Below are positions 1 to 64,000 of a stretch of 64,000 nt of DNA, piece after piece. Positions within the stretch are counted from its first letter, which is position 1. Each line of letters begins with the position of its first letter. Made by a program: the position numbers and the translations under genes. The notes below the pieces were generated by a model. That model was not told the origin of the DNA and ran no database searches. It worked only from the letters and a program-made list of their open reading frames with translations. This DNA is from Hondaea fermentalgiana (taxonomy: Eukaryota; Sar; Bigyra; Thraustochytrida; Thraustochytriidae), in assembly GCA_014084085.1 (NCBI GenBank), contig NPFB01000052.1, forward strand, positions 62,552 to 126,551. The letters are read 5' to 3'.

Positions 1-96
1 TGTCTTGTCTTGTCTTGTCTTGTCTTGTCTTGTCTTGTCTTGTCTTGTCTTGTGTTGCGTTGTCTTGTGTTGTGTTGTGTTGTGTCGTGTTACGCC
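1..96. repeat. TGTCT/TGTGT pentanucleotide microsatellite
   Basis: The window opens in a run of TGTCT units that degrades into TGTGT and TGTCG variants. Shorter runs of the same pentamer recur between the longer repeat units that follow. Frames read through it are runs of Leu, Ser, Cys and Val and are not coding. Confidence 0.9.
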
Positions 97-665
97 GCCG
101 TCTCGCTTCTTGGCGCGCTTCCTGGGCCAATGTCGATTTCCCGACTTCATCAAGTTTGCCCGCCGTCTTTCATGCCCAGCATCTTGCGTTGTGTTCAAGT
201 TGTTTTGTGTTGTCTTGTCTTGTGTTGTTGTGTCGTCTTGTGTTGTCTTGTGTTGTCTTGTGTCGTGTTGCGACGCCGTCTCGCTTCTTGGCGCGCTTCC
301 TGAGCCAATGTTGATTTCCAACCGCCGTCTTTCATGTCCATCATCTTGCGTTGTCTTGCGTTGTCTTGTGTTGTGACGTGTTGCAACGCCGTCTCGCTTC
401 TTGGCGCGCTTTCTGAGCCAGATGTCTCCGCCCACCTTGGCCAAGTTCAACTTGTTTTCCCGTCTTCATCAAGTTTGCCCGCCATCTTTCATGCCCATCA
501 TCTTGCGTTGCGTTGTGTCGTTTTGTGTCGTGTTGCGATGCCGTCTGACTTCTTGCCGCGCTTCCTGAGCCAGATGTCTCCGCCCACCTTGGCCAAGTTC
601 AACTTGTTTTCCCTTCTTCATCAAGTTTGCCCGCCGTCTTTCAAGTCCATCATCTTTGCGTTATG
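97..665. repeat. Degenerate minisatellite, four copies
   Basis: Four related copies begin near 97, 275, 388 and 540. Each starts with GCCGTCTCGCTTCTTGGCGC or a close variant, continues through a CATCAAGTTTGCCCGCC block (missing in the second copy) and ends in CATCATCTTGCGTTG followed by pentamer repeats. Copies differ in length (about 113-178 bp) by internal insertions, for example a TTGGCCAAGTTCAACTTG block only in copies three and four. From 666 to 1049 I see only GC-rich sequence without repeats or a supported gene. Confidence 0.8.
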
Positions 666-1049
666 TCGTGTTGTGTCGAGTCGTGCTGATCTGCGCATGT
701 CACGCCTGCCTGCATCCCGCCTTCTCTTGTCAAGGTCCGAGGCCGCATGTCTTCGGCTTCCCCGCGCCGGGCTGCCGCGAGCGTGCTCGGAGATACGGTC
801 TGCAATCGTCAGCAAGCGCTGCCTCGCAGGGCCTCACGGAGTGTCCAGGAATCCAAAAACTCGTCCCACCAGGACCGCGAGTCGGAGGCGAGTCAAGAGC
901 GAGGCCAAGACCCCCGGACCGTGCAGGAGCGCCGACGCCGCTGGACTCCCCGCCCGCCACACCGCGGGGCAGAGCGCCTTCGCCCGGGCTTCCGCTGCCG
1001 AGTCTGCGTGCGTTCGAGGCGACGGAGAAGTGGATAGATCGTACGGTCT

Positions 1050-1595
1050 ATGACGATGGACGAGACGCCGCGACTTGTCCAAGCTTGGCAAACCCGTAAC
1101 GCTCCGAGACGGACAAGGAGACCAAGAACTCTCTACGAGTCGCGACGCCGTGGCGAAGAAAGACCAGCGCGGAAGGCCGCTCGCGAGCTGCTGCGTGGAC
1201 CGCGTGCGCTGCTCCTGCTCCTGCTCACGCTTGTGCTTGTGATCCTGCTCGCGACGGCACCGGCGAACGCCACCGACTCGTCGCGGGAAACGCCAAGAGC
1301 GCTCGGGACCGAGTTGGGAAATATGATCCTCGAAGGCATCCAGAACTCCATGCCCTTTGTGGGCGAGAATCCCGGGGGTCGCGACTACATTATCTTCAAG
1401 GACGTCGACGGCACGCCCAAGACAGCCACGATTGGCGAGCAGACCGTTGAAGTCCAGAACGAAGGCTCGGCCGACGCCCCGCGCTACATGGCGCGCAAAT
1501 TTGCCTTTCCCGAGGGCGACACGCTCAAGGTCAAGGTCGTCTTTGAGGACGGCTCAGAGACTGAGGTCGACATGGACGTGCAAAAAGTTAGCTAG
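1050..1595 (+). CDS. Small single-pass membrane or secreted protein, unknown function
   Basis: I do not recognise this 181-residue protein. The first 48 residues are strongly basic and are followed by one leucine-rich hydrophobic segment (about residues 50-69) ending in an APANA-like possible signal-peptidase site. The remaining roughly 110 residues are hydrophilic and look like a small beta-rich domain with alternating charged and aliphatic residues (IFKDVDG, TLKVKVVFEDGSETEVDMDV). It is therefore either a type II membrane protein with a small lumenal domain or a secreted protein with a long basic n-region. The start is the first ATG of the frame, with a second ATG two codons later. The gene runs tail to tail with the giant Tudor-array gene, 252 bp between stops. 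The coherent frame and domain-like C-terminus make it probably real. Confidence 0.6.
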   Translation: MTMDETPRLVQAWQTRNAPRRTRRPRTLYESRRRGEERPARKAARELLRGPRALLLLLLTLVLVILLATAPANATDSSRETPRALGTELGNMILEGIQNSMPFVGENPGGRDYIIFKDVDGTPKTATIGEQTVEVQNEGSADAPRYMARKFAFPEGDTLKVKVVFEDGSETEVDMDVQKVS

Positions 1596-1847
1596 CCTTC
1601 GTGCGTGCGGACAGTGATCAGGCATCGACTCCAATCTAGGCAGCGAGTGTATCCAAGGTTGTTTGTTCTTTTGTTTCTTTGCTTGTGGATTTTATAAAAA
1701 AGCGAAGCAAATCAAGTATATTCCTTTTGTATAGATCGAATTCGCTTGCCGCGTCTAGCCGGCTTGCGCAATGTGGCTGCTCAGTACACTGTGAGTGCAA
1801 CCATGCGCCTAGGAACGAAGGCTCCCATCTCCAACTCATAAAGTCGC

Positions 1848-4800
1848 TCAAAGATCTGACCTGCCGCGTCGAAGCTGCCGGCCCGCACTGCTATCGTCCC
1901 GCGAGAAACTCGTCCGACTCTGAACAACACGACCAGACCGACGAGGAGAACCTGACCTCGGGCTCGTCTCGATCTTTCGAATAAATGATCGACTCAGTGA
2001 CTGATCCGCGTCGCCATCATCATAGGCAATGTCGTACGTTCCATTGCGGTTCACACAGGAAATCGATCCCGGATACCATTGGTCCTGGCCCCGAAAGCGC
2101 GCCTCCACGCGGTCTCCCACACGCAAGTTCGAGCTCTCCTCCATGTTGGCAGAGCTCGGCCGGACAGACTGTCGCGAACTTGACCCTGAATCGCCCAATT
2201 TGCGAACCTTGCTCGGCGCAACGCGACGCTCTTGGTCGCCGTCGTCGTAGTCAATGTTGCAGCTTCCGTCGGCGTTGACGCGAGTAATGATACCCTTGTA
2301 ATACTTGGCCCCGCCCTTGAATTGAGCCTCCACACGGTCGCCTTCCCGGAATTTCGCCCCAAAGTCATCATCCGTGTCCGAGCTCGGCCGTCCAGTGTGA
2401 CGCGGACTTCCTCCGAGCTTGCGGACTTTGCTCGATGCAACGCGTCGCTCTTGATCGCCGTCATCATAATCAATATTGTAGCTGCCGTCAGCGTTGACAC
2501 GGCTAATCTTCCCCTTGTAGTACTTGGATCCGCCCTTGTACCGAGCTTCAACACGATCGCCTTCGCGTAAAACGCCACCGGCATCATCTTCCGTATCTGA
2601 ACTCGGTCGTGCGCCTCGACGAGGGCTGCCCCGTCCAAAATCGCCACTTCCGCCATCACCACCAAGCTTACGAACCTTGCTGGGAATGACGCGTCGCTCT
2701 TGGTCGCCGTCATCGTAGTCAATGTTGTAGCTACCGTCGGCGTTGACACGAGAAATCTTGCCCTTGTAGTACTTGGAACCTCCCTTGTACCGAGCTTCCA
2801 CACGATCGCCTTGACGCAAGGCGCCGCCAGCATCGTCTTCCGTATCAACGTCATCTCGGCCTCCTCGGCGTGGGCCACCTCTCACGCCGCCGCCGCCAAG
2901 TTTGCGCACCTTGCTTGGTATGACGCGCCGTTCTTTATCGCCGTCATCGTAGTCAATATTGTAGCTGCCGTCAGCGTTGACCCGTGAAATTTGGCCCTTG
3001 TAATACTTGGATCCGCCCTTGTACCGAGCTTCGACACGATCGCCTTCGCGCAAAACGTCGCCGGCATCATCTCCCTCTGTATCCGAACTCGGCCTTCCGC
3101 CTCCACCTCTTCGAGGGCTACCTCTTCCACCACCGCCACCGCCACCGCCACCAAGCTTACGAACCTTGCTGGGAATGACACGTCGCTCTTGGTCACCGTC
3201 ATCGTAGTCAATATTGTAGCTGCCGTCAGCGTTGACCCTGGAAATCTTGCCCTTGTAGTACTTAGATCCGCCCTTGTACCGAGCTTCAACTCGATCGCCT
3301 TCGCGCAAAGCGCCACTGGCATCGTCTTCGGTATCAAACTCGTCACGACCACCTCGTCGAGGACTTCCTCCAAGCTTACGAACCTTGCTCGGTGCAATGC
3401 GGCGCTCTTGGTCGCCGTCATCGTAGTCAATATTATAGCTTCCGTCAGCGTTGACCCTTGTAATCTTGCCCTTATAGTACTTGGATCCGCCCTTATATCG
3501 AGCTTCCACGCGATCGCCTTCACGTAAGACTCCACCGGCATCGTCTTCGGTATCAATTTCGTCACGACCACCTCGCCGAGGACTTCCTCTTCCACCACCA
3601 CCAAGCTTACGAACCTTGCTGGGAATGACACGTCGCTCTTGGTCGCCGTCATCGTAGTCAATATTGTAGCTACCGTCCGCGTTAACGCGGCTGATCTTAC
3701 CCTTGTAGTACTTGGATCCGCCCTTGTATCGAGCTTCGACGCGATCGCCTTCACGTAAGACGCCACCGGCGTCATCTTCCGTATCCGAGCTCGGGCGCCC
3801 GCCTCGCCCAGGTTTGTTACCTTCAAGCTTGCGAACTTTGCTTGGTGCAATACGCCGCTCTTGGTCACCGTCGTCATAATCGATGTTGTAGCTCCCGTCA
3901 GCGTTGACACGAGATATTCTGCCCTTGTACCACTTAAAGCCGCCCTTGTATCGAGCTTCGACGCGATCGCCTTCGCGTAAAGCGCCACCAGCGTCGTCTT
4001 CAGTATCAAGTTCATCACGCCCGCCTCGACGAGGACTTCCTGCTCTCGCTCCACCCCCTCCAAGCTTGCGCACCTTGCTCGCCGCAACACGTCGCTCCTG
4101 GTCGCCATCGTCATAGTCGATATTGTAGCTTCCGTCAGCATTGACGCGGCTAATTTTTCCCTTATAGTACTTGGAGCCGCCCTTGTACCGAGCTTCCACA
4201 CGATCACCTTCGCGCAAGACTCCGCCGGCGTCGTCTTCGGTATCCGAACTCGGCCGCCCGCCTCGACGAGGGCTTCCTCCGAGCTTACGCACCTTGCTCG
4301 GTGCAATGCGGCGCTCTTGGTCGCCATCGTCATAGTCAATATTATAGCTCCCGTCAGCGTTGATACGGCTAATCTTGCCCTTGTAGTACTTGGATCCGCC
4401 CTTGTATCGAGCTTCCACACGATCGCCTTCCCGCAAGACTCCACCTGCATCGTCTTCGGTATCAAATTCGTCACGACCACCTCGCCGAGGACTTCCTCCT
4501 CTTCCAGCACCGCCACCAAGCTTGCGCACCTTGCTTGATGCAACGCGGCGCTCTTGGTCGCCGTCGTCGTAGTCGATGTTGTAGCTGCCATCTGCATTGA
4601 CGCGAGTGATCTTGCCCTTGTACCACTTGGCTCCACCCTTGTACCGAGCTTCCACGCGATCTCCCTCGCGCAGAATGCCGCCAGCATCGTCTTCTGTATC
4701 GATGTCCCCACGACCACCTCGGCGAGGGCTGCTTCGTCCACCTCCACCAAGCTTGCGAACTTTGCTCGAAGCAACACGCCGTTCCTTGTCGCCATCATCA

Positions 4801-7800
4801 TAGTCGATGTTGTAGCTTCCATCGGCATTAACGCGGCTAATTTTGCCCTTGTAGTACTTGGATCCGCCCTTGTACCGGGCTTCCACACGATCACCTTCAC
4901 GCAAAGCGCCACCTGCGTCGTCTTCGGTGTCGAATTCGTCGCGGCCACCTCGCCGAGGGCTACCTCGACCGCCGCCGAGCTTGCGCACCTTGCTTGGAAT
5001 GACACGACGTTCTTGGTCGCCGTCGTCATAGTCGATGTTGTAGCTGCCATCTGCATTGACGCGAGTAATTTTGCCCTTGTACCATTTCGACCCGCCCTTG
5101 TACCGAGCTTCCACACGATCACCCTCGCGAAAACTACCACCTGCATCATCTTCAGTATCAAATTCATCACGTGTGCCGCGACGAGGGCTTCCTCGACTTC
5201 CGCCTCCAACTTTACGGACTTTGCTTGCTGCAACACGGCGCTCCTTGTCACCATCGTCGTAGTCGATATTATAGCTACCATCGGCGTTGACGCGTGAAAT
5301 CTTGCCCTTATACCATTTTGACCCGCCCTTGTATCGAGCTTCCACACGATCGCCCTCGCGTAAAGCGCCACCGGCATCGTCTTCGGTATCAAATTCATCA
5401 CGACCACCTCGCCGAGGGCTTCCTCTTCCAGCACCGCCGCCAAGCTTGCGCACCTTGCTTGACGCAACGCGACGCTCTTGGTCACCATCGTCGTAGTCGA
5501 TGTTATAGCTACCGTCGGCGTTGACGCGCGTGATCTTGCCCTTGTACCATTTCGACCCACCCTTGAAGCGAGCTTCCACGCGATCACCCTCGCGAAGACC
5601 GCTACCGGCATCATCCTCCGTATCAAATTCGTCACGTCCGCCACGACGGGGGCTCCCTCGACCTCCTCCGCCACCTCCAAGCTTGCGCACCTTGCTCGAA
5701 GCAACGCGACGTTCCTTATCACCATCATCGTAGTCAATATTGAAGGTGCCATCGGCATTGACGCGTGTGATTTTGCCCTTGTACCACTTCGACCCACCTT
5801 TGAAGCGAGCTTCAACGCGGTCGCCTTCGCGGTGTGTGCCACCACCATCATCTTCAGTATCAATATCGTCTCGGCCACCACGTCGAGAACTACTTCTTCG
5901 ACCACCCCCATTGCTACCGCCGAGCTTGCGGACCTTGCTTGCAGCAACTCGGCGCTCTTGGTCACCATCGTCGTAATCAATATTGTAGCTTCCGTCCGCG
6001 TTAACACGAACAATTTTTCCCTTGTACCATTTGGAGCCACCCTTGAATCGTGCTTCGACGCGGTCGCCTTCAGCAAGAGCATCGTCATCTTGATCTCTCG
6101 AGGATCCACTGTCGAGTCGTCGAACCCTCGACGCAGGAACACTGCGCTCTTTGTCGCCGTCGTCGTAATCAATATCAAAGGCTCTGCCGCCAGCACCCAC
6201 ACGAGTTACCCGGCCCTTGTACCACTTCGAGCCGCCTTTAAAGCGCGCCTCTACGCGATCGCCGCGTCGCACATTACCATCTTCATCGCGAGACCGCTTG
6301 CGACCTCGATCCTCACCGTCAGAGTCGGAACCAGAGGAAAGCTCTGGGACGTCAGGTCGCCTCCCACGCCGCTTGTAGCGCCGAAGAAGTGACGGACGAA
6401 CAGAGCGTTCGGTGTCGCCGTCATCGTAGAGAATATTCACTGTGCGGTCGGCATTGACGCGAGTCAGCTCGCCACGCCGCCAGCTTGAGCTTCCTCGGGC
6501 CCGTGCTTCGACAATGTCGCCCTTTCGCCATGTCTCCGCGTCGCTTCCTGACGCATTGTCGCTGCCAGACCCATCTCGGCGTCGTCGAGCGGACGAGGAT
6601 CGAGACGTTGATTTGACCTCGTAATCTTCGTCGACAACATCGTAGCACAATCTTGCATATGCGCGCACAAACTGCTTGCGAGTCACATAGTAGTAAATGT
6701 CCTCTTTGCGAAAGTAGGTACGCAGTTCATCCGCGGAAGGGAGTGGCTTGCTCCTTCCACTACGAGGAATGGACTTGAAAGCCATCAGGACATTATTCAT
6801 GGCAAGCTGGCCGCGGCTGCCACTCTTTTGGTGCTTTTCAAACGCGCGTTCCACCTTGCGAACGACGTGGCGACCCATGACAACGGGTTTGCGTTTTTCG
6901 GTCTTTGACTTCTTGCCATGGCGTGATCGAGATTCTTTGCGGCGGCGACGATGAGACCGCGAGCTCGAAGCCGAACTAGATGTCGACGCAGAGTCAGAAT
7001 CAGATTCTGAAGCGGACGTGGACGTTCGCGAGCTATCCGAGCCGCTGCTCTGGCCACTGGACCCAGAGTCGCTTTCTGAGCTGCCAGTCTCGCTCTCCGA
7101 GCTATCGCTGGCAGAGTCACTGCTGCTATCCTCAGAGCTCTCGCTGCTAGAGCTCCCGCTACTGCTGGACCACGAACGTGACCTACGTGCACGGCGTTTG
7201 GAGCGAGGAGATCGCCCACGCCGCTTGGACGTCTTGCGGTGTTTATGGTGTTTACGATGTTTGCGTGCTTTAAGCAAGAAACCTGTAGGGTCATAGGCGA
7301 CAGGCCAGCGTTTATTGCTGGAGGAAATTTCGACGGTGTTTCGACTGCCCACAGTCTCCAACGTCGGGTTTTCGAGCGTTTCGCTTGCGAGCGCAATGTC
7401 CCGCTGCTTGACAAAGTATGCAAAGGCGCGCGCGAACTCAAAGAGATCAAGAGGCGTCGCGCTATCCAGCCCTTGCAGCCGCAAGTACTGGCCTACCTCT
7501 ACTGCAGACACACGCATGCCGGTGTGCGAGAGTGCGCGAGCTGCCTCATGGCGCGTGATTTCACCCACGTGGTCACGGTCAGCGCGGTCGAAGATCCGCT
7601 TAAGTCGGGCAAAATCCTCGGTGCCAACTTCTTGCGAGATGTTGAGCGCCAAGGCTGGTCGTTTGCGCAAGCGCATGAAAGACTTGACGCGGTTGCTTGT
7701 TTCTGCGCCATCTTCGCCCTTGAGCCACAGAGCAAGTTCATGATTCCGCCCGCGCTGCAATTTGGTGTCTGCTGCATCACTGCCCACGGTGCCGCCCCCC

Positions 7801-9383
7801 AGCACTCGTTGCGCAGACTGCGCACGCTGCTCTTCAACCCAAGAGCTGTACGCGCGGTTCTCTCTGCAGCGAACATGGCCGTCCTCGCGCAAAAGAAGCC
7901 GGTCGTTCTTATCCTCTCCGGGCGTGCTGCGTCGAGGGCTCGTCACGCACAATCCAAGCTCTGACGAGGACGCCCGCGTCGAAGCAAAGAACGCTTGCAC
8001 AAACTGGGCAAAAGAGAGTCCCGGCGCTCCCTGACCAAAACTGTTCACCCAAGCTTGCAGCTCTACCTTGGGGATCTCGAAGCCTAGGGCCGCCAGAGCA
8101 CCATGAAGCTGCTCAACACCGCAAAGGCGATGACCCTGGGTGTCGGCCTGGTCAAAAGCCTCCTTTAGACGCGCCACAAGCACAATTTCATTCTCGCGCA
8201 GAGCATCGACGACTCCAGCCATGTCATTTTCTTCGACGCCAGATTCCATGACTTCGCGTCTCCGCAATTCTTGCAATCCCTTTTGCAATTTACTCAAATG
8301 AAGAGGATGATGTACGCCCAAAAGTTCTTGCATATCTTGCGGTGCGAGTTGCAAGAGCATCGACCCATTCACACTCGCCTCCTGAAAGTTGTACTTGTAC
8401 GAGGGCAGGTCGCATTCCTGGTCGAGCCATGTGAGCACATGGCGCACAGCCCAGTCCCGCACAGGAGTTGCGTGGATGTCGGGCACCGAGACTTTGCGTA
8501 CGTGCGCGGGCCCTGGAGAGCGGAGTTTCTCCGTGATCCGCAGGGCGCTTCGTCGTGGTGATGAGTGCGGGCTGCGCCCACGAGGTCCTCGAATCATCCC
8601 TGGAGACCCAAGCGAGTGTCCGTCGCCTTGCGTTGCCCGCGCCGAAGGCATCTGTGGCAAAAGCTCTGCAGTGGTGAGCTCTTTCCGCGTGCGCGCTGGG
8701 TCTGCACGTACAAGGACAACCTCAAAGTCGCCAAACTCGGCCAGGTATTGTCGCGAAGCGCCGCTGGGCATAGGGAAGCGAGGGTTCTCGGTCTGGTCCC
8801 ACGTGAGCACCATGCACTCGAACTCGTTCTCACCTGCGCTGATGGCCTTGAGGATGGCCATCTTTTCCGCGCTCGTGCTCAGCGTAGTCTCGTTGCTCTC
8901 AATATTGCACCCACTGTAAACGAAGCCTCCGCGTGTGAGCAAAGCGGCGCCGTAGCGGACACCTGTTAGCGGGGCGACTCCATTTTTACATGCGTTGACA
9001 GCAATATCGATGAGGTCGTCAAGCTGCTCGTTGCGACCCTGCGCCCAGTTTTTTAGCTCGCGTAAGCGGGCGACGTGTTCCTCGCGCAAAGCGGGTGGCG
9101 AAGACGCGCCTGGGATGACCGTGTCAGAGGTGCGATCCACGTATGCCCTCACGGCGATGGCCTGCTCAGCATCGAGGCCCATCTTGACGCGGGCAAGGGC
9201 AGAGCTCCCTTCTTCGCGAGCCTCCTCGACGTAGCTGCCATTCTCGAGGCTGTTGCGCCGGAAGTCGTTCGTCATGGTCCTGTTCTTGGACTTTTTGCCT
9301 GCTGGTATTGGCGTCTTGGGTATGGCCCGAATGCGCTGAAGCACGCGCATGGCTTCGGCCTCGAGCATCTCGACGTCCTTCAT
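1848..9383 (-). CDS. 2511-aa pseudo-cytidine-deaminase / SAM / EF-hand / SR / 20x Tudor-like protein
   Basis: One uninterrupted frame. Approximate order: residues 100-225, a cytidine-deaminase fold (SGCNIESNE, TSAEKMAILKAI, PSGASRQYLAEFG); 308-372, a SAM domain; 395-460, 595-680 and 835-900, degenerate EF-hand-like helical pairs lacking full calcium loops; 715-830, a basic then Ser/Arg/Glu-rich SR-type tract; 950-2465, twenty Tudor-like domains of consensus EGDRVEARYKGG, YYKGKISRVNADGSYNI, DYDDGDQERRV. Linkers carry glycine runs, an RGSPRRGGR motif and an acidic DTEDD motif. In active deaminases the zinc is held by cysteines in CAE and PCxxC; here all three are serine (S171, S207, S210) while the proton-shuttle Glu (E173) remains, so deamination is unlikely. 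Tudor folds usually read methylated lysine or arginine, so a nuclear or RNP scaffold role is inferred. The first ATG is used. Localisation and partners are unknown. Confidence 0.9.
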   Translation of the reverse strand: MKDVEMLEAEAMRVLQRIRAIPKTPIPAGKKSKNRTMTNDFRRNSLENGSYVEEAREEGSSALARVKMGLDAEQAIAVRAYVDRTSDTVIPGASSPPALREEHVARLRELKNWAQGRNEQLDDLIDIAVNACKNGVAPLTGVRYGAALLTRGGFVYSGCNIESNETTLSTSAEKMAILKAISAGENEFECMVLTWDQTENPRFPMPSGASRQYLAEFGDFEVVLVRADPARTRKELTTAELLPQMPSARATQGDGHSLGSPGMIRGPRGRSPHSSPRRSALRITEKLRSPGPAHVRKVSVPDIHATPVRDWAVRHVLTWLDQECDLPSYKYNFQEASVNGSMLLQLAPQDMQELLGVHHPLHLSKLQKGLQELRRREVMESGVEENDMAGVVDALRENEIVLVARLKEAFDQADTQGHRLCGVEQLHGALAALGFEIPKVELQAWVNSFGQGAPGLSFAQFVQAFFASTRASSSELGLCVTSPRRSTPGEDKNDRLLLREDGHVRCRENRAYSSWVEEQRAQSAQRVLGGGTVGSDAADTKLQRGRNHELALWLKGEDGAETSNRVKSFMRLRKRPALALNISQEVGTEDFARLKRIFDRADRDHVGEITRHEAARALSHTGMRVSAVEVGQYLRLQGLDSATPLDLFEFARAFAYFVKQRDIALASETLENPTLETVGSRNTVEISSSNKRWPVAYDPTGFLLKARKHRKHHKHRKTSKRRGRSPRSKRRARRSRSWSSSSGSSSSESSEDSSSDSASDSSESETGSSESDSGSSGQSSGSDSSRTSTSASESDSDSASTSSSASSSRSHRRRRKESRSRHGKKSKTEKRKPVVMGRHVVRKVERAFEKHQKSGSRGQLAMNNVLMAFKSIPRSGRSKPLPSADELRTYFRKEDIYYYVTRKQFVRAYARLCYDVVDEDYEVKSTSRSSSARRRRDGSGSDNASGSDAETWRKGDIVEARARGSSSWRRGELTRVNADRTVNILYDDGDTERSVRPSLLRRYKRRGRRPDVPELSSGSDSDGEDRGRKRSRDEDGNVRRGDRVEARFKGGSKWYKGRVTRVGAGGRAFDIDYDDGDKERSVPASRVRRLDSGSSRDQDDDALAEGDRVEARFKGGSKWYKGKIVRVNADGSYNIDYDDGDQERRVAASKVRKLGGSNGGGRRSSSRRGGRDDIDTEDDGGGTHREGDRVEARFKGGSKWYKGKITRVNADGTFNIDYDDGDKERRVASSKVRKLGGGGGGRGSPRRGGRDEFDTEDDAGSGLREGDRVEARFKGGSKWYKGKITRVNADGSYNIDYDDGDQERRVASSKVRKLGGGAGRGSPRRGGRDEFDTEDDAGGALREGDRVEARYKGGSKWYKGKISRVNADGSYNIDYDDGDKERRVAASKVRKVGGGSRGSPRRGTRDEFDTEDDAGGSFREGDRVEARYKGGSKWYKGKITRVNADGSYNIDYDDGDQERRVIPSKVRKLGGGRGSPRRGGRDEFDTEDDAGGALREGDRVEARYKGGSKYYKGKISRVNADGSYNIDYDDGDKERRVASSKVRKLGGGGRSSPRRGGRGDIDTEDDAGGILREGDRVEARYKGGAKWYKGKITRVNADGSYNIDYDDGDQERRVASSKVRKLGGGAGRGGSPRRGGRDEFDTEDDAGGVLREGDRVEARYKGGSKYYKGKISRINADGSYNIDYDDGDQERRIAPSKVRKLGGSPRRGGRPSSDTEDDAGGVLREGDRVEARYKGGSKYYKGKISRVNADGSYNIDYDDGDQERRVAASKVRKLGGGGARAGSPRRGGRDELDTEDDAGGALREGDRVEARYKGGFKWYKGRISRVNADGSYNIDYDDGDQERRIAPSKVRKLEGNKPGRGGRPSSDTEDDAGGVLREGDRVEARYKGGSKYYKGKISRVNADGSYNIDYDDGDQERRVIPSKVRKLGGGGRGSPRRGGRDEIDTEDDAGGVLREGDRVEARYKGGSKYYKGKITRVNADGSYNIDYDDGDQERRIAPSKVRKLGGSPRRGGRDEFDTEDDASGALREGDRVEARYKGGSKYYKGKISRVNADGSYNIDYDDGDQERRVIPSKVRKLGGGGGGGGGRGSPRRGGGGRPSSDTEGDDAGDVLREGDRVEARYKGGSKYYKGQISRVNADGSYNIDYDDGDKERRVIPSKVRKLGGGGVRGGPRRGGRDDVDTEDDAGGALRQGDRVEARYKGGSKYYKGKISRVNADGSYNIDYDDGDQERRVIPSKVRKLGGDGGSGDFGRGSPRRGARPSSDTEDDAGGVLREGDRVEARYKGGSKYYKGKISRVNADGSYNIDYDDGDQERRVASSKVRKLGGSPRHTGRPSSDTDDDFGAKFREGDRVEAQFKGGAKYYKGIITRVNADGSCNIDYDDGDQERRVAPSKVRKLGDSGSSSRQSVRPSSANMEESSNLRVGDRVEARFRGQDQWYPGSISCVNRNGTYDIAYDDGDADQSLSRSFIRKIETSPRSGSPRRSGRVVQSRTSFSRDDSSAGRQLRRGRSDL
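1985..6530 (-). repeat. Tandem coding repeat: 20 Tudor-like units of about 230 bp
   Basis: The unit is about 73-85 codons: a domain of about 50 residues plus a variable Gly/Arg/Asp linker. Outer units (the first two and the last two) are the most diverged and central units are nearly identical in protein. The units differ at many third codon positions, for example in the codons for DDYDINY read on the minus strand near 2461 and near 4561. The periodicity keeps other frames open for long stretches, including a non-genic frame of about 3.3 kb on the same strand. Confidence 0.95.
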
Positions 9384-10098
9384 CGTCTCAACAGGTGGCG
9401 ACAGCTGCTGAGTCAGCAGCTGCTGAAGCGAGCGGCGACGGCAGCTTCAAAAGCAGAGGCAAAGGCAGAGGCAGACGCACTGCCTTGGTCGCCGCCCGGA
9501 CCTTGCGTTCTGCCGAAGGGTTTGCTTGCCTGAGACCAACAACAAGTATGACTTTATGTCGAGAAAGGCCAGACGCCGCGCAAAGTGGGGGCGGGTGGTT
9601 ACAGGCGCTCTTTTGCACTCTTCCCGCGAGCAGTGAATGCGTGTGCTACGGTTGTATGTTCATGCATAATCGAAGTTGATACAGCGAGCCCAGACACCCC
9701 GAGAGCGGGCCTCCACTTGCCAGAGAGAGAGAAATGAGGGTTCCGAAAGAAAATAGCCGTTAGGCGGTTATTCTTGAAAATGGGTTGCGCAAGCGATTTA
9801 TAAGGTAGGGACTAGCTAAGGCTGTGATGACGAGCAACAAGATTGGCTTGCATGTGATTGATTGTCTGTTGTCATTGTTGTTGGTGGTTAGTTAGGCCTA
9901 GTGGTGCGTGCGTGCGTAATGGTGGGTGGGTGGGTGGGTGGGATGGGGCCGGCAGTGGTCGATCGCGGGGATAGGCAGTTTGTGGGCTGAGCTGACTGTG
10001 AGTTGAGATGGAAAGCCCTGTCCGTGGTTGGGCGGGCACCGCGAGCGGGGACGTGAGTGGATGCGGAGCGAAAGTGACGTAGCGTGACATGGCATCCA
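9384..10098. other. Intergenic, promoter side of the Tudor-array gene; contains a G-run block
   Basis: No gene is supported. The 150 bp next to the Tudor-array start is CAG/CTG-rich. Around 9760-9900 the composition becomes AT-richer. A run of six G-tracts (GGTGGGTGGGTGGGTGGG and on) lies at 9921-9948 on the plus strand, between the 3' end of the ubiquitin-like gene and this promoter. Confidence 0.7.
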
Positions 10099-10752
10099 CT
10101 AATGAGTAGCAGCACCACCACGGAGCTGGAGCACCATATGAATGACGGCGCCGGCACTGACGTTGTAGTCACCGAGCTGCTTGTCGTCAGCAAGCTGCTT
10201 GCCTGAGAAAATGAGGCGGATCTGGTCGACTTGAATACCTTCCTTTTCTTGAAGCGCGTGCTTGACGTCAATCACCTTGACATCGGTCTCAAAGTTGTAT
10301 GGTGTCTTGCGACCGGTCAGCGTCTTGATCCAGATCTGCATGCCACCAAGCGCGCGCGGGGCCAGAACGAGCGTTGACCCGTCTTCGACGCCCTGCGCGC
10401 TCAGAGACGAACCTGCCTCGAGCACTCCGCGTCCACACGACAGCCGGAGGCTTGACACGGCATCGGCAGGGAGACCAGCCTGGTTCGAGAGCGCCTCAAA
10501 AATCGTCTCCTGCGTGGCCTCTGGGCTGGTCTTCACCTCCAGACCCTGCGTCCCAGCAAAAGAGAGCAGAAAAAAGATGACGACACGTTTTCGTAAGTGA
10601 TCGTTTTCGATTTTCGCAGCGTGGCAAGTCGTTAGTTATCCTGTCATCTCGGTTTGGAGCCCTCGACTGCGCGCGTTCTCCAAGGATTCCTTTCCCGAGC
10701 AAGTCTTGCGTCCACGTACCTTTGCGTCTCCGAATCGAACAAAGACGCGCAT
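10099..10752 (-). CDS. Two-unit ubiquitin-like polyprotein (Ubl plus NEDD8/ubiquitin-like), 2 exons
   Basis: Coding join 10752-10720 and 10545-10099 (159 aa). A 174-nt intron (GTACGT to CAG) separates the first 11 codons; splicing supplies the missing first beta strand (MRVFVRFGDAK) of unit 1. Unit 1 (1-79) is a divergent ubiquitin fold ending ALGG. Unit 2 (80-155) is 76 residues and clearly ubiquitin/NEDD8-like: MQIWIKTLTG, DQIRLIFSGKQLADDKQL, ending LRGG, followed by a four-residue tail AATH. In unit 2 the hydrophobic patch positions L8, I44, H68 and V70 are kept and K48 is present, but K63 is Ala and position 72 is Gln rather than the Arg of ubiquitin. Residue 72 is where E1 enzymes tell ubiquitin from NEDD8. 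Both units end in GG at a cleavable junction, so a protease could release two conjugatable modifiers. Confidence 0.85.
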
Positions 10753-10843
10753 GCTTGTGTGGCGAGTCTACTGCTGCTGCCGCCGCCGCTGCTGCGCGAG
10801 TGCCCCTTTCCCTGCTCCTCGTCTGCGCGCGCGCACCCGAAAG

Positions 10844-10850
10844 ATATATA
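10844..10850 (-). promoter_or_regulatory. TATA-like element of the ubiquitin-like gene
   Basis: TATATAT on the minus strand about 92 bp upstream of the ATG at 10752, inside otherwise very GC-rich DNA. The spacing would leave a leader of roughly 60 nt. The element is nearly palindromic, so it could also serve the plus strand. Confidence 0.45.
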
Positions 10851-10990
10851 CCGAGCTCGAGCTCGCGAGCCCGATCGATCGATTGTTCGCTCACGATCTG
10901 TCTCGCTCGCGGCCGGCGCTCCGGAAGAGGTCGTGGGCGCAAGAGCGTGCTCGCGCGCGGGCTCGGGGCTGCTGCGGCGGGCGGGGCGCG

Positions 10991-11035
10991 TTGCCTTGCC
11001 TTGCCTTGCCGTGCCGTGCCGTGCCTTGCCTTGCC
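10991..11035. repeat. TTGCC/GTGCC pentanucleotide repeat
   Basis: Nine consecutive five-base units alternating TTGCC and GTGCC blocks, in the divergent spacer between the ubiquitin-like gene and the ZMYND12-like gene. Confidence 0.9.
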
Positions 11036-11083
11036 GGGCTCGTTGGTCGTCTGTCGCGCCCGGGCCGGCAAAAAGAAGAATAG

Positions 11084-11335
11084 AAAGGAAAGGAAAGAAG
11101 AATAGAAAGGAAAGGAAAGGAAAGGAAAGGAAAGGAAAGGAAAGGAAAGGAAAGGAANNNNNNNNNNNNNNNNNNNNNNNNNNNNNNNNNNNNNNNNNNN
11201 NNNNNNNNNNNNNNNNNNNNNNNNNNNNNNNNNNNNNNNNNNNNNNNNNNNNNNNNNAAAGGAAAGGAAAGGAAAGGAAAGGAAAGGAAAGGAAAGGAAA
11301 GGAAAGGAAAAGAAAAGAAAAGAAAAGAAAAGAAA
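11084..11335. repeat. GGAAA pentamer microsatellite spanning a 100-N assembly gap
   Basis: Uninterrupted GGAAA units run into the gap (N from 11158 to 11257) and resume in the same register, then drift to AAAAG units. The gap is clearly an unresolved part of this satellite. True length is unknown, because 100 N is a placeholder. From 11336 to 11954 the spacer is pyrimidine-rich with TTGCT/GCTTG runs and is the likely promoter and leader of the next gene. Confidence 0.9.
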
Positions 11336-11954
11336 GTAGGAGGCTCACTCGCCCTCCGGCCCCACTGGGCGCTTCCCCCAGGGGACGGCCCGCGCAAGAA
11401 CGGGTTTCGCAGTCTGGGTCGACGGAGAACCTGACCAACGGATCTCTTTTTTGGTCTGTCTTTTTTGGGGGAGGGGGCGGGGGGCGTCCTTTGCTTGTCT
11501 CGAGCAAGGAAGGTATCGAGCGATACTTGGCGAGCCATGGACTGAGCGACCGGCTGCATTGGCTGCGTTTATGTTGGCTCGCACGTGCTTTTTTTGCTTG
11601 CTTTGTCCTTTTGTTTGACGGGAGCTTTGCTTTGCTTGGCAAGTTGGCCTGGCCTGCCTGCCTCTTGGCCTCCTTCTTGCTCGATAGGCGACACACCGGG
11701 TCTGAGTGCGAGGCCCTCGATCCGATTGATCAGACACGCTGACGCATCCTGCATCGATCGGAAGCCTCGGTGCCTCTCGATCGGTGCAGCGTCCGCTTCA
11801 TTGATCGCTTGCTTGCTTGATTTCATTTCATTTCATCTGATTTGTTTGATTGCTTCATCGTGCGGTCGTTTGCGATCGAAGCGAACCAACAAAGAGCTTT
11901 CTCGGCATTGTTGTCGTGCTTGGTTGGAGACACAGGCCAAGTTCACCACTCACC

Positions 11955-13073
11955 ATGGGCGAGATGAAGGAGGGCAAGCAGCCCGAGCTGTACCCGACGT
12001 GGGAGCAGCAAAGCAAGGTGCAGGGGTACCGCATCGAGACCCTGAATGCGCTTTCCGCGCCCAAGGGCGTCAGGTATGTATGCGAGCTCACTGGGGTGGC
12101 AGCAGGCGTGAAAATGATTACTCCTTTCACTTCGCTCTACTATGGCAGCAAGGAAGACGCCATTCTCTCTTGGGAAGGCATCATGCACAAGCTCTTGCCA
12201 CTGGTGAGCCAATTGCGTGCCAAACCTGTCATCATCGGTTCTGAGGAGGAGCGACAGAAGCGCGAGTACTCGATTCTCATGAGCAAGCGTGCTCTTGTGG
12301 ATCTCACTCAGCGTATCGCGCAACGCTTTCTCATCAAGGGCGAGTACGAGCTGAGCATTCCGGGTGCCATGCAGTGTCTCTCCTTTTCCAAAGAGGTCTA
12401 TGGTGACGATACCATTGATCTCGTCCCAGCGTATCTGCTTCTTGCACAGTGCCATCTCGGCATGCGAAACTTTCGCCCGGTGCAGGAATTTCTTGGACTT
12501 GCCAATTGGAGTGTTCTCAAGACGCCCGACTGTCCGAACGAAATCAAAGCACAGCTCGAACGAACATTCGGTAAATTATGTGCTGCTGAGGGCAAGCATG
12601 CCGAAGCTGCCGAGCACCTAGCCAAGGACATTTACTGGACGAGCCTCGCGTCTGGACCGGAGCACGTCAAAGTCTCGGTTGGGTATTTCAACCTTGCGTG
12701 CGTCTTTGACGCACAGCATCGTGTGGAAGCCGCGCTGGCGCTCTATGACAAGGTTGTTGATATTTGGTACAAGTATCTCTCGGCGGTACGCATGTCCGGC
12801 GACGATACGGATCCGCTTTCCGAAGCGCAATGCGAGGAAGCAATGCAGATGCTTTTAAAGATTCTCGACGTACGAAGACAATTTCTCGGCGACAATCACA
12901 TTGCAACAGGCGAGGCTCACTTCACTCTTGGGCTTCTCAGGCTCCTCATGGAGCGCGAGCTTGATGTGGCAAAGCAAAGTATCGCAACTGCACATAGTCT
13001 CTACGTCTCGCATCTTGGGCCCGATCATCCATCGACAGTTGATGTCAAAGATTTGCTCGGGGCACTCGCGTGA
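11955..13073 (+). CDS. ZMYND12-like TPR protein (axonemal family)
   Basis: The 372-residue product matches the layout of ZMYND12, a TPR protein that partners TTC29 in sperm and protist flagella. Recognisable blocks are the SEEERQKRE stretch, PGAMQCLSFSKEVYG, DLVPAYLLLAQCHLG, NWSVLKTPDCPNEIKAQL, and the repeat helices up to LGPDHPSTVDVKDLLG. About five TPR-like helical pairs fill residues 105-370. The N-terminal MYND region (about 40-75) is degenerate: only the first cysteine of the usual zinc set is left and the YYC motif reads YYG. The stretch 12074-12148 has GT...AG ends and is 75 nt long and in frame, so it might instead be an intron. The start is an ATG in a CACCATGG context. An axonemal role is inferred from family. 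Confidence 0.85.
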   Translation: MGEMKEGKQPELYPTWEQQSKVQGYRIETLNALSAPKGVRYVCELTGVAAGVKMITPFTSLYYGSKEDAILSWEGIMHKLLPLVSQLRAKPVIIGSEEERQKREYSILMSKRALVDLTQRIAQRFLIKGEYELSIPGAMQCLSFSKEVYGDDTIDLVPAYLLLAQCHLGMRNFRPVQEFLGLANWSVLKTPDCPNEIKAQLERTFGKLCAAEGKHAEAAEHLAKDIYWTSLASGPEHVKVSVGYFNLACVFDAQHRVEAALALYDKVVDIWYKYLSAVRMSGDDTDPLSEAQCEEAMQMLLKILDVRRQFLGDNHIATGEAHFTLGLLRLLMERELDVAKQSIATAHSLYVSHLGPDHPSTVDVKDLLGALA

Positions 13074-13634
13074 GTCCCATCTTTTTTTTTCTTTGATGAA
13101 AATACTCACTCATCATGCATGAATCTGAAGCAAAAATAAAATTTTAAACACAAACAAATCAGAATCTCACTTTTTGCCGTTCAACATCAGCCAGAGAGAA
13201 AGAAACAGTTGCTCCCTTCCAAATCTGCTCACTCAAACATGTCATCACTTGTATGTCGGGTTCTTTCCTCGATCCAAACAACGAGAAGAGGGTTCATCTA
13301 CATTGGTCTCGTACTCATAGCGGATGAGCCGTCGCTAAGACAGCCGTAAAAACAGCAATATGTTTGGACGGAAAGCACGATCATGCGGTAGTGATCTCTC
13401 ATTGCAGTAGCATAGGAAAGAAAAAGTGAAAGCGCCATGATCATGGGGTTTCTGCTTTTCCTTTGCATGAAACCGCTAACGCACTTTGTACAAACATGTA
13501 CATGTACATAAAAACCAACTTGGAAAGACAATCTATATCCATGTGTCCGCATCGCTAATTCTTGGAGACACGCTCGGTATAGAAACAACTTCCAGGGCCT
13601 TGCCTATTCTACATAAATGTCTGTATCGCTCCTC
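13074..13634. other. Convergent spacer, no gene seen
   Basis: AT-richer sequence between two gene ends. It contains short poly-T and poly-A runs and an ACATGTACATGTACAT alternation near 13494. No frame here looks coding on either strand. Confidence 0.6.
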
Positions 13635-14735
13635 TCATCGTAGCGTATGAGAATCTTGGACACCACCTTCGCCAACGCCGCCACTTACAACATGTTCATT
13701 ATCAACAGCAGCAGAGGCGGCGGCGGCGGCGGTTCCAACGTGATCGTCGTCATTGCCCGCCCCTGCAACTTCCACATCGACATCTTCATAATCATCCATG
13801 TCGCTACCAAACTCGCTGCTTTCCTCGGAGACAAAGTCGAAATAATCGTGCATCATGTCGTTACAAGTGCCCATCTGCGTGGCGACAGTGTGGCTCACTT
13901 GGTCCAAGGGCAGACGCACGTGTGCTTCTCCTCGACTTTCTGCACCAGGCCAGCCAGAGGTTTCTCCAAGCGCCACCGCGAAGACACGGAAGCGATGCTT
14001 TCGATTCGCGAGCGAGTCTTCAATGCCGAAATGTGGAAAGACGGTCGAATCGCGAATTCCGAGACTCGTAAAGACAAGACCCTGGCGCGATTGCTGCCGT
14101 AAAGTATCCAGGGCAGACTCTTTGAGGAACTCACGAGCTGCAGCGCACTGCAGCTGGCAGCCAGTCTCCAGGTACTCGAGCCGAGTGCGTTTCATGTTTG
14201 GGTTCCGTGCGAGCAACCTCCCTGCGGCACGAGCCCCCTGGTTGCCAATCATGACAGAGTCTGGGATGGATAGCTCTCGAAGCGTCCCGTGCGTTTGCGC
14301 GGCATCAAAGAGTGCGGCCGCATCGTCGGGCTGCACAACACTAAGCTGGAGGAATAGTTTGACAAGCGGGCCGCTGGGATTCTGGCGGATCCAGTCGACC
14401 ACAATGCGCGCCTGATCGCTCGTGTCGAGCTCCATGGTTAGTGACTGCACCGTCTGCGTTAAAAGCGTCGGCAAGACTTCGCACGGGAGTCGCGTGGAAA
14501 TCATCAGGTCGCGCGCACGCTGCTTTTCCAGCACCTTGACGACCTCGTCGAGCTCCTCAGCGGTCAGGTCCACGCCCCAGACGTTCAGCAGCTGCACGGG
14601 CCCCTTCTCGCCGCTCCAGCGCTCGCAGAGCTCCGCCAGCGCCTGCTGTCTGCACGGGTCTGCCGGGTCGCTGGCCAGGCGCAGCTCGCGCACCAGCGCC
14701 TCGAGCGGCCTGCCGCCGCTCGGGCATGCGAACAT
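13635..14735 (-). CDS. Hypothetical protein, possibly LRR-like, acidic C-terminus
   Basis: I do not recognise this 366-residue protein. Residues 1-215 are helical, with short LxxLxL-like stretches (VQLLNVWGVDLTAEEL, TLRELSIPDS, ARAAGRLLARNPNM) suggesting a few degenerate leucine-rich repeats of the RNI type. The last 75 residues are Asp/Glu-rich, then an alanine run and glycine-rich end. The start is the first true ATG of a frame that stays open further upstream only through GC-rich DNA. It reads in the same direction as the WBP2-like gene, 638 bp downstream of it. Composition and length favour a real gene; function is unknown. Confidence 0.65.
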   Translation of the reverse strand: MFACPSGGRPLEALVRELRLASDPADPCRQQALAELCERWSGEKGPVQLLNVWGVDLTAEELDEVVKVLEKQRARDLMISTRLPCEVLPTLLTQTVQSLTMELDTSDQARIVVDWIRQNPSGPLVKLFLQLSVVQPDDAAALFDAAQTHGTLRELSIPDSVMIGNQGARAAGRLLARNPNMKRTRLEYLETGCQLQCAAAREFLKESALDTLRQQSRQGLVFTSLGIRDSTVFPHFGIEDSLANRKHRFRVFAVALGETSGWPGAESRGEAHVRLPLDQVSHTVATQMGTCNDMMHDYFDFVSEESSEFGSDMDDYEDVDVEVAGAGNDDDHVGTAAAAASAAVDNEHVVSGGVGEGGVQDSHTLR

Positions 14736-15373
14736 CCTCCCTGCGCGGCTGGGACCGGCCGCTCGCCCGTCTGCCTCGCGCCGTGCCTGTCTGCCCGCCC
14801 GCCTGCGGCCGCGCCGGGCGCCGCTCTCGCCCGCGTCGTCGCGCGCGCCGGAGATGGAGACCTGCCAGTGCTCGGGATTTCCTTGGGCCGGCCAGGCCAG
14901 GCCCACGGGTCAAACATTTTATCTTGCCTCGCCGTCGCCACGGTCGGTCGGTCTGGCGGCCGCGCTGCCGCAGGAATCAAAGTCCGTGTCAGCTTTCTTG
15001 GGGCGACTCCGACGAAGACGCCACAGCCAGCCTCGAAAGATTGCCGGACCGCGTCGCGTCGCGTCGAGTCGAGTCGAGTCAAGTCGAGTCGCGTCGCGTC
15101 GAGTCTGGAGGAAGGGCGAGAATTCTCTTCCAGCGGCAGCACAGAGATCCCTCGCTTGCAAGCGCGGTGCAGGGCCGATTCGAGCGGAGAAACGGAGAAA
15201 GAGAACATCTTGCAGGATCGATTTACTGTTAGCAGGGGGAAACGCGGATAGGCTTGGCCTTTGGGGGCCATAATGCCGGCCGTAAAAAACGCGAGACACA
15301 CGCTGACGCCGCGCAGATGTGGAAAAAAGGAAAAGTAGTTGTCAAGCGAAAAAAGAAGCAGCAGGCGCGGCAA
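14736..15373. other. Spacer with GTCGA/GTCGC pentamers (15051-15105)
   Basis: GC-rich promoter-side DNA of the hypothetical gene. It holds eleven five-base units of the GTCGA/GTCGC type at 15051-15105. No additional gene is supported on either strand; the long frames that cross it are low-complexity. Confidence 0.6.
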
Positions 15374-16096
15374 TCACAAGTTGGTGGGCCCATTCGCTCC
15401 GCCGTTGTTACGACGGCGCGCTCCCTTGTCGTCCCCAGCAGCGTCTGGGTGATCGTCCTCGGCGTCAACTTCGTCCGCAGATACCTCAGTGGCTACGGGA
15501 ATATCAGGCTGCGTCAGGTAGACCACTGAAGGATCGCTCGGGTCAGCGACGGCCATGCTGGCAAAGCGACCGGCTTGAATAGCCTCGGCGATCGACTGCG
15601 CACCTCCGCGACGCGCGTCGAGCAAAGCGCGAAAGAAGAGCGGCAGCAGCGTCCCGGCTCCACCTTGCTTGAAGAAAAGCTTGAATCGCGCGTCCACGGT
15701 GAGACCCATGCCTTGCGTTGGGTGCAAGGTGCCACCAAGATTATTGGCTCCAAAAATGGGTTGGTTGAACTTTTCATCCTCAATCTTGCTCAGTGAAAAC
15801 TCAAAGGACTTGAACTCGGCACCGTGGTCCAGGGCCTTGGGGGGCGTGGCCACAAAGACGATGCGCAGTGTCGTCAAGTACAGGATCCCGCTCGATGCCT
15901 TGAGCTTGGGAAGCCCATCGCACGCGATCTCAACTGAGACGCCTTCGCGCTGGACCAAGAAGAACTCGCCGACCTTGGACATGGGCGTCCGGGCATCATA
16001 CATGGGGCTGTCTCGCCGTCATTTGTCAGTGAATATGATCAGGGCGTTCTTCTTTCTGAGATCTCGTCCTCTTGCAACGTACGGGTTAAGCACCAT
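15374..16096 (-). CDS. WBP2-like GRAM-domain protein, 2 exons
   Basis: Coding join 16096-16083 and 16007-15374 (215 aa). A 75-nt intron (GTACGT to CAG) separates the first 14 nt; splicing restores the family start, MVLNPPMYD. The GRAM/PH-like domain (about residues 15-150) shows SGILYLTTLRIVFVAT and NQPIFGANNLGG, the hallmark of WW-domain-binding protein 2. The C-terminus (165-215) is acidic and then Arg/Asn/Gly-rich. It lacks the PPxY motifs through which animal WBP2 binds WW domains, so that partner interaction is doubtful; phosphoinositide or membrane binding is inferred from the GRAM fold. It is divergent from the SAP/IQ gene, with 892 bp between their start codons. Confidence 0.85.
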
Positions 16097-16988
16097 CTTT
16101 TCCTTCTCGTTCACGCCCTCGACGCAACCTCCGTGGTCACGTCGCACACTCTCTCCGGCTCAGGGGGCGGGCTGGCTCGTAATGGCGCCGCGATGGCACC
16201 CTTTCACGCGACACCACGCCCCGGGCGGCACCGGATCGCTTGATAAGCTCCGACGTATCGTCGCCTCGCCTCGCCTCGCCTCGCCTCCTCCTCCTCCTTC
16301 TTCTTCTTCTCCTTCTTCTTCTTCTTCTTGTCGTCGTTGCCGTCTTCTTGTAGGTCTGGCTTTGCTTCTTCTCCGGCTTGCCAAAGGAGCTTCGCCGGTT
16401 AAATTAGTTTTGCCGACGTAGCAAGTGTTGATTTCCCCGTTTGACCGTCAAAGAACGTTCGTTCTCATCAGCCTCAGCCTGTGGCGAAGGAAAGACCATT
16501 CGCGTGGAGAAGACGGCGGGGCGCTCTCTGATGATCCGTCCATGACAGCAGTCGCCAGGCAGTAGCGTTATCCGAACGCAGAGGTGCGCTAAGCTCTTTC
16601 CCAGAGATGCGGACCGCAAAGGGATCTATCGCTATTGCTAAGGGTCCGTTGTGACAGCCCGCAGCTACCGTTGCAAGCAATAGGCCTAGCATAGAGTACA
16701 CACCGTTTTGCTTGTCTCGTCTCGATTCTTTCGACAATATCAGAGTCACAAGGTAAGCCGTGGCGTCGGCGTGACGCGGCGCGGCGCCGGCCCGCACGGC
16801 CCGTACGGGCCGTAGCGAAGTGCGTCGCAGCGCAGCTGAGTGCCGCGGAAAGAGCACGCGATTCTGCGCCCACTATTTTATTTAATCCAATTGGGTGGCT
16901 TGCTTGCGTACTTGCGTGCTTGCCAATAAGGCGACGCGCACCTTTGCCATTGCGTTGATTTGTCTTGCTCGCAGTGCGCGACAACAAC
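16097..16988. other. Divergent promoter region, WBP2-like / SAP-IQ genes
   Basis: Contains CGCCT pentamers (16262-16285) followed by CTTCTT trinucleotide runs. Just before the SAP/IQ start lies TTGTCTTGCTCGCAG (16961-16975), which resembles an intron 3' end, so a leader intron is possible. I see no gene. Confidence 0.55.
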
Positions 16989-19900
16989 ATGCTAGGCGAG
17001 GACGCAGACGCGGACAATGTCATCTTTGTGGAAAAGTGCGGTCCGTGGGGCAGCGTCATTGACCCGCAAACGCTAAGCCTGCGCGACCTCCGTTTACACT
17101 TGCGCGCGCGAGGTTTCCAAAACACATCAGGAAGTCGCGGTGAGCTCGTCGTTCTCTTGCGCAAAGCGCTCGACCAAGAGCAAAAATTGGCCTGGAACGA
17201 GCGGCAGCAAGGTTTATCCAAGCAACACAAACGATTACGCTCTCTGGCGGAGGAAATCGCAGAGGACGATGAGGAATTCGAGCTTGCGCACGCCAACAAA
17301 TGGAAAAAGGAGTATGAGGATAACGAAGCCTGGGACTGGCGACTCGACACGAGATCCCTCTTTTACAAGGACCGCGAGGCACGGAAACGGTACGATATGA
17401 AAGTACGAGCGCGCCAGCGCAAACAGGCCGTCTTGCGTCAATCCAAAAACTCAGTGAGCCAGCGGGAAAAAAGGAAACAAGCGCAACTTGAGCGGCAGCG
17501 AGCCGAAAACTCTCTCAAACTCCGCATTGACACGTGCTTGTACAAGGACACTGTTGACGGTGTCAACTATTACTGTGTGAATCCACGCTTTTCTGGCCCT
17601 CTCGGTGGTACACTTCGATGGTGCGCTTTTCATGCTCAAGTGTGCTCAGACTCCGAAGCCCATGCCGGTCAGGCTGTGAGTCGCATCCGGCACCCCAACG
17701 ACGCCGCCTTGTGTAATGCATGTTATAAAAAGCACAGAGGAAGGGTACCTCGTCGGCTAGAACGACATCGATGTCCAGGAACGCACGAGGTGCGTCCCGA
17801 GGTTGTGACAAAGATGGCCCAGGTCAAGGAGCTGGCACTTGCAGCCGCCGCAGACGCAAACAAGGAGGCGAACGCTGCTGTCTCGGGTGTCAAGTGCCGA
17901 TGGACGCAGATTGCACCGCATGGCGATCACCTTGTGTGTGACAATGTGACGCTCAATCGCTTCAGCAAGGCGTGCGGCTATCATACGCAGCGTTGTCAAA
18001 TGAAGCACCCGGGCGAATCAGTCAAGCTGCACGAGGCCAACGAACTTGGACTTTGTCGGTCTCACTACACAGTGATCAAGGGCAGACCCCCAGACGCCAC
18101 TCGCGCCGACTGGAATTACATTGGCGGCCTGCTGGTGCCTCCTGGTGTGCGATCCTTGCGACAAGAAAAACAGGAATTGCGTGTGCATTCGCTTCGCCCG
18201 GACGAAGACCGCCTCGAGCACTCTGAATGGGAGGGCATTGCCGAGCGTGCGCAGTCGCGTCGCAATGCCAAATTCCAGCTGCTGCCTGAGCGCGAACGAA
18301 AACGCATTCGCGCGCCAAATCCGCTTCTGCAAATGGCCAAACGTTTTCAGCCGCTTCGCGCCAGCCGCGACTTTGCCGCGCGCGTCAAGGATGATTTTGA
18401 CGAATTCACACGAAAACACAAGACAATGCAATTGGCTGTTGCTCATATGCACGAACAACGCAAAGCGCTGCGTCGCGTTCTTTTTGGTCACGAGTTTGCA
18501 ACGCGAATCCAGCGCGCTTTTCGTGGCTTTTCTCATCGAAACCGAGCAGCTTCGCTGCGACGCGCGGTGGTGACGCAAATTCGCTGGGCAGCCGCCATCA
18601 CCATCCAGAAGACAGTGCGCAGGGTCCAGGCGCGCGCGCACGTGATCAAGTTTCGGTCGGCACAGCGAAAGGCTACTGCGCTCTTGCAGCGTGTCGCACG
18701 GGGTCACATTACACGGCGCGAAATGCGACGCATGCGCGCCGCGCGAACAATCCAGCGTGTTTATCGCGGGTTTGCCACGCGATTGATCACCGTGGCTCGA
18801 AAAGTGGTGGCTGAGTTTCGTGCCATGAAAGCAGACGCGGTCTGGGCTAATTTGCTCATCGTGCGGTACTTGAAGCGATACATTGCCCGTTGGCGAGCGT
18901 ACAAAGTCCGTGAGCACGAAAAGTACGTTCACGCTTGCGCGACGCAGATCCAGCGCGCAGCGCGAGCTAAAATTTATCGCAACCGCATTCGAGACATCAA
19001 GATTGAGATTCGGAGGACAAATCGTGCGGCCAGCATCATCCAGTACCGTGTCAAGTCGTTTTTATGCTTTCGAAGGTCGCTTGTGAAGGAAGTTATTGAC
19101 GAAAGCGGTATCGTTCTGATACAGGCAGCGTGGCGCGGCTTCCGCGTCCGGATTCAAGCGAATATGGAGCGCGAAGCTGTGGAAAAGGCATGGCGTTGGC
19201 TTGGCGACGCACGTCCACGCACCTCTTACGAGCGCTACTTGCCGCGCACCAACTATGGAAACCCCGTTCTCACGAACGGGGCGACTCGTTTTTGGATGGA
19301 CCGTGATGCCGTGCGAATGCAAGATCTCTTGGCGGGCATTCGCCGCGGCCCGCCTCCGTCATTACGCCGGCGTCTCAAGCAGAGTCGTCGTTCTTCAGTG
19401 ACATCATCATCATCATCATCATCGTCGTCGTCGTCGTTAACGTCGTCGTCGCCGTCGCCGTCATCGTGTTTGTCGTCGAACCAAGAGGAGAAAGAGAGTG
19501 ATGGCGTCGACGCCAAGAAGGAAGCATTCCGCAAAGAAGAGGAAGAGGAGGATCCAAGGTCAAGGACACCGGACACCTCACCGTCATCATCACCTCGTTC
19601 CGAGAGTGGGGAAGGCCAACAAGCGCACCTGTGGAGCAAGCTTCCCTTTGTGGAATTCGATCCGGGCAAGACAGGGCGCATTCGACGGTACGAATTTGCG
19701 AAGGGACTGCGGCAGATGATGTACCAAATGCCTGATTCACAAATTGACCTCGTGGTGAAACGGTGGGCCCGCAATGACGGCTCCGTCAACTATGTCAACT
19801 TTTTGCGATACGTGCGACAGGAAACAAGCGCTTGCGAAAAGCACCGCGCGTGGGCTTGCCCAACGTGCGTTTCGTACGGGCCTTGCCTCAAGTGCGATTG

Positions 19901-22895
19901 CAGGCGATACAAGGCTGGGGCGCATGGCGGCAGCGGACGAGCGGTGTGCAGCTGCGGCCACTACGTGGCGATGCACAGTATGATTCCCAGGATTCACACG
20001 GGTCGTACGCCTGGATCCGAGTCAGAGGCCTTGAGCAAGGCAGAGCTGAAGCGCATGCTAGCGCCACCGGCCCCAGCCGAGCTACCGCGCACTGTGCAGG
20101 GCACGAGGCTTGCTCCGAGTCAATTCCGAATGCATTTCGCACAGCACGACCTCGGGGTACGCGCACAGACGGCGGCTGCGGGGAGCTCGCGACTCCGTGG
20201 GGCCGCAAGGAGCATGAAAAGTGCGCTACGGGCGCAAACGCCGATCGAAGTTCTGCCGGCGGTGAACATGTCGAAACGCCGCGCAACAACAGCGTTCCAA
20301 CGGCTCGGGGAGCGGATTATTGGCGACATTGCCAAGGAATCGGAGCAGATTGTGCGCGAGCTCAAGCAAGATGGCGCATGGAACAACAGTGTTAATCCTC
20401 GTGATAGTTTTCCCGGGACAGCACGTCCGCAGACCTCGCACCGCGTTCCGGGCGTGGGTGAGATTGAGCGCCTGGAAGCGCGCCCTCGGCCGGGGACCAG
20501 TGCAGACGCAGCATCCTCGGCAGGGGCGGCCAATGATCGTTTCGACGGACCAAGGCCTTCCACGACGCGGTTGTCGTCTCGGAGGCGAAGAGGTTCGCGG
20601 CGCGTGGCGGCTGCCATGGCGCAGAACCCTCTTCCCACACCTGTGCTCGACCCGAAAGCGGCAGCGTATCAGGAAGACCAGGCCAAGTTGGAAAAAGCAG
20701 CGATACGCGCGGAAACGTGCGGGCCGGAGGCCTTGGGCAGCCTGCTGCTGCAAAGCGCGGCACGGCCGCACACAGCGGCACATGTGGTGCGGCCGTGGAC
20801 CCGCGAGGGTCGCGCAATGCCGGACCATTTGCAGAACGGCGTGAGTCCAGCCTATGTGAAGCGCGTGGTGAGGGCTGAGAGCAGACGCCGAGAACTCCGC
20901 GAGGAGCTCGCAAAGGACGAGTTGTGGTCGTGCCCGGACGACTTTGCGCGGGGCTTTCATGTTGCAGATCCAGTTCCACTGATCGTGAATGATAATCTGC
21001 GCATGGAAACCAAGACAGCACCCTTGTATGTGGACATGTTGCTCGCGCTTTCAAGCAGGTCATGCGGGCTCCTGGAAGACTGGCCTGCCTTTGTGGCGTA
21101 TGTGTTCCAGTCCTTTGCCTTTATTGATCGACACTGGCGCAAGCTCGTATACGATATACGCACTGGCACGCTGAACAAGCTTCTTCCGGTGTCTGCCAGG
21201 ATGCGCGCGCAGGTGGAGTCGCAGCTCGAGGCGGATCCAGCGCGCGCGGAGATGCTGGACGCAGCGTTGGAGCAGCTTGGATTCTACAAATCGAACAGCG
21301 GTCCATCCGGCGTGCCTTCGGGTGTGCCATCGTCGATTGCGGGTGTTGCAGGCGCTGCAGGCGCTGCAGGCGCTGCGGGCAAGCGTCGACGAGCCGTCAC
21401 CGCCGGCGGTGTGGAGGGTGAGGCTGCGGGAACGCGAAAAAGACGAGCTTCGGTGACGTTGCCACTGACTGTGACGCCCGATCGTTCGACTCCGGAGAGC
21501 CTTCTTCGCAGCGGCAATGTTGACGCATTCAAAGCCAAAATTGAATCTGATCCCCACACCCAGAGTCTAGAGCTTGACACGTTGCCTGAGAAGGAGCGCA
21601 AAGCACTTGTGGAAGCCATTGCGGTGAAGGATGTGTACGATTTGAAGCGGGCGCCGCGGATGCGTCCGTCGCTCGTGCACAAGCACAATGAGCGCGACAT
21701 TCGCAAGTACTCGTGCACATTTCCGGGCTGTGGGCAGGCATTTATGACAGATCGCGATGCTGAAGCGCATGTACAGCAAGAGCATGTGGGCAAGTTTCGC
21801 CTTGCCAACGGCGAGCATGCCGTTGACCATCGTCTGCACGCGTATTGGCCGCGCGTTGCTCCGTGGATTCCCAAGTCGTCCAAAGGCGTGCTGCAGGCGC
21901 GCGCTGCGGCGGGCATCAAGGCTTTGAACGACGCTGGCGAGGAGAAGCGGCTCGCGGACCAGGAAGTTCGGGCCTACTACCCCTTTTGCTGCTCGCGACA
22001 AGGGTGTTCTGAACGTTTCCATACCAAGAAGGAGCTGCATGCGCACGAACAGACAGTGCACGCTCGTCCGGAGCAGCTCAAAGCGCTGGTGGGCGAGGTG
22101 CCAGCAAGGTCCTGGATCGACTTGCAGGGATCCTTGTTCCACGTTCCGCCAAGCGCGCTGCCTGCTGGAATTCGTCTGCCGTGCTGCTCGAAACATTGGG
22201 CGATGGCCCAGCCGCGATGCGAGGAGTGTGTCGAAGTGATTGCGCGGGGCGTGCCGGTTTCCCCGCTGCACTTTTTCAACAGCGCCGTGCTTCACGGGGA
22301 GCTGCCCCTCTCGGGCCACACCAAGACTGTGGTGCATGTGTGGAACCCGCGGCGAGGGCGTGAGCATTTGGGCCGTGTGGTGGCGCTTTTTTCCGACCGC
22401 TTTGAGCGGCGTTTTCTGGCGTACCGACGCTTCTTGCTGGTCGGCGCAAGAGATGATGCTTCTTCCTCGGTGACTGGGCGTGGTCGCGGGTCAAGCGAGG
22501 CCGGCGCCGAGGAAGCGCAGGAAGTTGCCATTGAACACGACCGCACGCACGTGGTGGAGTTGCATCACGTGCGAGGGACGAGCATCGTCCTCGAGACGAC
22601 ACGCCGCGACTTTGTCAAGATGAAGATCGACCAGGAGCTCCCGCAGTTGCCTGTGCTGAGCCAGTTCCCAGCGTCGAGGTGCGAAATTGAGCCCGGCGTG
22701 TTTTTCACGCCTCCGCCGGACCCCGAGGGCGACGAGGAACGCGAAAACGTCGATGCTCCTCTCCCTGGCGGCGGCGGCGGCGGCGGCGAAATCGGTGGTG
22801 TCGCATCGTCGGGCTTTGAGCCTCTCGTGAAACGCATTCGCGACGTGGTAGTCGATCGTAGCGGGCTTTTCGACCGATCAAAGGCCGACTTTTGA
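16989..22895 (+). CDS. 1968-aa SAP / IQ-motif / EF-hand / C2H2 zinc-finger protein
   Basis: Single frame, not matched to a named gene. Residues 27-62 form a SAP-type helix-helix motif (SLRDLRLHLRARGF). Residues 185-380 are Cys/His-rich repeats with paired cysteines (CNACYKKH, LCRSHY). Residues 500-730 carry at least six IQ motifs (ATRIQRAFRGFSHRNR, ARTIQRVYRGFATR, LIQAAWRGFRVR) expected to bind calmodulin or myosin-type light chains. A serine tract near 810 is followed by an EF-hand-like pair (FDPGKTGRIRRYEF) and a compact Cys cluster (CPTCVSYGPCLKCDCRR, CSCGH). Two C2H2 fingers lie at about 1573-1602 and 1663-1691, then another Cys cluster and an unrecognised C-terminal domain. IQ arrays with EF-hands are common in ciliary and cytoskeletal proteins, while SAP and C2H2 suggest nucleic acid binding; the true site of action is open. 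The start is the first ATG. Confidence 0.85.
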   Translation: MLGEDADADNVIFVEKCGPWGSVIDPQTLSLRDLRLHLRARGFQNTSGSRGELVVLLRKALDQEQKLAWNERQQGLSKQHKRLRSLAEEIAEDDEEFELAHANKWKKEYEDNEAWDWRLDTRSLFYKDREARKRYDMKVRARQRKQAVLRQSKNSVSQREKRKQAQLERQRAENSLKLRIDTCLYKDTVDGVNYYCVNPRFSGPLGGTLRWCAFHAQVCSDSEAHAGQAVSRIRHPNDAALCNACYKKHRGRVPRRLERHRCPGTHEVRPEVVTKMAQVKELALAAAADANKEANAAVSGVKCRWTQIAPHGDHLVCDNVTLNRFSKACGYHTQRCQMKHPGESVKLHEANELGLCRSHYTVIKGRPPDATRADWNYIGGLLVPPGVRSLRQEKQELRVHSLRPDEDRLEHSEWEGIAERAQSRRNAKFQLLPERERKRIRAPNPLLQMAKRFQPLRASRDFAARVKDDFDEFTRKHKTMQLAVAHMHEQRKALRRVLFGHEFATRIQRAFRGFSHRNRAASLRRAVVTQIRWAAAITIQKTVRRVQARAHVIKFRSAQRKATALLQRVARGHITRREMRRMRAARTIQRVYRGFATRLITVARKVVAEFRAMKADAVWANLLIVRYLKRYIARWRAYKVREHEKYVHACATQIQRAARAKIYRNRIRDIKIEIRRTNRAASIIQYRVKSFLCFRRSLVKEVIDESGIVLIQAAWRGFRVRIQANMEREAVEKAWRWLGDARPRTSYERYLPRTNYGNPVLTNGATRFWMDRDAVRMQDLLAGIRRGPPPSLRRRLKQSRRSSVTSSSSSSSSSSSLTSSSPSPSSCLSSNQEEKESDGVDAKKEAFRKEEEEEDPRSRTPDTSPSSSPRSESGEGQQAHLWSKLPFVEFDPGKTGRIRRYEFAKGLRQMMYQMPDSQIDLVVKRWARNDGSVNYVNFLRYVRQETSACEKHRAWACPTCVSYGPCLKCDCRRYKAGAHGGSGRAVCSCGHYVAMHSMIPRIHTGRTPGSESEALSKAELKRMLAPPAPAELPRTVQGTRLAPSQFRMHFAQHDLGVRAQTAAAGSSRLRGAARSMKSALRAQTPIEVLPAVNMSKRRATTAFQRLGERIIGDIAKESEQIVRELKQDGAWNNSVNPRDSFPGTARPQTSHRVPGVGEIERLEARPRPGTSADAASSAGAANDRFDGPRPSTTRLSSRRRRGSRRVAAAMAQNPLPTPVLDPKAAAYQEDQAKLEKAAIRAETCGPEALGSLLLQSAARPHTAAHVVRPWTREGRAMPDHLQNGVSPAYVKRVVRAESRRRELREELAKDELWSCPDDFARGFHVADPVPLIVNDNLRMETKTAPLYVDMLLALSSRSCGLLEDWPAFVAYVFQSFAFIDRHWRKLVYDIRTGTLNKLLPVSARMRAQVESQLEADPARAEMLDAALEQLGFYKSNSGPSGVPSGVPSSIAGVAGAAGAAGAAGKRRRAVTAGGVEGEAAGTRKRRASVTLPLTVTPDRSTPESLLRSGNVDAFKAKIESDPHTQSLELDTLPEKERKALVEAIAVKDVYDLKRAPRMRPSLVHKHNERDIRKYSCTFPGCGQAFMTDRDAEAHVQQEHVGKFRLANGEHAVDHRLHAYWPRVAPWIPKSSKGVLQARAAAGIKALNDAGEEKRLADQEVRAYYPFCCSRQGCSERFHTKKELHAHEQTVHARPEQLKALVGEVPARSWIDLQGSLFHVPPSALPAGIRLPCCSKHWAMAQPRCEECVEVIARGVPVSPLHFFNSAVLHGELPLSGHTKTVVHVWNPRRGREHLGRVVALFSDRFERRFLAYRRFLLVGARDDASSSVTGRGRGSSEAGAEEAQEVAIEHDRTHVVELHHVRGTSIVLETTRRDFVKMKIDQELPQLPVLSQFPASRCEIEPGVFFTPPPDPEGDEERENVDAPLPGGGGGGGEIGGVASSGFEPLVKRIRDVVVDRSGLFDRSKADF

Positions 22896-25800
22896 TCGTT
22901 CGCGCCGAAATCGATCGTGGCTACAGCCACGGTATGATTGATGGAGAGATGGCTGCATGTAATCGATGTTTCTCGGTCTTCGCTGTTGCTGCAGCTGCAG
23001 CTGATTGTCGCTGCATCGGCGATGTTGTCGACCGACCACGACTGCTGACTACCACTGCCAACCAACCAAGACCTTGCTTGAGCCGCGCTAAGACGTAGCA
23101 CCGCGAAAAAGAACCCTTTGACAGACTGACTAGCACTGACCACTGTGAGTAGAAAACAAGTAAAAAGAAATTGGAAAGCACTGGTGAGGTGGGTAGCGGT
23201 TCGCTGAAGAGAATTCGTTGCGCTCTCAGGTCAGTCACCATCCCAGGATGCCAGATTCTCCACTGGCGATTCTCCTCTCCTGTTGCTGACACTTTTTTCG
23301 CGGGTCCCGCAGGAGAACTACGTAGCCTTCCGTCCTGGCTGGACACCCCTGCCGACAGGGATGGACGTCGCGGAACGCTCGAGGAAGGCCAAGAGCTAAC
23401 GACCGACTGACGGCTGCGACTACACTGCAGCAGTACAACCTGGGTGTTGGCTGGCGGCCAGTGCAGCCACCATGGCTACTGCCACATCCTTCGTTCGCGG
23501 ATGGTCCTACCCAGGAGACCACGACCCGGGCGCGCGGAAAGCGCATCCGAGATTCTCGGTGTCGTGGCTTCCGAGGCTTCCAGCCGGCTGCGGCGGGCTC
23601 ACAGGTCCATTCGCGGGTTCAATCAACGCCCCGAAGCTTCTCACCGGCCACATGCGGCTGCCAGCTGCGTCGTGCACTGACAGCCATGCCATGCCGTGGG
23701 CTCGGTCAGTGCAAGCGTTGAGAGTGAAGCCAAGGACCCTCCACCGACCACTGCGCTGGCGATACTGGTGACCGACGCGGGGAAACGTCGTACGCTTTTC
23801 GCTGTCGCGAGGGAGCGGTCCAACGGGCCCTTATTATTTCAACGCTCTCTCGTGACATACATCCTTTCTGGCCCGCCCGTGCTGTATGCATAGCTGCCAA
23901 CAACTTGATCGCTTTGTTCCGCAAGCTGCTCTGCTCTTGCTGCAGCTGCTGCTGACCGCGGAGAAAGGCCGCACCGGTCGCCGGGCCGGGGAGATGCAGA
24001 TTTTGTCCTCTGGGTTAAAATTAGGCTGGCCATCTTTGTTTGGCTCTTGCTCTCGCGATTCCCGCCACAGGAAGCGAGCCTCTGGCCGCTCCGGGACACG
24101 CCGCCACGCTCGTTCGCTCGCTGCCTGCTTGTGCGTGCGTGCGTGCGTGCGTGCACCCTCGAGACGACCTCGTTTGGCTCCTGGCCCGCGCCCGGCGCCG
24201 TGAGCTGCCGCGGCCCAGCGTGGCAGCTGCAATAGTGCGAGGCACGTCCGGCGCCCACGCACGGCCCTGCCGCGACGACGCTCGGCCTGCCTGCCGGCCT
24301 GCCTGCCTGCCTCCTCGCAGCCGCGGAGTTTGCGGCGCGACATGCCGCTCCGCGTCGTCCGCGTCGAAGATTTCTCGGGCGCGCAGGGCGATTTCCTTCT
24401 TTCCTTCTTCTCGCTTTCCTCTGCTCGCCTGTCCTTCTCTTCCGCGGCGTGCTGCTGCTGCAGCTGCAGCTGGCAGAGGCGATGGCTGCTACGTATCCTC
24501 GAACAGCAGCAGCAGCAGCGGCTCCAGCAGCGGCTCCAGCCTCGGGTTACTTGCGGGCTTTCTTTTTCCAGGCCGCGGTCTCCGGCGTCGACCGGCGACT
24601 GCGATACGTGCGAGCAGCGGCAGGCGACGGAAGGAGGAGAGGAAGGACGCGAGCCGTGCCGCAGCGACCGAGCGAGGAGCGAATGAAAAGGCGGGGGTCG
24701 TGGAGGACGCCGCTCTTTTACTATCATCGCTCCTCGGTTTGCCCCAAAAAAAGCCTCCGGCCTCGCGGCAGCTGTCCTTGCACGGGTGGATGGGATGGCT
24801 AAAAAGTAAGTCCTGGCGGCCAGCCAGCCATCCAGCCAGCCAGCCAGTCAGCCAGCAACTGCAACTGCAAGCTGCTGCAGCGAGCAGGTCCCCCCGCTCG
24901 TCATCATGAAGAAGTGCACGGGTGCAAGCGATCGCTGTGCATTGCAACGCCCACGGTGTTGTACATTGCATTGCACTGCACTACATTGCATTGCACTGCA
25001 TCGCGTCACATCGCATTGCACTGCACTACATCGCATTGCATTTGCTCGCAGTGCATGCACTGCTTGCTTCACATGCAGATGCATGCTCGGGGTGTGTGAT
25101 CTTTTTGGCCTCGCAGGGGCTGGTGGCGGGGGCGAGCTCTCTCCTCTCCTCTCCTCTCCTCTCCTCTCCTCTCCTCGACGCAGAGTTGCCGCCGCCGCAG
25201 CAGCAGCAAGAGCAGCAGCAGCAAGAGCAGCAGCAGCGTGCGGACGGAATGGCGCAAGTCGACACGGCTCGGTCGGCTCGGGCACGGCTCGGCTCGACGA
25301 TGTTGGCTCGGGAGTGTGCGCGGCGGCAGGCTCGCAGGACCACTCGTCGGGGCGGCGCCGGAGGCGTGGCGCGCCGGCATCAGCCAGCAGCAGACGGAAG
25401 CCCACCGTAAAAAGTAATAGCAGCAGCGAGGACGGATCCGCGATCGTGGAACCAACAACTTGCCACTGCGATGCGACGCGGTCGCTCTGGCCGGTCAAGC
25501 GTTGCTGCGCCGTGAGTATTGAGCCGCGCTACGCACAGGTTTTCGTCGAAATGATGAGAGAAGAAGAAGAAGAAGAAGAAGGAGAAGAAGAAAGCCACTG
25601 CTGCTGCTGCTGCTGGTGTGGCTGATGTCGCGGTGGCCAACGAGCTAGCTAGCTAGCTAGCTGCCTGCAGCTGCAGGTGCTGACCACCACCCGAAGCGCA
25701 CCAGCACCGGTGCGAGCGAGCAGGAGCAGGAGGAGCGGAAGCTGCGAGCGGTCAGCGGCCTCAGCTCAGCTCAGCTCAGCTTAGCTTAGCTCAGCAGGCG

Positions 25801-27477
25801 TGCTTGCTTGCTTGCTTGGCGGAACCTGCTCACCACGAACCCGAACTCGTGCGAGCTGCTGCAGCAGCAGGTGCACAGCCAGCCATCCGGCCAGCCCCTC
25901 GCCGCGTCGGCGCGCCGCACCAGCCAGCAGCAGCCAGCAGCGGTAACGAGGTCTTCGCAGAGGGCTCGATCACTGCTCTTTTCAAATTCTTCTGCAGGGC
26001 TTTGCTCAGAGAGAGGCCTGTTCTGGCTGGCTGGCCGCGCAGTGCGTCTCGCGCTCAGCGCGTGAGCTGATTCTCCGTCCGCGTGCGAGCGTGCGAGCGT
26101 GCGAGCGTGCCTGCAAGGTCGCCGCTCTCGACCATCCGCGCAACGAACGCGTGGTCCTCGGGTCATTTCATTCCACTCCACTCCACTCCATTCCATTCAT
26201 CTCCATGCCGCATCGGATCGGATCGGATCGGATCGGATCGGATCCGATCGATCGGATCGAGCAGCTGCAGACGAAGAAACCGCTTCGCTGTCGCCCGCCA
26301 AGCGCGGCTGCTGCTGGTCATTCCATTCCATTCCATTCCTGGCGGCTTTCCTCCTCGCGCTGCGCCGCTGCTGCCGCTGCCTTCATTCTGCCTCTGCATG
26401 ATCATCATCATCGTCCTGCTCCTCCTCGTCACTGGTTCCTGCCCTCCCTCCCTTCCTTCCTTCCCTTGCCTTCCTCCCCTTCCTTCCTCCTGCTTCCTTG
26501 CCCTTCATTTCAAATCCTTCCTTCCTTCCTCTTCCCGCCTATCTCCCTCTCTCCCTTCCTGGCGCTCTTTGCTGCGCCTGCAGCTGCTTCTTGCCTTTTC
26601 CGAATCCTTTCTTTCTTGGTTTCTTTCCCTTCTTTCCCGAGGCCCCGGCGAAACTTGCGCGCGCTCTGCGTTTATCCCCGCCACTGGGCCGCGCCGCCCC
26701 CCTCGCGCGCGCGGACCCTGCGCGTTGCAGGCGCGGACGATGGGACTATGTCCCCGCTAAGAGGGTAGCGCAGAGGCACGCTGAAGCGCCGCAGACAGGG
26801 GCGCGGGCGGCGCGGTGAAGGGTATGTAAGGATGAGCCGAGAGAAGGTGTGGGCAGAGGCGGGGAAATACCGAGGCCTGCATTGCAAAGTTTTTCGGGGA
26901 TGAAAAGAAATCGTTCGAATTCGAATGCAAATTCAAATTCAAAATCCAAATCCCGCCCGCGACCCAAGGTACGTCGCCGCCGCGCCATGCCCGCGCACGT
27001 CGCCTCCTCCCTTGCGCCGCGCCGCACCGCGCCGCGACGCGCTCGCACGCAGGTCCTCGCCTCGCCTCGCCGCGCCGCGCTGCGCTGCGCTGCGCTGCGC
27101 CGCGCAGGCCCGTCTGGACGCGGCCTGAGCGTCGCAATGCAGCCAGAGGCAAGCAGCCAGCCAAGCAGCCAGGAAAGATAGACAGATAGATATGAGGCAG
27201 GCTGCTGCTGCTGCTGCTACTGCGTGCTTGCGAGCGTGCTTGCGAGCGTGCGTGCCTGCGTGCCTGCCTGCGCGAAGAGCGCGCGGAGCCGAGCCTTCGC
27301 AAACACAACTTGACGAGAGGGACCCGACTGATTGATCTTGAATGAATCGCATGAACAAATGACTGACTGACAAACGAACGAACGAAATCCAATCCGCGAA
27401 CGGCGAACCGATCAATCAATCAATCAATCACCAACAGAAGAAGCAACAGCGAGCAGATAAAAACCAACGCCAGAACA
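22896..27477. other. 4.6-kb gene-poor, repeat-rich region upstream of citrate synthase
   Basis: No recognisable protein. It holds many short repeats: GCATT/GCACT pentamers 24961-25045, CTCTC 25139-25176, AGCT tetramers near 25645, AGCTC/AGCTT 25759-25796, TCCAT/TCCAC 26156-26207, GGATC 26212-26247, TGCGC near 27083, plus GCAG and CTG trinucleotide runs and CCTT-rich tracts near 26440-26560. A 99-codon frame at 23472-23771 starts in a near-ideal CCACCATGGC context but has no recognisable domain; I would not call it a gene. The region may hold a long leader, enhancers or noncoding RNA. Confidence 0.6.
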
Positions 27478-28860
27478 ATGCTGAGCACGATGCAGGTGTT
27501 CCGCGCCCGCATGGTCGCGTCGAGCGCCGCCCAGCGCGGCCTCGCCACCAGCGCCCTCAAGGACAAGCTCACCGAGGTCGTCCCCAAGGAGCAGGAAAAG
27601 TTCAAGAAGCTCAAGGCTGAGTACGGCTCCAAGAGCCTCGGCGAGGTGACCGTCGAGCAGGCCCTCGGTGGCGCCCGCGGCGTCAAGTGCATGATCTGGG
27701 AGACTTCGCTCCTCGATGCCGAGGAGGGCATCCGCTTCCGCGGCCGCACCATCCCCGACCTCCAGAAGGAGCTGCCCCCCGCCAGCGGCGAGAAGGGCGG
27801 CGAGCCCGGCCCTGAGGCCCTCTTCTGGCTCCTCACCACCGGCGAGTGCCCCACCCCCGAGCAGGCCACCGCCCTCACCAACGAGCTCCACGAGCGCGCC
27901 AAGCTCCCGGACCACATTGAGCCCATGATCCGCAGCTTCCCCAAGGACATGCACCCCATGACCCAGCTCTCCACCGCCGTGACTGCGCTCCAGACCGAGT
28001 CCGTCTTCGCCAAGGAGTACACCAAGGGCCTCAACAAGACCAAGTACTGGGAGGCCGCGTACGAGGACATTGTCAACGTCATTGCCAAGCTCCCCGAGAT
28101 CGCCGCGCTCATCTACCGCTGCACCTACTACGACGGCAAGGTCGCCCCCTACGACAAGTCGCTCGACTACAGCGCCAACTTTTGCCGCATGCTCGGCTAC
28201 TCTGACCCCGAGTTCGACGAGCTCATGCGCCTCTACCTTGTCATCCACAGCGACCACGAGGGCGGCAACGCCAGTGCACACACTACCCACCTTGTGGGCT
28301 CCACCCTGAGCGACCCGTACCTTGCTATCGCCAGTGGCTTCAACGCCCTGGCCGGCCCCCTTCACGGCCTCGCCAACCAGGAGGTCCTCCGCTGGATCCT
28401 CGACCTCCAGGCCCACTTCCAGAAGGAGGGCAAGCCTGTTAACGAAGAGACCATCCGCGAGTTCGCATGGGACACCCTTAACGCTGGCCGTGTCATCCCC
28501 GGCTACGGCCACGCCGTCCTGCGCAAGACTGACCCCCGCTACACTGCGCAGCGCGAGTTTGCCCTCAAGTTTATGCCGGATGACGATCTCTTCCACATTG
28601 TGTCTACTATCTACAAGGTCATGCCTGACGTTCTCCTCGAGCACGGTAAGACCAAGAACCCCTGGCCCAACGTCGACTCCCACAGCGGCGTCCTCCTCCA
28701 GCACTACGGCTTCAAGGAGGAGAACTTTTACACTGTCCTCTTTGCTGTTTCCCGCGCCTACGGTGCTCTCGCCCAGCTTCTTCTCGACCGCGCCCTCGGC
28801 TTCCCGCTCGAGCGCCCCAAGTCCATCACCTCGGACTGGATCGTCAAGAACGTCAAGTAA
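27478..28860 (+). CDS. Citrate synthase, mitochondrial
   Basis: Condenses oxaloacetate and acetyl-CoA to citrate, the first step of the TCA cycle. The 460-residue product is a type I (eukaryotic) synthase of usual length. Residues 1-28 are a basic, acid-free mitochondrial presequence. Conserved blocks include [43 protein letters not shown] and NVDSHSG, which place the catalytic triad at about H296, H345 and D400. Codon use is extremely biased to C/G third positions, the strongest in the window, as expected of a highly expressed gene; this also opens a 500-codon frame on the opposite strand that is not a gene. It ends without a targeting tail, so a peroxisomal form is not indicated. Confidence 0.97.
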
Positions 28861-29773
28861 AGTATACGCATCCCATGCAATCCAACCATCTACATCAACG
28901 ATCATAACCTCCTCTACCACCTCCAACTCTTTTTACCTTAACTTTCATTTTTCATTTCATTTATACGCTAGCGGTATACCGGCCGTGTGTCGTGCTCGTT
29001 TCCAGATTTTTAGCAGTGTCTTCTTTGCAAGTTTCGGCCATGCTGTTTCTACAAGCTGGCCACAGTGTGATCTACCGCGAGTCTTCGTTGCGGAGCCCGG
29101 CCATTTTGGCTTTTCCTCGCACTTGTTATACGTATGTATACCAAACATGCTGACAAAAAAAGACTTGCCTGACTGAAGCCGCGATTCGTACGCTTTTGGC
29201 GAAGTCATCAAGCATGCGGAGGAGTATGTAGGACACGACTGCGGCTATCCTACTTGTCTCACAGTCACTTTTGTGTTTTTTGTCTTAAGGGGGGGAGCAA
29301 TTGGACTTCTGCTGCATTTTTTCTAAGAGTGCTTTGTCGTCGCTCTGACAATTCACGGTGGTATGCTGGTCTTCTGCTGCACTTTTCACAAAGGGAAATC
29401 GAGGGAACGAAGCTGCAAGATTTTACATTCAAGAATACTCGATAAAAGTCTTATTCCTGAAGTTTTTAAGGTCAAAAGTTTGCGTGGTGGCCAGAAAGAA
29501 ATGGAATAAAAAGGAAGTCGACCGCAGGCGCACGGTCGCAAATGATGTTACAGGGGGGGTAAAGGCGCATTTTGCTCGCCTGAACTTGCTTGTTTTCATA
29601 CAAAAAACCCAACTCTTCGTTCGCTCTTCCTCTGGTTGTCGTACTCGTTTTTCTTCTTCTTCTTCTTCTTCTTCGTCTTTTGTTCATTGATCATCATCGG
29701 ATGGCATGTGGCTCGCCATACGTGACTTTGTTGAGTGACGTGACTCTGTGAGTCTTCCTTTCTCTTTTTCCAT
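28861..29773. other. Convergent spacer between citrate synthase and Kelch-BTB genes
   Basis: AT-richer 3' regions of both genes, with TTCTTC runs at 29650-29672. No coding frame with domain character is seen on either strand. Confidence 0.6.
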
Positions 29774-31918
29774 TCACATCAAGTTCGTCTCCGGGGCCAG
29801 CGGGCTCGAGCACCCTTCTCCCAGGTCAGCCATCCACGAAAAGGATGGTTCAATCTGACGCTGAAAATGCTTGCAAACAAGGTGAAGCTGTGCCGCATTG
29901 GTCTCGAGCGCCGTGTACTCGAGCTCGTTCACGGTGGACACCGAAAGGAAGCTGGCCAGCTCGCGCTCGCACAGCTGCTTGAGATGGTCCAGCATGAAGC
30001 GGTCCGCACACACAAGCATGTTCTGCAGAAAACGCATCTTGTCCAAATCACGCGAAACGTCGGGTTCTTCACCGGCTTCAGTCATAATTGACGAGTGCAT
30101 AGCTCCGTCCACGTACATCTTGGCAAGACCATTTGGATGGGACCGGTCCAATAACTGGCCATCCTGGGCCGTGCCAAGCACTTGCGCGTTCGAAAAGGGT
30201 AGCTTCAGTTCGCCCGTGTACAAATACTCGATCATAAGCCGAAAAACATCGTACGGGACATCATTGATGCAAATGTCGCGTTCCTCGGCCTCCTTAAAGT
30301 GCGTACCGTCTTCCCGTGGGCAAAACATCTTCTCGAAACGCTCGCTCGTGAGCGCCAGCGCCAGTTTGCTTGCGCGTAGTTTCCTGCCCTCGACGATGAA
30401 CGTCACGTCAGAAAACAAGGGCGAGTCCAAAAACGAGCGCAATTTGTTCTGCAGTCGATTCAAGGGCCCGCCATTCTTCTCGACGAGCACAACGGGCGCC
30501 TCATCCACCTCGAGCATTGCCATATCCTGCAGATATTCGTCGACGCAACTGCCGCCAAAAATGATGAGTTTGTTCCCCACAAGAGTGGCTGTGTGGCCTG
30601 CTCGTTCGGAGGGACCTTTGCCCACAACATACATGTCGGCGTGCAAAGAGACGGAATTCGGATTTTCGCTACTCTGTCGCATCTTACAGCTTGATGGCGA
30701 GACGGACATGTGTTGCTCTCGCTGTTGTTGCTGATGCTGTTGCTGTTGATGATAATGCTGCTGATGATGGCGATAATGGGATCGTTCTTGCGCAGCCGGG
30801 GAGTAATCGCGGCTTGACGAACCATCCGAGTAGCTCTCCCCGTCGTCTGCCATGACCGAAAGCCCAGGCAGCGAGTCGTTGCTGTCATCATGTTTGGCCC
30901 AGTTCGAGAGGCTCGCGCCGTAGCCGCTGGCCCCGTAGCCGCTGGCCCCGTAGCCGCTGGCCCCGTAGCCGCTGGCCCCGCTCGTCGCAGTTGCACCGCT
31001 CGAGCCCTTTTGCTCGCTGCGATGCATGTTTGGGTACGCTTTTTCGATCTCGACGGCCATGTCCTTGGCGTCATCGCGCCCTTCGGTGACAAGTAGCCAC
31101 GTGTTCGTTTGAGGATCAAAGACCTGAAGATCTTTGTAGCACAGAGCCTGTGGACCCGAGCCACCGAAGAGGTAGATCTTGTCGCGCATGCAGGTGAACG
31201 TCATACCGGCTCGCGGCGAGGGCGCGTGGCCGTGAATCTTGGGAGAGCTCCATACCAAGGTTTCCGTGTCGAGAATGTGAATGTCGTTGAGGCGCTGTCG
31301 GCCGTCCCAGCCGCCAAAAATGTACAGCTTCTCGCCAACCAGAGCGGAGCTGTGGTTGGCGCGCGCATCGGGCTTTTGCCCCGTCACGTCGGGCTTGGAC
31401 CATTCGAGGGTGTCGATGTTGAGCAAGTGCAAGTCGTTCAGGTACTGCTTGCCGTCACCCCCACGAAAGACAAAGAGCGAACGCTTTTTGGCAACATAGT
31501 CCGTCGTGTGCATGTTGCATGGCCCCGGCGCCTTGCCGCGTGAGGGCGCCTCTCGCCAGCGCAGCATCCCGCCAAAGGTCTCCAGAATGTGCAGGTCTGA
31601 CGCAGCGAGCGGGCCCGATCCAAGCCATCCGCCCACAATGAAGATCTTGTTTTCGGCAAAAGTTGCCGTGTGTCCATTGCGGCCCTTCGGAGGTTCGCCG
31701 ACCACGTCCGCCCTTCTCCAGCTTCGTTTCAGACAGTCGAATTCGAACACGTTGTTGTGGTTTCCGCGTCCGTCGTACCCGCCAAAGACCAGGATCTTGC
31801 TTCCCACGAGCGTCGCCGTGTGGTTCTTGTAGCTGGGGCCGGACGTTGTGGACACCACTTCTCGCCAGACCGTGCGCCTCTCCACGCGCTTCTGCATCGC
31901 CATCGACGCCGGGAGCAT
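29774..31918 (-). CDS. Kelch-repeat BTB/POZ protein
   Basis: The 714-residue product begins with a Kelch propeller (about 20-290: HTATLVGSKILVFGGYDG, KIFIVGGW, KLYIFGGWDGRQRLND, KIYLFGGSG). A low-complexity middle follows, with four GASGY pentapeptides (about 314-333) and His/Gln runs. A further Kelch blade (ERAGHTATLVGNKLIIFGG) then leads into a BTB domain (about 490-625: FSDVTFIVEGRKLRASKLAL, FRLMIEYLYTG) and helical tail. This Kelch-then-BTB order resembles LZTR1 and plant/protist relatives rather than animal KLHL proteins (BTB first). Such proteins often act as Cullin-3 adaptors, with Kelch choosing the substrate; that is inference. The start is the first ATG. One blade reads FVFRGGDG instead of FVFGG. 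Confidence 0.9.
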   Translation of the reverse strand: MLPASMAMQKRVERRTVWREVVSTTSGPSYKNHTATLVGSKILVFGGYDGRGNHNNVFEFDCLKRSWRRADVVGEPPKGRNGHTATFAENKIFIVGGWLGSGPLAASDLHILETFGGMLRWREAPSRGKAPGPCNMHTTDYVAKKRSLFVFRGGDGKQYLNDLHLLNIDTLEWSKPDVTGQKPDARANHSSALVGEKLYIFGGWDGRQRLNDIHILDTETLVWSSPKIHGHAPSPRAGMTFTCMRDKIYLFGGSGPQALCYKDLQVFDPQTNTWLLVTEGRDDAKDMAVEIEKAYPNMHRSEQKGSSGATATSGASGYGASGYGASGYGASGYGASLSNWAKHDDSNDSLPGLSVMADDGESYSDGSSSRDYSPAAQERSHYRHHQQHYHQQQQHQQQQREQHMSVSPSSCKMRQSSENPNSVSLHADMYVVGKGPSERAGHTATLVGNKLIIFGGSCVDEYLQDMAMLEVDEAPVVLVEKNGGPLNRLQNKLRSFLDSPLFSDVTFIVEGRKLRASKLALALTSERFEKMFCPREDGTHFKEAEERDICINDVPYDVFRLMIEYLYTGELKLPFSNAQVLGTAQDGQLLDRSHPNGLAKMYVDGAMHSSIMTEAGEEPDVSRDLDKMRFLQNMLVCADRFMLDHLKQLCERELASFLSVSTVNELEYTALETNAAQLHLVCKHFQRQIEPSFSWMADLGEGCSSPLAPETNLM
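30919..30978 (-). repeat. 15-bp coding minisatellite, four units (GASGY)
   Basis: Four perfect direct copies of a 15-bp unit inside the Kelch-BTB gene, each encoding Gly-Ala-Ser-Gly-Tyr in frame. Perfect identity at the DNA level suggests recent or unstable copy number. Confidence 0.9.
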
Positions 31919-33512
31919 CTTCTCTCCCGCGCCTCTCCCTCGCCCGCGCGCCGCCCTGCCTCCCCTCCGCGCGCGCCCCGCCCGCCCCGCGCGTCCGGCG
32001 CCTCGGGCGGACGACGCGTCTGATGATCAGATCTCTGCCGGGCTGGCTGGGCTCGCCGGTCTCGATCCAGCCCGCGCCGCCTCGCTGCTGCCTCGCGCGG
32101 CCTCGCCGGCGTCTGCGGCGTCTGCGTCTCCGCGCCCTGCGCGTCCGCGCTCGCGGCCCCGCTCGCCTCGCGCGCCCGCCTCGACTCGGCTCTGCTGCGC
32201 CGCTCTTCGCCGCCCCGCTCTGCGCAGCGGGACCCGGAGGGAGGGAGGGAGGATCGGGCACACCGCGCCTTCGTTTTCTTTGCTGCACTGTGCCCGCGCG
32301 CATTCCGCACTTGCGCGCGCCGCGCATTCTCCACTTGCTGCCGCGGCGGGTAAAACGAGGGGCGGGGCGGCCGAGGGAGGGAGGGAGGGAGGGAGGGAGG
32401 GAGGGAGGAAGGGTCGTGCCGCGGCGCGGCGGAGCGTGGACGCGGAACGGGGCGCTCGCGATGCTCGGGTCTGGGCTGGGTCGAGGCGCGGGAGCGGAAA
32501 GAAGGAACTCGGAAAAGAGGAAGAGAAGCGAAGAGAAGAGGGAAAAGAGTTCAGGGTGAACGTTCCATCTTGCCAGCAACTGCCGCGAATGTCACGCAAA
32601 TCGGGTCTTCGCCGTCTGGCAGTATCTACTGGGTATAACATGGGCCACGTGTGACATCGCGTTGCTGATCCGCCATCCGACAGTAAGCTTGGACGATGAT
32701 GAATTCAGGTGGGGGAACAGAAAATCACAAGCAGAGGGTTTTGCATGGGTATACTGACTGTGAGCTCGATCACACCTCTATAGGTCCATCGCATACACGT
32801 GTCAATTGTCGGTTTCAAAGTAAGAGGACTTTGCCTGCGCTTGTCGCTTTTCTCAAGCTCGATAGACGCTCGCCAGTGAAATCTTAATTTAGCCAACGTC
32901 CATGAACAAAGTCTCGTAGTGCGTACTTCGAAACCGAAAAGCCTTCTTGTGATGCAGTGTGTGGTTTTTGACAGCTGCATAGAGTCGATTCCTTAAACTT
33001 GCGACGCCACGAGCCAAGACAAGACAGGATGCGATACCGAAATGAAACGTAGAGATTCTTGTGTTTCACTGATCGCTGCCAATTTCCACGACCATGGCCA
33101 AAACTCGTGCTCATCGGAAAAGCCCAACGAAGTTCCTACAGGCCAGGGCATTCATCCTCTTCGAAACGCCAATCGTTTTTCCAACGATTTTCTTCACGAC
33201 TGGGAGAAGAAGAATCCTTGACCAGCTTTTTTTCGACCGACTTTGCATTTGGAGTCCCGAAGCCGTGGTCATCGATTCCTCTCGGTCTGAAGAACTTTCA
33301 CCAGGTCTCCGTGCTCGCGCGACGTAGCCGCGCCGTCGCACGTAGAGAGCCCAGCACAGCGTGGCGCGCGAGAAAGAGCCACGCGTTTCGTCGTGCGAGC
33401 GAAGCCCTGGCAGCGTCGATTAGGACCGCCGACCTCACCGTCAGTGAAGGGCAGATTGCAAAAGGGCGTTCGAGGCGGAGCTTGCTCGCCCCTCGGCGCG
33501 AGACGCGCGAAG
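31919..33512. other. Divergent promoter region, Kelch-BTB / RING-CH genes
   Basis: The first 650 bp are very GC-rich with GCGCCTC-type runs and a (GGGA)n block at 32375-32408 able to form a G-quadruplex on the plus strand. From about 32560 the sequence becomes ordinary and AT-richer. No gene is supported. Confidence 0.6.
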
Positions 33513-34535
33513 ATGAACCCAGCACGCGGCAGACGTCCGCGTCCGCAAGAAGACTCGCAGCTTGATCTGCAAGAGACAGACCATGAGGAGGAAGCTGAAG
33601 AAGAAGAAGAAGAAGAAGAAGAAGATGGGGCGCTGTGCCGGTTCTGCTACCAGGGCAGCCTTGCGGGCGAGGAGCCCCTCATTGCGCCCTGCGAGTGCGC
33701 AGGCACGGTCCGCTTCGTGCACGCCTCGTGCCTCGATCAATGGCGCATGCTCAATCTCGACAATGACCGCCGCCTTCGCTGCCAGTTGTGCCAGACACCC
33801 TTTCGACTCCAGGGTTCTAATGCCGACCTTGGACGGGAAGGCGGTCACGCGAGCGGGACTATTTCCATCTTGTCGCTTGCGCAAAGACTTTGCATGCGCA
33901 TGCTCACGCGCAAGTTCCTTTGTGATTTGGGACTCTGGACATGCAGCGCCATGTCGCTCGTGCCACTCTCCGGGATGGCACTGTATATTTCACGACATGT
34001 CCGCCGCGACGATCTGTACGTACATGGCTCCACTAACGTGTACGCCCAACCGTGGCGAAAACGCGTCTTTGGCAGCCTCATGAGCGAGAGCATTCTCCAG
34101 GACATTAATCTTTTTATTGTCGGGGGTGACCCGCACAAACTGTCTCGCCTTGCGCTTTTCATTTTGGGACTTTCCAAGCTCGGCAGCTACGGATGCACCT
34201 TGTGGCTCTTCACAGACGGTCTCGCAGAAGTTTTGCCAGTTCAATTGCCAGGTCTCGAAGCCCTTCATGACCGACCATCGCCAGCCATTGCCATACTCAA
34301 GGCCGTGATGGAATTTTACATGTTTCCATTTTTTCTCCGCACGCCGCATACAAAGCTCAAGCTACCTTTTCACCTTGGAGCCACGGGTATCGGCATTGGA
34401 TATATTTTGGCACGCATTCACAATCGCCTGCGCGCGCTCCTTCTCAAGCACTGGGCCTTTTATCGCGCGCTTGAGCTCGGCCAGCTCGACACCAATGTCC
34501 GCCACGACGTGGCCAACGGTGCCATCCCAGCATAA
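33513..34535 (+). CDS. RING-CH (MARCH-type) membrane E3 ubiquitin ligase
   Basis: A 340-residue membrane protein. After an acidic Glu run encoded by GAA repeats (about 21-38) comes a C4HC3 RING-CH finger at about 42-93: CRFC, then APCECAGTVRFVHASCLDQW, then CQLCQTPF. This finger recruits E2 enzymes to ubiquitinate membrane proteins. The rest holds about four hydrophobic helices (near 125-150, 205-230, 260-285 and 292-312), so it is anchored in an endomembrane with the finger in the cytosol. The start at MNPARG is the first ATG; the frame is open further 5' but without ATG. It is convergent with NSA2 (193 bp between stops). Substrates are unknown. Confidence 0.85.
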   Translation: MNPARGRRPRPQEDSQLDLQETDHEEEAEEEEEEEEEDGALCRFCYQGSLAGEEPLIAPCECAGTVRFVHASCLDQWRMLNLDNDRRLRCQLCQTPFRLQGSNADLGREGGHASGTISILSLAQRLCMRMLTRKFLCDLGLWTCSAMSLVPLSGMALYISRHVRRDDLYVHGSTNVYAQPWRKRVFGSLMSESILQDINLFIVGGDPHKLSRLALFILGLSKLGSYGCTLWLFTDGLAEVLPVQLPGLEALHDRPSPAIAILKAVMEFYMFPFFLRTPHTKLKLPFHLGATGIGIGYILARIHNRLRALLLKHWAFYRALELGQLDTNVRHDVANGAIPA

Positions 34536-34728
34536 CATTGATTAAGCTTGATGTATCGAATGCCCAACTATGTAACTTGAAACTGCCATCGGTACACCAT
34601 CCAAGCACGTCATGAATTACGTACGTCCCAACTGGGAACGCAAACTTCCGCATCCATCAATCAAAAAAGAAGAAAACTATTATTCTATTATGAACACATA
34701 GACTCGCGCTACACTCTCTGTAAATGAC

Positions 34729-35511
34729 TTACACGAGCAGGACGGCATTGATGCAGCCATCGAGCTCCGGGTTGTTAGTGACCTGGGCATACGAGCCCGT
34801 CACCACCTTGCCAGAGGTCGTGACGAGACCAAGCTCGTGCGTCGCGACCTCGATGACCGTTCCCTTGGAAAGCACGCCAAGCGCAGTGTAGGTGGTCGAG
34901 TGCGGGTTCTTCTTGACGCCGAGAATCTCGAGCTGAAAGGTGGCCTTGAGCTCCGGATGCGTCACGTTTGCCTTCTTGAACCGGAGACCGGTCGGGCGAA
35001 TAAACTTTTCGTACTTTGGCGGCTTGCGCGTGTAGGATGGGTCCACAAAGACGGGAAGGTTGACACGACGCTTCCAAGCCTTGTTCTTGCGCTTACCGGT
35101 GCGCATCACCTGAAACACCTCGCTATCGGCAAGAGGCTTGACCTTGGGAATGGGGACCTCCCACTTTCCGGCCTTTTCCTTGCGCTTCTGCTTGACAGAG
35201 TTGCTCAGCACCTTGGCGCGGTTCGTGCCCTCCCGATCAAGCAGGTACGCGGGGAGCGCGCCCTTTTGCACCTCCTCCTCCTTGGCATGCTTGTTTTTGC
35301 GCTCGTCGTGCATGGCAATAGTTTTGCGCATCTCGGCCTTCTCCTTGAAGCGCTTCTGGTTGTACAGCTTAGCCTTGAAGCCGTGAACCTTTTGGGCATA
35401 CTTGGAGCTCCGGTGGGCCTCGCGCGCGTCCCGCTTGCGCTCGCGCTCCTCCGCGTCGAAGCGGCGCCCATACCGCTTCTTGTGGAGCTCCATGTGCTCA
35501 TTTTGGGGCAT
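34729..35511 (-). CDS. NSA2: Ribosome biogenesis protein NSA2
   Basis: NSA2 is a nucleolar factor of pre-60S particles needed for 27S pre-rRNA processing; it shares an eS8-type C-terminal fold. The product is 260 residues, the usual length. Conserved blocks include [95 protein letters not shown] and the invariant end [15 protein letters not shown]. The start at MPQNE matches the family exactly, although the frame is open upstream for 89 more codons of low-complexity sequence that includes the leader. Confidence 0.97.
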
Positions 35512-36131
35512 CTTGCCTGTCTGTCTGTCGTCGCCGCGCTCGCGCTCGCGCCCTGCGCGCTCGGCTCGGCTCGGCTCGGTTTGCTCGCCCGCGCGCTCGC
35601 CCGCGTCCGCGCTGCTGCGCTTTCCCGCGCCGCGCTCGCCGCCACCCGCGGAGACTTCTCCGCGCCCTCCTTCTTTCTCCGCCTTTCCTTCTTTGCTTCT
35701 TCTTCTTCTTCGAGTTCCGAGGCCGCCTCGCACCAGCCAATCGCCAACGTAGCCCCTATCGTATACACGCGCCTCCACGCACCGCCTTTAGTAATAACAG
35801 CGGCAGCTCTGCGCAACGCATATTGGGCGGGGCGGCACGCGACACCGCAACGCTTTGTCTGTTGGGGGATGGATGTCTTGCTTGCTCAGCAGCGGCAGCT
35901 GGCAGGCAGCTGTTTTGGCTTGCATTTGGTTGGGGCTGGGCAGAGAGAAAGAGAGGAAGCGGGAATAGCGCTTTGCAGCAAAACATGATGAATCAGAACT
36001 AACAATCGTTGTCCATTGTGCGTGTGCTTTGGTGTGTTGATCAAAGTCAGCTCGAGACAATAACAACCTCTTTTGCTGGCGAATACTTATACTTTAGCGT
36101 CTGGGGACAAGGGAGAAGGAAGGAGAAAAAT
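35512..36131. other. Spacer upstream of NSA2 with GGCTC pentamers
   Basis: GGCTC units at 35559-35579 lie in the probable NSA2 leader, followed by GC-rich then AT-richer promoter sequence. No gene is seen. Confidence 0.55.
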
Positions 36132-36947
36132 CTACTTGGACTCGGGGAGGACAAAAGGACCATCCCGCTTCTCGAAAAAGGCAGCGATGCCCTCGCGGCA
36201 CTCATCCGAGTCGCGCTGGTCTGCGAGCATCTTGGCCGTCTCAAGACGCAGCTCGGGCGTGATATCCTTGTGCGCTACAACATCGATAAGAGCCTTCGAG
36301 GTAGCCATGGCCTGCGGCGCGTTGACAGAGAAATGGTCCTTGGCCCACTTCTCAAAAGTGTCCAGAGCGTTGCTGTCCTCGACGACCTCGTGCAAAAGCC
36401 CAATCCGGCGCGCCTCAAGCGCGTCGATACGCTCCGCCGTAAGGAAAAAACGACGGCTTTGCTGCGCGCCAATGCGCTGCACAACATAAGGCGAAATCGT
36501 TGCCGGAATAAGACCAAGCTTCACTTCGGAAAGCATGAATTTGGCGGACGAGACGCCGACCGCGAGGTCACAAGCTGAAACGATGCCCACGCCGCCGCCA
36601 ATGGCTGCGCCTTGAACGAGCGCCACCGTCGGTAGAGGCAGGGTCGCCAAGTCGTGAAGCATACCGCTGAGCTCCATGGCATCGGCCACATTCTCTTCCT
36701 TGGAGTACGTTGCCGCGCGCTTCATCCAGTCCAGGTCTGCGCCTGCCGAGAAGCTTTTCCCTTCGGCGCGAATAAAGAGTCCGCGGGGCGCCTCCTTGCG
36801 AACTTCTGCCAGCCTTTCGCGCATTGCGGCAATCATGCCGTCCGAAAGCGCGTTATGCACCTTGGGCCGCGTCATGGTCAGCGTCGCGAATCCATCGCTG
36901 CCAAAGGCTACGCGGACGGTGTCGAGCGCTGCCTTGCGCGTCGCCAT
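36132..36947 (-). CDS. Enoyl-CoA hydratase family, probable methylglutaconyl-CoA hydratase
   Basis: A 271-residue crotonase-fold enzyme. GKSFSAGADLDWMKRAATYS, VQGAAIGGGVGIVSACDLA and LSEVKLGLIPATISPYVVQR match the methylglutaconyl-CoA hydratase group of leucine breakdown (3-methylglutaconyl-CoA to HMG-CoA), closer in these motifs to the bacterial LiuC type than to animal AUH. The second acid (SEVKLGL) is present; the first catalytic Glu position of classic hydratases reads Gly (GGGVGIV), as I recall for LiuC-type members. No obvious mitochondrial presequence follows the ATG, which is odd for this pathway; an unseen upstream exon or a cytosolic/peroxisomal form is possible. The specific substrate is inference. 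Confidence 0.85.
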   Translation of the reverse strand: MATRKAALDTVRVAFGSDGFATLTMTRPKVHNALSDGMIAAMRERLAEVRKEAPRGLFIRAEGKSFSAGADLDWMKRAATYSKEENVADAMELSGMLHDLATLPLPTVALVQGAAIGGGVGIVSACDLAVGVSSAKFMLSEVKLGLIPATISPYVVQRIGAQQSRRFFLTAERIDALEARRIGLLHEVVEDSNALDTFEKWAKDHFSVNAPQAMATSKALIDVVAHKDITPELRLETAKMLADQRDSDECREGIAAFFEKRDGPFVLPESK

Positions 36948-38194
36948 CTTCGTTTCGTCTCGTCTCGTCACGTCACGTCTCGCTCGTCTCTCAGTCTGCA
37001 AAAACGCGCAATGTGCCGCCTGCGTCGGAGTTCTGGTCTCTTGCAGTTCCCGCGCGACGCAGCCCGTCTCCTCCCGCGCGCGCGCGCTCGCTCGCTCGAT
37101 CCCGGTCTTGCTGAGATCAGTTTTTGGGCCAGCCCTGTGAGAGCAAAACGCTGTCCTGGGAAAAAGATAGGACACGGTCACGGTGGTGCCAAGGAGCACA
37201 TTGAAAGGACTCGTTGACGATGCTACGCGGGAAAGGAACAAGGCCACGCGGAAAGGAGAGACGAGCAGCCTCCGAGCCGAAGCGACCTGCGTGGCATGTA
37301 GTCGCTTGCGAGAGAGGCTTTGGTAAGACGAACATTTACTTTTTTTCTGCAGTGGCGGCGAGTGACAGACATGGGCGATAACCGAGACCAAGACCGAGAG
37401 AGAGAGAACGACGATTGGGTTGTTGCTTACACCAAGCTTTTCCCTTTTACACTAGGGGTATCAGTCACTGCATCTTTAGCCATTGAAAGATGTGCCGATC
37501 ATTCGAAGAATAGGCCTACCTTGTCCACAACAGGTCTTTTTTTCTTTCGCGACATGAGACTCGTGCCAAGGCGGTCATTCTCTTATGTAAGACGAAAAAA
37601 GTCTGCGCCACCAACGCTCGTCTGTGCCACCAACGCTCTTAGTACTAAACAACCTCAACGTGGTTGTTCGTCCCTTGTCCATCATTGCCTCCTTCTCACC
37701 AGCCATCGCTACCCACCTTACTACACACCAGCTTCAGGCCCACCTATCAGCCCCACCTATCAGCCGCATCTAGCGTCGCGGCACGTGCCTCATGCGCAGA
37801 TTCCGCTCGTCCCGGGCCGTCGCGATTCCGGGCCGGCCTTGGATGCCCCGATTGCGCAAAGCACTTTCCCGCCCCCCACTGTCACACTGTCGTCTATCTG
37901 TCTGTCGAAGAAGAAGAAGAGACGCTGGAAAATGTGAGTGTGCGCAATAGCGCGATGGCGCGATGTCGCGATGATGCACTTGACCCAGGCTGATTGATGT
38001 GGCGCCGCCGCTGCGCAACCTGACTCGAGGGCGATTTCGCAAACGGTCCAGCGTGGAGGCATGCTCGCTGCGGCGAGATGTCGCAGGAAGCCTCCCAGAG
38101 CTGCAACGAGCGAGCAAGCGGAAACTAAAGCTAAAGCAACATAAAAGAAGAAGAAGAAGAAGAAGAAGAAGAGGAGATTATCGAAGCAAGAACG
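36948..38194. other. Divergent promoter region, hydratase / first MDR gene
   Basis: TCTCG/TCACG pentamers occur next to the hydratase start (36955-36992). AGA trinucleotides at 38147-38173 sit in the likely leader of the MDR gene, 21 bp before its ATG. A TGGAAAATGTGAGTG stretch at 37926-37940 looks like a splice donor and could mark a leader exon. A 189-codon frame from 37371 lacks any domain and is not called. Confidence 0.5.
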
Positions 38195-39337
38195 ATGCGC
38201 GCCGCCGTGGTCCAGGAGCATGGCGCACCGGATGCGGTTCTACGCGTCGTGGACGATTTCCCCAAGCCTACCCTGGGCCGATGCTCATCCATGATGGTGG
38301 TACGCGTACTGGCGGTCTCACTTAACGCTGCGGACGACATCATCCTGTCTGGTCGCGCGCGAGGACTCATGAACAATGTCAAGTTCCCTTACGCACTCGG
38401 CGGTGACATTTGTGGCATCGTCGAGGAGACTGGCGGCTTATGCAGGCATTTCAACGTCGGTGACAGGATCATGGCCTCGGTCGACTTCGACGACAAGCAC
38501 GGCATGGGAGAATTTGCGCTCGTTTCCCCAAAGCGTGCAGCTCTTGCGCCACAGGGTCTCACTGCGCTCGAAGCTGCGAGTCTGCCGACCGTCGGCCTCA
38601 CGGCGCTCCAAGCGTTGGCACAGAGCAAGGTGAGCCCTGAGGAGCGTGTCTTGGTGCTTGGTGGGTCCACAGGGGTCGGTCTTGCGGTTATCCAGCTTCT
38701 CAAAGACGCTGGCGTGGGTTTCGTGGCCGCCACCTCGCAGAATTCAGACCTCGTCATGAGCGTTGGTGCAGACATGGTCATCGACTACACGCAGGTTGAG
38801 TGGTGGACTCAGGTCGACAGCATTAATGTCATCATTGACGCTGTTGGCGGTGCGAGCACTATGCAGCACTGCATGGACGTCTTTACTGCGCGTTCTGGAC
38901 GTCTGGTCTCTCTCAATCCCTTTGGAATCGACATGGAAATTACAACCAAATGGGACGCATTCCGTGCCGTCGGAGGCTTCATCAAGACGAGCTGCAAGCA
39001 ACGCTGGTCACGCAGCTTCAAGATGGACGTTGTGCATTTCAAGGTTACGGACCAACGCATGAAGGAGGTCCAGCACGCTGTGGAGCACGGTCGCCTTCGC
39101 CCTGTCCTCGATGAGCGTTGCCCTTTTGCATTTGACGAGGCGAGCGTCATTGAGGCAGCCAATATCCTCCACGCGCACGCGAGCAAGGGCAAGCTTGTGA
39201 TCCGTGTCGCTGACGAGGAGGGAGAGGCCGTCGATGAGGACGAGGACGTCGAAAATGACGCCGTGCATGCCAAGACCGGGTCCTCTGTGGCCTTTCCAAT
39301 CGCCAAGCTCGTCGATGACGGCGAGCCCAATGAATAA
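38195..39337 (+). CDS. Zinc-independent MDR / quinone-oxidoreductase-like protein, copy 1
   Basis: A 380-residue medium-chain reductase of the quinone oxidoreductase group. The GroES-like half contains LGGDICGIVEETGG and FNVGDRIMA; the Rossmann half has VLVLGGSTGVGLAVIQLLKDAG (NAD(P)H-binding GGSTGVG) and DYTQVEWW. Structural and catalytic zinc cysteines are absent, as in this subfamily. The last 45 residues are an acidic extension (GEAVDEDEDVENDAV) that the paralogue downstream does not have. It probably reduces quinones or activated alkenes with NADPH; the exact substrate cannot be read from sequence. The ATG follows an AGA repeat. Confidence 0.9.
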   Translation: MRAAVVQEHGAPDAVLRVVDDFPKPTLGRCSSMMVVRVLAVSLNAADDIILSGRARGLMNNVKFPYALGGDICGIVEETGGLCRHFNVGDRIMASVDFDDKHGMGEFALVSPKRAALAPQGLTALEAASLPTVGLTALQALAQSKVSPEERVLVLGGSTGVGLAVIQLLKDAGVGFVAATSQNSDLVMSVGADMVIDYTQVEWWTQVDSINVIIDAVGGASTMQHCMDVFTARSGRLVSLNPFGIDMEITTKWDAFRAVGGFIKTSCKQRWSRSFKMDVVHFKVTDQRMKEVQHAVEHGRLRPVLDERCPFAFDEASVIEAANILHAHASKGKLVIRVADEEGEAVDEDEDVENDAVHAKTGSSVAFPIAKLVDDGEPNE

Positions 39338-40091
39338 TCAACGTAAAATACAAGCTCAATATCGTTTCCAGGCAGACCCGCCGCACAGAATCGTCATCAC
39401 CAATGTACATGTTTTCTCATTGTGATTTTTCCACTTCCCTTTTGATCCAACCTGGCTCTGTGCTGCATCGCCGCCTTGACCGTACGACAGCATCGTGCCA
39501 TTCCTCGCCGAATGCCCTTCGTCTTGTCCCTGGTCTTCGGTCTTGTCGCACATTCGCTTCCGGCCCACTCACACCATAGTATAGTCACAAGCAAAACCAC
39601 AAGCAAAAAGAAAAGCACGGAGCGTCTCTCCGATAGACGAGACGGCTTCCCCTCCCCCCCCTCCTCTCCCCCAAAACACGCCAAGCCAGCTCGTACGGCA
39701 TCATTGATGCTGGCTGTTGCTGGCTCATTATTACCACGCACGCGTTGTCCACGCTGGCTCGGGCCGGGAGAAGCGAGCTGATAGCTGGCAAGTTCGTGGG
39801 AACCTCCCAGGGCACCTACCACTGGTAGAGGGTGCTAGGCAGGTCCTACTTGGCCCGTGCGCGCGGGGGCCGCGACATCAGAGTGCGCAACAGTCGCGCG
39901 CTCATGCCGGCACAGCTCGCTCCCCTTCCCTGGCCAGTGATAGAAGGTCGATCAAACACAGTCGCCTCGTGCTCGTGCGTCGAGAGGATCTGGACTTTCT
40001 TGGCGAGCAGAACCTAAACGAGCACAAAGCACAAAGACGCGCAAGAAGCAAGAAGGCAAAAGCACGAGAAGCAGGGCAGCCAGAGACGAAA
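39338..40091. other. Spacer between the two MDR paralogues
   Basis: Contains poly-C/CT stretch CCTCCCCCCCCTCCTCTCCC near 39651 and the likely promoter and leader of the second copy. No gene is supported. Confidence 0.55.
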
Positions 40092-41138
40092 ATGATGATG
40101 AGAGCGGCAGTGGTAAAGGCCTATGGCAAGGCAGAGAATGTAGTCGCCATGGTCTCAGACTTTGCTGCGCCCACTTGCGAGCAAGACAAGATGCTAGTGC
40201 GTGTGCGCGCGGGCGCGCTCAACGCGGGAGACGCCTTTGTCTTTTCCGGCCGGGCCAGAATGCTCCTGGCCAAACAGAAATTTCCGTACGTCCTAGCGGG
40301 GGACATTTGCGGCGTCGTCGAGGAGGTAGGCCCCACGTGCGCCGGAAACTTCAAGGTCGGCGACGAGATCGTCGCCGAGGTCGAGTTCGACTCTCAACAA
40401 GGCTTGGCCGAAATCGCACTTGTCGATCCGGCGCGCGCAGTCCTCAAACCCAAGCGTCTTTCGGCCGTCGAAGCAGCTGCGCTCCCTACGGCAGGCATGA
40501 CGGCAATGGCGGCGTTTGAGAAGGCAAAGATTCAACAAGGAGAACGTGTCTTGGTTCTCGGGGGATCTGGCGGCATTGGCACGATTGCGCTCCAGCTCGC
40601 CAAGAGCGCCGGCGCCTCCTTTGTGGCAACCACTTCGCGGAATGCTGACTTTGTGAGCGAGCTAGGCGCCGATCACGTCGTAGACTACACCAAGGAGAAC
40701 TGGTGGGAGGTTCTCACGGACATGGATGTGGTCATTGACTGCATTGGCGACGATGCGGCCATGACCAACTGCCACCAAGTTTTTCGCAAGAACCAGCGTG
40801 GACGTTTCGTCACCGTCAATCCTGCGGGCCTTCATAGTAGTGCAGGCAGCTTTTTCGAGACTGCCGCTCTGGCTCTTGGTGTCATGGGTCGCATTGTGCG
40901 GCAAAAGATGCGACGGAATGCCCCCACTCTTTCTACGATTGACATTGACGTTTCGAGTGAGGCGCTCGAGACCGTAATGGCCGCCGTCGAAGCTGGCAAA
41001 TTCACTCCGGTGCTTGACCCAAGTGGACCATTTCCTTTCACCGAGAAGAGTGTGAAAGACGCAGCTATCCGACTCGAGCAGCACCGCGCCAAGGGTAAAA
41101 TTGTTATCGAAATTTCGGAAGCAGACATGGCCAAGTAG
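40092..41138 (+). CDS. Zinc-independent MDR / quinone-oxidoreductase-like protein, copy 2
   Basis: A 348-residue paralogue of the gene just upstream, same strand, 754 bp apart. The same signatures appear: LAGDICGVVEEVGP, FKVGDEIVAEVEF, VLVLGGSGGIGTIALQLAKS and DYTKENWWEVL. The second copy keeps the more standard GGSGGIG nucleotide loop and ends at the family's usual point (KGKIVIEIS). The protein starts at the first of three consecutive ATGs. The pair arose by tandem duplication, but the sequences have diverged enough for different substrates. Confidence 0.9.
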   Translation: MMMRAAVVKAYGKAENVVAMVSDFAAPTCEQDKMLVRVRAGALNAGDAFVFSGRARMLLAKQKFPYVLAGDICGVVEEVGPTCAGNFKVGDEIVAEVEFDSQQGLAEIALVDPARAVLKPKRLSAVEAAALPTAGMTAMAAFEKAKIQQGERVLVLGGSGGIGTIALQLAKSAGASFVATTSRNADFVSELGADHVVDYTKENWWEVLTDMDVVIDCIGDDAAMTNCHQVFRKNQRGRFVTVNPAGLHSSAGSFFETAALALGVMGRIVRQKMRRNAPTLSTIDIDVSSEALETVMAAVEAGKFTPVLDPSGPFPFTEKSVKDAAIRLEQHRAKGKIVIEISEADMAK

Positions 41139-41359
41139 TAGGATTCTAAATTTGTTCACAATACATGTATTTGCATACTCAATTTCACTTTGGGAAAAAA
41201 GAATACTTCCACTCTCTATCGCCGTCATGCGACACAAAGTAACATGGCGCACGTGGAATTCATCAAAGGATCCAAACACGTGCGAAGGAAAGAAAGGAAT
41301 TGCGGTCAATCCAGGTCCCATCAAAGATTCTCTCGTGATGCTTGTGATACGATTTCTAC

Positions 41360-42472
41360 CTAATAGTGGTTCGTGCCCCGCACGATAAGCTCGAGCTTGC
41401 TAGCCTCGGTCTTGCCCTCCTTTTCTTCTGTTTCAGATTCGCCATCTGCGTGGCCCTCTGCGGAACGACGCAAAAACGCATCAAGCTGCCGAGCGGTAAT
41501 GCGCTCTTCACCAATACTTGGCTCTGCAAGCAAAGCCTTGGCATGCATCCAAGCCTGCGCGCGCACGCGTTGTTCACGTGCTGCATCCTCCGGACTGCTC
41601 ACATCAAGCACGACGGTGCCCTCGAGTGGGTCTTCCGTTTCGTCCGTGGCAAAAACAAGTCCGAGCGCATGCATGCCACTGATAAGCTCAGCATCGACCT
41701 TGACCGGCAGCTTGGCTGCGATATCCTTGAGGAGATAGCGCAGACTTTCGGCCTGTTCTCCCGGGGCTGTCTCTTCGAAAAAACGATCATCGACGCGCTC
41801 CAAAAAGCGAACCGCCTTGCGTCCCAGCAAGAGCGATCCTTCGGCGCCTGCGTCGGCCGCCACTTGGGCAGGAATGCGATCTTCAAAGACGCTGCCAAAG
41901 GTGTCTGCGAGCAGTTGCACAGCGGCAGCGGCATCAAGATCGGGACCCTCCTCTCTGCACTTTTCAACGAGAAAGTGGCCGAGCGACTTGCTGCCGAGAT
42001 CCACGAGCTTGGCACCGAGCGAGTTGAGTGTCTTGACCATGAGGTCGACAAGCGGCTTGAGCGGCCCCGGCACGCTTGCGCGAATGGCGCCGCCGAGCGC
42101 CTCCTCTTCCACGGTACTAGAGATGCCAAAGTGTTGCTCGATGCCAAAGGCGCTCACGGCACGCAGGCCATCTGCATCAATTGCTGCACCGGAAATGTAC
42201 ATGTGCATGACGCCAAAGAGCACAACCTCTTCAAACGGCCGCTGCGGCGCTCCCTCCTGGCCCGCCTGCTCCAGCTCGCGCGCGAACCCGCTGCCAAAGT
42301 CAAGCGCCGAGAGTACCCCCAAAAAGTTCACCTCATCCTCGATGCCATCAAACTGCAGCGGCAGCTGGTGTCCGCGCACCACCAGAGGCGTCGAGCCGTC
42401 ATTCTCAGCCGCCGCCGCCGCCGCCGCCACCACCGCCGCCGCCACGCGCGTCGTCGCCGTCTCGCCCGCCAT
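41360..42472 (-). CDS. Possible queuosine-salvage (DUF2419/QNG1-like) protein
   Basis: A 370-residue protein with an alanine-rich N-terminus. Blocks EVNFLGVLSALDFGSGFARE, LFGVMHMYISGAAIDADGL, LGHFLVEKCREE, DTFGSVFEDR, LGRKAVRFLERVDD and LLKDIAAKLPVKVDAELISG occur in the same order as the landmarks of queuosine 5'-phosphate N-glycosylase/hydrolase-type salvage proteins (LNFxFW, ill-defined middle, then the F-x-D, KRAQ and DYR-L regions). The similarity I can see by eye is weak and some signature residues differ, so the family call is tentative. It is convergent with MDR copy 2 and divergent from the SEL1-repeat gene. Confidence 0.5.
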   Translation of the reverse strand: MAGETATTRVAAAVVAAAAAAAENDGSTPLVVRGHQLPLQFDGIEDEVNFLGVLSALDFGSGFARELEQAGQEGAPQRPFEEVVLFGVMHMYISGAAIDADGLRAVSAFGIEQHFGISSTVEEEALGGAIRASVPGPLKPLVDLMVKTLNSLGAKLVDLGSKSLGHFLVEKCREEGPDLDAAAAVQLLADTFGSVFEDRIPAQVAADAGAEGSLLLGRKAVRFLERVDDRFFEETAPGEQAESLRYLLKDIAAKLPVKVDAELISGMHALGLVFATDETEDPLEGTVVLDVSSPEDAAREQRVRAQAWMHAKALLAEPSIGEERITARQLDAFLRRSAEGHADGESETEEKEGKTEASKLELIVRGTNHY

Positions 42473-42695
42473 GCTCGCGCCCGCCGCACCCGTTCGCGAT
42501 CTGGCTGCGATGGTTCGTGCAAATTCAAAACCGATCGTTCAAAACCGCATGCTCCATCCATCTGAGCCGAGGGCGCCGCGCCCCCGCCAAGACACGCTCC
42601 CTCCGCGCGCAGGATCGCACGAGCGCGGCCGCCAGCGCCAATCCCTCCCGCGCGCCGGCCCCGCGCCCCGCGCCGCTGTCGGAGTCGGCGCGATC
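42473..42695. promoter_or_regulatory. Short bidirectional promoter region
   Basis: Only 223 bp separate the start codons of the queuosine-salvage-like gene (minus) and the SEL1-repeat gene (plus). It must contain both leaders and core promoters. No TATA box is seen; the sequence is GC-rich. Confidence 0.5.
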
Positions 42696-45600
42696 ATGCG
42701 CGGCCCCCATGGTGCGCATGGGACGCCAACGGCGGCGAGGCGACGACCGCGCCCCATGACGCGAGGAAGCCGCGGGACGAGGACCTTTGGCGCAGTGGCG
42801 GCGATGGCAATGGTGGCGGTCTTCGCGGTGGTGGCGCTCTTGCCCTCTGCGGGCAAAGGCGCGAAAGAGCTCGGGAGCATCGAGGTTCGGGGATGCGAGG
42901 ACCCCGGGGCGTGCTGTGTTTTGGACGAGGTCCAGATCCATGTACGCGTCCCGCTCCCGCGCATCGCCGGCGTGCATGCGCTCTGGGGACTCGCCATTGT
43001 GGATGCAGACACGGGAGAGATTATGCGTCGCGTGCTACTCGATGATGACCTTGAACCGGACACGCGCGAGCCGCAAGATGCAAGTCTCGTCCCCTGGGAG
43101 GAACAGCGCCGCCTCTTGGCCGACAAACTCGAAGCTTTCGAGGCACCGATTCCAGCCATTGGGTACGAATCCCTCGATGCGTGGGACGCCTCGCTCGAAA
43201 CTGCGGGCGCTCACGGTGAACTCTGGCCGCGACTTGTGGCGGCCCGCATGCCAGAATCTGGACTCTACATCTTTGACTTTGACCGCGACACAAACCGTCC
43301 GCCCGTCGCGACACGTGACGAGATCCTAAAAGTCCTCTCGTTTTCGCGATCGCTTGGGGCCAAGCTTCGCGGCGAATGGATCTCGCCGCGACAACTTTCC
43401 GTCGAATGTCTCGAAGCCGATGACAAGGATACAAACGAGCTCACAGACGAACATTTCTTTGTCGAGGTGCGACGTTATCCGCGCCCGAGGACACCAATCA
43501 CCGCGTTACAACGTATGGAACTTCGCAAAGGACGAGCTGACGAGACCATCGTCTTTCGTGGCACGCACCGCATTCGCATCGGTTTTGCGTCTCGCGTTCG
43601 ATTCGATGTCCTTGTAAGCAGTCCTGACGAACCTGTTGCGCAAACGGCAACATACACGTTTATGGACTGCAATGACCCGGGTGCCTCCCGCGCCGGTGGT
43701 CTGGATATTCTCTTTCAGCGTCCTGGAGTTGCACAGGACGCCGGGGTCATACCAAGTCCGCCTGTTTTCGTTCTCGAAGAAATGCTCGCGCTTCACGCAA
43801 GCACGCTCAAGCTTCCACGACTTAGTGGCAGGACGCCTTTGTTGCACTGGAGTGATGACTTTGTTCAGACGAGCTGGTCTCTATCCTTTTGGCTTGCCGC
43901 GGATCCGCGTCAATCGACGGAGAGCCTGCGTGCAATCTTGTATCATGGCATGGGACAGGGACACGAGTCGGGTCTTCGTACGCCATCATTGTGGCTTTTG
44001 CCCGGATCGAGCAGGCTTGCGCTACGTGTGAGCACGAGAGAGCGTGCTGACTATGGTCACGATGCAGAGACCTTGCTTCCCCTTGGTCAATGGGTGCACG
44101 TGGCCATGATTGTCCGGAATGATACGAGCACGGGTCGTTTTACTATTTCCGTCTATCAAAATGGTGATCGTGTTCTTCGTCTCGACGAGCCGGTGGCCTC
44201 GGTTCTTTCTGGGCCAGGAGAACTCTACTTTGCCAACGATGCCTGGGGCTCGAGCTTGCATGGTCTTGTCCGCCACCTGCAGGTCTTTGACCGCGCACTC
44301 GAACATACAGAGGTGCTCGACGATATGGACGCAAGCTTTGTTCCCGATACCACATCGCTCACGACCTTTTTCCAACCCAAGGACCAAAAGCAAGCAGAGC
44401 AAGCGCTGACATCGAAGGACGAGGAGGAAAGCTGCCAAGCAAATAATGACGCCGATGAGGAAGCAGACGAGGACGATTTGGACCAAGCCCTGACAGACCC
44501 GATTGCCGATGAAGATTCCGAGGAGAACCTTGCAGAGGTCTTTCATCGCGCCATGGAGAGTGCTCCTCACGTGGACGCCACCATGCTTGCACAAGCCGCG
44601 GCTCAGGGCCATGAAGAAGCTGCGTTTGTGTGGGCAGCGCGACCATGGCTGCAGCGTTTCTTTCCATCTGATCAAGTATTGCTATCGCAAGGAAAAGAGA
44701 CGCCAGCGCAGGCGATGCGTCGCGCCGTCGTCGAGAGCGGATCCGTGGAGGCCAAGCTCGCCTTGGCAGACAAATGGCGACGTGCAAGGCACTGCCGCGC
44801 CGCGCTCGCATACTACAGCGATGCCTCGGCACGATCTTTGGCGGAGCACACGACGCGGGGCCAGCAACCCTTGGTTGAAATGCAAGTTTTGCACGATTAC
44901 GTCGAGGACGCGGGCGAAAAGGGCGAGGATGATCTCAATATACAGTACTTTATCGGGCAAGCCGAGGTGGGCGACACGGACGCCATGGTCGCTGTCGGCA
45001 ACTGGTATTATTGGGGTTCCAGAGGCCTCGGGCGCGACCACGAGCGTGCATTTCGCTACTTTGAGCGCGCCGCAGATGCTGGTCACGCTGGGGCCATGAC
45101 AGCCTGCGGAAACATGCTTCTCAAGGGCGAAGGCGTTCAAGAAAAGAACCTGACTGCGGCCATTGAGCGGTACACTCGCGCGGCAGCAGACGATGACCAG
45201 CTCGCGGCCTTGAATGGCCTCGGCTACATTTACTTTTTTGGGCACGGGGATATTGCCAAGAATGCCAGCAAGGCGCTTGAATTCTTTGAGCGCAACCTGC
45301 GAGATGGTGACTCGCTTTACAATGCAGCACACATTTACCTGCACGAGCCCACGCTCCGTGATGTGGAAAAGGCCAGCAGGTATCTTCGGATGGCTGCTGA
45401 CAATTTCGAGAGCGTACCTGCGGCGCACGCCTTGGGCCAGCTGCTTGCAGTCTCTTCGCTGACGTCGTCTTCGTGCGAGGATGCATCGCACTATCTACGA
45501 AAGTCGGCGTTGCGAGGCTCTTGGGGCCGACGCCTGCGCCAGGGCTTTGATGCGTATTTGGACGGCGACTATGAGAATAGTCTCTTTCATTACTTGCTTG

Positions 45601-46097
45601 GGGGCCTTATTGGGTATTCACGCGGCGCAGAGAATGCCCTTTGGTTGCTGTCAACGCCTTTGAAGAGACTACCGCGCGTTCCGCATGGTGCACTCTTTGC
45701 TCGCGTGGATCGACCCATGCCCCCGCTGCAGACTTTATTGTATGCCGATCTTAGGCACGCGGAGGGCGACCTTGAAGGTGCGCGACGTGCCTGGGCTGCG
45801 GCATCTACGATTGGGGACTGGACCTTGCAGCCGACGTATCGGGCTCAAGCGAGCTACAACCTCGCCATGGAGGCTCTCGAGCTAGGCGACACAGCGCGTG
45901 CGTCAAAGCATTTGGACCGCGCTGAAGCTTTCTTTTCTGCATTGGAGAAACAAAGCAGTGAAGCGGACGGGGCCATTGTAGCACTTCGAATGGCTCGCTG
46001 GCGCGTCTGGGCCAGGGAACGTTACCCTGGACTCGAAGGATGGATTCAGCGACTCGTGGAGCTCTCCGATACCTTTTTTGGCCGGCGAACGGCGTGA
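42696..46097 (+). CDS. Secretory-pathway LamG and SEL1-repeat protein (SEL1L3-like)
   Basis: A product of 1133 residues. Near the N-terminus is a signal sequence or anchor (FGAVAAMAMVAVFAVVALLP); an internal ATG at 42756 would give a more classical signal peptide and may be the true start. Residues about 50-380 are beta-rich and unrecognised, with CEDPGACC and MDCNDPG cysteines. Residues about 388-535 form a LamG/concanavalin-like jelly roll (SWSLSFWLAADP, GQWVHVAMIVRND). An acidic linker precedes SEL1-type repeats at about 745-915 (AMVAVGNWYYWGSRGLGRD, AFRYFERAADAGHAGAMTA). This LamG-plus-SEL1 order is that of SEL1L3. SEL1 repeats scaffold ER-associated complexes; a lumenal role is inferred. 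The frame is open 5' into the opposite-strand gene, but that part is not coding. Confidence 0.85.
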   Translation: MRGPHGAHGTPTAARRRPRPMTRGSRGTRTFGAVAAMAMVAVFAVVALLPSAGKGAKELGSIEVRGCEDPGACCVLDEVQIHVRVPLPRIAGVHALWGLAIVDADTGEIMRRVLLDDDLEPDTREPQDASLVPWEEQRRLLADKLEAFEAPIPAIGYESLDAWDASLETAGAHGELWPRLVAARMPESGLYIFDFDRDTNRPPVATRDEILKVLSFSRSLGAKLRGEWISPRQLSVECLEADDKDTNELTDEHFFVEVRRYPRPRTPITALQRMELRKGRADETIVFRGTHRIRIGFASRVRFDVLVSSPDEPVAQTATYTFMDCNDPGASRAGGLDILFQRPGVAQDAGVIPSPPVFVLEEMLALHASTLKLPRLSGRTPLLHWSDDFVQTSWSLSFWLAADPRQSTESLRAILYHGMGQGHESGLRTPSLWLLPGSSRLALRVSTRERADYGHDAETLLPLGQWVHVAMIVRNDTSTGRFTISVYQNGDRVLRLDEPVASVLSGPGELYFANDAWGSSLHGLVRHLQVFDRALEHTEVLDDMDASFVPDTTSLTTFFQPKDQKQAEQALTSKDEEESCQANNDADEEADEDDLDQALTDPIADEDSEENLAEVFHRAMESAPHVDATMLAQAAAQGHEEAAFVWAARPWLQRFFPSDQVLLSQGKETPAQAMRRAVVESGSVEAKLALADKWRRARHCRAALAYYSDASARSLAEHTTRGQQPLVEMQVLHDYVEDAGEKGEDDLNIQYFIGQAEVGDTDAMVAVGNWYYWGSRGLGRDHERAFRYFERAADAGHAGAMTACGNMLLKGEGVQEKNLTAAIERYTRAAADDDQLAALNGLGYIYFFGHGDIAKNASKALEFFERNLRDGDSLYNAAHIYLHEPTLRDVEKASRYLRMAADNFESVPAAHALGQLLAVSSLTSSSCEDASHYLRKSALRGSWGRRLRQGFDAYLDGDYENSLFHYLLGGLIGYSRGAENALWLLSTPLKRLPRVPHGALFARVDRPMPPLQTLLYADLRHAEGDLEGARRAWAAASTIGDWTLQPTYRAQASYNLAMEALELGDTARASKHLDRAEAFFSALEKQSSEADGAIVALRMARWRVWARERYPGLEGWIQRLVELSDTFFGRRTA

Positions 46098-46434
46098 GCG
46101 AAAGCTGTTGAAAGTCCGTCAAGAAGGGAGAAGAAGATGTTTCCATTTCCAATCGAGTCGAAGATGAACGAACGTTCCTTTGAACGTACGGCGTTTCATT
46201 TCTTGGTCTACCATCTGGGTCGCGTTCTTGATATTTTCCGAGATGCTCAACTTTGAATATTTCAGGCACAACTCACCCAAGTTCATGTCATCAAAGACCC
46301 CCCAAAAAAAAGATATTTCGTGTAGCATACATATGATTCCGAGACGAGCATCAACGAAAAGGAGTTGAGCCCGTGTTGCAATTTTGGTTTTTTGTTTCTT
46401 GAAAGCCACCTTGCATGGTGATCAACAACAATCA
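46098..46434. other. Convergent spacer, no gene seen
   Basis: AT-richer sequence between two stop codons, with a CCCCCCAAAAAAAAG run near 46299-46313. Confidence 0.6.
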
Positions 46435-47868
46435 TCATGCCATCGTTGCAGCGCTGCGGGAGTTGCGACGAAGCGAGGGGCCATTCTTTGCCGCCTGGCG
46501 CGCTTGACGAAGCTCTCGAGCGTTGCGCACGGCGCAGCGGAGCTGCTCCATGCAGAGCGCCTGAAACTCGGCCTCGGTCACGTAGAGACGATAGTCGACG
46601 AGATGGCAGAAGCAAACCTCGAGCGAACGTAGCTCGCTGCAGGAAATCCCGCCAAGTCTTGCAAATGTCCAGTGCGAATGTGGTAGCGTATCGTCCGTGA
46701 ACTTGGCGGCAAGATACATGGCCGTGAGGACGATGCGGTGCATGGACACGCTCCTGATGCAAAAGGCATCGGGGTGACGCGTGTACGCACGATCAATGTA
46801 GACCAAGGCTAACAACAGACAGCGGAGACCTCGACCCATGGCACTATGCTCGCCCTCGAGGGCAGTCTCGCCGGGACTTGGGTGCACGTCGAGACTGTCC
46901 GTACTGGCGCGTCGGCGTGGAGAGGTGCAGCGAGCAAGCTCTGAGAGCTCCGAGCCGTCCGAGGCAAAATGCGCCGGGTCAGCTTGGGCGTTAAGGGACT
47001 GCACGATGCGCCAGATGTAGTCTGACATTGTGATGGAAGGGACCGAGACGCCGTCAAAGCTTGTGATTGCGTTTGGCGGTCTTACTTGGCCGTCGGCGAT
47101 CCGTGCCATGTTGGCGATGGACTTTCCGAAGAGATCGACAACGTCGCGGAGGGAGACTTGCGCGGACTGCGCCTCCCTGCGTATCCTCTGGAGACCGCCC
47201 TGCGCGATGGAGACTACGAGGCCGAGGTTGTCACTCGAGAGACGATGGTAGCGAACGGCGAGCGGGCTCCAGAGCTCTGCTATTGAGTCTGCTGATTCTT
47301 CGCCAGAAATGGAGTAGAAGTTCGACGAGGCCGCCGACCGCGCATCATCGTCTTCGAAGTCGTCGTTTTCTTCTTCGTCTCCCTCGTCCTCCTCCTTGTC
47401 CTCGGTTTCTTCCTCTCCGTCGCTGTCTTGTGTTTTGCTGCCGGTCTTCCTGGCGCACGACGAGAAGGGCGCTCGCAGCTGCGACGATTTGGTGCCGACG
47501 TCGCGTCGATGGTGCGCCGCCGGGCCCTCATTCTTCACCCCTGCTTCCGGATCTGGCTCGGCAAACACCTCGACCAGACTCGAGCGTCTGCGCAGGCTCG
47601 TCGCCGTCGCCGACCTCCGCAAGCTCCTGCCGCCCCCCAGCACCAGCTGCGTGTGCTTGTGCAGCTGCTTTTGCGGGAGCTGCCGTTTTTCCCGGAGGGC
47701 GCCGCCGCGCTCTGTGAGCAAGTGCTGCTTCCGCCCGAGCTGCTGCTGCTGCTGCTGCTGCTCCTGCTCCCGGCCCGCCTGGCTCATCTTCTCCTCCTCC
47801 TCCTCCTCCTCCTCGGCGCCCTCGCGCCTTGGCCGTCTGCGGCCTCTGCACGCCGCGGCGGCGGACAT
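46435..47868 (-). CDS. PHO80-type (P/U) cyclin
   Basis: A 477-residue protein. The first 190 residues are low complexity: Glu run, Gln run, basic segments, then an acidic stretch. The cyclin box lies at about 345-440: CLLLALVYIDRAYTRHPDAF, SMHRIVLTAMYLAAKFTDDT, GISCSELRSLEVCFCHLVDY and YVTEAEFQAL, the PHO80/cyclin P-U pattern. An insert splits the region before it (about 290-335). These cyclins partner PHO85/CDK5-like kinases in nutrient or cell-cycle control; the partner here is unknown. The start is the first ATG of the frame. Confidence 0.85.
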   Translation of the reverse strand: MSAAAACRGRRRPRREGAEEEEEEEEKMSQAGREQEQQQQQQQLGRKQHLLTERGGALREKRQLPQKQLHKHTQLVLGGGRSLRRSATATSLRRRSSLVEVFAEPDPEAGVKNEGPAAHHRRDVGTKSSQLRAPFSSCARKTGSKTQDSDGEEETEDKEEDEGDEEENDDFEDDDARSAASSNFYSISGEESADSIAELWSPLAVRYHRLSSDNLGLVVSIAQGGLQRIRREAQSAQVSLRDVVDLFGKSIANMARIADGQVRPPNAITSFDGVSVPSITMSDYIWRIVQSLNAQADPAHFASDGSELSELARCTSPRRRASTDSLDVHPSPGETALEGEHSAMGRGLRCLLLALVYIDRAYTRHPDAFCIRSVSMHRIVLTAMYLAAKFTDDTLPHSHWTFARLGGISCSELRSLEVCFCHLVDYRLYVTEAEFQALCMEQLRCAVRNARELRQARQAAKNGPSLRRNSRSAATMA

Positions 47869-49335
47869 GCGCAAGCTCGCGAAGCCGCTCGCTCCTCGGG
47901 GCGCGTGTCTTCCCGCTTTGCGCGCCCGCTCTTCTGCTCTCCTCGCTCCCCTCCGCCCGCCTCGCGACCCGCCTCGCGGCGCCGCGAGAACGGCCCTGCG
48001 CGCCGCCTCGCGCGGGTCTGCCGCGGCCTCCTGCCTCGCCGCCTCGCGCGGGTCTCCGGCCGCGCCTCGCCTCGCGGCGCGGCGCGGGTTCGCCCGCCCG
48101 GTCCTTCGCGCGCCGGGCAGTCAATCTAATCTAATCTAATCTCTCGCGCCGCACGCGTCGATTCCGTCGGCCCGCCGCAACGAATCAATCTCTCTCCCGC
48201 GCCGCCCGCTCGCCGCCGCGCGGAGGAGAGGAGGGGAGGGGAGAGGAGAGGAGCGCAGCGCCGCCGCGACCGGCCTCGGCCAGCTCGCTCGCGCCTGCTC
48301 GATCGACGAGCGAAGCGCGTCTGCCGCGCCTGCGTCGCTGCGGCGTTTCCCGCTTCAGCCCAGCTGGCTCAGGTCAGGCCTTCGAGACGCGCTTTGCTTG
48401 TTTCTTTCTTGCTTGCTTGCTTGCTTTCGAGTTCTTTCTTTCCTTCCTTCCTTTATGTTCAAAGCTCTTTCTTTCTTCGGCTCTGCGTGCACGCGGGCGA
48501 TGGCGATGCCGCTGGTGCGGATGGACGTGACGAAGACGCGGAGCCGCTGCTGCGCTGCGGTCGGAGCCGCGCCGGCAGGCAGGCAGGCAGGCAGGCAGCA
48601 GGCAGCTGCAGCAATTTGTTCGCAGCTGCTGCTGCAGGCGGCCTGGCTGACGAGAGGCGCGAGCTGGGACCGGCTGGAGAGGAGAGGTGGTTAGTCACCC
48701 GTAACGCAGAACTTTGGCGGCTGCTGCTGCTGCTGCTGCGCGCGAGACGGGGCGGGACGAGACCAGAAGAGCCTGTCGCGGCGGGCCAGCCAGGCCCAGC
48801 GGCGGGCCTGCTCGGCGTGCTGGCCTGGATCCAGGTGGATGGGGCGGCGCCGAGGCTGGCGCCGGCGGCAGAGTCGCGGTGCGTGCGGGGCTGGCTGGCC
48901 AGGGGAGAGAGAACTCGAACGCAGATGGACCCCGCGATGGACCGCCGGCGGTCGACGGCGGAACTCGCGCCCTGCCCGCTCGGCGGCCCAATGTGAACCG
49001 AAAGGGGCGGAGGGAAAGGGGGTAGGCTGCGCTCTTGAGAAGCGATCTGTGGGGAAGGGAACATGGGGGGTGTAGTGGGCAGGGGCTCGGGCCATGAGGG
49101 ATGATTAAGGAAGAACGAACGAAATGGAACGGAACGGAAAAACAAAAAACAAGACAAAAACGAAGGGTTCGAGTCCGAGTCCACTTTCGGCCGGGCTCGA
49201 ATAGTTGAAAGAAACGAATAGACGTAGCCTGAGCCATTCGGGGAAGGAAGATAGAAAGGAATGATTATAGACGGAAGGATAACGGAGCTGGCCTGGTGAT
49301 TGATTGGCAAATTGCAGGAAAAAGGGGGGGGGGCG
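47869..49335. other. GC-rich spacer with AATCT pentamers
   Basis: Promoter side of the cyclin gene. It holds four AATCT units (48123-48142), GGAGA runs near 48225-48250, GCTTG/CTTTC tetramers near 48410-48450 and GCAG repeats near 48575-48600. A GGTTCGAGTCC string at about 49166 resembles a tRNA B box but lacks a foldable T arm. No gene is supported. Confidence 0.55.
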
Positions 49336-50003
49336 CGCTCTTCCCTCCATTTTCCTTTTTCTTTCCTTACACGCTGGTGCTTCTTGCAAAAGGAGCAACA
49401 GCAATGCGCGATAAAACTGCTCTTTTCTTAGCCATGCAATACACAAGTTCTGCTTTCTTCATTGGGCGCCAGAATCAATAAACTACGTGACTAACGTCTC
49501 TTCGCTCTTCCTTCCATATTCCCCTTTCTTTCCTCACACGCTGGTGCTTCTTGCAAGAGGATCAACAGCAATGCACGATGAAACTGCTCTTTTCTCAGCC
49601 ATGCAATTCACAAGTTCTGCTTTCTTCATTGGGCGCCAGAATCAATAAACTCCGTGACTGACGTCGGTTCGCTCTTCCCTCCATTTTCCTCTTTCTTTCC
49701 TTACACGCTGGTGCTTCTTGCAAAAGGAGCAACAGCAATGCACGATGAAACTGCCCTTTTCTCAGCCATGCAATACACAAAATCTGCTTTCTTCATTGGG
49801 CGCCAGAATCAATAAACTACGTGACTGACGTCGGTTCGCTCTTCCCTCCATTTTCCCCTTTCTTTCCTCACACGCTGGTGCTTCTTGCAAGAGGAGCAAC
49901 AACAATGCGCGATGAAATTGCTCTTTTCTCAGCCATGCAATACACAAATTCTGCTTTCTTCATTGGGCGCCAGAATCAATAAACTCCGTGACTGACGTCG
50001 CTT
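49336..50003. repeat. Four tandem copies of a 167-bp unit from the 3' end of the WD40 gene
   Basis: Copies start at 49336, 49503, 49670 and 49837, an exact 167-bp period with scattered substitutions. The copy at 49837-50003 is the original: on the minus strand it contains the last codons (SVTEFIDSGAQ), the stop at 49960 and the start of the 3' UTR. The other three are downstream duplicates of that stop-codon region. The period is not a multiple of three, so similar small frames of about 61 codons seen in several copies are by-products of duplication. Confidence 0.9.
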
Positions 50004-51341
50004 CAAGTCTCATGGAAAGCCACGGCACGGAATGATCCAGAGGGTCGGCGCGCACAGGAAGAGCACCCTCAGCAAGCGTCGGAGCGCGTCGCAAGCCAGA
50101 GTTAGACACAGATCGAGACCGCTTCCTCCCTGCATTCCGAGGGGCGCCCACCGGCGGTTCCGAAGGGGTTGTTCCTCCGCACAACACGAGTCGACTCCAT
50201 TGCGCAGACATGGACAGAGAAAAGATCGGGTACTTTTGGCCCCTCTGTGTCCGTGTCTTGAAGTGAGGTGAAAAGAGTCGCGAACGGCCCTTCGCGTCCA
50301 TGAAACACAAATCCCCGCTACTCGACCAAGTCATCATGAGGTCATCACGCTGCGGCCAAAAGGTACCACCGTAGATGGGTCGCGGTGTCTCGCCGTCACT
50401 CGGCAACTTGCGCCACAAAGGTCCATTCTCTGTGGCGCGCCGGTCATAGAGAGCAGTGCCACCTCTCCCACTGCCACTGAGAATGTAGGTCCCAGATCCT
50501 GACACCGCACAACACGTGACATGCGAGTCGTGAGCATCATCAATACATAGTGTGTCATACAAGGGAGAACGCAAATCGCGGCCGCGAACCGAGCCGTCAG
50601 AAAGCCCTGCAAAGACAGATGTTTCGTGAACGGTTGAGTCAAAGACGTAGGCCATGTTGTGTGGATTTCGGCTGCCCCCCGCCGTCACAGATCCGCGACT
50701 CCCATAGCGCCATGAAAGCAGTTCTTGAAGGCCATTCTTGTGCAGCACGGTGATTCGGTCATCGTGCGCCACAGCGAGCTCCTCGCGCTGTTCGAATTGC
50801 AATAAACCATAGACTTGCCCATCATTCTGCTCACTACGCGACGAGTCCACGCAATGTGTCTCGTGTAGTAAACCGACCTTTTCTTGCTGCGCATCCATGT
50901 CAACGACCCAAGTCTTGACATCGCCTCTGGCCCCACCAGAGTACATGATGCGCTTGCCCGCTGCTGCGGGTTGTCCATTGTCCCAGAGCACGCGGAGACT
51001 TTCATCGTCGTGTGCTTTGAAGAATATGTGTGTTCGCCGCGCACGCTCTTCGCCATCTCTCCACACTCCAATCGTGCCGTCCTCACAGGCCGTCGCCACG
51101 AGCGACTCGTTCTCGACGTTGTCACTCTCAACTATCCGATCGTGAAACAAGCAAGACAAGAACAGCAAAAGTTAGAAAGTTAGCGCCACGCATCCAGCGT
51201 CAGTCGCCCGCCGCAGACACCCCAAACCCATCGCGCGGCAGTTCCCCACGCCAGGCCACGCCGGGCTCCGCGTCCAGGTCGTCGTCGGCGCCGCCGTCAA
51301 CAAACAACCTTAACTAACTCACGGAGATCGCACCAAAACAT
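49960..51341 (-). CDS. WD40-repeat protein, 2 exons
   Basis: Coding join 51341-51323 and 51131-49960 (396 aa). The main frame lacks a 5' ATG; a 191-nt intron with donor C|GTGAGT and acceptor GGATAG gives a 19-nt first exon and start MFWCDLLESDNVENES. This exon is my inference. WD-type blades are visible: VATACEDGTIGVWRDG, MYSGGARGDVKTWVVD, VFAGLSDGSVRGRDLR, HVTCCAVSGSGTYILSGSG with LYDRRA, and a later SSSGDLCFMD. It probably forms a seven-bladed propeller with a basic Arg/Ser tail (GRKRSRSVSNS). I cannot assign a specific family. Its ATG overlaps the first ATG of the divergent DHHC gene. Confidence 0.75.
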
Positions 51342-52341
51342 GCGCGCTTCGTGGCCCCGATACTCCCGTGTCTGCGCCGGGAGCGGCCCCGTCGGTGCGC
51401 CGCTTGCGTTCGTTGCCATCGCGGCGTCGTCGCCGCGCCAGCGGTCTCGGTCTTCGTCTTCGTCTTGGTCTTGGTCCTCGTCCTCGACCTCGTGTTCTCG
51501 TTCTCGTTCTCAGGAACGTTGTGAAGCAGCAGGAGGAGCGCCGCGTGAGCAGTACAGACCGCGAGGCGACGCCCAGAACCTGATCGACGCGGGCGGCATG
51601 CTGGGCGCCGCGGCCGTGCACGACGCGGGGAACGCGACGCTCGTCCCGAGCGAGGGCCACGTCGACCGCCGCCGCGAGATGAGCATCGAGGAAGGAGGAG
51701 CCGCCGTCGCGAGACGGCGGACCCCGCGCCTCCAACTCCGACTGCGCGACAAGCGCTGCTGCTGTTGCGCCGTCTGTTGCACGTGCGCGCAGCCGCTGCA
51801 AGCAGGAAAATGTACGCTGCTGTACGGCGAGATTGGCGTCGGCCAGCGCAAAGGCAGGTTCCCAAAGACCATGCTGCTCGGACCCGACTGGGCGTGCGCA
51901 GTCGTCACCGTCCTGCTCATCTCCTCGTGCACGGGAATCTGGCTTACCTTTGTAGCCTTCCCACTGCACCCCGCGGCTGGCGTCGTGGGCATATTGATTG
52001 CAGCGCTTGTACTGGCGGCCTTCTTGGTCACGAGCTGCAGCGACCCAGGCATTGTGCCGCGTCAGGTCGATGGTCTCGCCGCCGCCAATGAAGAGGGCTC
52101 TGCGGACCTGCCGTGCAATATTTGCCAGGTGCTGCGTCCCCCGGGGACGATTCATTGTCTCGCCTGCGGGGTATGCATCCAAGATCTCGACCACCACTGT
52201 CCCTGGACGGGCAAGTGCATCGGCAAGTACACTATTCGGATGTTCAACACCTTTATTGCGCTTCTCGCTTTGCTCATCGTCTATGTGGTGGGCATTGTCT
52301 TTCTATCGATTGCGCACTTTCGCAATTTTGGAGACCTCTGA
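51340..52341 (+). CDS. DHHC-type protein S-palmitoyltransferase, short form
   Basis: Transfers palmitate to protein cysteines at a membrane. The open frame gives 333 residues, but the first 86 are low complexity and include a pyrimidine tract ending TTCTCAG at 51512, like an intron 3' end; the ATG at 51598 (247 aa) may be the true start. From the first ATG: a Cys cluster CCCCAVCCTC (about 146-155), two membrane helices (about 183-205 and 213-233), the family CSDPG motif, then the Cys-rich domain with CNICQVLRPPGTIHCLACG and DHHCPWTGKCIGKY, then a third helix. The chain stops about 45 residues after DHHC, without the usual fourth helix and TTxE motif. The catalytic Cys is present. Confidence 0.82.
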   Translation: MRASWPRYSRVCAGSGPVGAPLAFVAIAASSPRQRSRSSSSSWSWSSSSTSCSRSRSQERCEAAGGAPREQYRPRGDAQNLIDAGGMLGAAAVHDAGNATLVPSEGHVDRRREMSIEEGGAAVARRRTPRLQLRLRDKRCCCCAVCCTCAQPLQAGKCTLLYGEIGVGQRKGRFPKTMLLGPDWACAVVTVLLISSCTGIWLTFVAFPLHPAAGVVGILIAALVLAAFLVTSCSDPGIVPRQVDGLAAANEEGSADLPCNICQVLRPPGTIHCLACGVCIQDLDHHCPWTGKCIGKYTIRMFNTFIALLALLIVYVVGIVFLSIAHFRNFGDL

Positions 52342-52367
52342 CCAATACATGACTGTTACAATACTAT

Positions 52368-53514
52368 TCACTGCGAGATGGCGCGTCGCCACCATTCGTG
52401 TCGACGCGCCACCTCGCGCCGCATTTCCGGGTCCAGCGCCAGATCGTCTTCGTCAACGCTCGTCTTTACATTTGCGACGCAGCGCATCGTCAACGAGATG
52501 CGCTCTGATTTCTGAATGGTGACGCCGTCTTGCGTGCCAGCGACCGAGAGGAGCGACGCGTTGAGAGCACCCTCTATAGACTGCTCTTGTGCAGCTGGGA
52601 CCCAGTGTTCCCATTCGAGATAGGCTTGTCCTGCAAAGACGACGAGGCTGCGTGGTTCCATCACAATGCGCGCCAAGACTTTCGCTGTCGATGATTCTTT
52701 GGGATCCCGAAAAGCCAAAACTGCTGGTCTTTGGCCTAAACTAAGGATGGCAGCTCGTGGCTTAAACGTAGGACCGTCTTGATGTGGTGCGACTTTCCAA
52801 GGTGAATTTCGCGCCAACCGCCCGGCCAGTCGAAAAGGCAGTCGATCAATCAATCAGCCAGCCATCGATTTTTACGGAAATGACAAACACAGAGATACAT
52901 GTGGCGCAGCGTGCAGTGTCAATTGTAGGGAGCGAAACGTTAGCTTTCTTGTTGCCTGGCTTCTTTTCTCGTGAAAAGTTTCTTCAATAATCACGTACTG
53001 CCTTCGTCTGCACTGTAAAGATTGACGAGCGCTTGGTTTGGTTTTTCGTCTGCAAAGACCCCACTTGCGTGCAGACGTGTCGCAAGTGCATCCACAAAGG
53101 TGGGCATGGGCTCCAAAATCGTGCCGCTGTGAACAGAGACGTTAGCCCAAATAAGATCTAAGTCTCATTTTCAATCCCTAACTTTCCCCCCTTCTCCTTC
53201 AAGAAGACCGTCCCGTACCTTGGATGCGGGACGCCGCCCCAGTTTTGCAGCTTGCGCCCGCTCAGCTGTTCCCATGGTTGCTTGCGGACCTCGACCTCGA
53301 GCGCGTCGGCCTCCTCGGCGCTGACAAAGTCTGCACAGTACCAGCACGTCCCGGGCAGGAGCTCTACCACACGGCATCCAAAACGCCGGCCCTCTTCGGC
53401 GTTGCGAAGGCTGGCCAGCGCTGGTGCACAAGCAGCTGCCCGGTCCTGGTTGCCGCGAGTCTGCCCCTTTGCGGCCTCCTCGCGCGCCTGCCGCAGCAGC
53501 GCCGCAAAGTCCAT
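52368..53514 (-). CDS. ALKBH6: ALKBH6-type 2-oxoglutarate/Fe(II) dioxygenase, 3 exons
   Basis: Coding join 53514-53219, 53126-52999 and 52792-52368 (282 aa). Introns of 92 nt (donor GTACGG) and 206 nt (donor GTACGT) join the frames exactly at family positions. Diagnostic blocks: SAEEADALEVEV, WEQLSGRKLQNWGGVPHP (exon 1), ALVNLYSADEG (exon 2) then IAPHQDGP (exon 3), giving the iron-binding HxD at H145 and D147; SLGQRPAVLAFRDP; MEPRSLVVFAGQAYLEWEHW, with the distal His; and RISLTMR for 2-oxoglutarate. ALKBH6 is a poorly characterised AlkB homologue proposed to act on nucleic acid. The start at MDFAALL was chosen because a coherent hydrophilic N-terminus begins there. It converges on the DHHC gene with 26 bp between stops. 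Confidence 0.9.
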
Positions 53515-53986
53515 CGTGCACGCAAAAATTTTCTCAAAAAAAGAGAGAAATGGTTTTGCACGAGTTGGGATGTTCCACAAATCATCGACCATCGAGCGAG
53601 CATGAACTCTATGCTCCTTATGTCGCATCTCGACCCGCGATCCATCTGTTTGCAGATGCGCAGTCGCAAGAAATCCTCGTTCACGTTGATGTGATGATGT
53701 ACAAATCGAAGAACGCCATTACATCATCTGTAGTAACAACGCTGCGCCATCGAATGCACCACAATGATGATTTGGCTAGCCGATGCTGATGAAGTACATT
53801 GGAGTTCGTCTCGCCCGAGTGAGATCTTGTCAATGTCCTGATGTGTTATCCTCCCTCCCACTCCCACCCTTGTGCGCGCGCGACGCCCCGGTATTTGTGG
53901 TACCAGCCCGACCAGCCACAGCTATAACTAGCGGTGAAAAGCTGAGCAAAACTCGGCAAAACCTCTCAAAGGGAAGTTGAAGAAGG
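53515..53986. promoter_or_regulatory. Divergent promoter region, ALKBH6 / MBL hydrolase
   Basis: 472 bp between start codons of opposite genes. A GCTATAACTAG element at 53922-53932 could be a TATA-like site about 60 bp before the hydrolase ATG. No gene is seen. Confidence 0.4.
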
Positions 53987-55183
53987 ATGGCAGCTTCGCA
54001 CACCACGCGACTGGCGAGGTGCCTGGGGGCCGGCGCGGCGCTCGGACTCGCGGCTGTAGCAGGCTTTCGCGGCGACGAGAATGCCGCTCGGGCGCAAATG
54101 CAGATGCGAGAGGACAAACGCGCCGGAGAAACCGGCGCCCCACCCTGTGTGGTGTTCATGGGTACGGGCACGAGCTCCGTCAACCCGCACCTAAACTGCG
54201 TCTTGGGCTTGCAGCCGAGTTTCAACGAGGTCGGGGGCTGCGAAACCTGTCAAAAGGCGCTGCGAGACGGTCCTCCCGAGGTCAACAAGAACGTGCGCGG
54301 AAACCCGTCCATGCTCATTTGCTTCGACGCTCATTCTACGAGCACCAAAACCGATGACGAACCTCAGCACGATAGAGTAGGCGCGCAAAGACACTTTGTA
54401 CAGATAGATTGCGGCAAGACCTTTCGCGAGACCGCCCTCACATGGTACCCTCGGCACGGCATCCCTAGACTTGACGCTGTCGTCATCACCCACGACCATG
54501 CTGACGCCGTCTTTGGTCTAGATGATCTACGCCTCGTCGCCAAGCCCGGAAACCCGGTCGAGGTGTATACTTCGCTTCACACGTACAATATGATCAAGCG
54601 TGCCTTTCCCTATTTAGTGCGCGACCCTGCACCCGACTTTATAGGTCCACTTGCGCACCTTGCCGACCAGGATCCGAGCAAGGTCGATGCGATGCAAGAT
54701 GAGGTCAAGACGTTCATTGCCACGCTAAAGTACAAGGTCATGTCAACACCGTCTCTTGACGACGCACTCAGCCCGTTCTCCGTCGCCGGCCTGGATATTA
54801 CGCCGCTTCCTGTTTATCACGGCGCCAATTACCTTTCGCTTGGCTTTGCTTTTGGGAAATCAAACCGCAAGTTTGTTTACCTTAGTGACGTTTCTGAGAT
54901 TCCACCCAAAATCATGGATCAACTTCGCAAGTGGGATATCGAATACCTTGTGATCGACACCCTCCACAAGAAACGCAAGTACCCAACTCACCTCAGTCTC
55001 GAGCAGAGTCTCGAAATCATCGAAGAGCTCCGCCCCGCAAAATCCTTTCTCATAGGCGTCTCGCACAACTTTGAGCACGACCGCGACAACGCAATGCTGG
55101 CCAACCTCAAGGAAACGAAGGGAATCGACGTCCAAATTCCCCACGATGGTCTCAAGATCGAACTCCACAATATCGAACTTTAG
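53987..55183 (+). CDS. Metallo-beta-lactamase-fold hydrolase, PhnP-like
   Basis: A 398-residue hydrolase. The N-terminus (RLARCLGAGAALGLAAVAGF) is a possible targeting sequence or anchor. The MBL fold starts at CVVFMGTGTSSVNPHLNCVL. Metal motif THDHADAVFGLDDLR gives H169, H171 and D173; the usual last His of HxHxDH is Ala, as in eukaryotic PhnP-like proteins (THxHADAxxGLDDxR). Later metal and structural motifs include LPVYHG, FVYLSDVSEIP and IGVSHNFEHD. A Cys-x2-Cys pair near the start (CETCQKAL) is also typical. Bacterial PhnP is a cyclic phosphodiesterase; the substrate of the eukaryotic branch is not known to me. The start is an ATG in a good context. Confidence 0.85.
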   Translation: MAASHTTRLARCLGAGAALGLAAVAGFRGDENAARAQMQMREDKRAGETGAPPCVVFMGTGTSSVNPHLNCVLGLQPSFNEVGGCETCQKALRDGPPEVNKNVRGNPSMLICFDAHSTSTKTDDEPQHDRVGAQRHFVQIDCGKTFRETALTWYPRHGIPRLDAVVITHDHADAVFGLDDLRLVAKPGNPVEVYTSLHTYNMIKRAFPYLVRDPAPDFIGPLAHLADQDPSKVDAMQDEVKTFIATLKYKVMSTPSLDDALSPFSVAGLDITPLPVYHGANYLSLGFAFGKSNRKFVYLSDVSEIPPKIMDQLRKWDIEYLVIDTLHKKRKYPTHLSLEQSLEIIEELRPAKSFLIGVSHNFEHDRDNAMLANLKETKGIDVQIPHDGLKIELHNIEL

Positions 55184-55519
55184 CCAAGTTAGTCTTCGCA
55201 CTGGAACGAAAAAGTGAATAGTCAACCACAAGTTTGATTAGCTTGCAAAGCATTCAATTTGCATTAGCGAAAATATGGCTTCGTGCATCCTTGCGGCGCT
55301 ACCAGAAAGTGGTTTGCTCTTGCACGCTTGTATCGACCGAGCTTTGTTGCCCTGGACACTGTTACACCGTTACATTCAGAATGTGGTTTCGAGACGGTTT
55401 CACAGCAAAAGATTGTGTGATTCTCGATTTGATTGTAGCTCACATTTTTTGAGGTAGTGGAGAGGCGAGGCGTCCCGACAAGTCAGACGGCTGACGAGCG
55501 GAAGCCCTATCGCGGCGCA
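55184..55519. other. Spacer between MBL hydrolase and BTB-nucleotidyltransferase genes
   Basis: Two same-strand genes are separated by 336 bp of mixed composition. No separate gene is seen. Confidence 0.5.
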
Positions 55520-57352
55520 ATGTCTGAACGAAAGCTGTCTCCACCTCCCGACGCTGCGTCGACTTCTGAGGACAACGAAAAGAAGACGCACTTCGATGCG
55601 CTGCTCGCGCAGAGCTTGTTAGCCATGGAGCATAACCAAGAGCTCGTCCGGTCTCTTGGGGACGCCACGGAGGAGATCAAAGAACAACATGCAAAACTCG
55701 TGCAGAAACGAAAAAAACTCGATGACCAAATTGCGCAAATGGAGGCGCTATACGCTCTGGCAGAGAATACCGTCACGATTAAAGTTGGTGCAGAAGAGGT
55801 GGTTTTCACGGCGCATGTCGAGACGCTTCGACGCGACCCAGATTCCGCATTGTGTACAGCGTTTTCCGGTCGATTCAAGCCAGTCACAGAATTCCCAAAG
55901 TGCGACCCAGAGGCCTTTGGCTGGATCCTTGACTTTCTCGAAAATGGCACCGTGCCTGGACCACTTTCTAAGAACGAGAGACGCAGGCTCATCAAGACTG
56001 CTGACTTCCTGATGATCAAGAGCTTACTCCAAAAGCTAGACCCTGACGCAGAGCCCAATCGATGGCTCACCGCCGAGGATGCCGCACACCGCGCGAAGGA
56101 GAATGAGCAGCGCCAGTTCTTCGTCAAGAACCGAGCTGCATGCACGAAAACGAACGGGAAATATTGGTCGATGATCGACGTCTATGGGAATGGTGGTCTT
56201 AACGTGGACAAATTTCGACGCCAACCAGACGCTGATCTTCAATCCCCCTACACCCTTCTCTTTGGAGGGCACGATGCGTTCGGAGGAAATGGCGAGGGCA
56301 TGCCAATTGAGGAAACGCGTTTTGCTTTCGACGAGAACTTCAAATTTGTCACTGATTCAGTCTTTGAGGAGTTGTCATGGGAAAATGTGTTTCTTGCAGG
56401 AGGCAGCGTCCTTGCAGCGCTACAACGTACTCCTGGTAGAATCAACAAGTGCGCTCCGGCGACTTCTCAGGAGTATATACGCGCAATGAGTGACTGGCAC
56501 CAGGGATGCCCTGGTTCGGATTCAGTCGAGAAAAGATCCACTTTGTGCCACACTGATCTCGACCTCTTTATCTATGGACTCAAAACCGAGGAAGAAGCCA
56601 ACGCTAAAGTGAAAGAGATAGCGGATCAGCTTGGCGGCTTTCGCGTGAAGCGAACAAAGCATGCAATCACTTTTTCATCGAACAATCGGTATGACAGTGA
56701 CGTGGATGAGGAATACCGCACTCCAGCTGTGCAGATCATTCTCCGACTCTACGAGAGTCCAGCTGAGATCCTCATGGGCTTCGACATCGATTGCTGCTGT
56801 GTAGGATACGATGGTTCAACTGTATGGGCTTTGCCTCGCGCGATTCGTGCGATCTCGCGCGGATTCAATCTCATTGACGTGGCACGCCGGAGTCCAACAT
56901 ACGAAAGCCGACTTGCAAAATATGGCAAACGAGGATTTCGGGTGGCTGTTCCAGGCTTTGATCGAAATGATATATCGTGGGATTTCCTCGTCAAGCCAGT
57001 TGGCGAATGTATCGGTCTTGCGCGCTTGCTGCGACTCGAGGTTGCCTTTCGTGACAGTCGAAAGGTATCTGCAGAAGTAAAGCAAGCCATCGACTCTAGC
57101 GACTATGATCCCGATGCATGCGACACTCTGGGAGACGAGCCCATGCGATACTTGGGCCACATCAATGGACACTCATCTGATCTCCAAGAAGTTCTCGATT
57201 TTACCGATGACATAGGAAGCTGCATTCTTACGATCCCTCGAAAGGTGGAGTGGGTACGAGAGAACCCAGGAGGCCAAGGAATGCTCACGGGCAGTTTTCA
57301 TCCTATCGCCAGTGAGGGATGGTACAAATCGGCTATGCGATCTTTTGATTGA
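55520..57352 (+). CDS. T1/BTB domain fused to a nucleotidyltransferase-like domain
   Basis: A 610-residue protein. Residues 25-85 form a coiled coil. Residues about 88-175 are a T1-type (KCTD-like) BTB domain (VTIKVGAEEVVFTAHVETL, FGWILDFLENGTVP, LIKTADFLMIKSLL). From about 285 comes a domain with LAGGSVLAAL and, 55 residues on, TDLDLFIYG: the GGS...DxD arrangement of polymerase-beta-type nucleotidyltransferases. This is followed by FDIDCCCVGYDG, WALPRAIRAISRGFN, RRSPTYESRLAKYGKRGFRV and VPGFDR, a block I associate with uncharacterised proteins of protists, fungi and giant viruses. Enzyme activity and substrate are unknown. The start at MSERKL is the first ATG. Confidence 0.8.
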   Translation: MSERKLSPPPDAASTSEDNEKKTHFDALLAQSLLAMEHNQELVRSLGDATEEIKEQHAKLVQKRKKLDDQIAQMEALYALAENTVTIKVGAEEVVFTAHVETLRRDPDSALCTAFSGRFKPVTEFPKCDPEAFGWILDFLENGTVPGPLSKNERRRLIKTADFLMIKSLLQKLDPDAEPNRWLTAEDAAHRAKENEQRQFFVKNRAACTKTNGKYWSMIDVYGNGGLNVDKFRRQPDADLQSPYTLLFGGHDAFGGNGEGMPIEETRFAFDENFKFVTDSVFEELSWENVFLAGGSVLAALQRTPGRINKCAPATSQEYIRAMSDWHQGCPGSDSVEKRSTLCHTDLDLFIYGLKTEEEANAKVKEIADQLGGFRVKRTKHAITFSSNNRYDSDVDEEYRTPAVQIILRLYESPAEILMGFDIDCCCVGYDGSTVWALPRAIRAISRGFNLIDVARRSPTYESRLAKYGKRGFRVAVPGFDRNDISWDFLVKPVGECIGLARLLRLEVAFRDSRKVSAEVKQAIDSSDYDPDACDTLGDEPMRYLGHINGHSSDLQEVLDFTDDIGSCILTIPRKVEWVRENPGGQGMLTGSFHPIASEGWYKSAMRSFD

Positions 57353-57523
57353 AGTGATACGTTCGTTTCTTTTGCAGCACATCGACTGGGATTCCGCTCG
57401 AAAGTGAATTCGTAGACGTAAGCACATTTTAAGTGAATTGAAAAGAAAGTCAAGCCAAGATGGAGTCGAGCGAATCATGCTTACTTTTGTATATACGTAT
57501 TCTTACGAGAGTCAAAGCCTTTT

Positions 57524-58561
57524 TCAAGCAAGTGTGAGAGACGGCGGCAGCGTTGCGTCCGGAAGAAGCGCGTCGGTCTTAGGCGATGATGGAAGTGTCA
57601 TCTTCTTTTGAAGCGGCGAAGATTTGATGCGCTTCGGCACCGGAACCGGATCCCACCGGTGGAGCGCCCGACGCCACTTTTTGAGCTTGTAATCGAAGGA
57701 TCGCTTGCTAATCTTCTCGTCGGTGCGTGGCGTGACCGGATATTTGCGCGTATCCTCGCCGCGATCCTCAATTTTGACCTTGAGTACATAGTTTTTGTAT
57801 CCATCAGTGGCTTTGCCAAAACTGATTTGCTTCTCGCGCTGTGCGATACGTGCGGGTGTGAGCTCCTCCACAGGCTGTTTAGGGAGCTGACTCGGGTGGC
57901 TGAGTCGGTCCGTTTCCGATCCGGACGCCGACAACCCCATCCAAGACTCGACCTCGGATGCAAGATCCTCGCCATCGACCTCGTCCGCCCAGGAGGAGGA
58001 TGCCAGAGCCACGTGAGCGCTTTTGCTTAATTTGCTCGTCTCCGCTGCGGGTTCTCCGGGAGCGAGAGGAGACGTTTGACCCGCTTGGTCTTCTTCGATG
58101 CGCGCGCACTCGGGGAGAACGAGCTGAGGTGGGCGACTCACGGGCCCGCCGTGCGGGGAGCCGTCCGTCTTGCCCTGTTTGCGGAAGGGGCTGTTGCGCG
58201 CCGTTTTGGGAACGGCTAGGGACTCCGGCCCGACTGGGGCCTTTCCCTGAGACACCGCTCGTGAGATTTCACTGGCGCCGCGCTTCCTCATGCCCGAATC
58301 TGCGGCAAGGACGTCGCGCCAGCTGCTGCCAAATGTCGTAGGAGTTGATGCGCTTTCAGAGTCTTGTGTATGCGATTTCTTGGATTCAGGTCCAAGCACG
58401 TTGACCGATCGCTCGCCCCGTTGCTTCGCAAGAAGGGAATGCTGCTTTAGCATGAGGTTAATCCCGTCTTTTGAGTCATCGAGCGTGTCCAAAAGCTCGA
58501 CAGGCACGGCCTGTTTGCGCACGCGCTGCTCCTTGGACACCACGACGTCGGCCCACGACAT
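57524..58561 (-). CDS. SLBP: Histone mRNA stem-loop binding protein (SLBP)
   Basis: SLBP binds the 3' stem-loop of replication-dependent histone mRNAs and controls their processing and translation. The RNA-binding domain lies at about residues 238-305: REKQISFGKATDGYKNYVL, then VTPRTDEKISKRSFDYKLKK and WRRALHRWDP, with the family's TPxx loop (TPRT for TPNK) and the invariant WRRALHxWDP. The remaining 345-residue chain is low-complexity Ser/Pro/Lys sequence, with SWADVV at the start and repeated SSWxD(E)V motifs (SSWRDVL, SSWADEV). The ATG is the first in frame. It implies that this organism has stem-loop-type histone mRNAs. Confidence 0.93.
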   Translation of the reverse strand: MSWADVVVSKEQRVRKQAVPVELLDTLDDSKDGINLMLKQHSLLAKQRGERSVNVLGPESKKSHTQDSESASTPTTFGSSWRDVLAADSGMRKRGASEISRAVSQGKAPVGPESLAVPKTARNSPFRKQGKTDGSPHGGPVSRPPQLVLPECARIEEDQAGQTSPLAPGEPAAETSKLSKSAHVALASSSWADEVDGEDLASEVESWMGLSASGSETDRLSHPSQLPKQPVEELTPARIAQREKQISFGKATDGYKNYVLKVKIEDRGEDTRKYPVTPRTDEKISKRSFDYKLKKWRRALHRWDPVPVPKRIKSSPLQKKMTLPSSPKTDALLPDATLPPSLTLA

Positions 58562-59160
58562 TTTTCCGCTTCTTCTCCTTCCTTCGTGCTGGTCAAGTTC
58601 CGTCTCTACGTCTCTGTTCTCGCAGCTCTCGCTTTCCCTTTCCTGCGCAGAGGTCGTCGTTAGCCTCGACCCTGATATATATATGTTTTTTCCTTCTCCC
58701 CTGCTCGACCACGTTGATTGACGAGTTCCGAGTCCCGCTGCGCAAAGGGTCAGCTAGCTCGTCCCCACGAGGCGGAAGCCCGCAAGCGAGCGAGACCACG
58801 TCGCCGTCGCTCGGACAGCGCCGCGCCGCGTTCCCGCGCTGCCTGCTCTCCGCGCCGCGCCGCGCGTCGCGCCCGCAAAGAGGCTCTCGCGCTCGCACGC
58901 TCGTTTCGATCAATGTGTTTTTGCAAGCCCGCGCCGCTCTCGCCACGGTTAGGTTGCCCGTTGCAATTTCGTTACGAAACGACGTCACAGCAGGACGGTT
59001 ACAGACAGTGAGAGGTTTCGCGTAACCAAGGCGGTTTCGCTTCTCCTATTCCCGCTAGGGAGTGGGAAACCTGCACGCCGGGACCACGAGCTCGTCGCCG
59101 GCCCCGTGCAATCGAGATCGACTGCTTGCGCTTGGCGAGCGCGAGGCGAAGCGGTGCAGG
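58562..59160. promoter_or_regulatory. Divergent promoter region, SLBP / mitochondrial EF-G2
   Basis: 599 bp between the two ATGs. An alternating ATATATATAT block at 58675-58684 lies about 115 bp upstream of the SLBP ATG and may be its TATA box. The EF-G side is GC-rich without an obvious element. Confidence 0.5.
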
Positions 59161-61635
59161 ATGCTGGGAACTGCGGCTCGCGCAGCATGGCGCGCGACGC
59201 GTCCAGCGACGTCGAGACCGTTGTCGACGTCGGCCAAGGGGAGCGGAGCGGAGATGTTGCGCAACATTGGCATCTTGGCACACATTGACGCCGGCAAGAC
59301 GACGGTGACGGAGCGCATGCTCTACTACAGCGGCGAGGTCTCGCATATTGGAGAGGTCCATGACGGAGACACTGTCATGGACTACCTTGACCAGGAACGC
59401 GAGCGCGGGATCACCATCAATAGTGCGTCCACGAGCTTCGAGTGGAGGAATCACACCCTCAACCTCATTGACACGCCTGGACATGTAGACTTCACCGTCG
59501 AGGTAGAACGCGCAGTTCGCGCATTAGACGGCGCGGTCGTCCTTTACGACGCAGTGTCTGGGGTCCAGGCACAGAGCGAGACTGTTTGGGTTCAGGCTCG
59601 GCGTTACGGTGTCCCGCGCATCGCTTTTGTCAACAAGATGGATCGCGATGGCGCCAACATGGAAAGGGTCATGGACATGATCGAGGATCGTTTTGGCGTT
59701 TCCACGCTCTGTTTACAGCATCCTTACTTTGTACCAGATGACTTTGGGGGGCAAACGTTTCGCGGTGTCATTGATCTCATTCGGGAACGCGTGCTCGTGT
59801 GGGATCAGAGCAAGGAGTCCAAGACTTTCGAAGAGCACCCACTGAGCTTTCTGCCCGAGGAAGTCGCGTCCAAGGCTGTTCTTGGTCGCGCCACGCTCGC
59901 CGAGCAGCTTGCTGGTCTCGACGACCAATTCTTTGATGTCTACATTGAGGCTGACGAGGCGGGCAAGGTCGAGGAAATTGACGAGCACTATATCCGTCAC
60001 GCCGTGCGTCGTGTGTGCATCAACCAGGACGAGCTAGCCGCTGTCCCAGTGCTCTGTGGATCGGCTCTCAAGAATACTGGCGTGCAGACCTTGTTGGACG
60101 CGGTCCTGGACTATCTCCCCAACCCAATGGAGAGCGTTGGCGCCATGGAGCTCGCCATCAACAATGAAGAGCTTGCGCGCGCGGGTGGGTCAAAGAAAAA
60201 GGCCGCCGCCAAGAAAAAGTCCAATGATTCAACCGCGCTCGTCTTTAAAGTGCAGCATGATCCGAATCGTGGAGCTCTTGCCTACGTTCGCGTGTACGAG
60301 GGCAAGATGGAGAACAAGAAACAATACCACAACGTGAGTCTCGCGCACGCTGCTGCTGATGGCATGGTTTCTCTCGGAACAATCACGGGTAATGCTAAGA
60401 ACAGGCGCGACGCGAAATCTGCGCTTCCCTTGCGCGAACGTGTGCAAGGCGTTCTGCGAGCATATGCCAACGAGTTCGAGCAAATTGAAGCAATTAGCGC
60501 GGGCGACATTGGCATTCTCTGCGGTCTCAAGGGCGTGCGCACGGGTGACACGCTTTCGAGCAATGCGAAGCGGGCCTCGCTGCGTGGTGTAGACATTCCG
60601 CCTCCTGTCTTTTCTGCAGCCATCGAGCTCGAGTCTATTTCTGACGAACCAAAGCTTTTGGAATCTCTCGAAATTCTCCTCCGTGATGATCCGAGTCTCA
60701 ACGTTGTTCAGGATGACGAAACAGGCCAGCTTCTTCTCTACGGTATGGGCGAGCTGCATCTTGATATTGCGGTCACCAAGCTGCAGCGAGACTTCAAGGT
60801 CCCGTGTGAGCTCGGACGGGTACGTGTCGCCTACCGGGAAACTCTCCGCGATGCCGTCGAGGCCTCGGGTAGCTACACACAGAATCAGCCGTCTGAGAGC
60901 GCCAGATCGAGCGAAGACGAAGATGCGGATGGTGGTGATGCAGCAGAACAACAAAGGGAGTCAGCTGGCAATGCTGGCACTACGACGGTTACGCTGCGTG
61001 TGCGTCCGCATCCGGATGGCATCAACGCCCCCGTCCGCCTCCTTCCTGACCCTGCTGATTCTTCTGCGCAAGAGTCACGGATTCGCTTCCGGACTCCAGG
61101 GGCCGGCGCGGAATCGCAATGGACGCTCAGAGTGGACCAAGAGAAGGCGCTTCGCAGCGGCGTGATCGACACCTTTCAACGAGGCCCGCTTCTCGGGTAC
61201 CCCGTGCAGGGCGTCGAGGTAGAGATTGTTGAGAATCACTGCGAGGCCAACTCGAGTGCACCGCCACCGTCTCTTCGCGCTGCCGCTACCCGTGCGTCCA
61301 TGGCTATTCTCAACAAGGCGCAGGCGGGCCTTCTCGAGCCTGTCGCGGATGTCATCATCGTCGTTCCTGATGACGATATCGGTTCTGTAATTGGGGACCT
61401 TTCTAGCAATGAGCGTCGCGGCCAGATCAAGGATGTTCAGGCCGAGACAACATCGGATTCCGTGGTCCACATGGCCAAGTCTTCAATTCACGCGTCGGTG
61501 CCCCTCGAAGGTCTCATTGGCTACTCTACTGTGCTTCGCTCCATGACCGCCGGTGAAGGAAACTTTTCTCTCACCGTCGCTGGTTACACGGAGGTCTCGG
61601 AGACTTATGCAAGCAAGATTATCTCTCACTTGTGA
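59161..61635 (+). CDS. Mitochondrial elongation factor G2 / ribosome-releasing factor 2
   Basis: An 824-residue translational GTPase. Residues 1-28 are a basic presequence (ending RPLSTSAKG). The G domain has HIDAGKTT (Walker A), ERGITI, DTPGH and NKMD. Sequence details (GDTVMDYLDQERERGITI, CGSALKNTGVQTLLDAVLDY, ALVFKVQHDPNRGALAYVRV) match GFM2/RRF2mt better than GFM1. GFM2 acts with RRF to split mitochondrial ribosomes after termination rather than in translocation. Domain IV contains an acidic, low-complexity insert (SARSSEDEDADGGDAAEQQ) and domain II a lysine-rich loop (KKKAAAKKK). The ATG chosen is the one that starts the presequence; the frame is open upstream without ATG. Confidence 0.92.
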   Translation: MLGTAARAAWRATRPATSRPLSTSAKGSGAEMLRNIGILAHIDAGKTTVTERMLYYSGEVSHIGEVHDGDTVMDYLDQERERGITINSASTSFEWRNHTLNLIDTPGHVDFTVEVERAVRALDGAVVLYDAVSGVQAQSETVWVQARRYGVPRIAFVNKMDRDGANMERVMDMIEDRFGVSTLCLQHPYFVPDDFGGQTFRGVIDLIRERVLVWDQSKESKTFEEHPLSFLPEEVASKAVLGRATLAEQLAGLDDQFFDVYIEADEAGKVEEIDEHYIRHAVRRVCINQDELAAVPVLCGSALKNTGVQTLLDAVLDYLPNPMESVGAMELAINNEELARAGGSKKKAAAKKKSNDSTALVFKVQHDPNRGALAYVRVYEGKMENKKQYHNVSLAHAAADGMVSLGTITGNAKNRRDAKSALPLRERVQGVLRAYANEFEQIEAISAGDIGILCGLKGVRTGDTLSSNAKRASLRGVDIPPPVFSAAIELESISDEPKLLESLEILLRDDPSLNVVQDDETGQLLLYGMGELHLDIAVTKLQRDFKVPCELGRVRVAYRETLRDAVEASGSYTQNQPSESARSSEDEDADGGDAAEQQRESAGNAGTTTVTLRVRPHPDGINAPVRLLPDPADSSAQESRIRFRTPGAGAESQWTLRVDQEKALRSGVIDTFQRGPLLGYPVQGVEVEIVENHCEANSSAPPPSLRAAATRASMAILNKAQAGLLEPVADVIIVVPDDDIGSVIGDLSSNERRGQIKDVQAETTSDSVVHMAKSSIHASVPLEGLIGYSTVLRSMTAGEGNFSLTVAGYTEVSETYASKIISHL

Positions 61636-61960
61636 TGCTCTCGAAGAAGATGCGCCAGGCGGCGAAAAATCATATCTCTCTCTTGTACTAATTGAAATTT
61701 GCATGTCTTTCATTGCTTTGGCTTCGGCAATTTGAAATTGTCTCACATCAGCCATATCGTGTGCGTGCGCAAAAAATAAGCTTGGGGAGGCCCTATAATT
61801 TTGGTCAGGCAACGATTCGAGCAGCGGTCGCGCACTTTTTCGAGCGATAGCAATGCGCTTCGGATTCACTCTTTTCAAAGGAAAAAATACATTTGGCAGC
61901 CAAGTCGAAGAAAGTTTCTCTTTCCGTTGCAGGTCAAAATAATGTTTAAAAGGTCGACAC
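61636..61960. other. Convergent spacer, no gene seen
   Basis: AT-richer 3' regions of the EF-G2 and aspartate-semialdehyde dehydrogenase genes. No feature stands out. Confidence 0.6.
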
Positions 61961-63064
61961 TTAGGATCGCGACATGAGGAGCTCGGCAATCTGGATGGCG
62001 TTGAGCGCGGCACCCTTGCGGATCTGGTCACCAGCGACAAACATGTCGAGACCCTTGCCCTCGGGCTGGCTGACGTCGTGGCGGATGCGGCCCACAAAGC
62101 AGTCATCCTTGAAGGAGGACGCGAGCGGCTCGGGGAACTTGTTGGCGACGCGGTCATCCTGCACAGAGACACCGGGGGAGTTGGCGAGGAGCTCGCGGGC
62201 CTCGTCCTCGGTCATGGAGTTCTTGAGCGTCACGTTGATGGACTCGCAGTGGGCGCGGAGAACAGGGACGCGAATGCAGGTGGCGGTGACCTGGATGTTG
62301 GGGTCCGAGAAGATCTTCTTGGTCTCCTTGATCATCTTGGTCTCCTCCTCGTTGTAGCCAGTCTCCTGGTCGACGTCAGAATTGTGGGAGAAGAGGTTGA
62401 AGATGTACTGGCGGCCAAAGATGTCCTGGGTGACGGGGCTCTTCTCGGCGACCCAGTCCTTGGCCTGCTGCTCGAGCTCCTCCATGGCGGCAGCGCCGGC
62501 GCCGGAGGCAGCCTGGTAGGTGGAGACAACGACGCGCTCCACGCCGGCCTTCTGGTGCAGGGGCCACACGACCATGTTCATGATGATGGTCGAGCAGTTG
62601 GGGTTGGCGATGATGCCCTTAGGGCGGTCAAAGGCGGCATCAGGGTTCACCTCGGGCACGACAAGGGGCACCTCGGGGTCCATGCGGTAGGCCGACGAGT
62701 TGTCGATCACCACGGCGCCGGCCTTGGCGGCGGCAGGGGCAAACTGCTTGGAGCGGCCGCCACCCGCGGAGAAGAAGGCGATGTCGACGCCCTCAAAGGA
62801 GTCCTCCTTGAGCTCCTCGACGGTGTAGGTCTTGCCCATGAAGTCCTGGGTCTTGCCGGCCGAGCGGGCCGAGGCCAGAAGCTTGATGTCAGCAAACGGG
62901 AACGAACGCTCCTTGATGAGGTCGAGGAGCTCCTGGCCGACGGCGCCGGTCGAGCCAGCGATGGCCACGACGGGCTTCTTGCTCACGCCGCCCGACGTCG
63001 AGAACTGCCTCGCGGCAGTCTTCGACACGGCGTTCATAAGGTTGGCGCCTGCCGCTGAGAACAT
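61961..63064 (-). CDS. Aspartate-semialdehyde dehydrogenase
   Basis: Reduces L-4-aspartyl phosphate to aspartate semialdehyde with NADPH, the branch step to threonine, methionine and (by the DAP route) lysine. The 367-residue product has the NADP loop AGSTGAVGQELL (about 36-47), FFSAGGGRSKQFAP, DNSSAYRMDP, VVPEVN and NPNCST with catalytic Cys at 157, then TYQAASGAGAAAMEEL and RVPVLRAHCESI with the catalytic His. The first 26 residues (SKTAARQFSTSGG) look like a mitochondrial presequence; a plastid is not implied. Third codon positions are strongly C/G, indicating high expression. The long frame on the opposite strand across this gene is a composition shadow. Confidence 0.95.
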   Translation of the reverse strand: MFSAAGANLMNAVSKTAARQFSTSGGVSKKPVVAIAGSTGAVGQELLDLIKERSFPFADIKLLASARSAGKTQDFMGKTYTVEELKEDSFEGVDIAFFSAGGGRSKQFAPAAAKAGAVVIDNSSAYRMDPEVPLVVPEVNPDAAFDRPKGIIANPNCSTIIMNMVVWPLHQKAGVERVVVSTYQAASGAGAAAMEELEQQAKDWVAEKSPVTQDIFGRQYIFNLFSHNSDVDQETGYNEEETKMIKETKKIFSDPNIQVTATCIRVPVLRAHCESINVTLKNSMTEDEARELLANSPGVSVQDDRVANKFPEPLASSFKDDCFVGRIRHDVSQPEGKGLDMFVAGDQIRKGAALNAIQIAELLMSRS

Positions 63065-64000
63065 TGTGCCTTGCCTGTCTGAATTCTTGGTCTTCCTCCT
63101 GTTTTCACAGCGTGCGAACCGCGTCAACGTCATCGTCGTCATCGTCGTGCACAACATTTCGTCAGCATCTTCCGTCTTCCTTCTTCTCAATCTCCATCTC
63201 TCCCTTTTCGCTTCGCCTCTCGACCAAGGACACCTCCACTCCTGCTCCGCCTTCTCCTCCTCCCCCCCCGCTGCCCCTTCCCTCGGCCCCTCCCCCGCGC
63301 CGCGCACCTCCTCCGCGCCCTTGCGCACGTCGCCGTCGTCGGGGCTCGTCGCGTCTTTTCTGTTCGTCGTCTCGCGTCATCGCGCTGCGTCCATTTCCCT
63401 TTCCGCCAAAACCATTCTCCGCTCCGCGCGAGCCTCCCGCCTCTCCNNNNNNNNNNNNNNNNNNNNNNNNNNNNNNNNNNNNNNNNNNNNNNNNNNNNNN
63501 NNNNNNNNNNNNNNNNNNNNNNNNNNNNNNNNNNNNNNNNNNNNNNCCCCGCGCGCTAAGGCGGGACCGCCGCCGCCCGTCCCGCGCCGTTTCGGGCGCG
63601 GCGCCGAGCACGCGGGGGACGCAGGCCGGGCGTCCCGTGTGGCCGTTTTGCCGAGAGCGCTCTCAGGTAGAGCGGGACTAGCGGCGGCGCGGGCGGGGCT
63701 GGGAGCGGGGAGAAGACGCGCGCGGGCGGCGAGCGAGCGAGGGAGGGGCGAGGAAACCGAAGAAGGAAAGGGGACGGAGGGAGAGGAGAACGTGCGGAGG
63801 CGTAGCTGATTGACTGACCTGCCTGCGTCTGCGGCAGCGGCGGCAGACACCGATCGATCTTCAGCCCGCGGCGCTGCCCAAGGGAGCGCGGGCGGGCGGG
63901 CGCGCGAGGGGCGTGCTCGCTTGCTTGCTTGCTTGCTTGCTTGCTAAACTTCTTGCGTGCGCGCGAGCGAGCGGAGCGAGCTGGCGAACCTACGCTCGCT
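63065..64000. other. GC-rich promoter side of the dehydrogenase gene, with 100-N gap
   Basis: Leader and promoter of the aspartate-semialdehyde dehydrogenase gene. It contains a pyrimidine-rich stretch (63180-63446), the gap at 63447-63546, GC-rich sequence and GCTT tetramers at 63919-63945. The gap prevents any gene call here. Confidence 0.6.

What the first reader, a model, noticed from the sequence alone, without database searches (positions are those of the whole stretch)
1985..6530. Twenty-domain Tudor-like array with arginine-rich and acidic linkers: a possible self-reading scaffold
Seen: 20 tandem domains of consensus EGDRVEARYKGG...YYKGKISRVNADGSYNIDYDDGD, most separated by a glycine run, RGSPRRGGR and DTEDD. 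Known: Tudor domains can bind methylated arginine or lysine, and RG/RGG motifs are typical arginine-methylation substrates. Inference: the protein may carry both the reader and, in its own linkers, the ligand, making a multivalent, methylation-switched condensate or RNP scaffold. I know of no described system with this composition.
Basis: partly seen in the sequence, partly recalled or inferred. Interest (0 to 1): 0.82.

Follow-up and report, generated by a model that had tools for sequence, protein, structure and literature searches.

The report
Giant Tudor-repeat scaffold, dead deaminase head
A marine protist makes a very long protein with twenty near-identical marker-reading domains joined to the remains of an enzyme; relatives in brown algae, oomycetes and other stramenopiles suggest that the enzyme was lost where the reading array grew, but what the array reads is unknown.

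Summary
One minus-strand ORF (9383..1848, 2511 aa) of Hondaea fermentalgiana, a thraustochytrid, encodes 20 Tudor-like units, most separated by Gly-run/RGG/acidic linkers. The two units modelled are SH3-like Tudor barrels; 19 of 20 units carry a 53BP1-type cage pattern. Units differ mostly silently (pooled pN/pS 0.085), so they are under selection.

The 'self-reading' inference is not supported by comparison. RGG per linker is 0.79 here, 0.03-0.04 in the two relatives nearest to it in the head tree, and zero in 54 of 101 array rows. It is not excluded.

In this family, 28 of 28 proteins with an intact zinc site carry 0-3 Tudor units; 9 of 9 distinct proteins with none of the cysteines carry 10-31 (2 further rows undecided). 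The two groups also differ in lineage.

Best reading: a pseudo-deaminase/SAM head holding a highly multivalent methyl-peptide reader that binds in trans. Ligand, location and oligomeric state are inferred, not shown.

The parts
1848..9383 (-). Whole open frame, 2511 aa from ATG (MKDVEM) plus stop
   Evidence: database protein P0003 named cytidine deaminase (Hondaea fermentalgiana)
8652..9041 (-). Cytidine-deaminase-like domain (aa 115-244), pseudoenzyme
8754..8873 (-). Lost zinc site: Ser171, Ser207, Ser210 where 28 relatives have Cys; Glu173 kept
8262..8456 (-). SAM domain (aa 310-374)
   Evidence: PF00536 39.9 bits, cut-off 23; structure matches
7989..8171 (-). EF-hand-like region 1 (aa 405-465)
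   Evidence: iterated HMM among relatives; no Pfam match here
7422..7607 (-). EF-hand-like region 2 (aa 593-654)
   Evidence: PF13405 27.8 bits, cut-off 25; PF13499 and PF00036 under their cut-offs
6879..7268 (-). Basic / Ser-Asp-Glu / Arg-Ser region (about aa 706-835), NLS-like by composition
   Evidence: composition, similar in P0004 and P0015; localisation is inference
6273..6530 (-). Unit 1, degenerate Tudor (cage positions A, R, Y, D)
   Evidence: no Pfam match
2127..6272 (-). Units 2-19, Tudor-like, with linkers; most linkers carry a Gly run, RGG and DTEDD
   Evidence: Pfam on units 7 and 12; fold of units 7+8
1848..2126 (-). Unit 20 and C-terminal tail; closest P0004 unit is number 29 of the 30 counted
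   Evidence: Tudor_5 31.9 bits, cut-off 31

Best explanation
The gene encodes a multivalent methyl-peptide reader scaffold. The head, a cytidine-deaminase fold without its zinc site plus a SAM domain, is kept for self-association (such deaminases are known tetramers and SAM domains known oligomerisers; both recalled). The tail holds 20 Tudor-like units, 19 with the cage pattern, on flexible, charged, modifiable linkers. Together they would bind many copies of a methylated lysine or arginine peptide on other molecules, most likely in the nucleus, and gather them. Shown by sequence and model: fold of two units and of the head, cage pattern by alignment, selection, lost zinc cysteines, family. 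Inferred: oligomerisation, methyl ligand, nuclear site, scaffold role. The linkers tune spacing, charge and probably phosphorylation or methylation; the family does not require them to be RGG.
Against: No binding, localisation, expression or oligomer data. Cage geometry was not measured on the model; it rests on alignment and on 53BP1 residues named from memory. Model confidence is moderate (mean pLDDT 71.5, pTM 0.36; 60.7 and 0.29). One other Hondaea array (L035) keeps the full cage in 0 of 8 units, and P0091 and P0083 in 29% and 43%, so arrays can exist without it. Other Tudor arrays of this genome sit with EF-hands, PUB, SAM or a tubulin-cofactor-C domain, which suits a cytoplasmic role as well. 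The zinc-site contrast coincides with lineage, so its link to array size may be one shared event.
Confidence: 0.5

Rival explanations
1. Self-reading scaffold: methylated RGG linkers are the ligand of the Tudor units of the same or neighbouring molecules, giving a methylation-switched condensate.
For: RGG 15 times in 19 linkers, shuffle mean 6.3; linkers constrained, pN/pS 0.241; PRMT families present; two other arrays, P0048 (Laminaria digitata) and the unnamed P0025, also have 0.47 and 0.65 RGG per linker. As a summed score PF00567 passes its cut-off in two other Hondaea arrays, L031 46.1 and L032 35.6 bits against 23, with no single stretch passing.
Against: RGG almost absent from linkers of P0004 and P0015, which keep head and array, and 0 in 54 of 101 rows; linkers less constrained than cores; best single-unit model is Tudor_5, and PF00567 reaches only 11.1 bits on this whole array. 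Fold does not discriminate.
Confidence: 0.12
2. Calcium-linked cytoskeletal or flagellar scaffold: the array binds modified tubulin or another cytoplasmic partner, not chromatin or RNP.
For: EF-hands in this head and in three other Hondaea arrays, a TBCC domain inside a fourth (L036), PUB domains in L032; no diatom among the names shown (names only, some cut off; no test of absence).
Against: NLS-like and Arg-Ser rich segments; only one EF-hand model passes its cut-off here. One library search for Tudor domain, EF-hand and flagellar proteome found no paper, which says little.
Confidence: 0.2
3. Repeat drift: the array grew by slippage and unit number has no function beyond one or two working units.
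For: Unit numbers differ widely (10-31 in zinc-less head-bearing proteins); units 1-19 of P0002 all match best one and the same unit of P0004, as after separate expansion or homogenisation.
Against: Silent-site saturation with conserved protein and the cage pattern kept in 19 of 20 units suggest that most single units are under selection.
Confidence: 0.1
4. The head is still an active deaminase that the array targets to marked substrates.
For: Database name cytidine deaminase; fold kept; Glu173 kept; PF00383 over its cut-off in one of two runs (yes, no).
Against: None of the 9 distinct long-array proteins has a Cys at any of the three zinc places; P0004 and P0015 lost the Glu too.
Confidence: 0.03

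Closest known systems
ADCP1 (AGDP1), plant triple tandem Agenet H3K9me reader
   Same: Several Royal-family barrels in one chain, aromatic cages, multivalent reading, published phase separation of H3K9me3 nucleosome arrays (PMC6318295, passages seen); among the first Foldseek matches
   Different: Six Agenets in face-to-face pairs; no deaminase, SAM or EF-hand part is mentioned in the passages seen; 20 units here
KDM4A, 53BP1, PHF20, SETDB1, SGF29 Tudor domains
   Same: Best PDB sequence matches of one unit are KDM4A (E 0.0029) and 53BP1 (0.021), of the unit profile PHF20 (0.008-0.011) and 53BP1 (0.019); best Pfam model Tudor_5; SETDB1 and SGF29 by fold
   Different: Few barrels and other architecture (recalled); ligand here untested
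SMN / SMNDC1 / TDRD3 methyl-arginine Tudors
   Different: PF00567 under its cut-off for this array (11.1 against 23 bits), not listed for 4 single units
FMRP (two Agenets and an RGG box in one protein)
   Same: Reader domains and RGG in one phase-separating chain (recalled; only the listing was seen)
   Different: KH domains, one RGG box, no array, no deaminase head (recalled)
CDA-SAM-EF-Tudor proteins with intact zinc site (P0103, P0109, P0113-P0138)
   Same: Same head order; in each of six printed, one Tudor unit with the cage pattern. 18 of the 28 have names, all oomycetes; 10 are unnamed
   Different: All three zinc Cys kept; 0-3 Tudor units instead of 20

Membership tests
Tudor / Royal family | SH3-like five-strand barrel | tested here: met
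   Strands E6-10, E17-25, E31-35, E40-44, E49-51 in unit 7 and the same order in unit 8; PDB matches. 2 of 20 units modelled
Tudor / Royal family | Pfam score above cut-off for a single unit | tested here: met
   4 of 20 units given: units 7 and 20 pass Tudor_5 (35.8, 31.9; cut-off 31), unit 12 just under (29.5), unit 1 no match
Tudor / Royal family | Aromatic cage residues | tested here: met
   19 of 20 units by alignment; geometry not measured
Tudor / Royal family | Binds methylated peptide | not testable with these tools
   needs a binding assay
Methyl-arginine Tudor (SMN/TDRD type) | Matches TUDOR PF00567 or SMN_Tudor above cut-off | tested here: not met
   PF00567 11.1 bits against 23 for the whole array; neither listed for the 4 single units given. 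In other arrays summed scores do pass without any single stretch: PF00567 in L031 and L032, SMN_Tudor 118.2 bits in P0005
Methyl-arginine Tudor (SMN/TDRD type) | Cage Asn (recalled from SMN) | tested here: inconclusive
   five residues after the third cage aromatic relatives mostly have Lys, Glu, Arg or Ser; no alignment to SMN was run
Cytidine deaminase | Deaminase fold | tested here: met
Cytidine deaminase | Three zinc cysteines (CxE ... PCxxC) | tested here: not met
   Ser171, Ser207, Ser210
Cytidine deaminase | Curated model cut-offs | tested here: inconclusive
   NCBIfam cytidine deaminase models all under cut-off, best 63.1 against 74; PF00383 24.5 against 25 but 29.4, over the cut-off,
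ADCP1-like tandem Agenet reader | Paired barrels packed face to face | tested here: inconclusive
   pTM 0.36 and linker pLDDT under 50 in the two-unit model
Self-reading scaffold | Linker ligand motif kept with the array in relatives | tested here: not met
   RGG per linker 0.03 and 0.04 in P0004 and P0015; 0 in 54 of 101 rows; above 0.4 in 3 rows, this one included

The most novel reading that the evidence does not exclude
Stramenopiles hold a protein family that turned an enzyme into a scaffold: a deaminase tied to a few Tudor readers in oomycetes became, in thraustochytrids, brown algae and pelagophytes, a zinc-less, perhaps tetrameric hub, while the Tudor tail grew to 10-31 units. With a tetrameric head the Hondaea protein would present 76-80 reader sites per particle, a valency I recall from no studied Tudor system (not searched exhaustively).
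Probability: 0.35. Interest if true: 0.72.

Novelty: new variant of a known kind. Interest (0 to 1): 0.52.

Why it matters
Tudor domains are well known, and a multivalent Agenet reader that condenses chromatin is published. I found no description of this family in the listings of the ten library searches, which cover open-licence papers only. The family, in which absence of the deaminase zinc site goes together with a large Tudor array, offers a natural series, from few readers with an apparently working enzyme to tens of readers without one, to test how multivalency arises and what a dead enzyme fold is kept for. Databases call the protein simply 'cytidine deaminase', which is misleading for this member.

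Tried and rejected
Tested and set aside: (1) Linker constraint from motif-picked copies (SPRRG.R, DTEDDAGG) is biased, since the pattern forces identity; replaced by the unselected linkers 3-17. (2) A conserved alternation of basic barrels and acidic linkers: true for P0002 (+4.2 and -1.7) but not general; mean domain charge is above 0 in 75 of 100 array proteins and mean linker charge below 0 in 38 of 100. (3) Telling methyl-lysine from methyl-arginine readers by fold: both rank alike. (4) An intact paralogue of the head in Hondaea: 9 matches, this one and 8 partial. (5) A tree to decide whether the zinc site was lost once: intact and zinc-less groups are split by one branch, 100/100, among 37 rows, but the root is unknown and the program warns that long branches meet there. 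The recalled species tree would ask for two losses or an old duplication. P0140, P0018 and the duplicate P0003 were left out of the tree. (6) Rfam (gathering threshold) and tRNA scans of the window: nothing. (7) Papers: no hit for thraustochytrid with Tudor domain, pseudoenzyme with cytidine deaminase and Tudor, or flagellar proteome with Tudor domain and EF-hand; the A. limacinum proteome paper has no Tudor, Agenet, cytidine deaminase or EF-hand in its main text (PMC12221091, term search). The listings show no description of this family; the passage seen of PMC12477816 tells of a Tudor domain in an Ectocarpus Gypsy element, not of arrays. SMN, FMRP and 53BP1 residue or domain details are recalled.

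Full report
What is there. The window lies in G000:C186:62552-126551. A database protein identical through aa 2464 is listed as 'Cytidine deaminase [Hondaea fermentalgiana]' (P0003), from which I name the organism. On the minus strand one frame runs from ATG at 9383 to a stop at 1848. The database model is 2489 aa and leaves this frame after 1992 for an exon at 1784-1855; the open frame instead completes unit 20. Neither end has transcript support here.

More than chance, and selected. Synonymous sites between units 3-18 are near saturation (mean pS 0.679 over 120 pairs) while the protein stays alike (mean pN 0.058); the ratio of mean dN (120 pairs) to mean dS (80 pairs; 40 could not be corrected) is 0.039. 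Pooled pN/pS is 0.085 for cores and 0.241 for the 15 linkers 3-17.

Self-reading. Among 101 array rows with at least four measurable linkers this protein has the most RGG per linker, 0.79; only P0025 (0.65) and P0048 (0.47) also exceed 0.4, and 54 have none. The four other arrays measured in the same genome have 0, 0, 0 and 0.12 RGG per linker. One PRMT5-type and three PRMT_C matches exist in the genome, so methylation is possible. I judge the linkers to be lineage-specific, charged and modifiable spacers; RGG self-reading remains possible in Hondaea.

Array history. Units 1-19 of this protein all match unit 3 of P0004 best, but unit 20 matches its unit 29 of the 30 counted. So the last unit looks orthologous while the rest expanded or were homogenised separately. 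In six intact-zinc proteins printed one unit each keeps the cage pattern; a second unit of P0103 does not.

Distribution. The two-unit search gave 110 proteins including this one; names shown include Phytophthora, Pythium, Aureococcus, Ectocarpus, Sphacelaria, Laminaria, Tribonema, Heterococcus and a chrysophyte, and many are unnamed. One Phytophthora infestans protein has 56 units by the profile used and only Tudor-type or overlapping models in Pfam. Long Tudor arrays are therefore a stramenopile kind, not a Hondaea oddity. The search only sees proteins of 0.55 to 1.75 times the query length.

How it most likely works. A self-associating head without catalysis, EF-hands of uncertain calcium binding, a Ser/Arg region and a tail of about 19 readers: a scaffold that binds many methylated tails in trans. 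Fold, cage pattern, selection and the lost zinc site are shown by computation; ligand, compartment and oligomeric state are inferred. The nearest studied analogue I know is ADCP1 (PMC6318295, passages seen). The rival cytoplasmic role gains from the TBCC, PUB and EF-hand partners of other Hondaea arrays.

Noticed in passing
L036 (G000:C27), L031 (C173), L032 (C147), L035 (C66): Four other long Tudor arrays in the genome, with TBCC (L036), EF-hands (L031), PUB and EF-hands (L032), EF-hand and SAM (L035) in the same open frames.
   Followed up: partly
window 1784-1992: The database gene model leaves the frame after 1992 and uses another last exon (1784-1855) in place of the end of unit 20; the uninterrupted frame looks more natural for the domain.
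   Followed up: partly
listing: No diatom among the names shown for long Tudor arrays, though diatoms are well sequenced; some names are cut off and absence was not tested.
   Followed up: no
P0109 and P0137: Two Nothophytophthora database proteins join the CDA-SAM head to an M13 peptidase (P0109 also to a kinase), probably fused gene models.
   Followed up: no
window 10102-10635: Ubiquitin-family gene on the minus strand next to the array gene.
   Followed up: no
window 11850-13070: TPR-repeat protein on the plus strand.
   Followed up: no
window 49336-50004: Four copies of a 167-base tandem repeat, 92% matches.
   Followed up: no
window 11158-11257 and 63447-63546: Two runs of 100 N, assembly gaps or masked stretches.
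   Followed up: no
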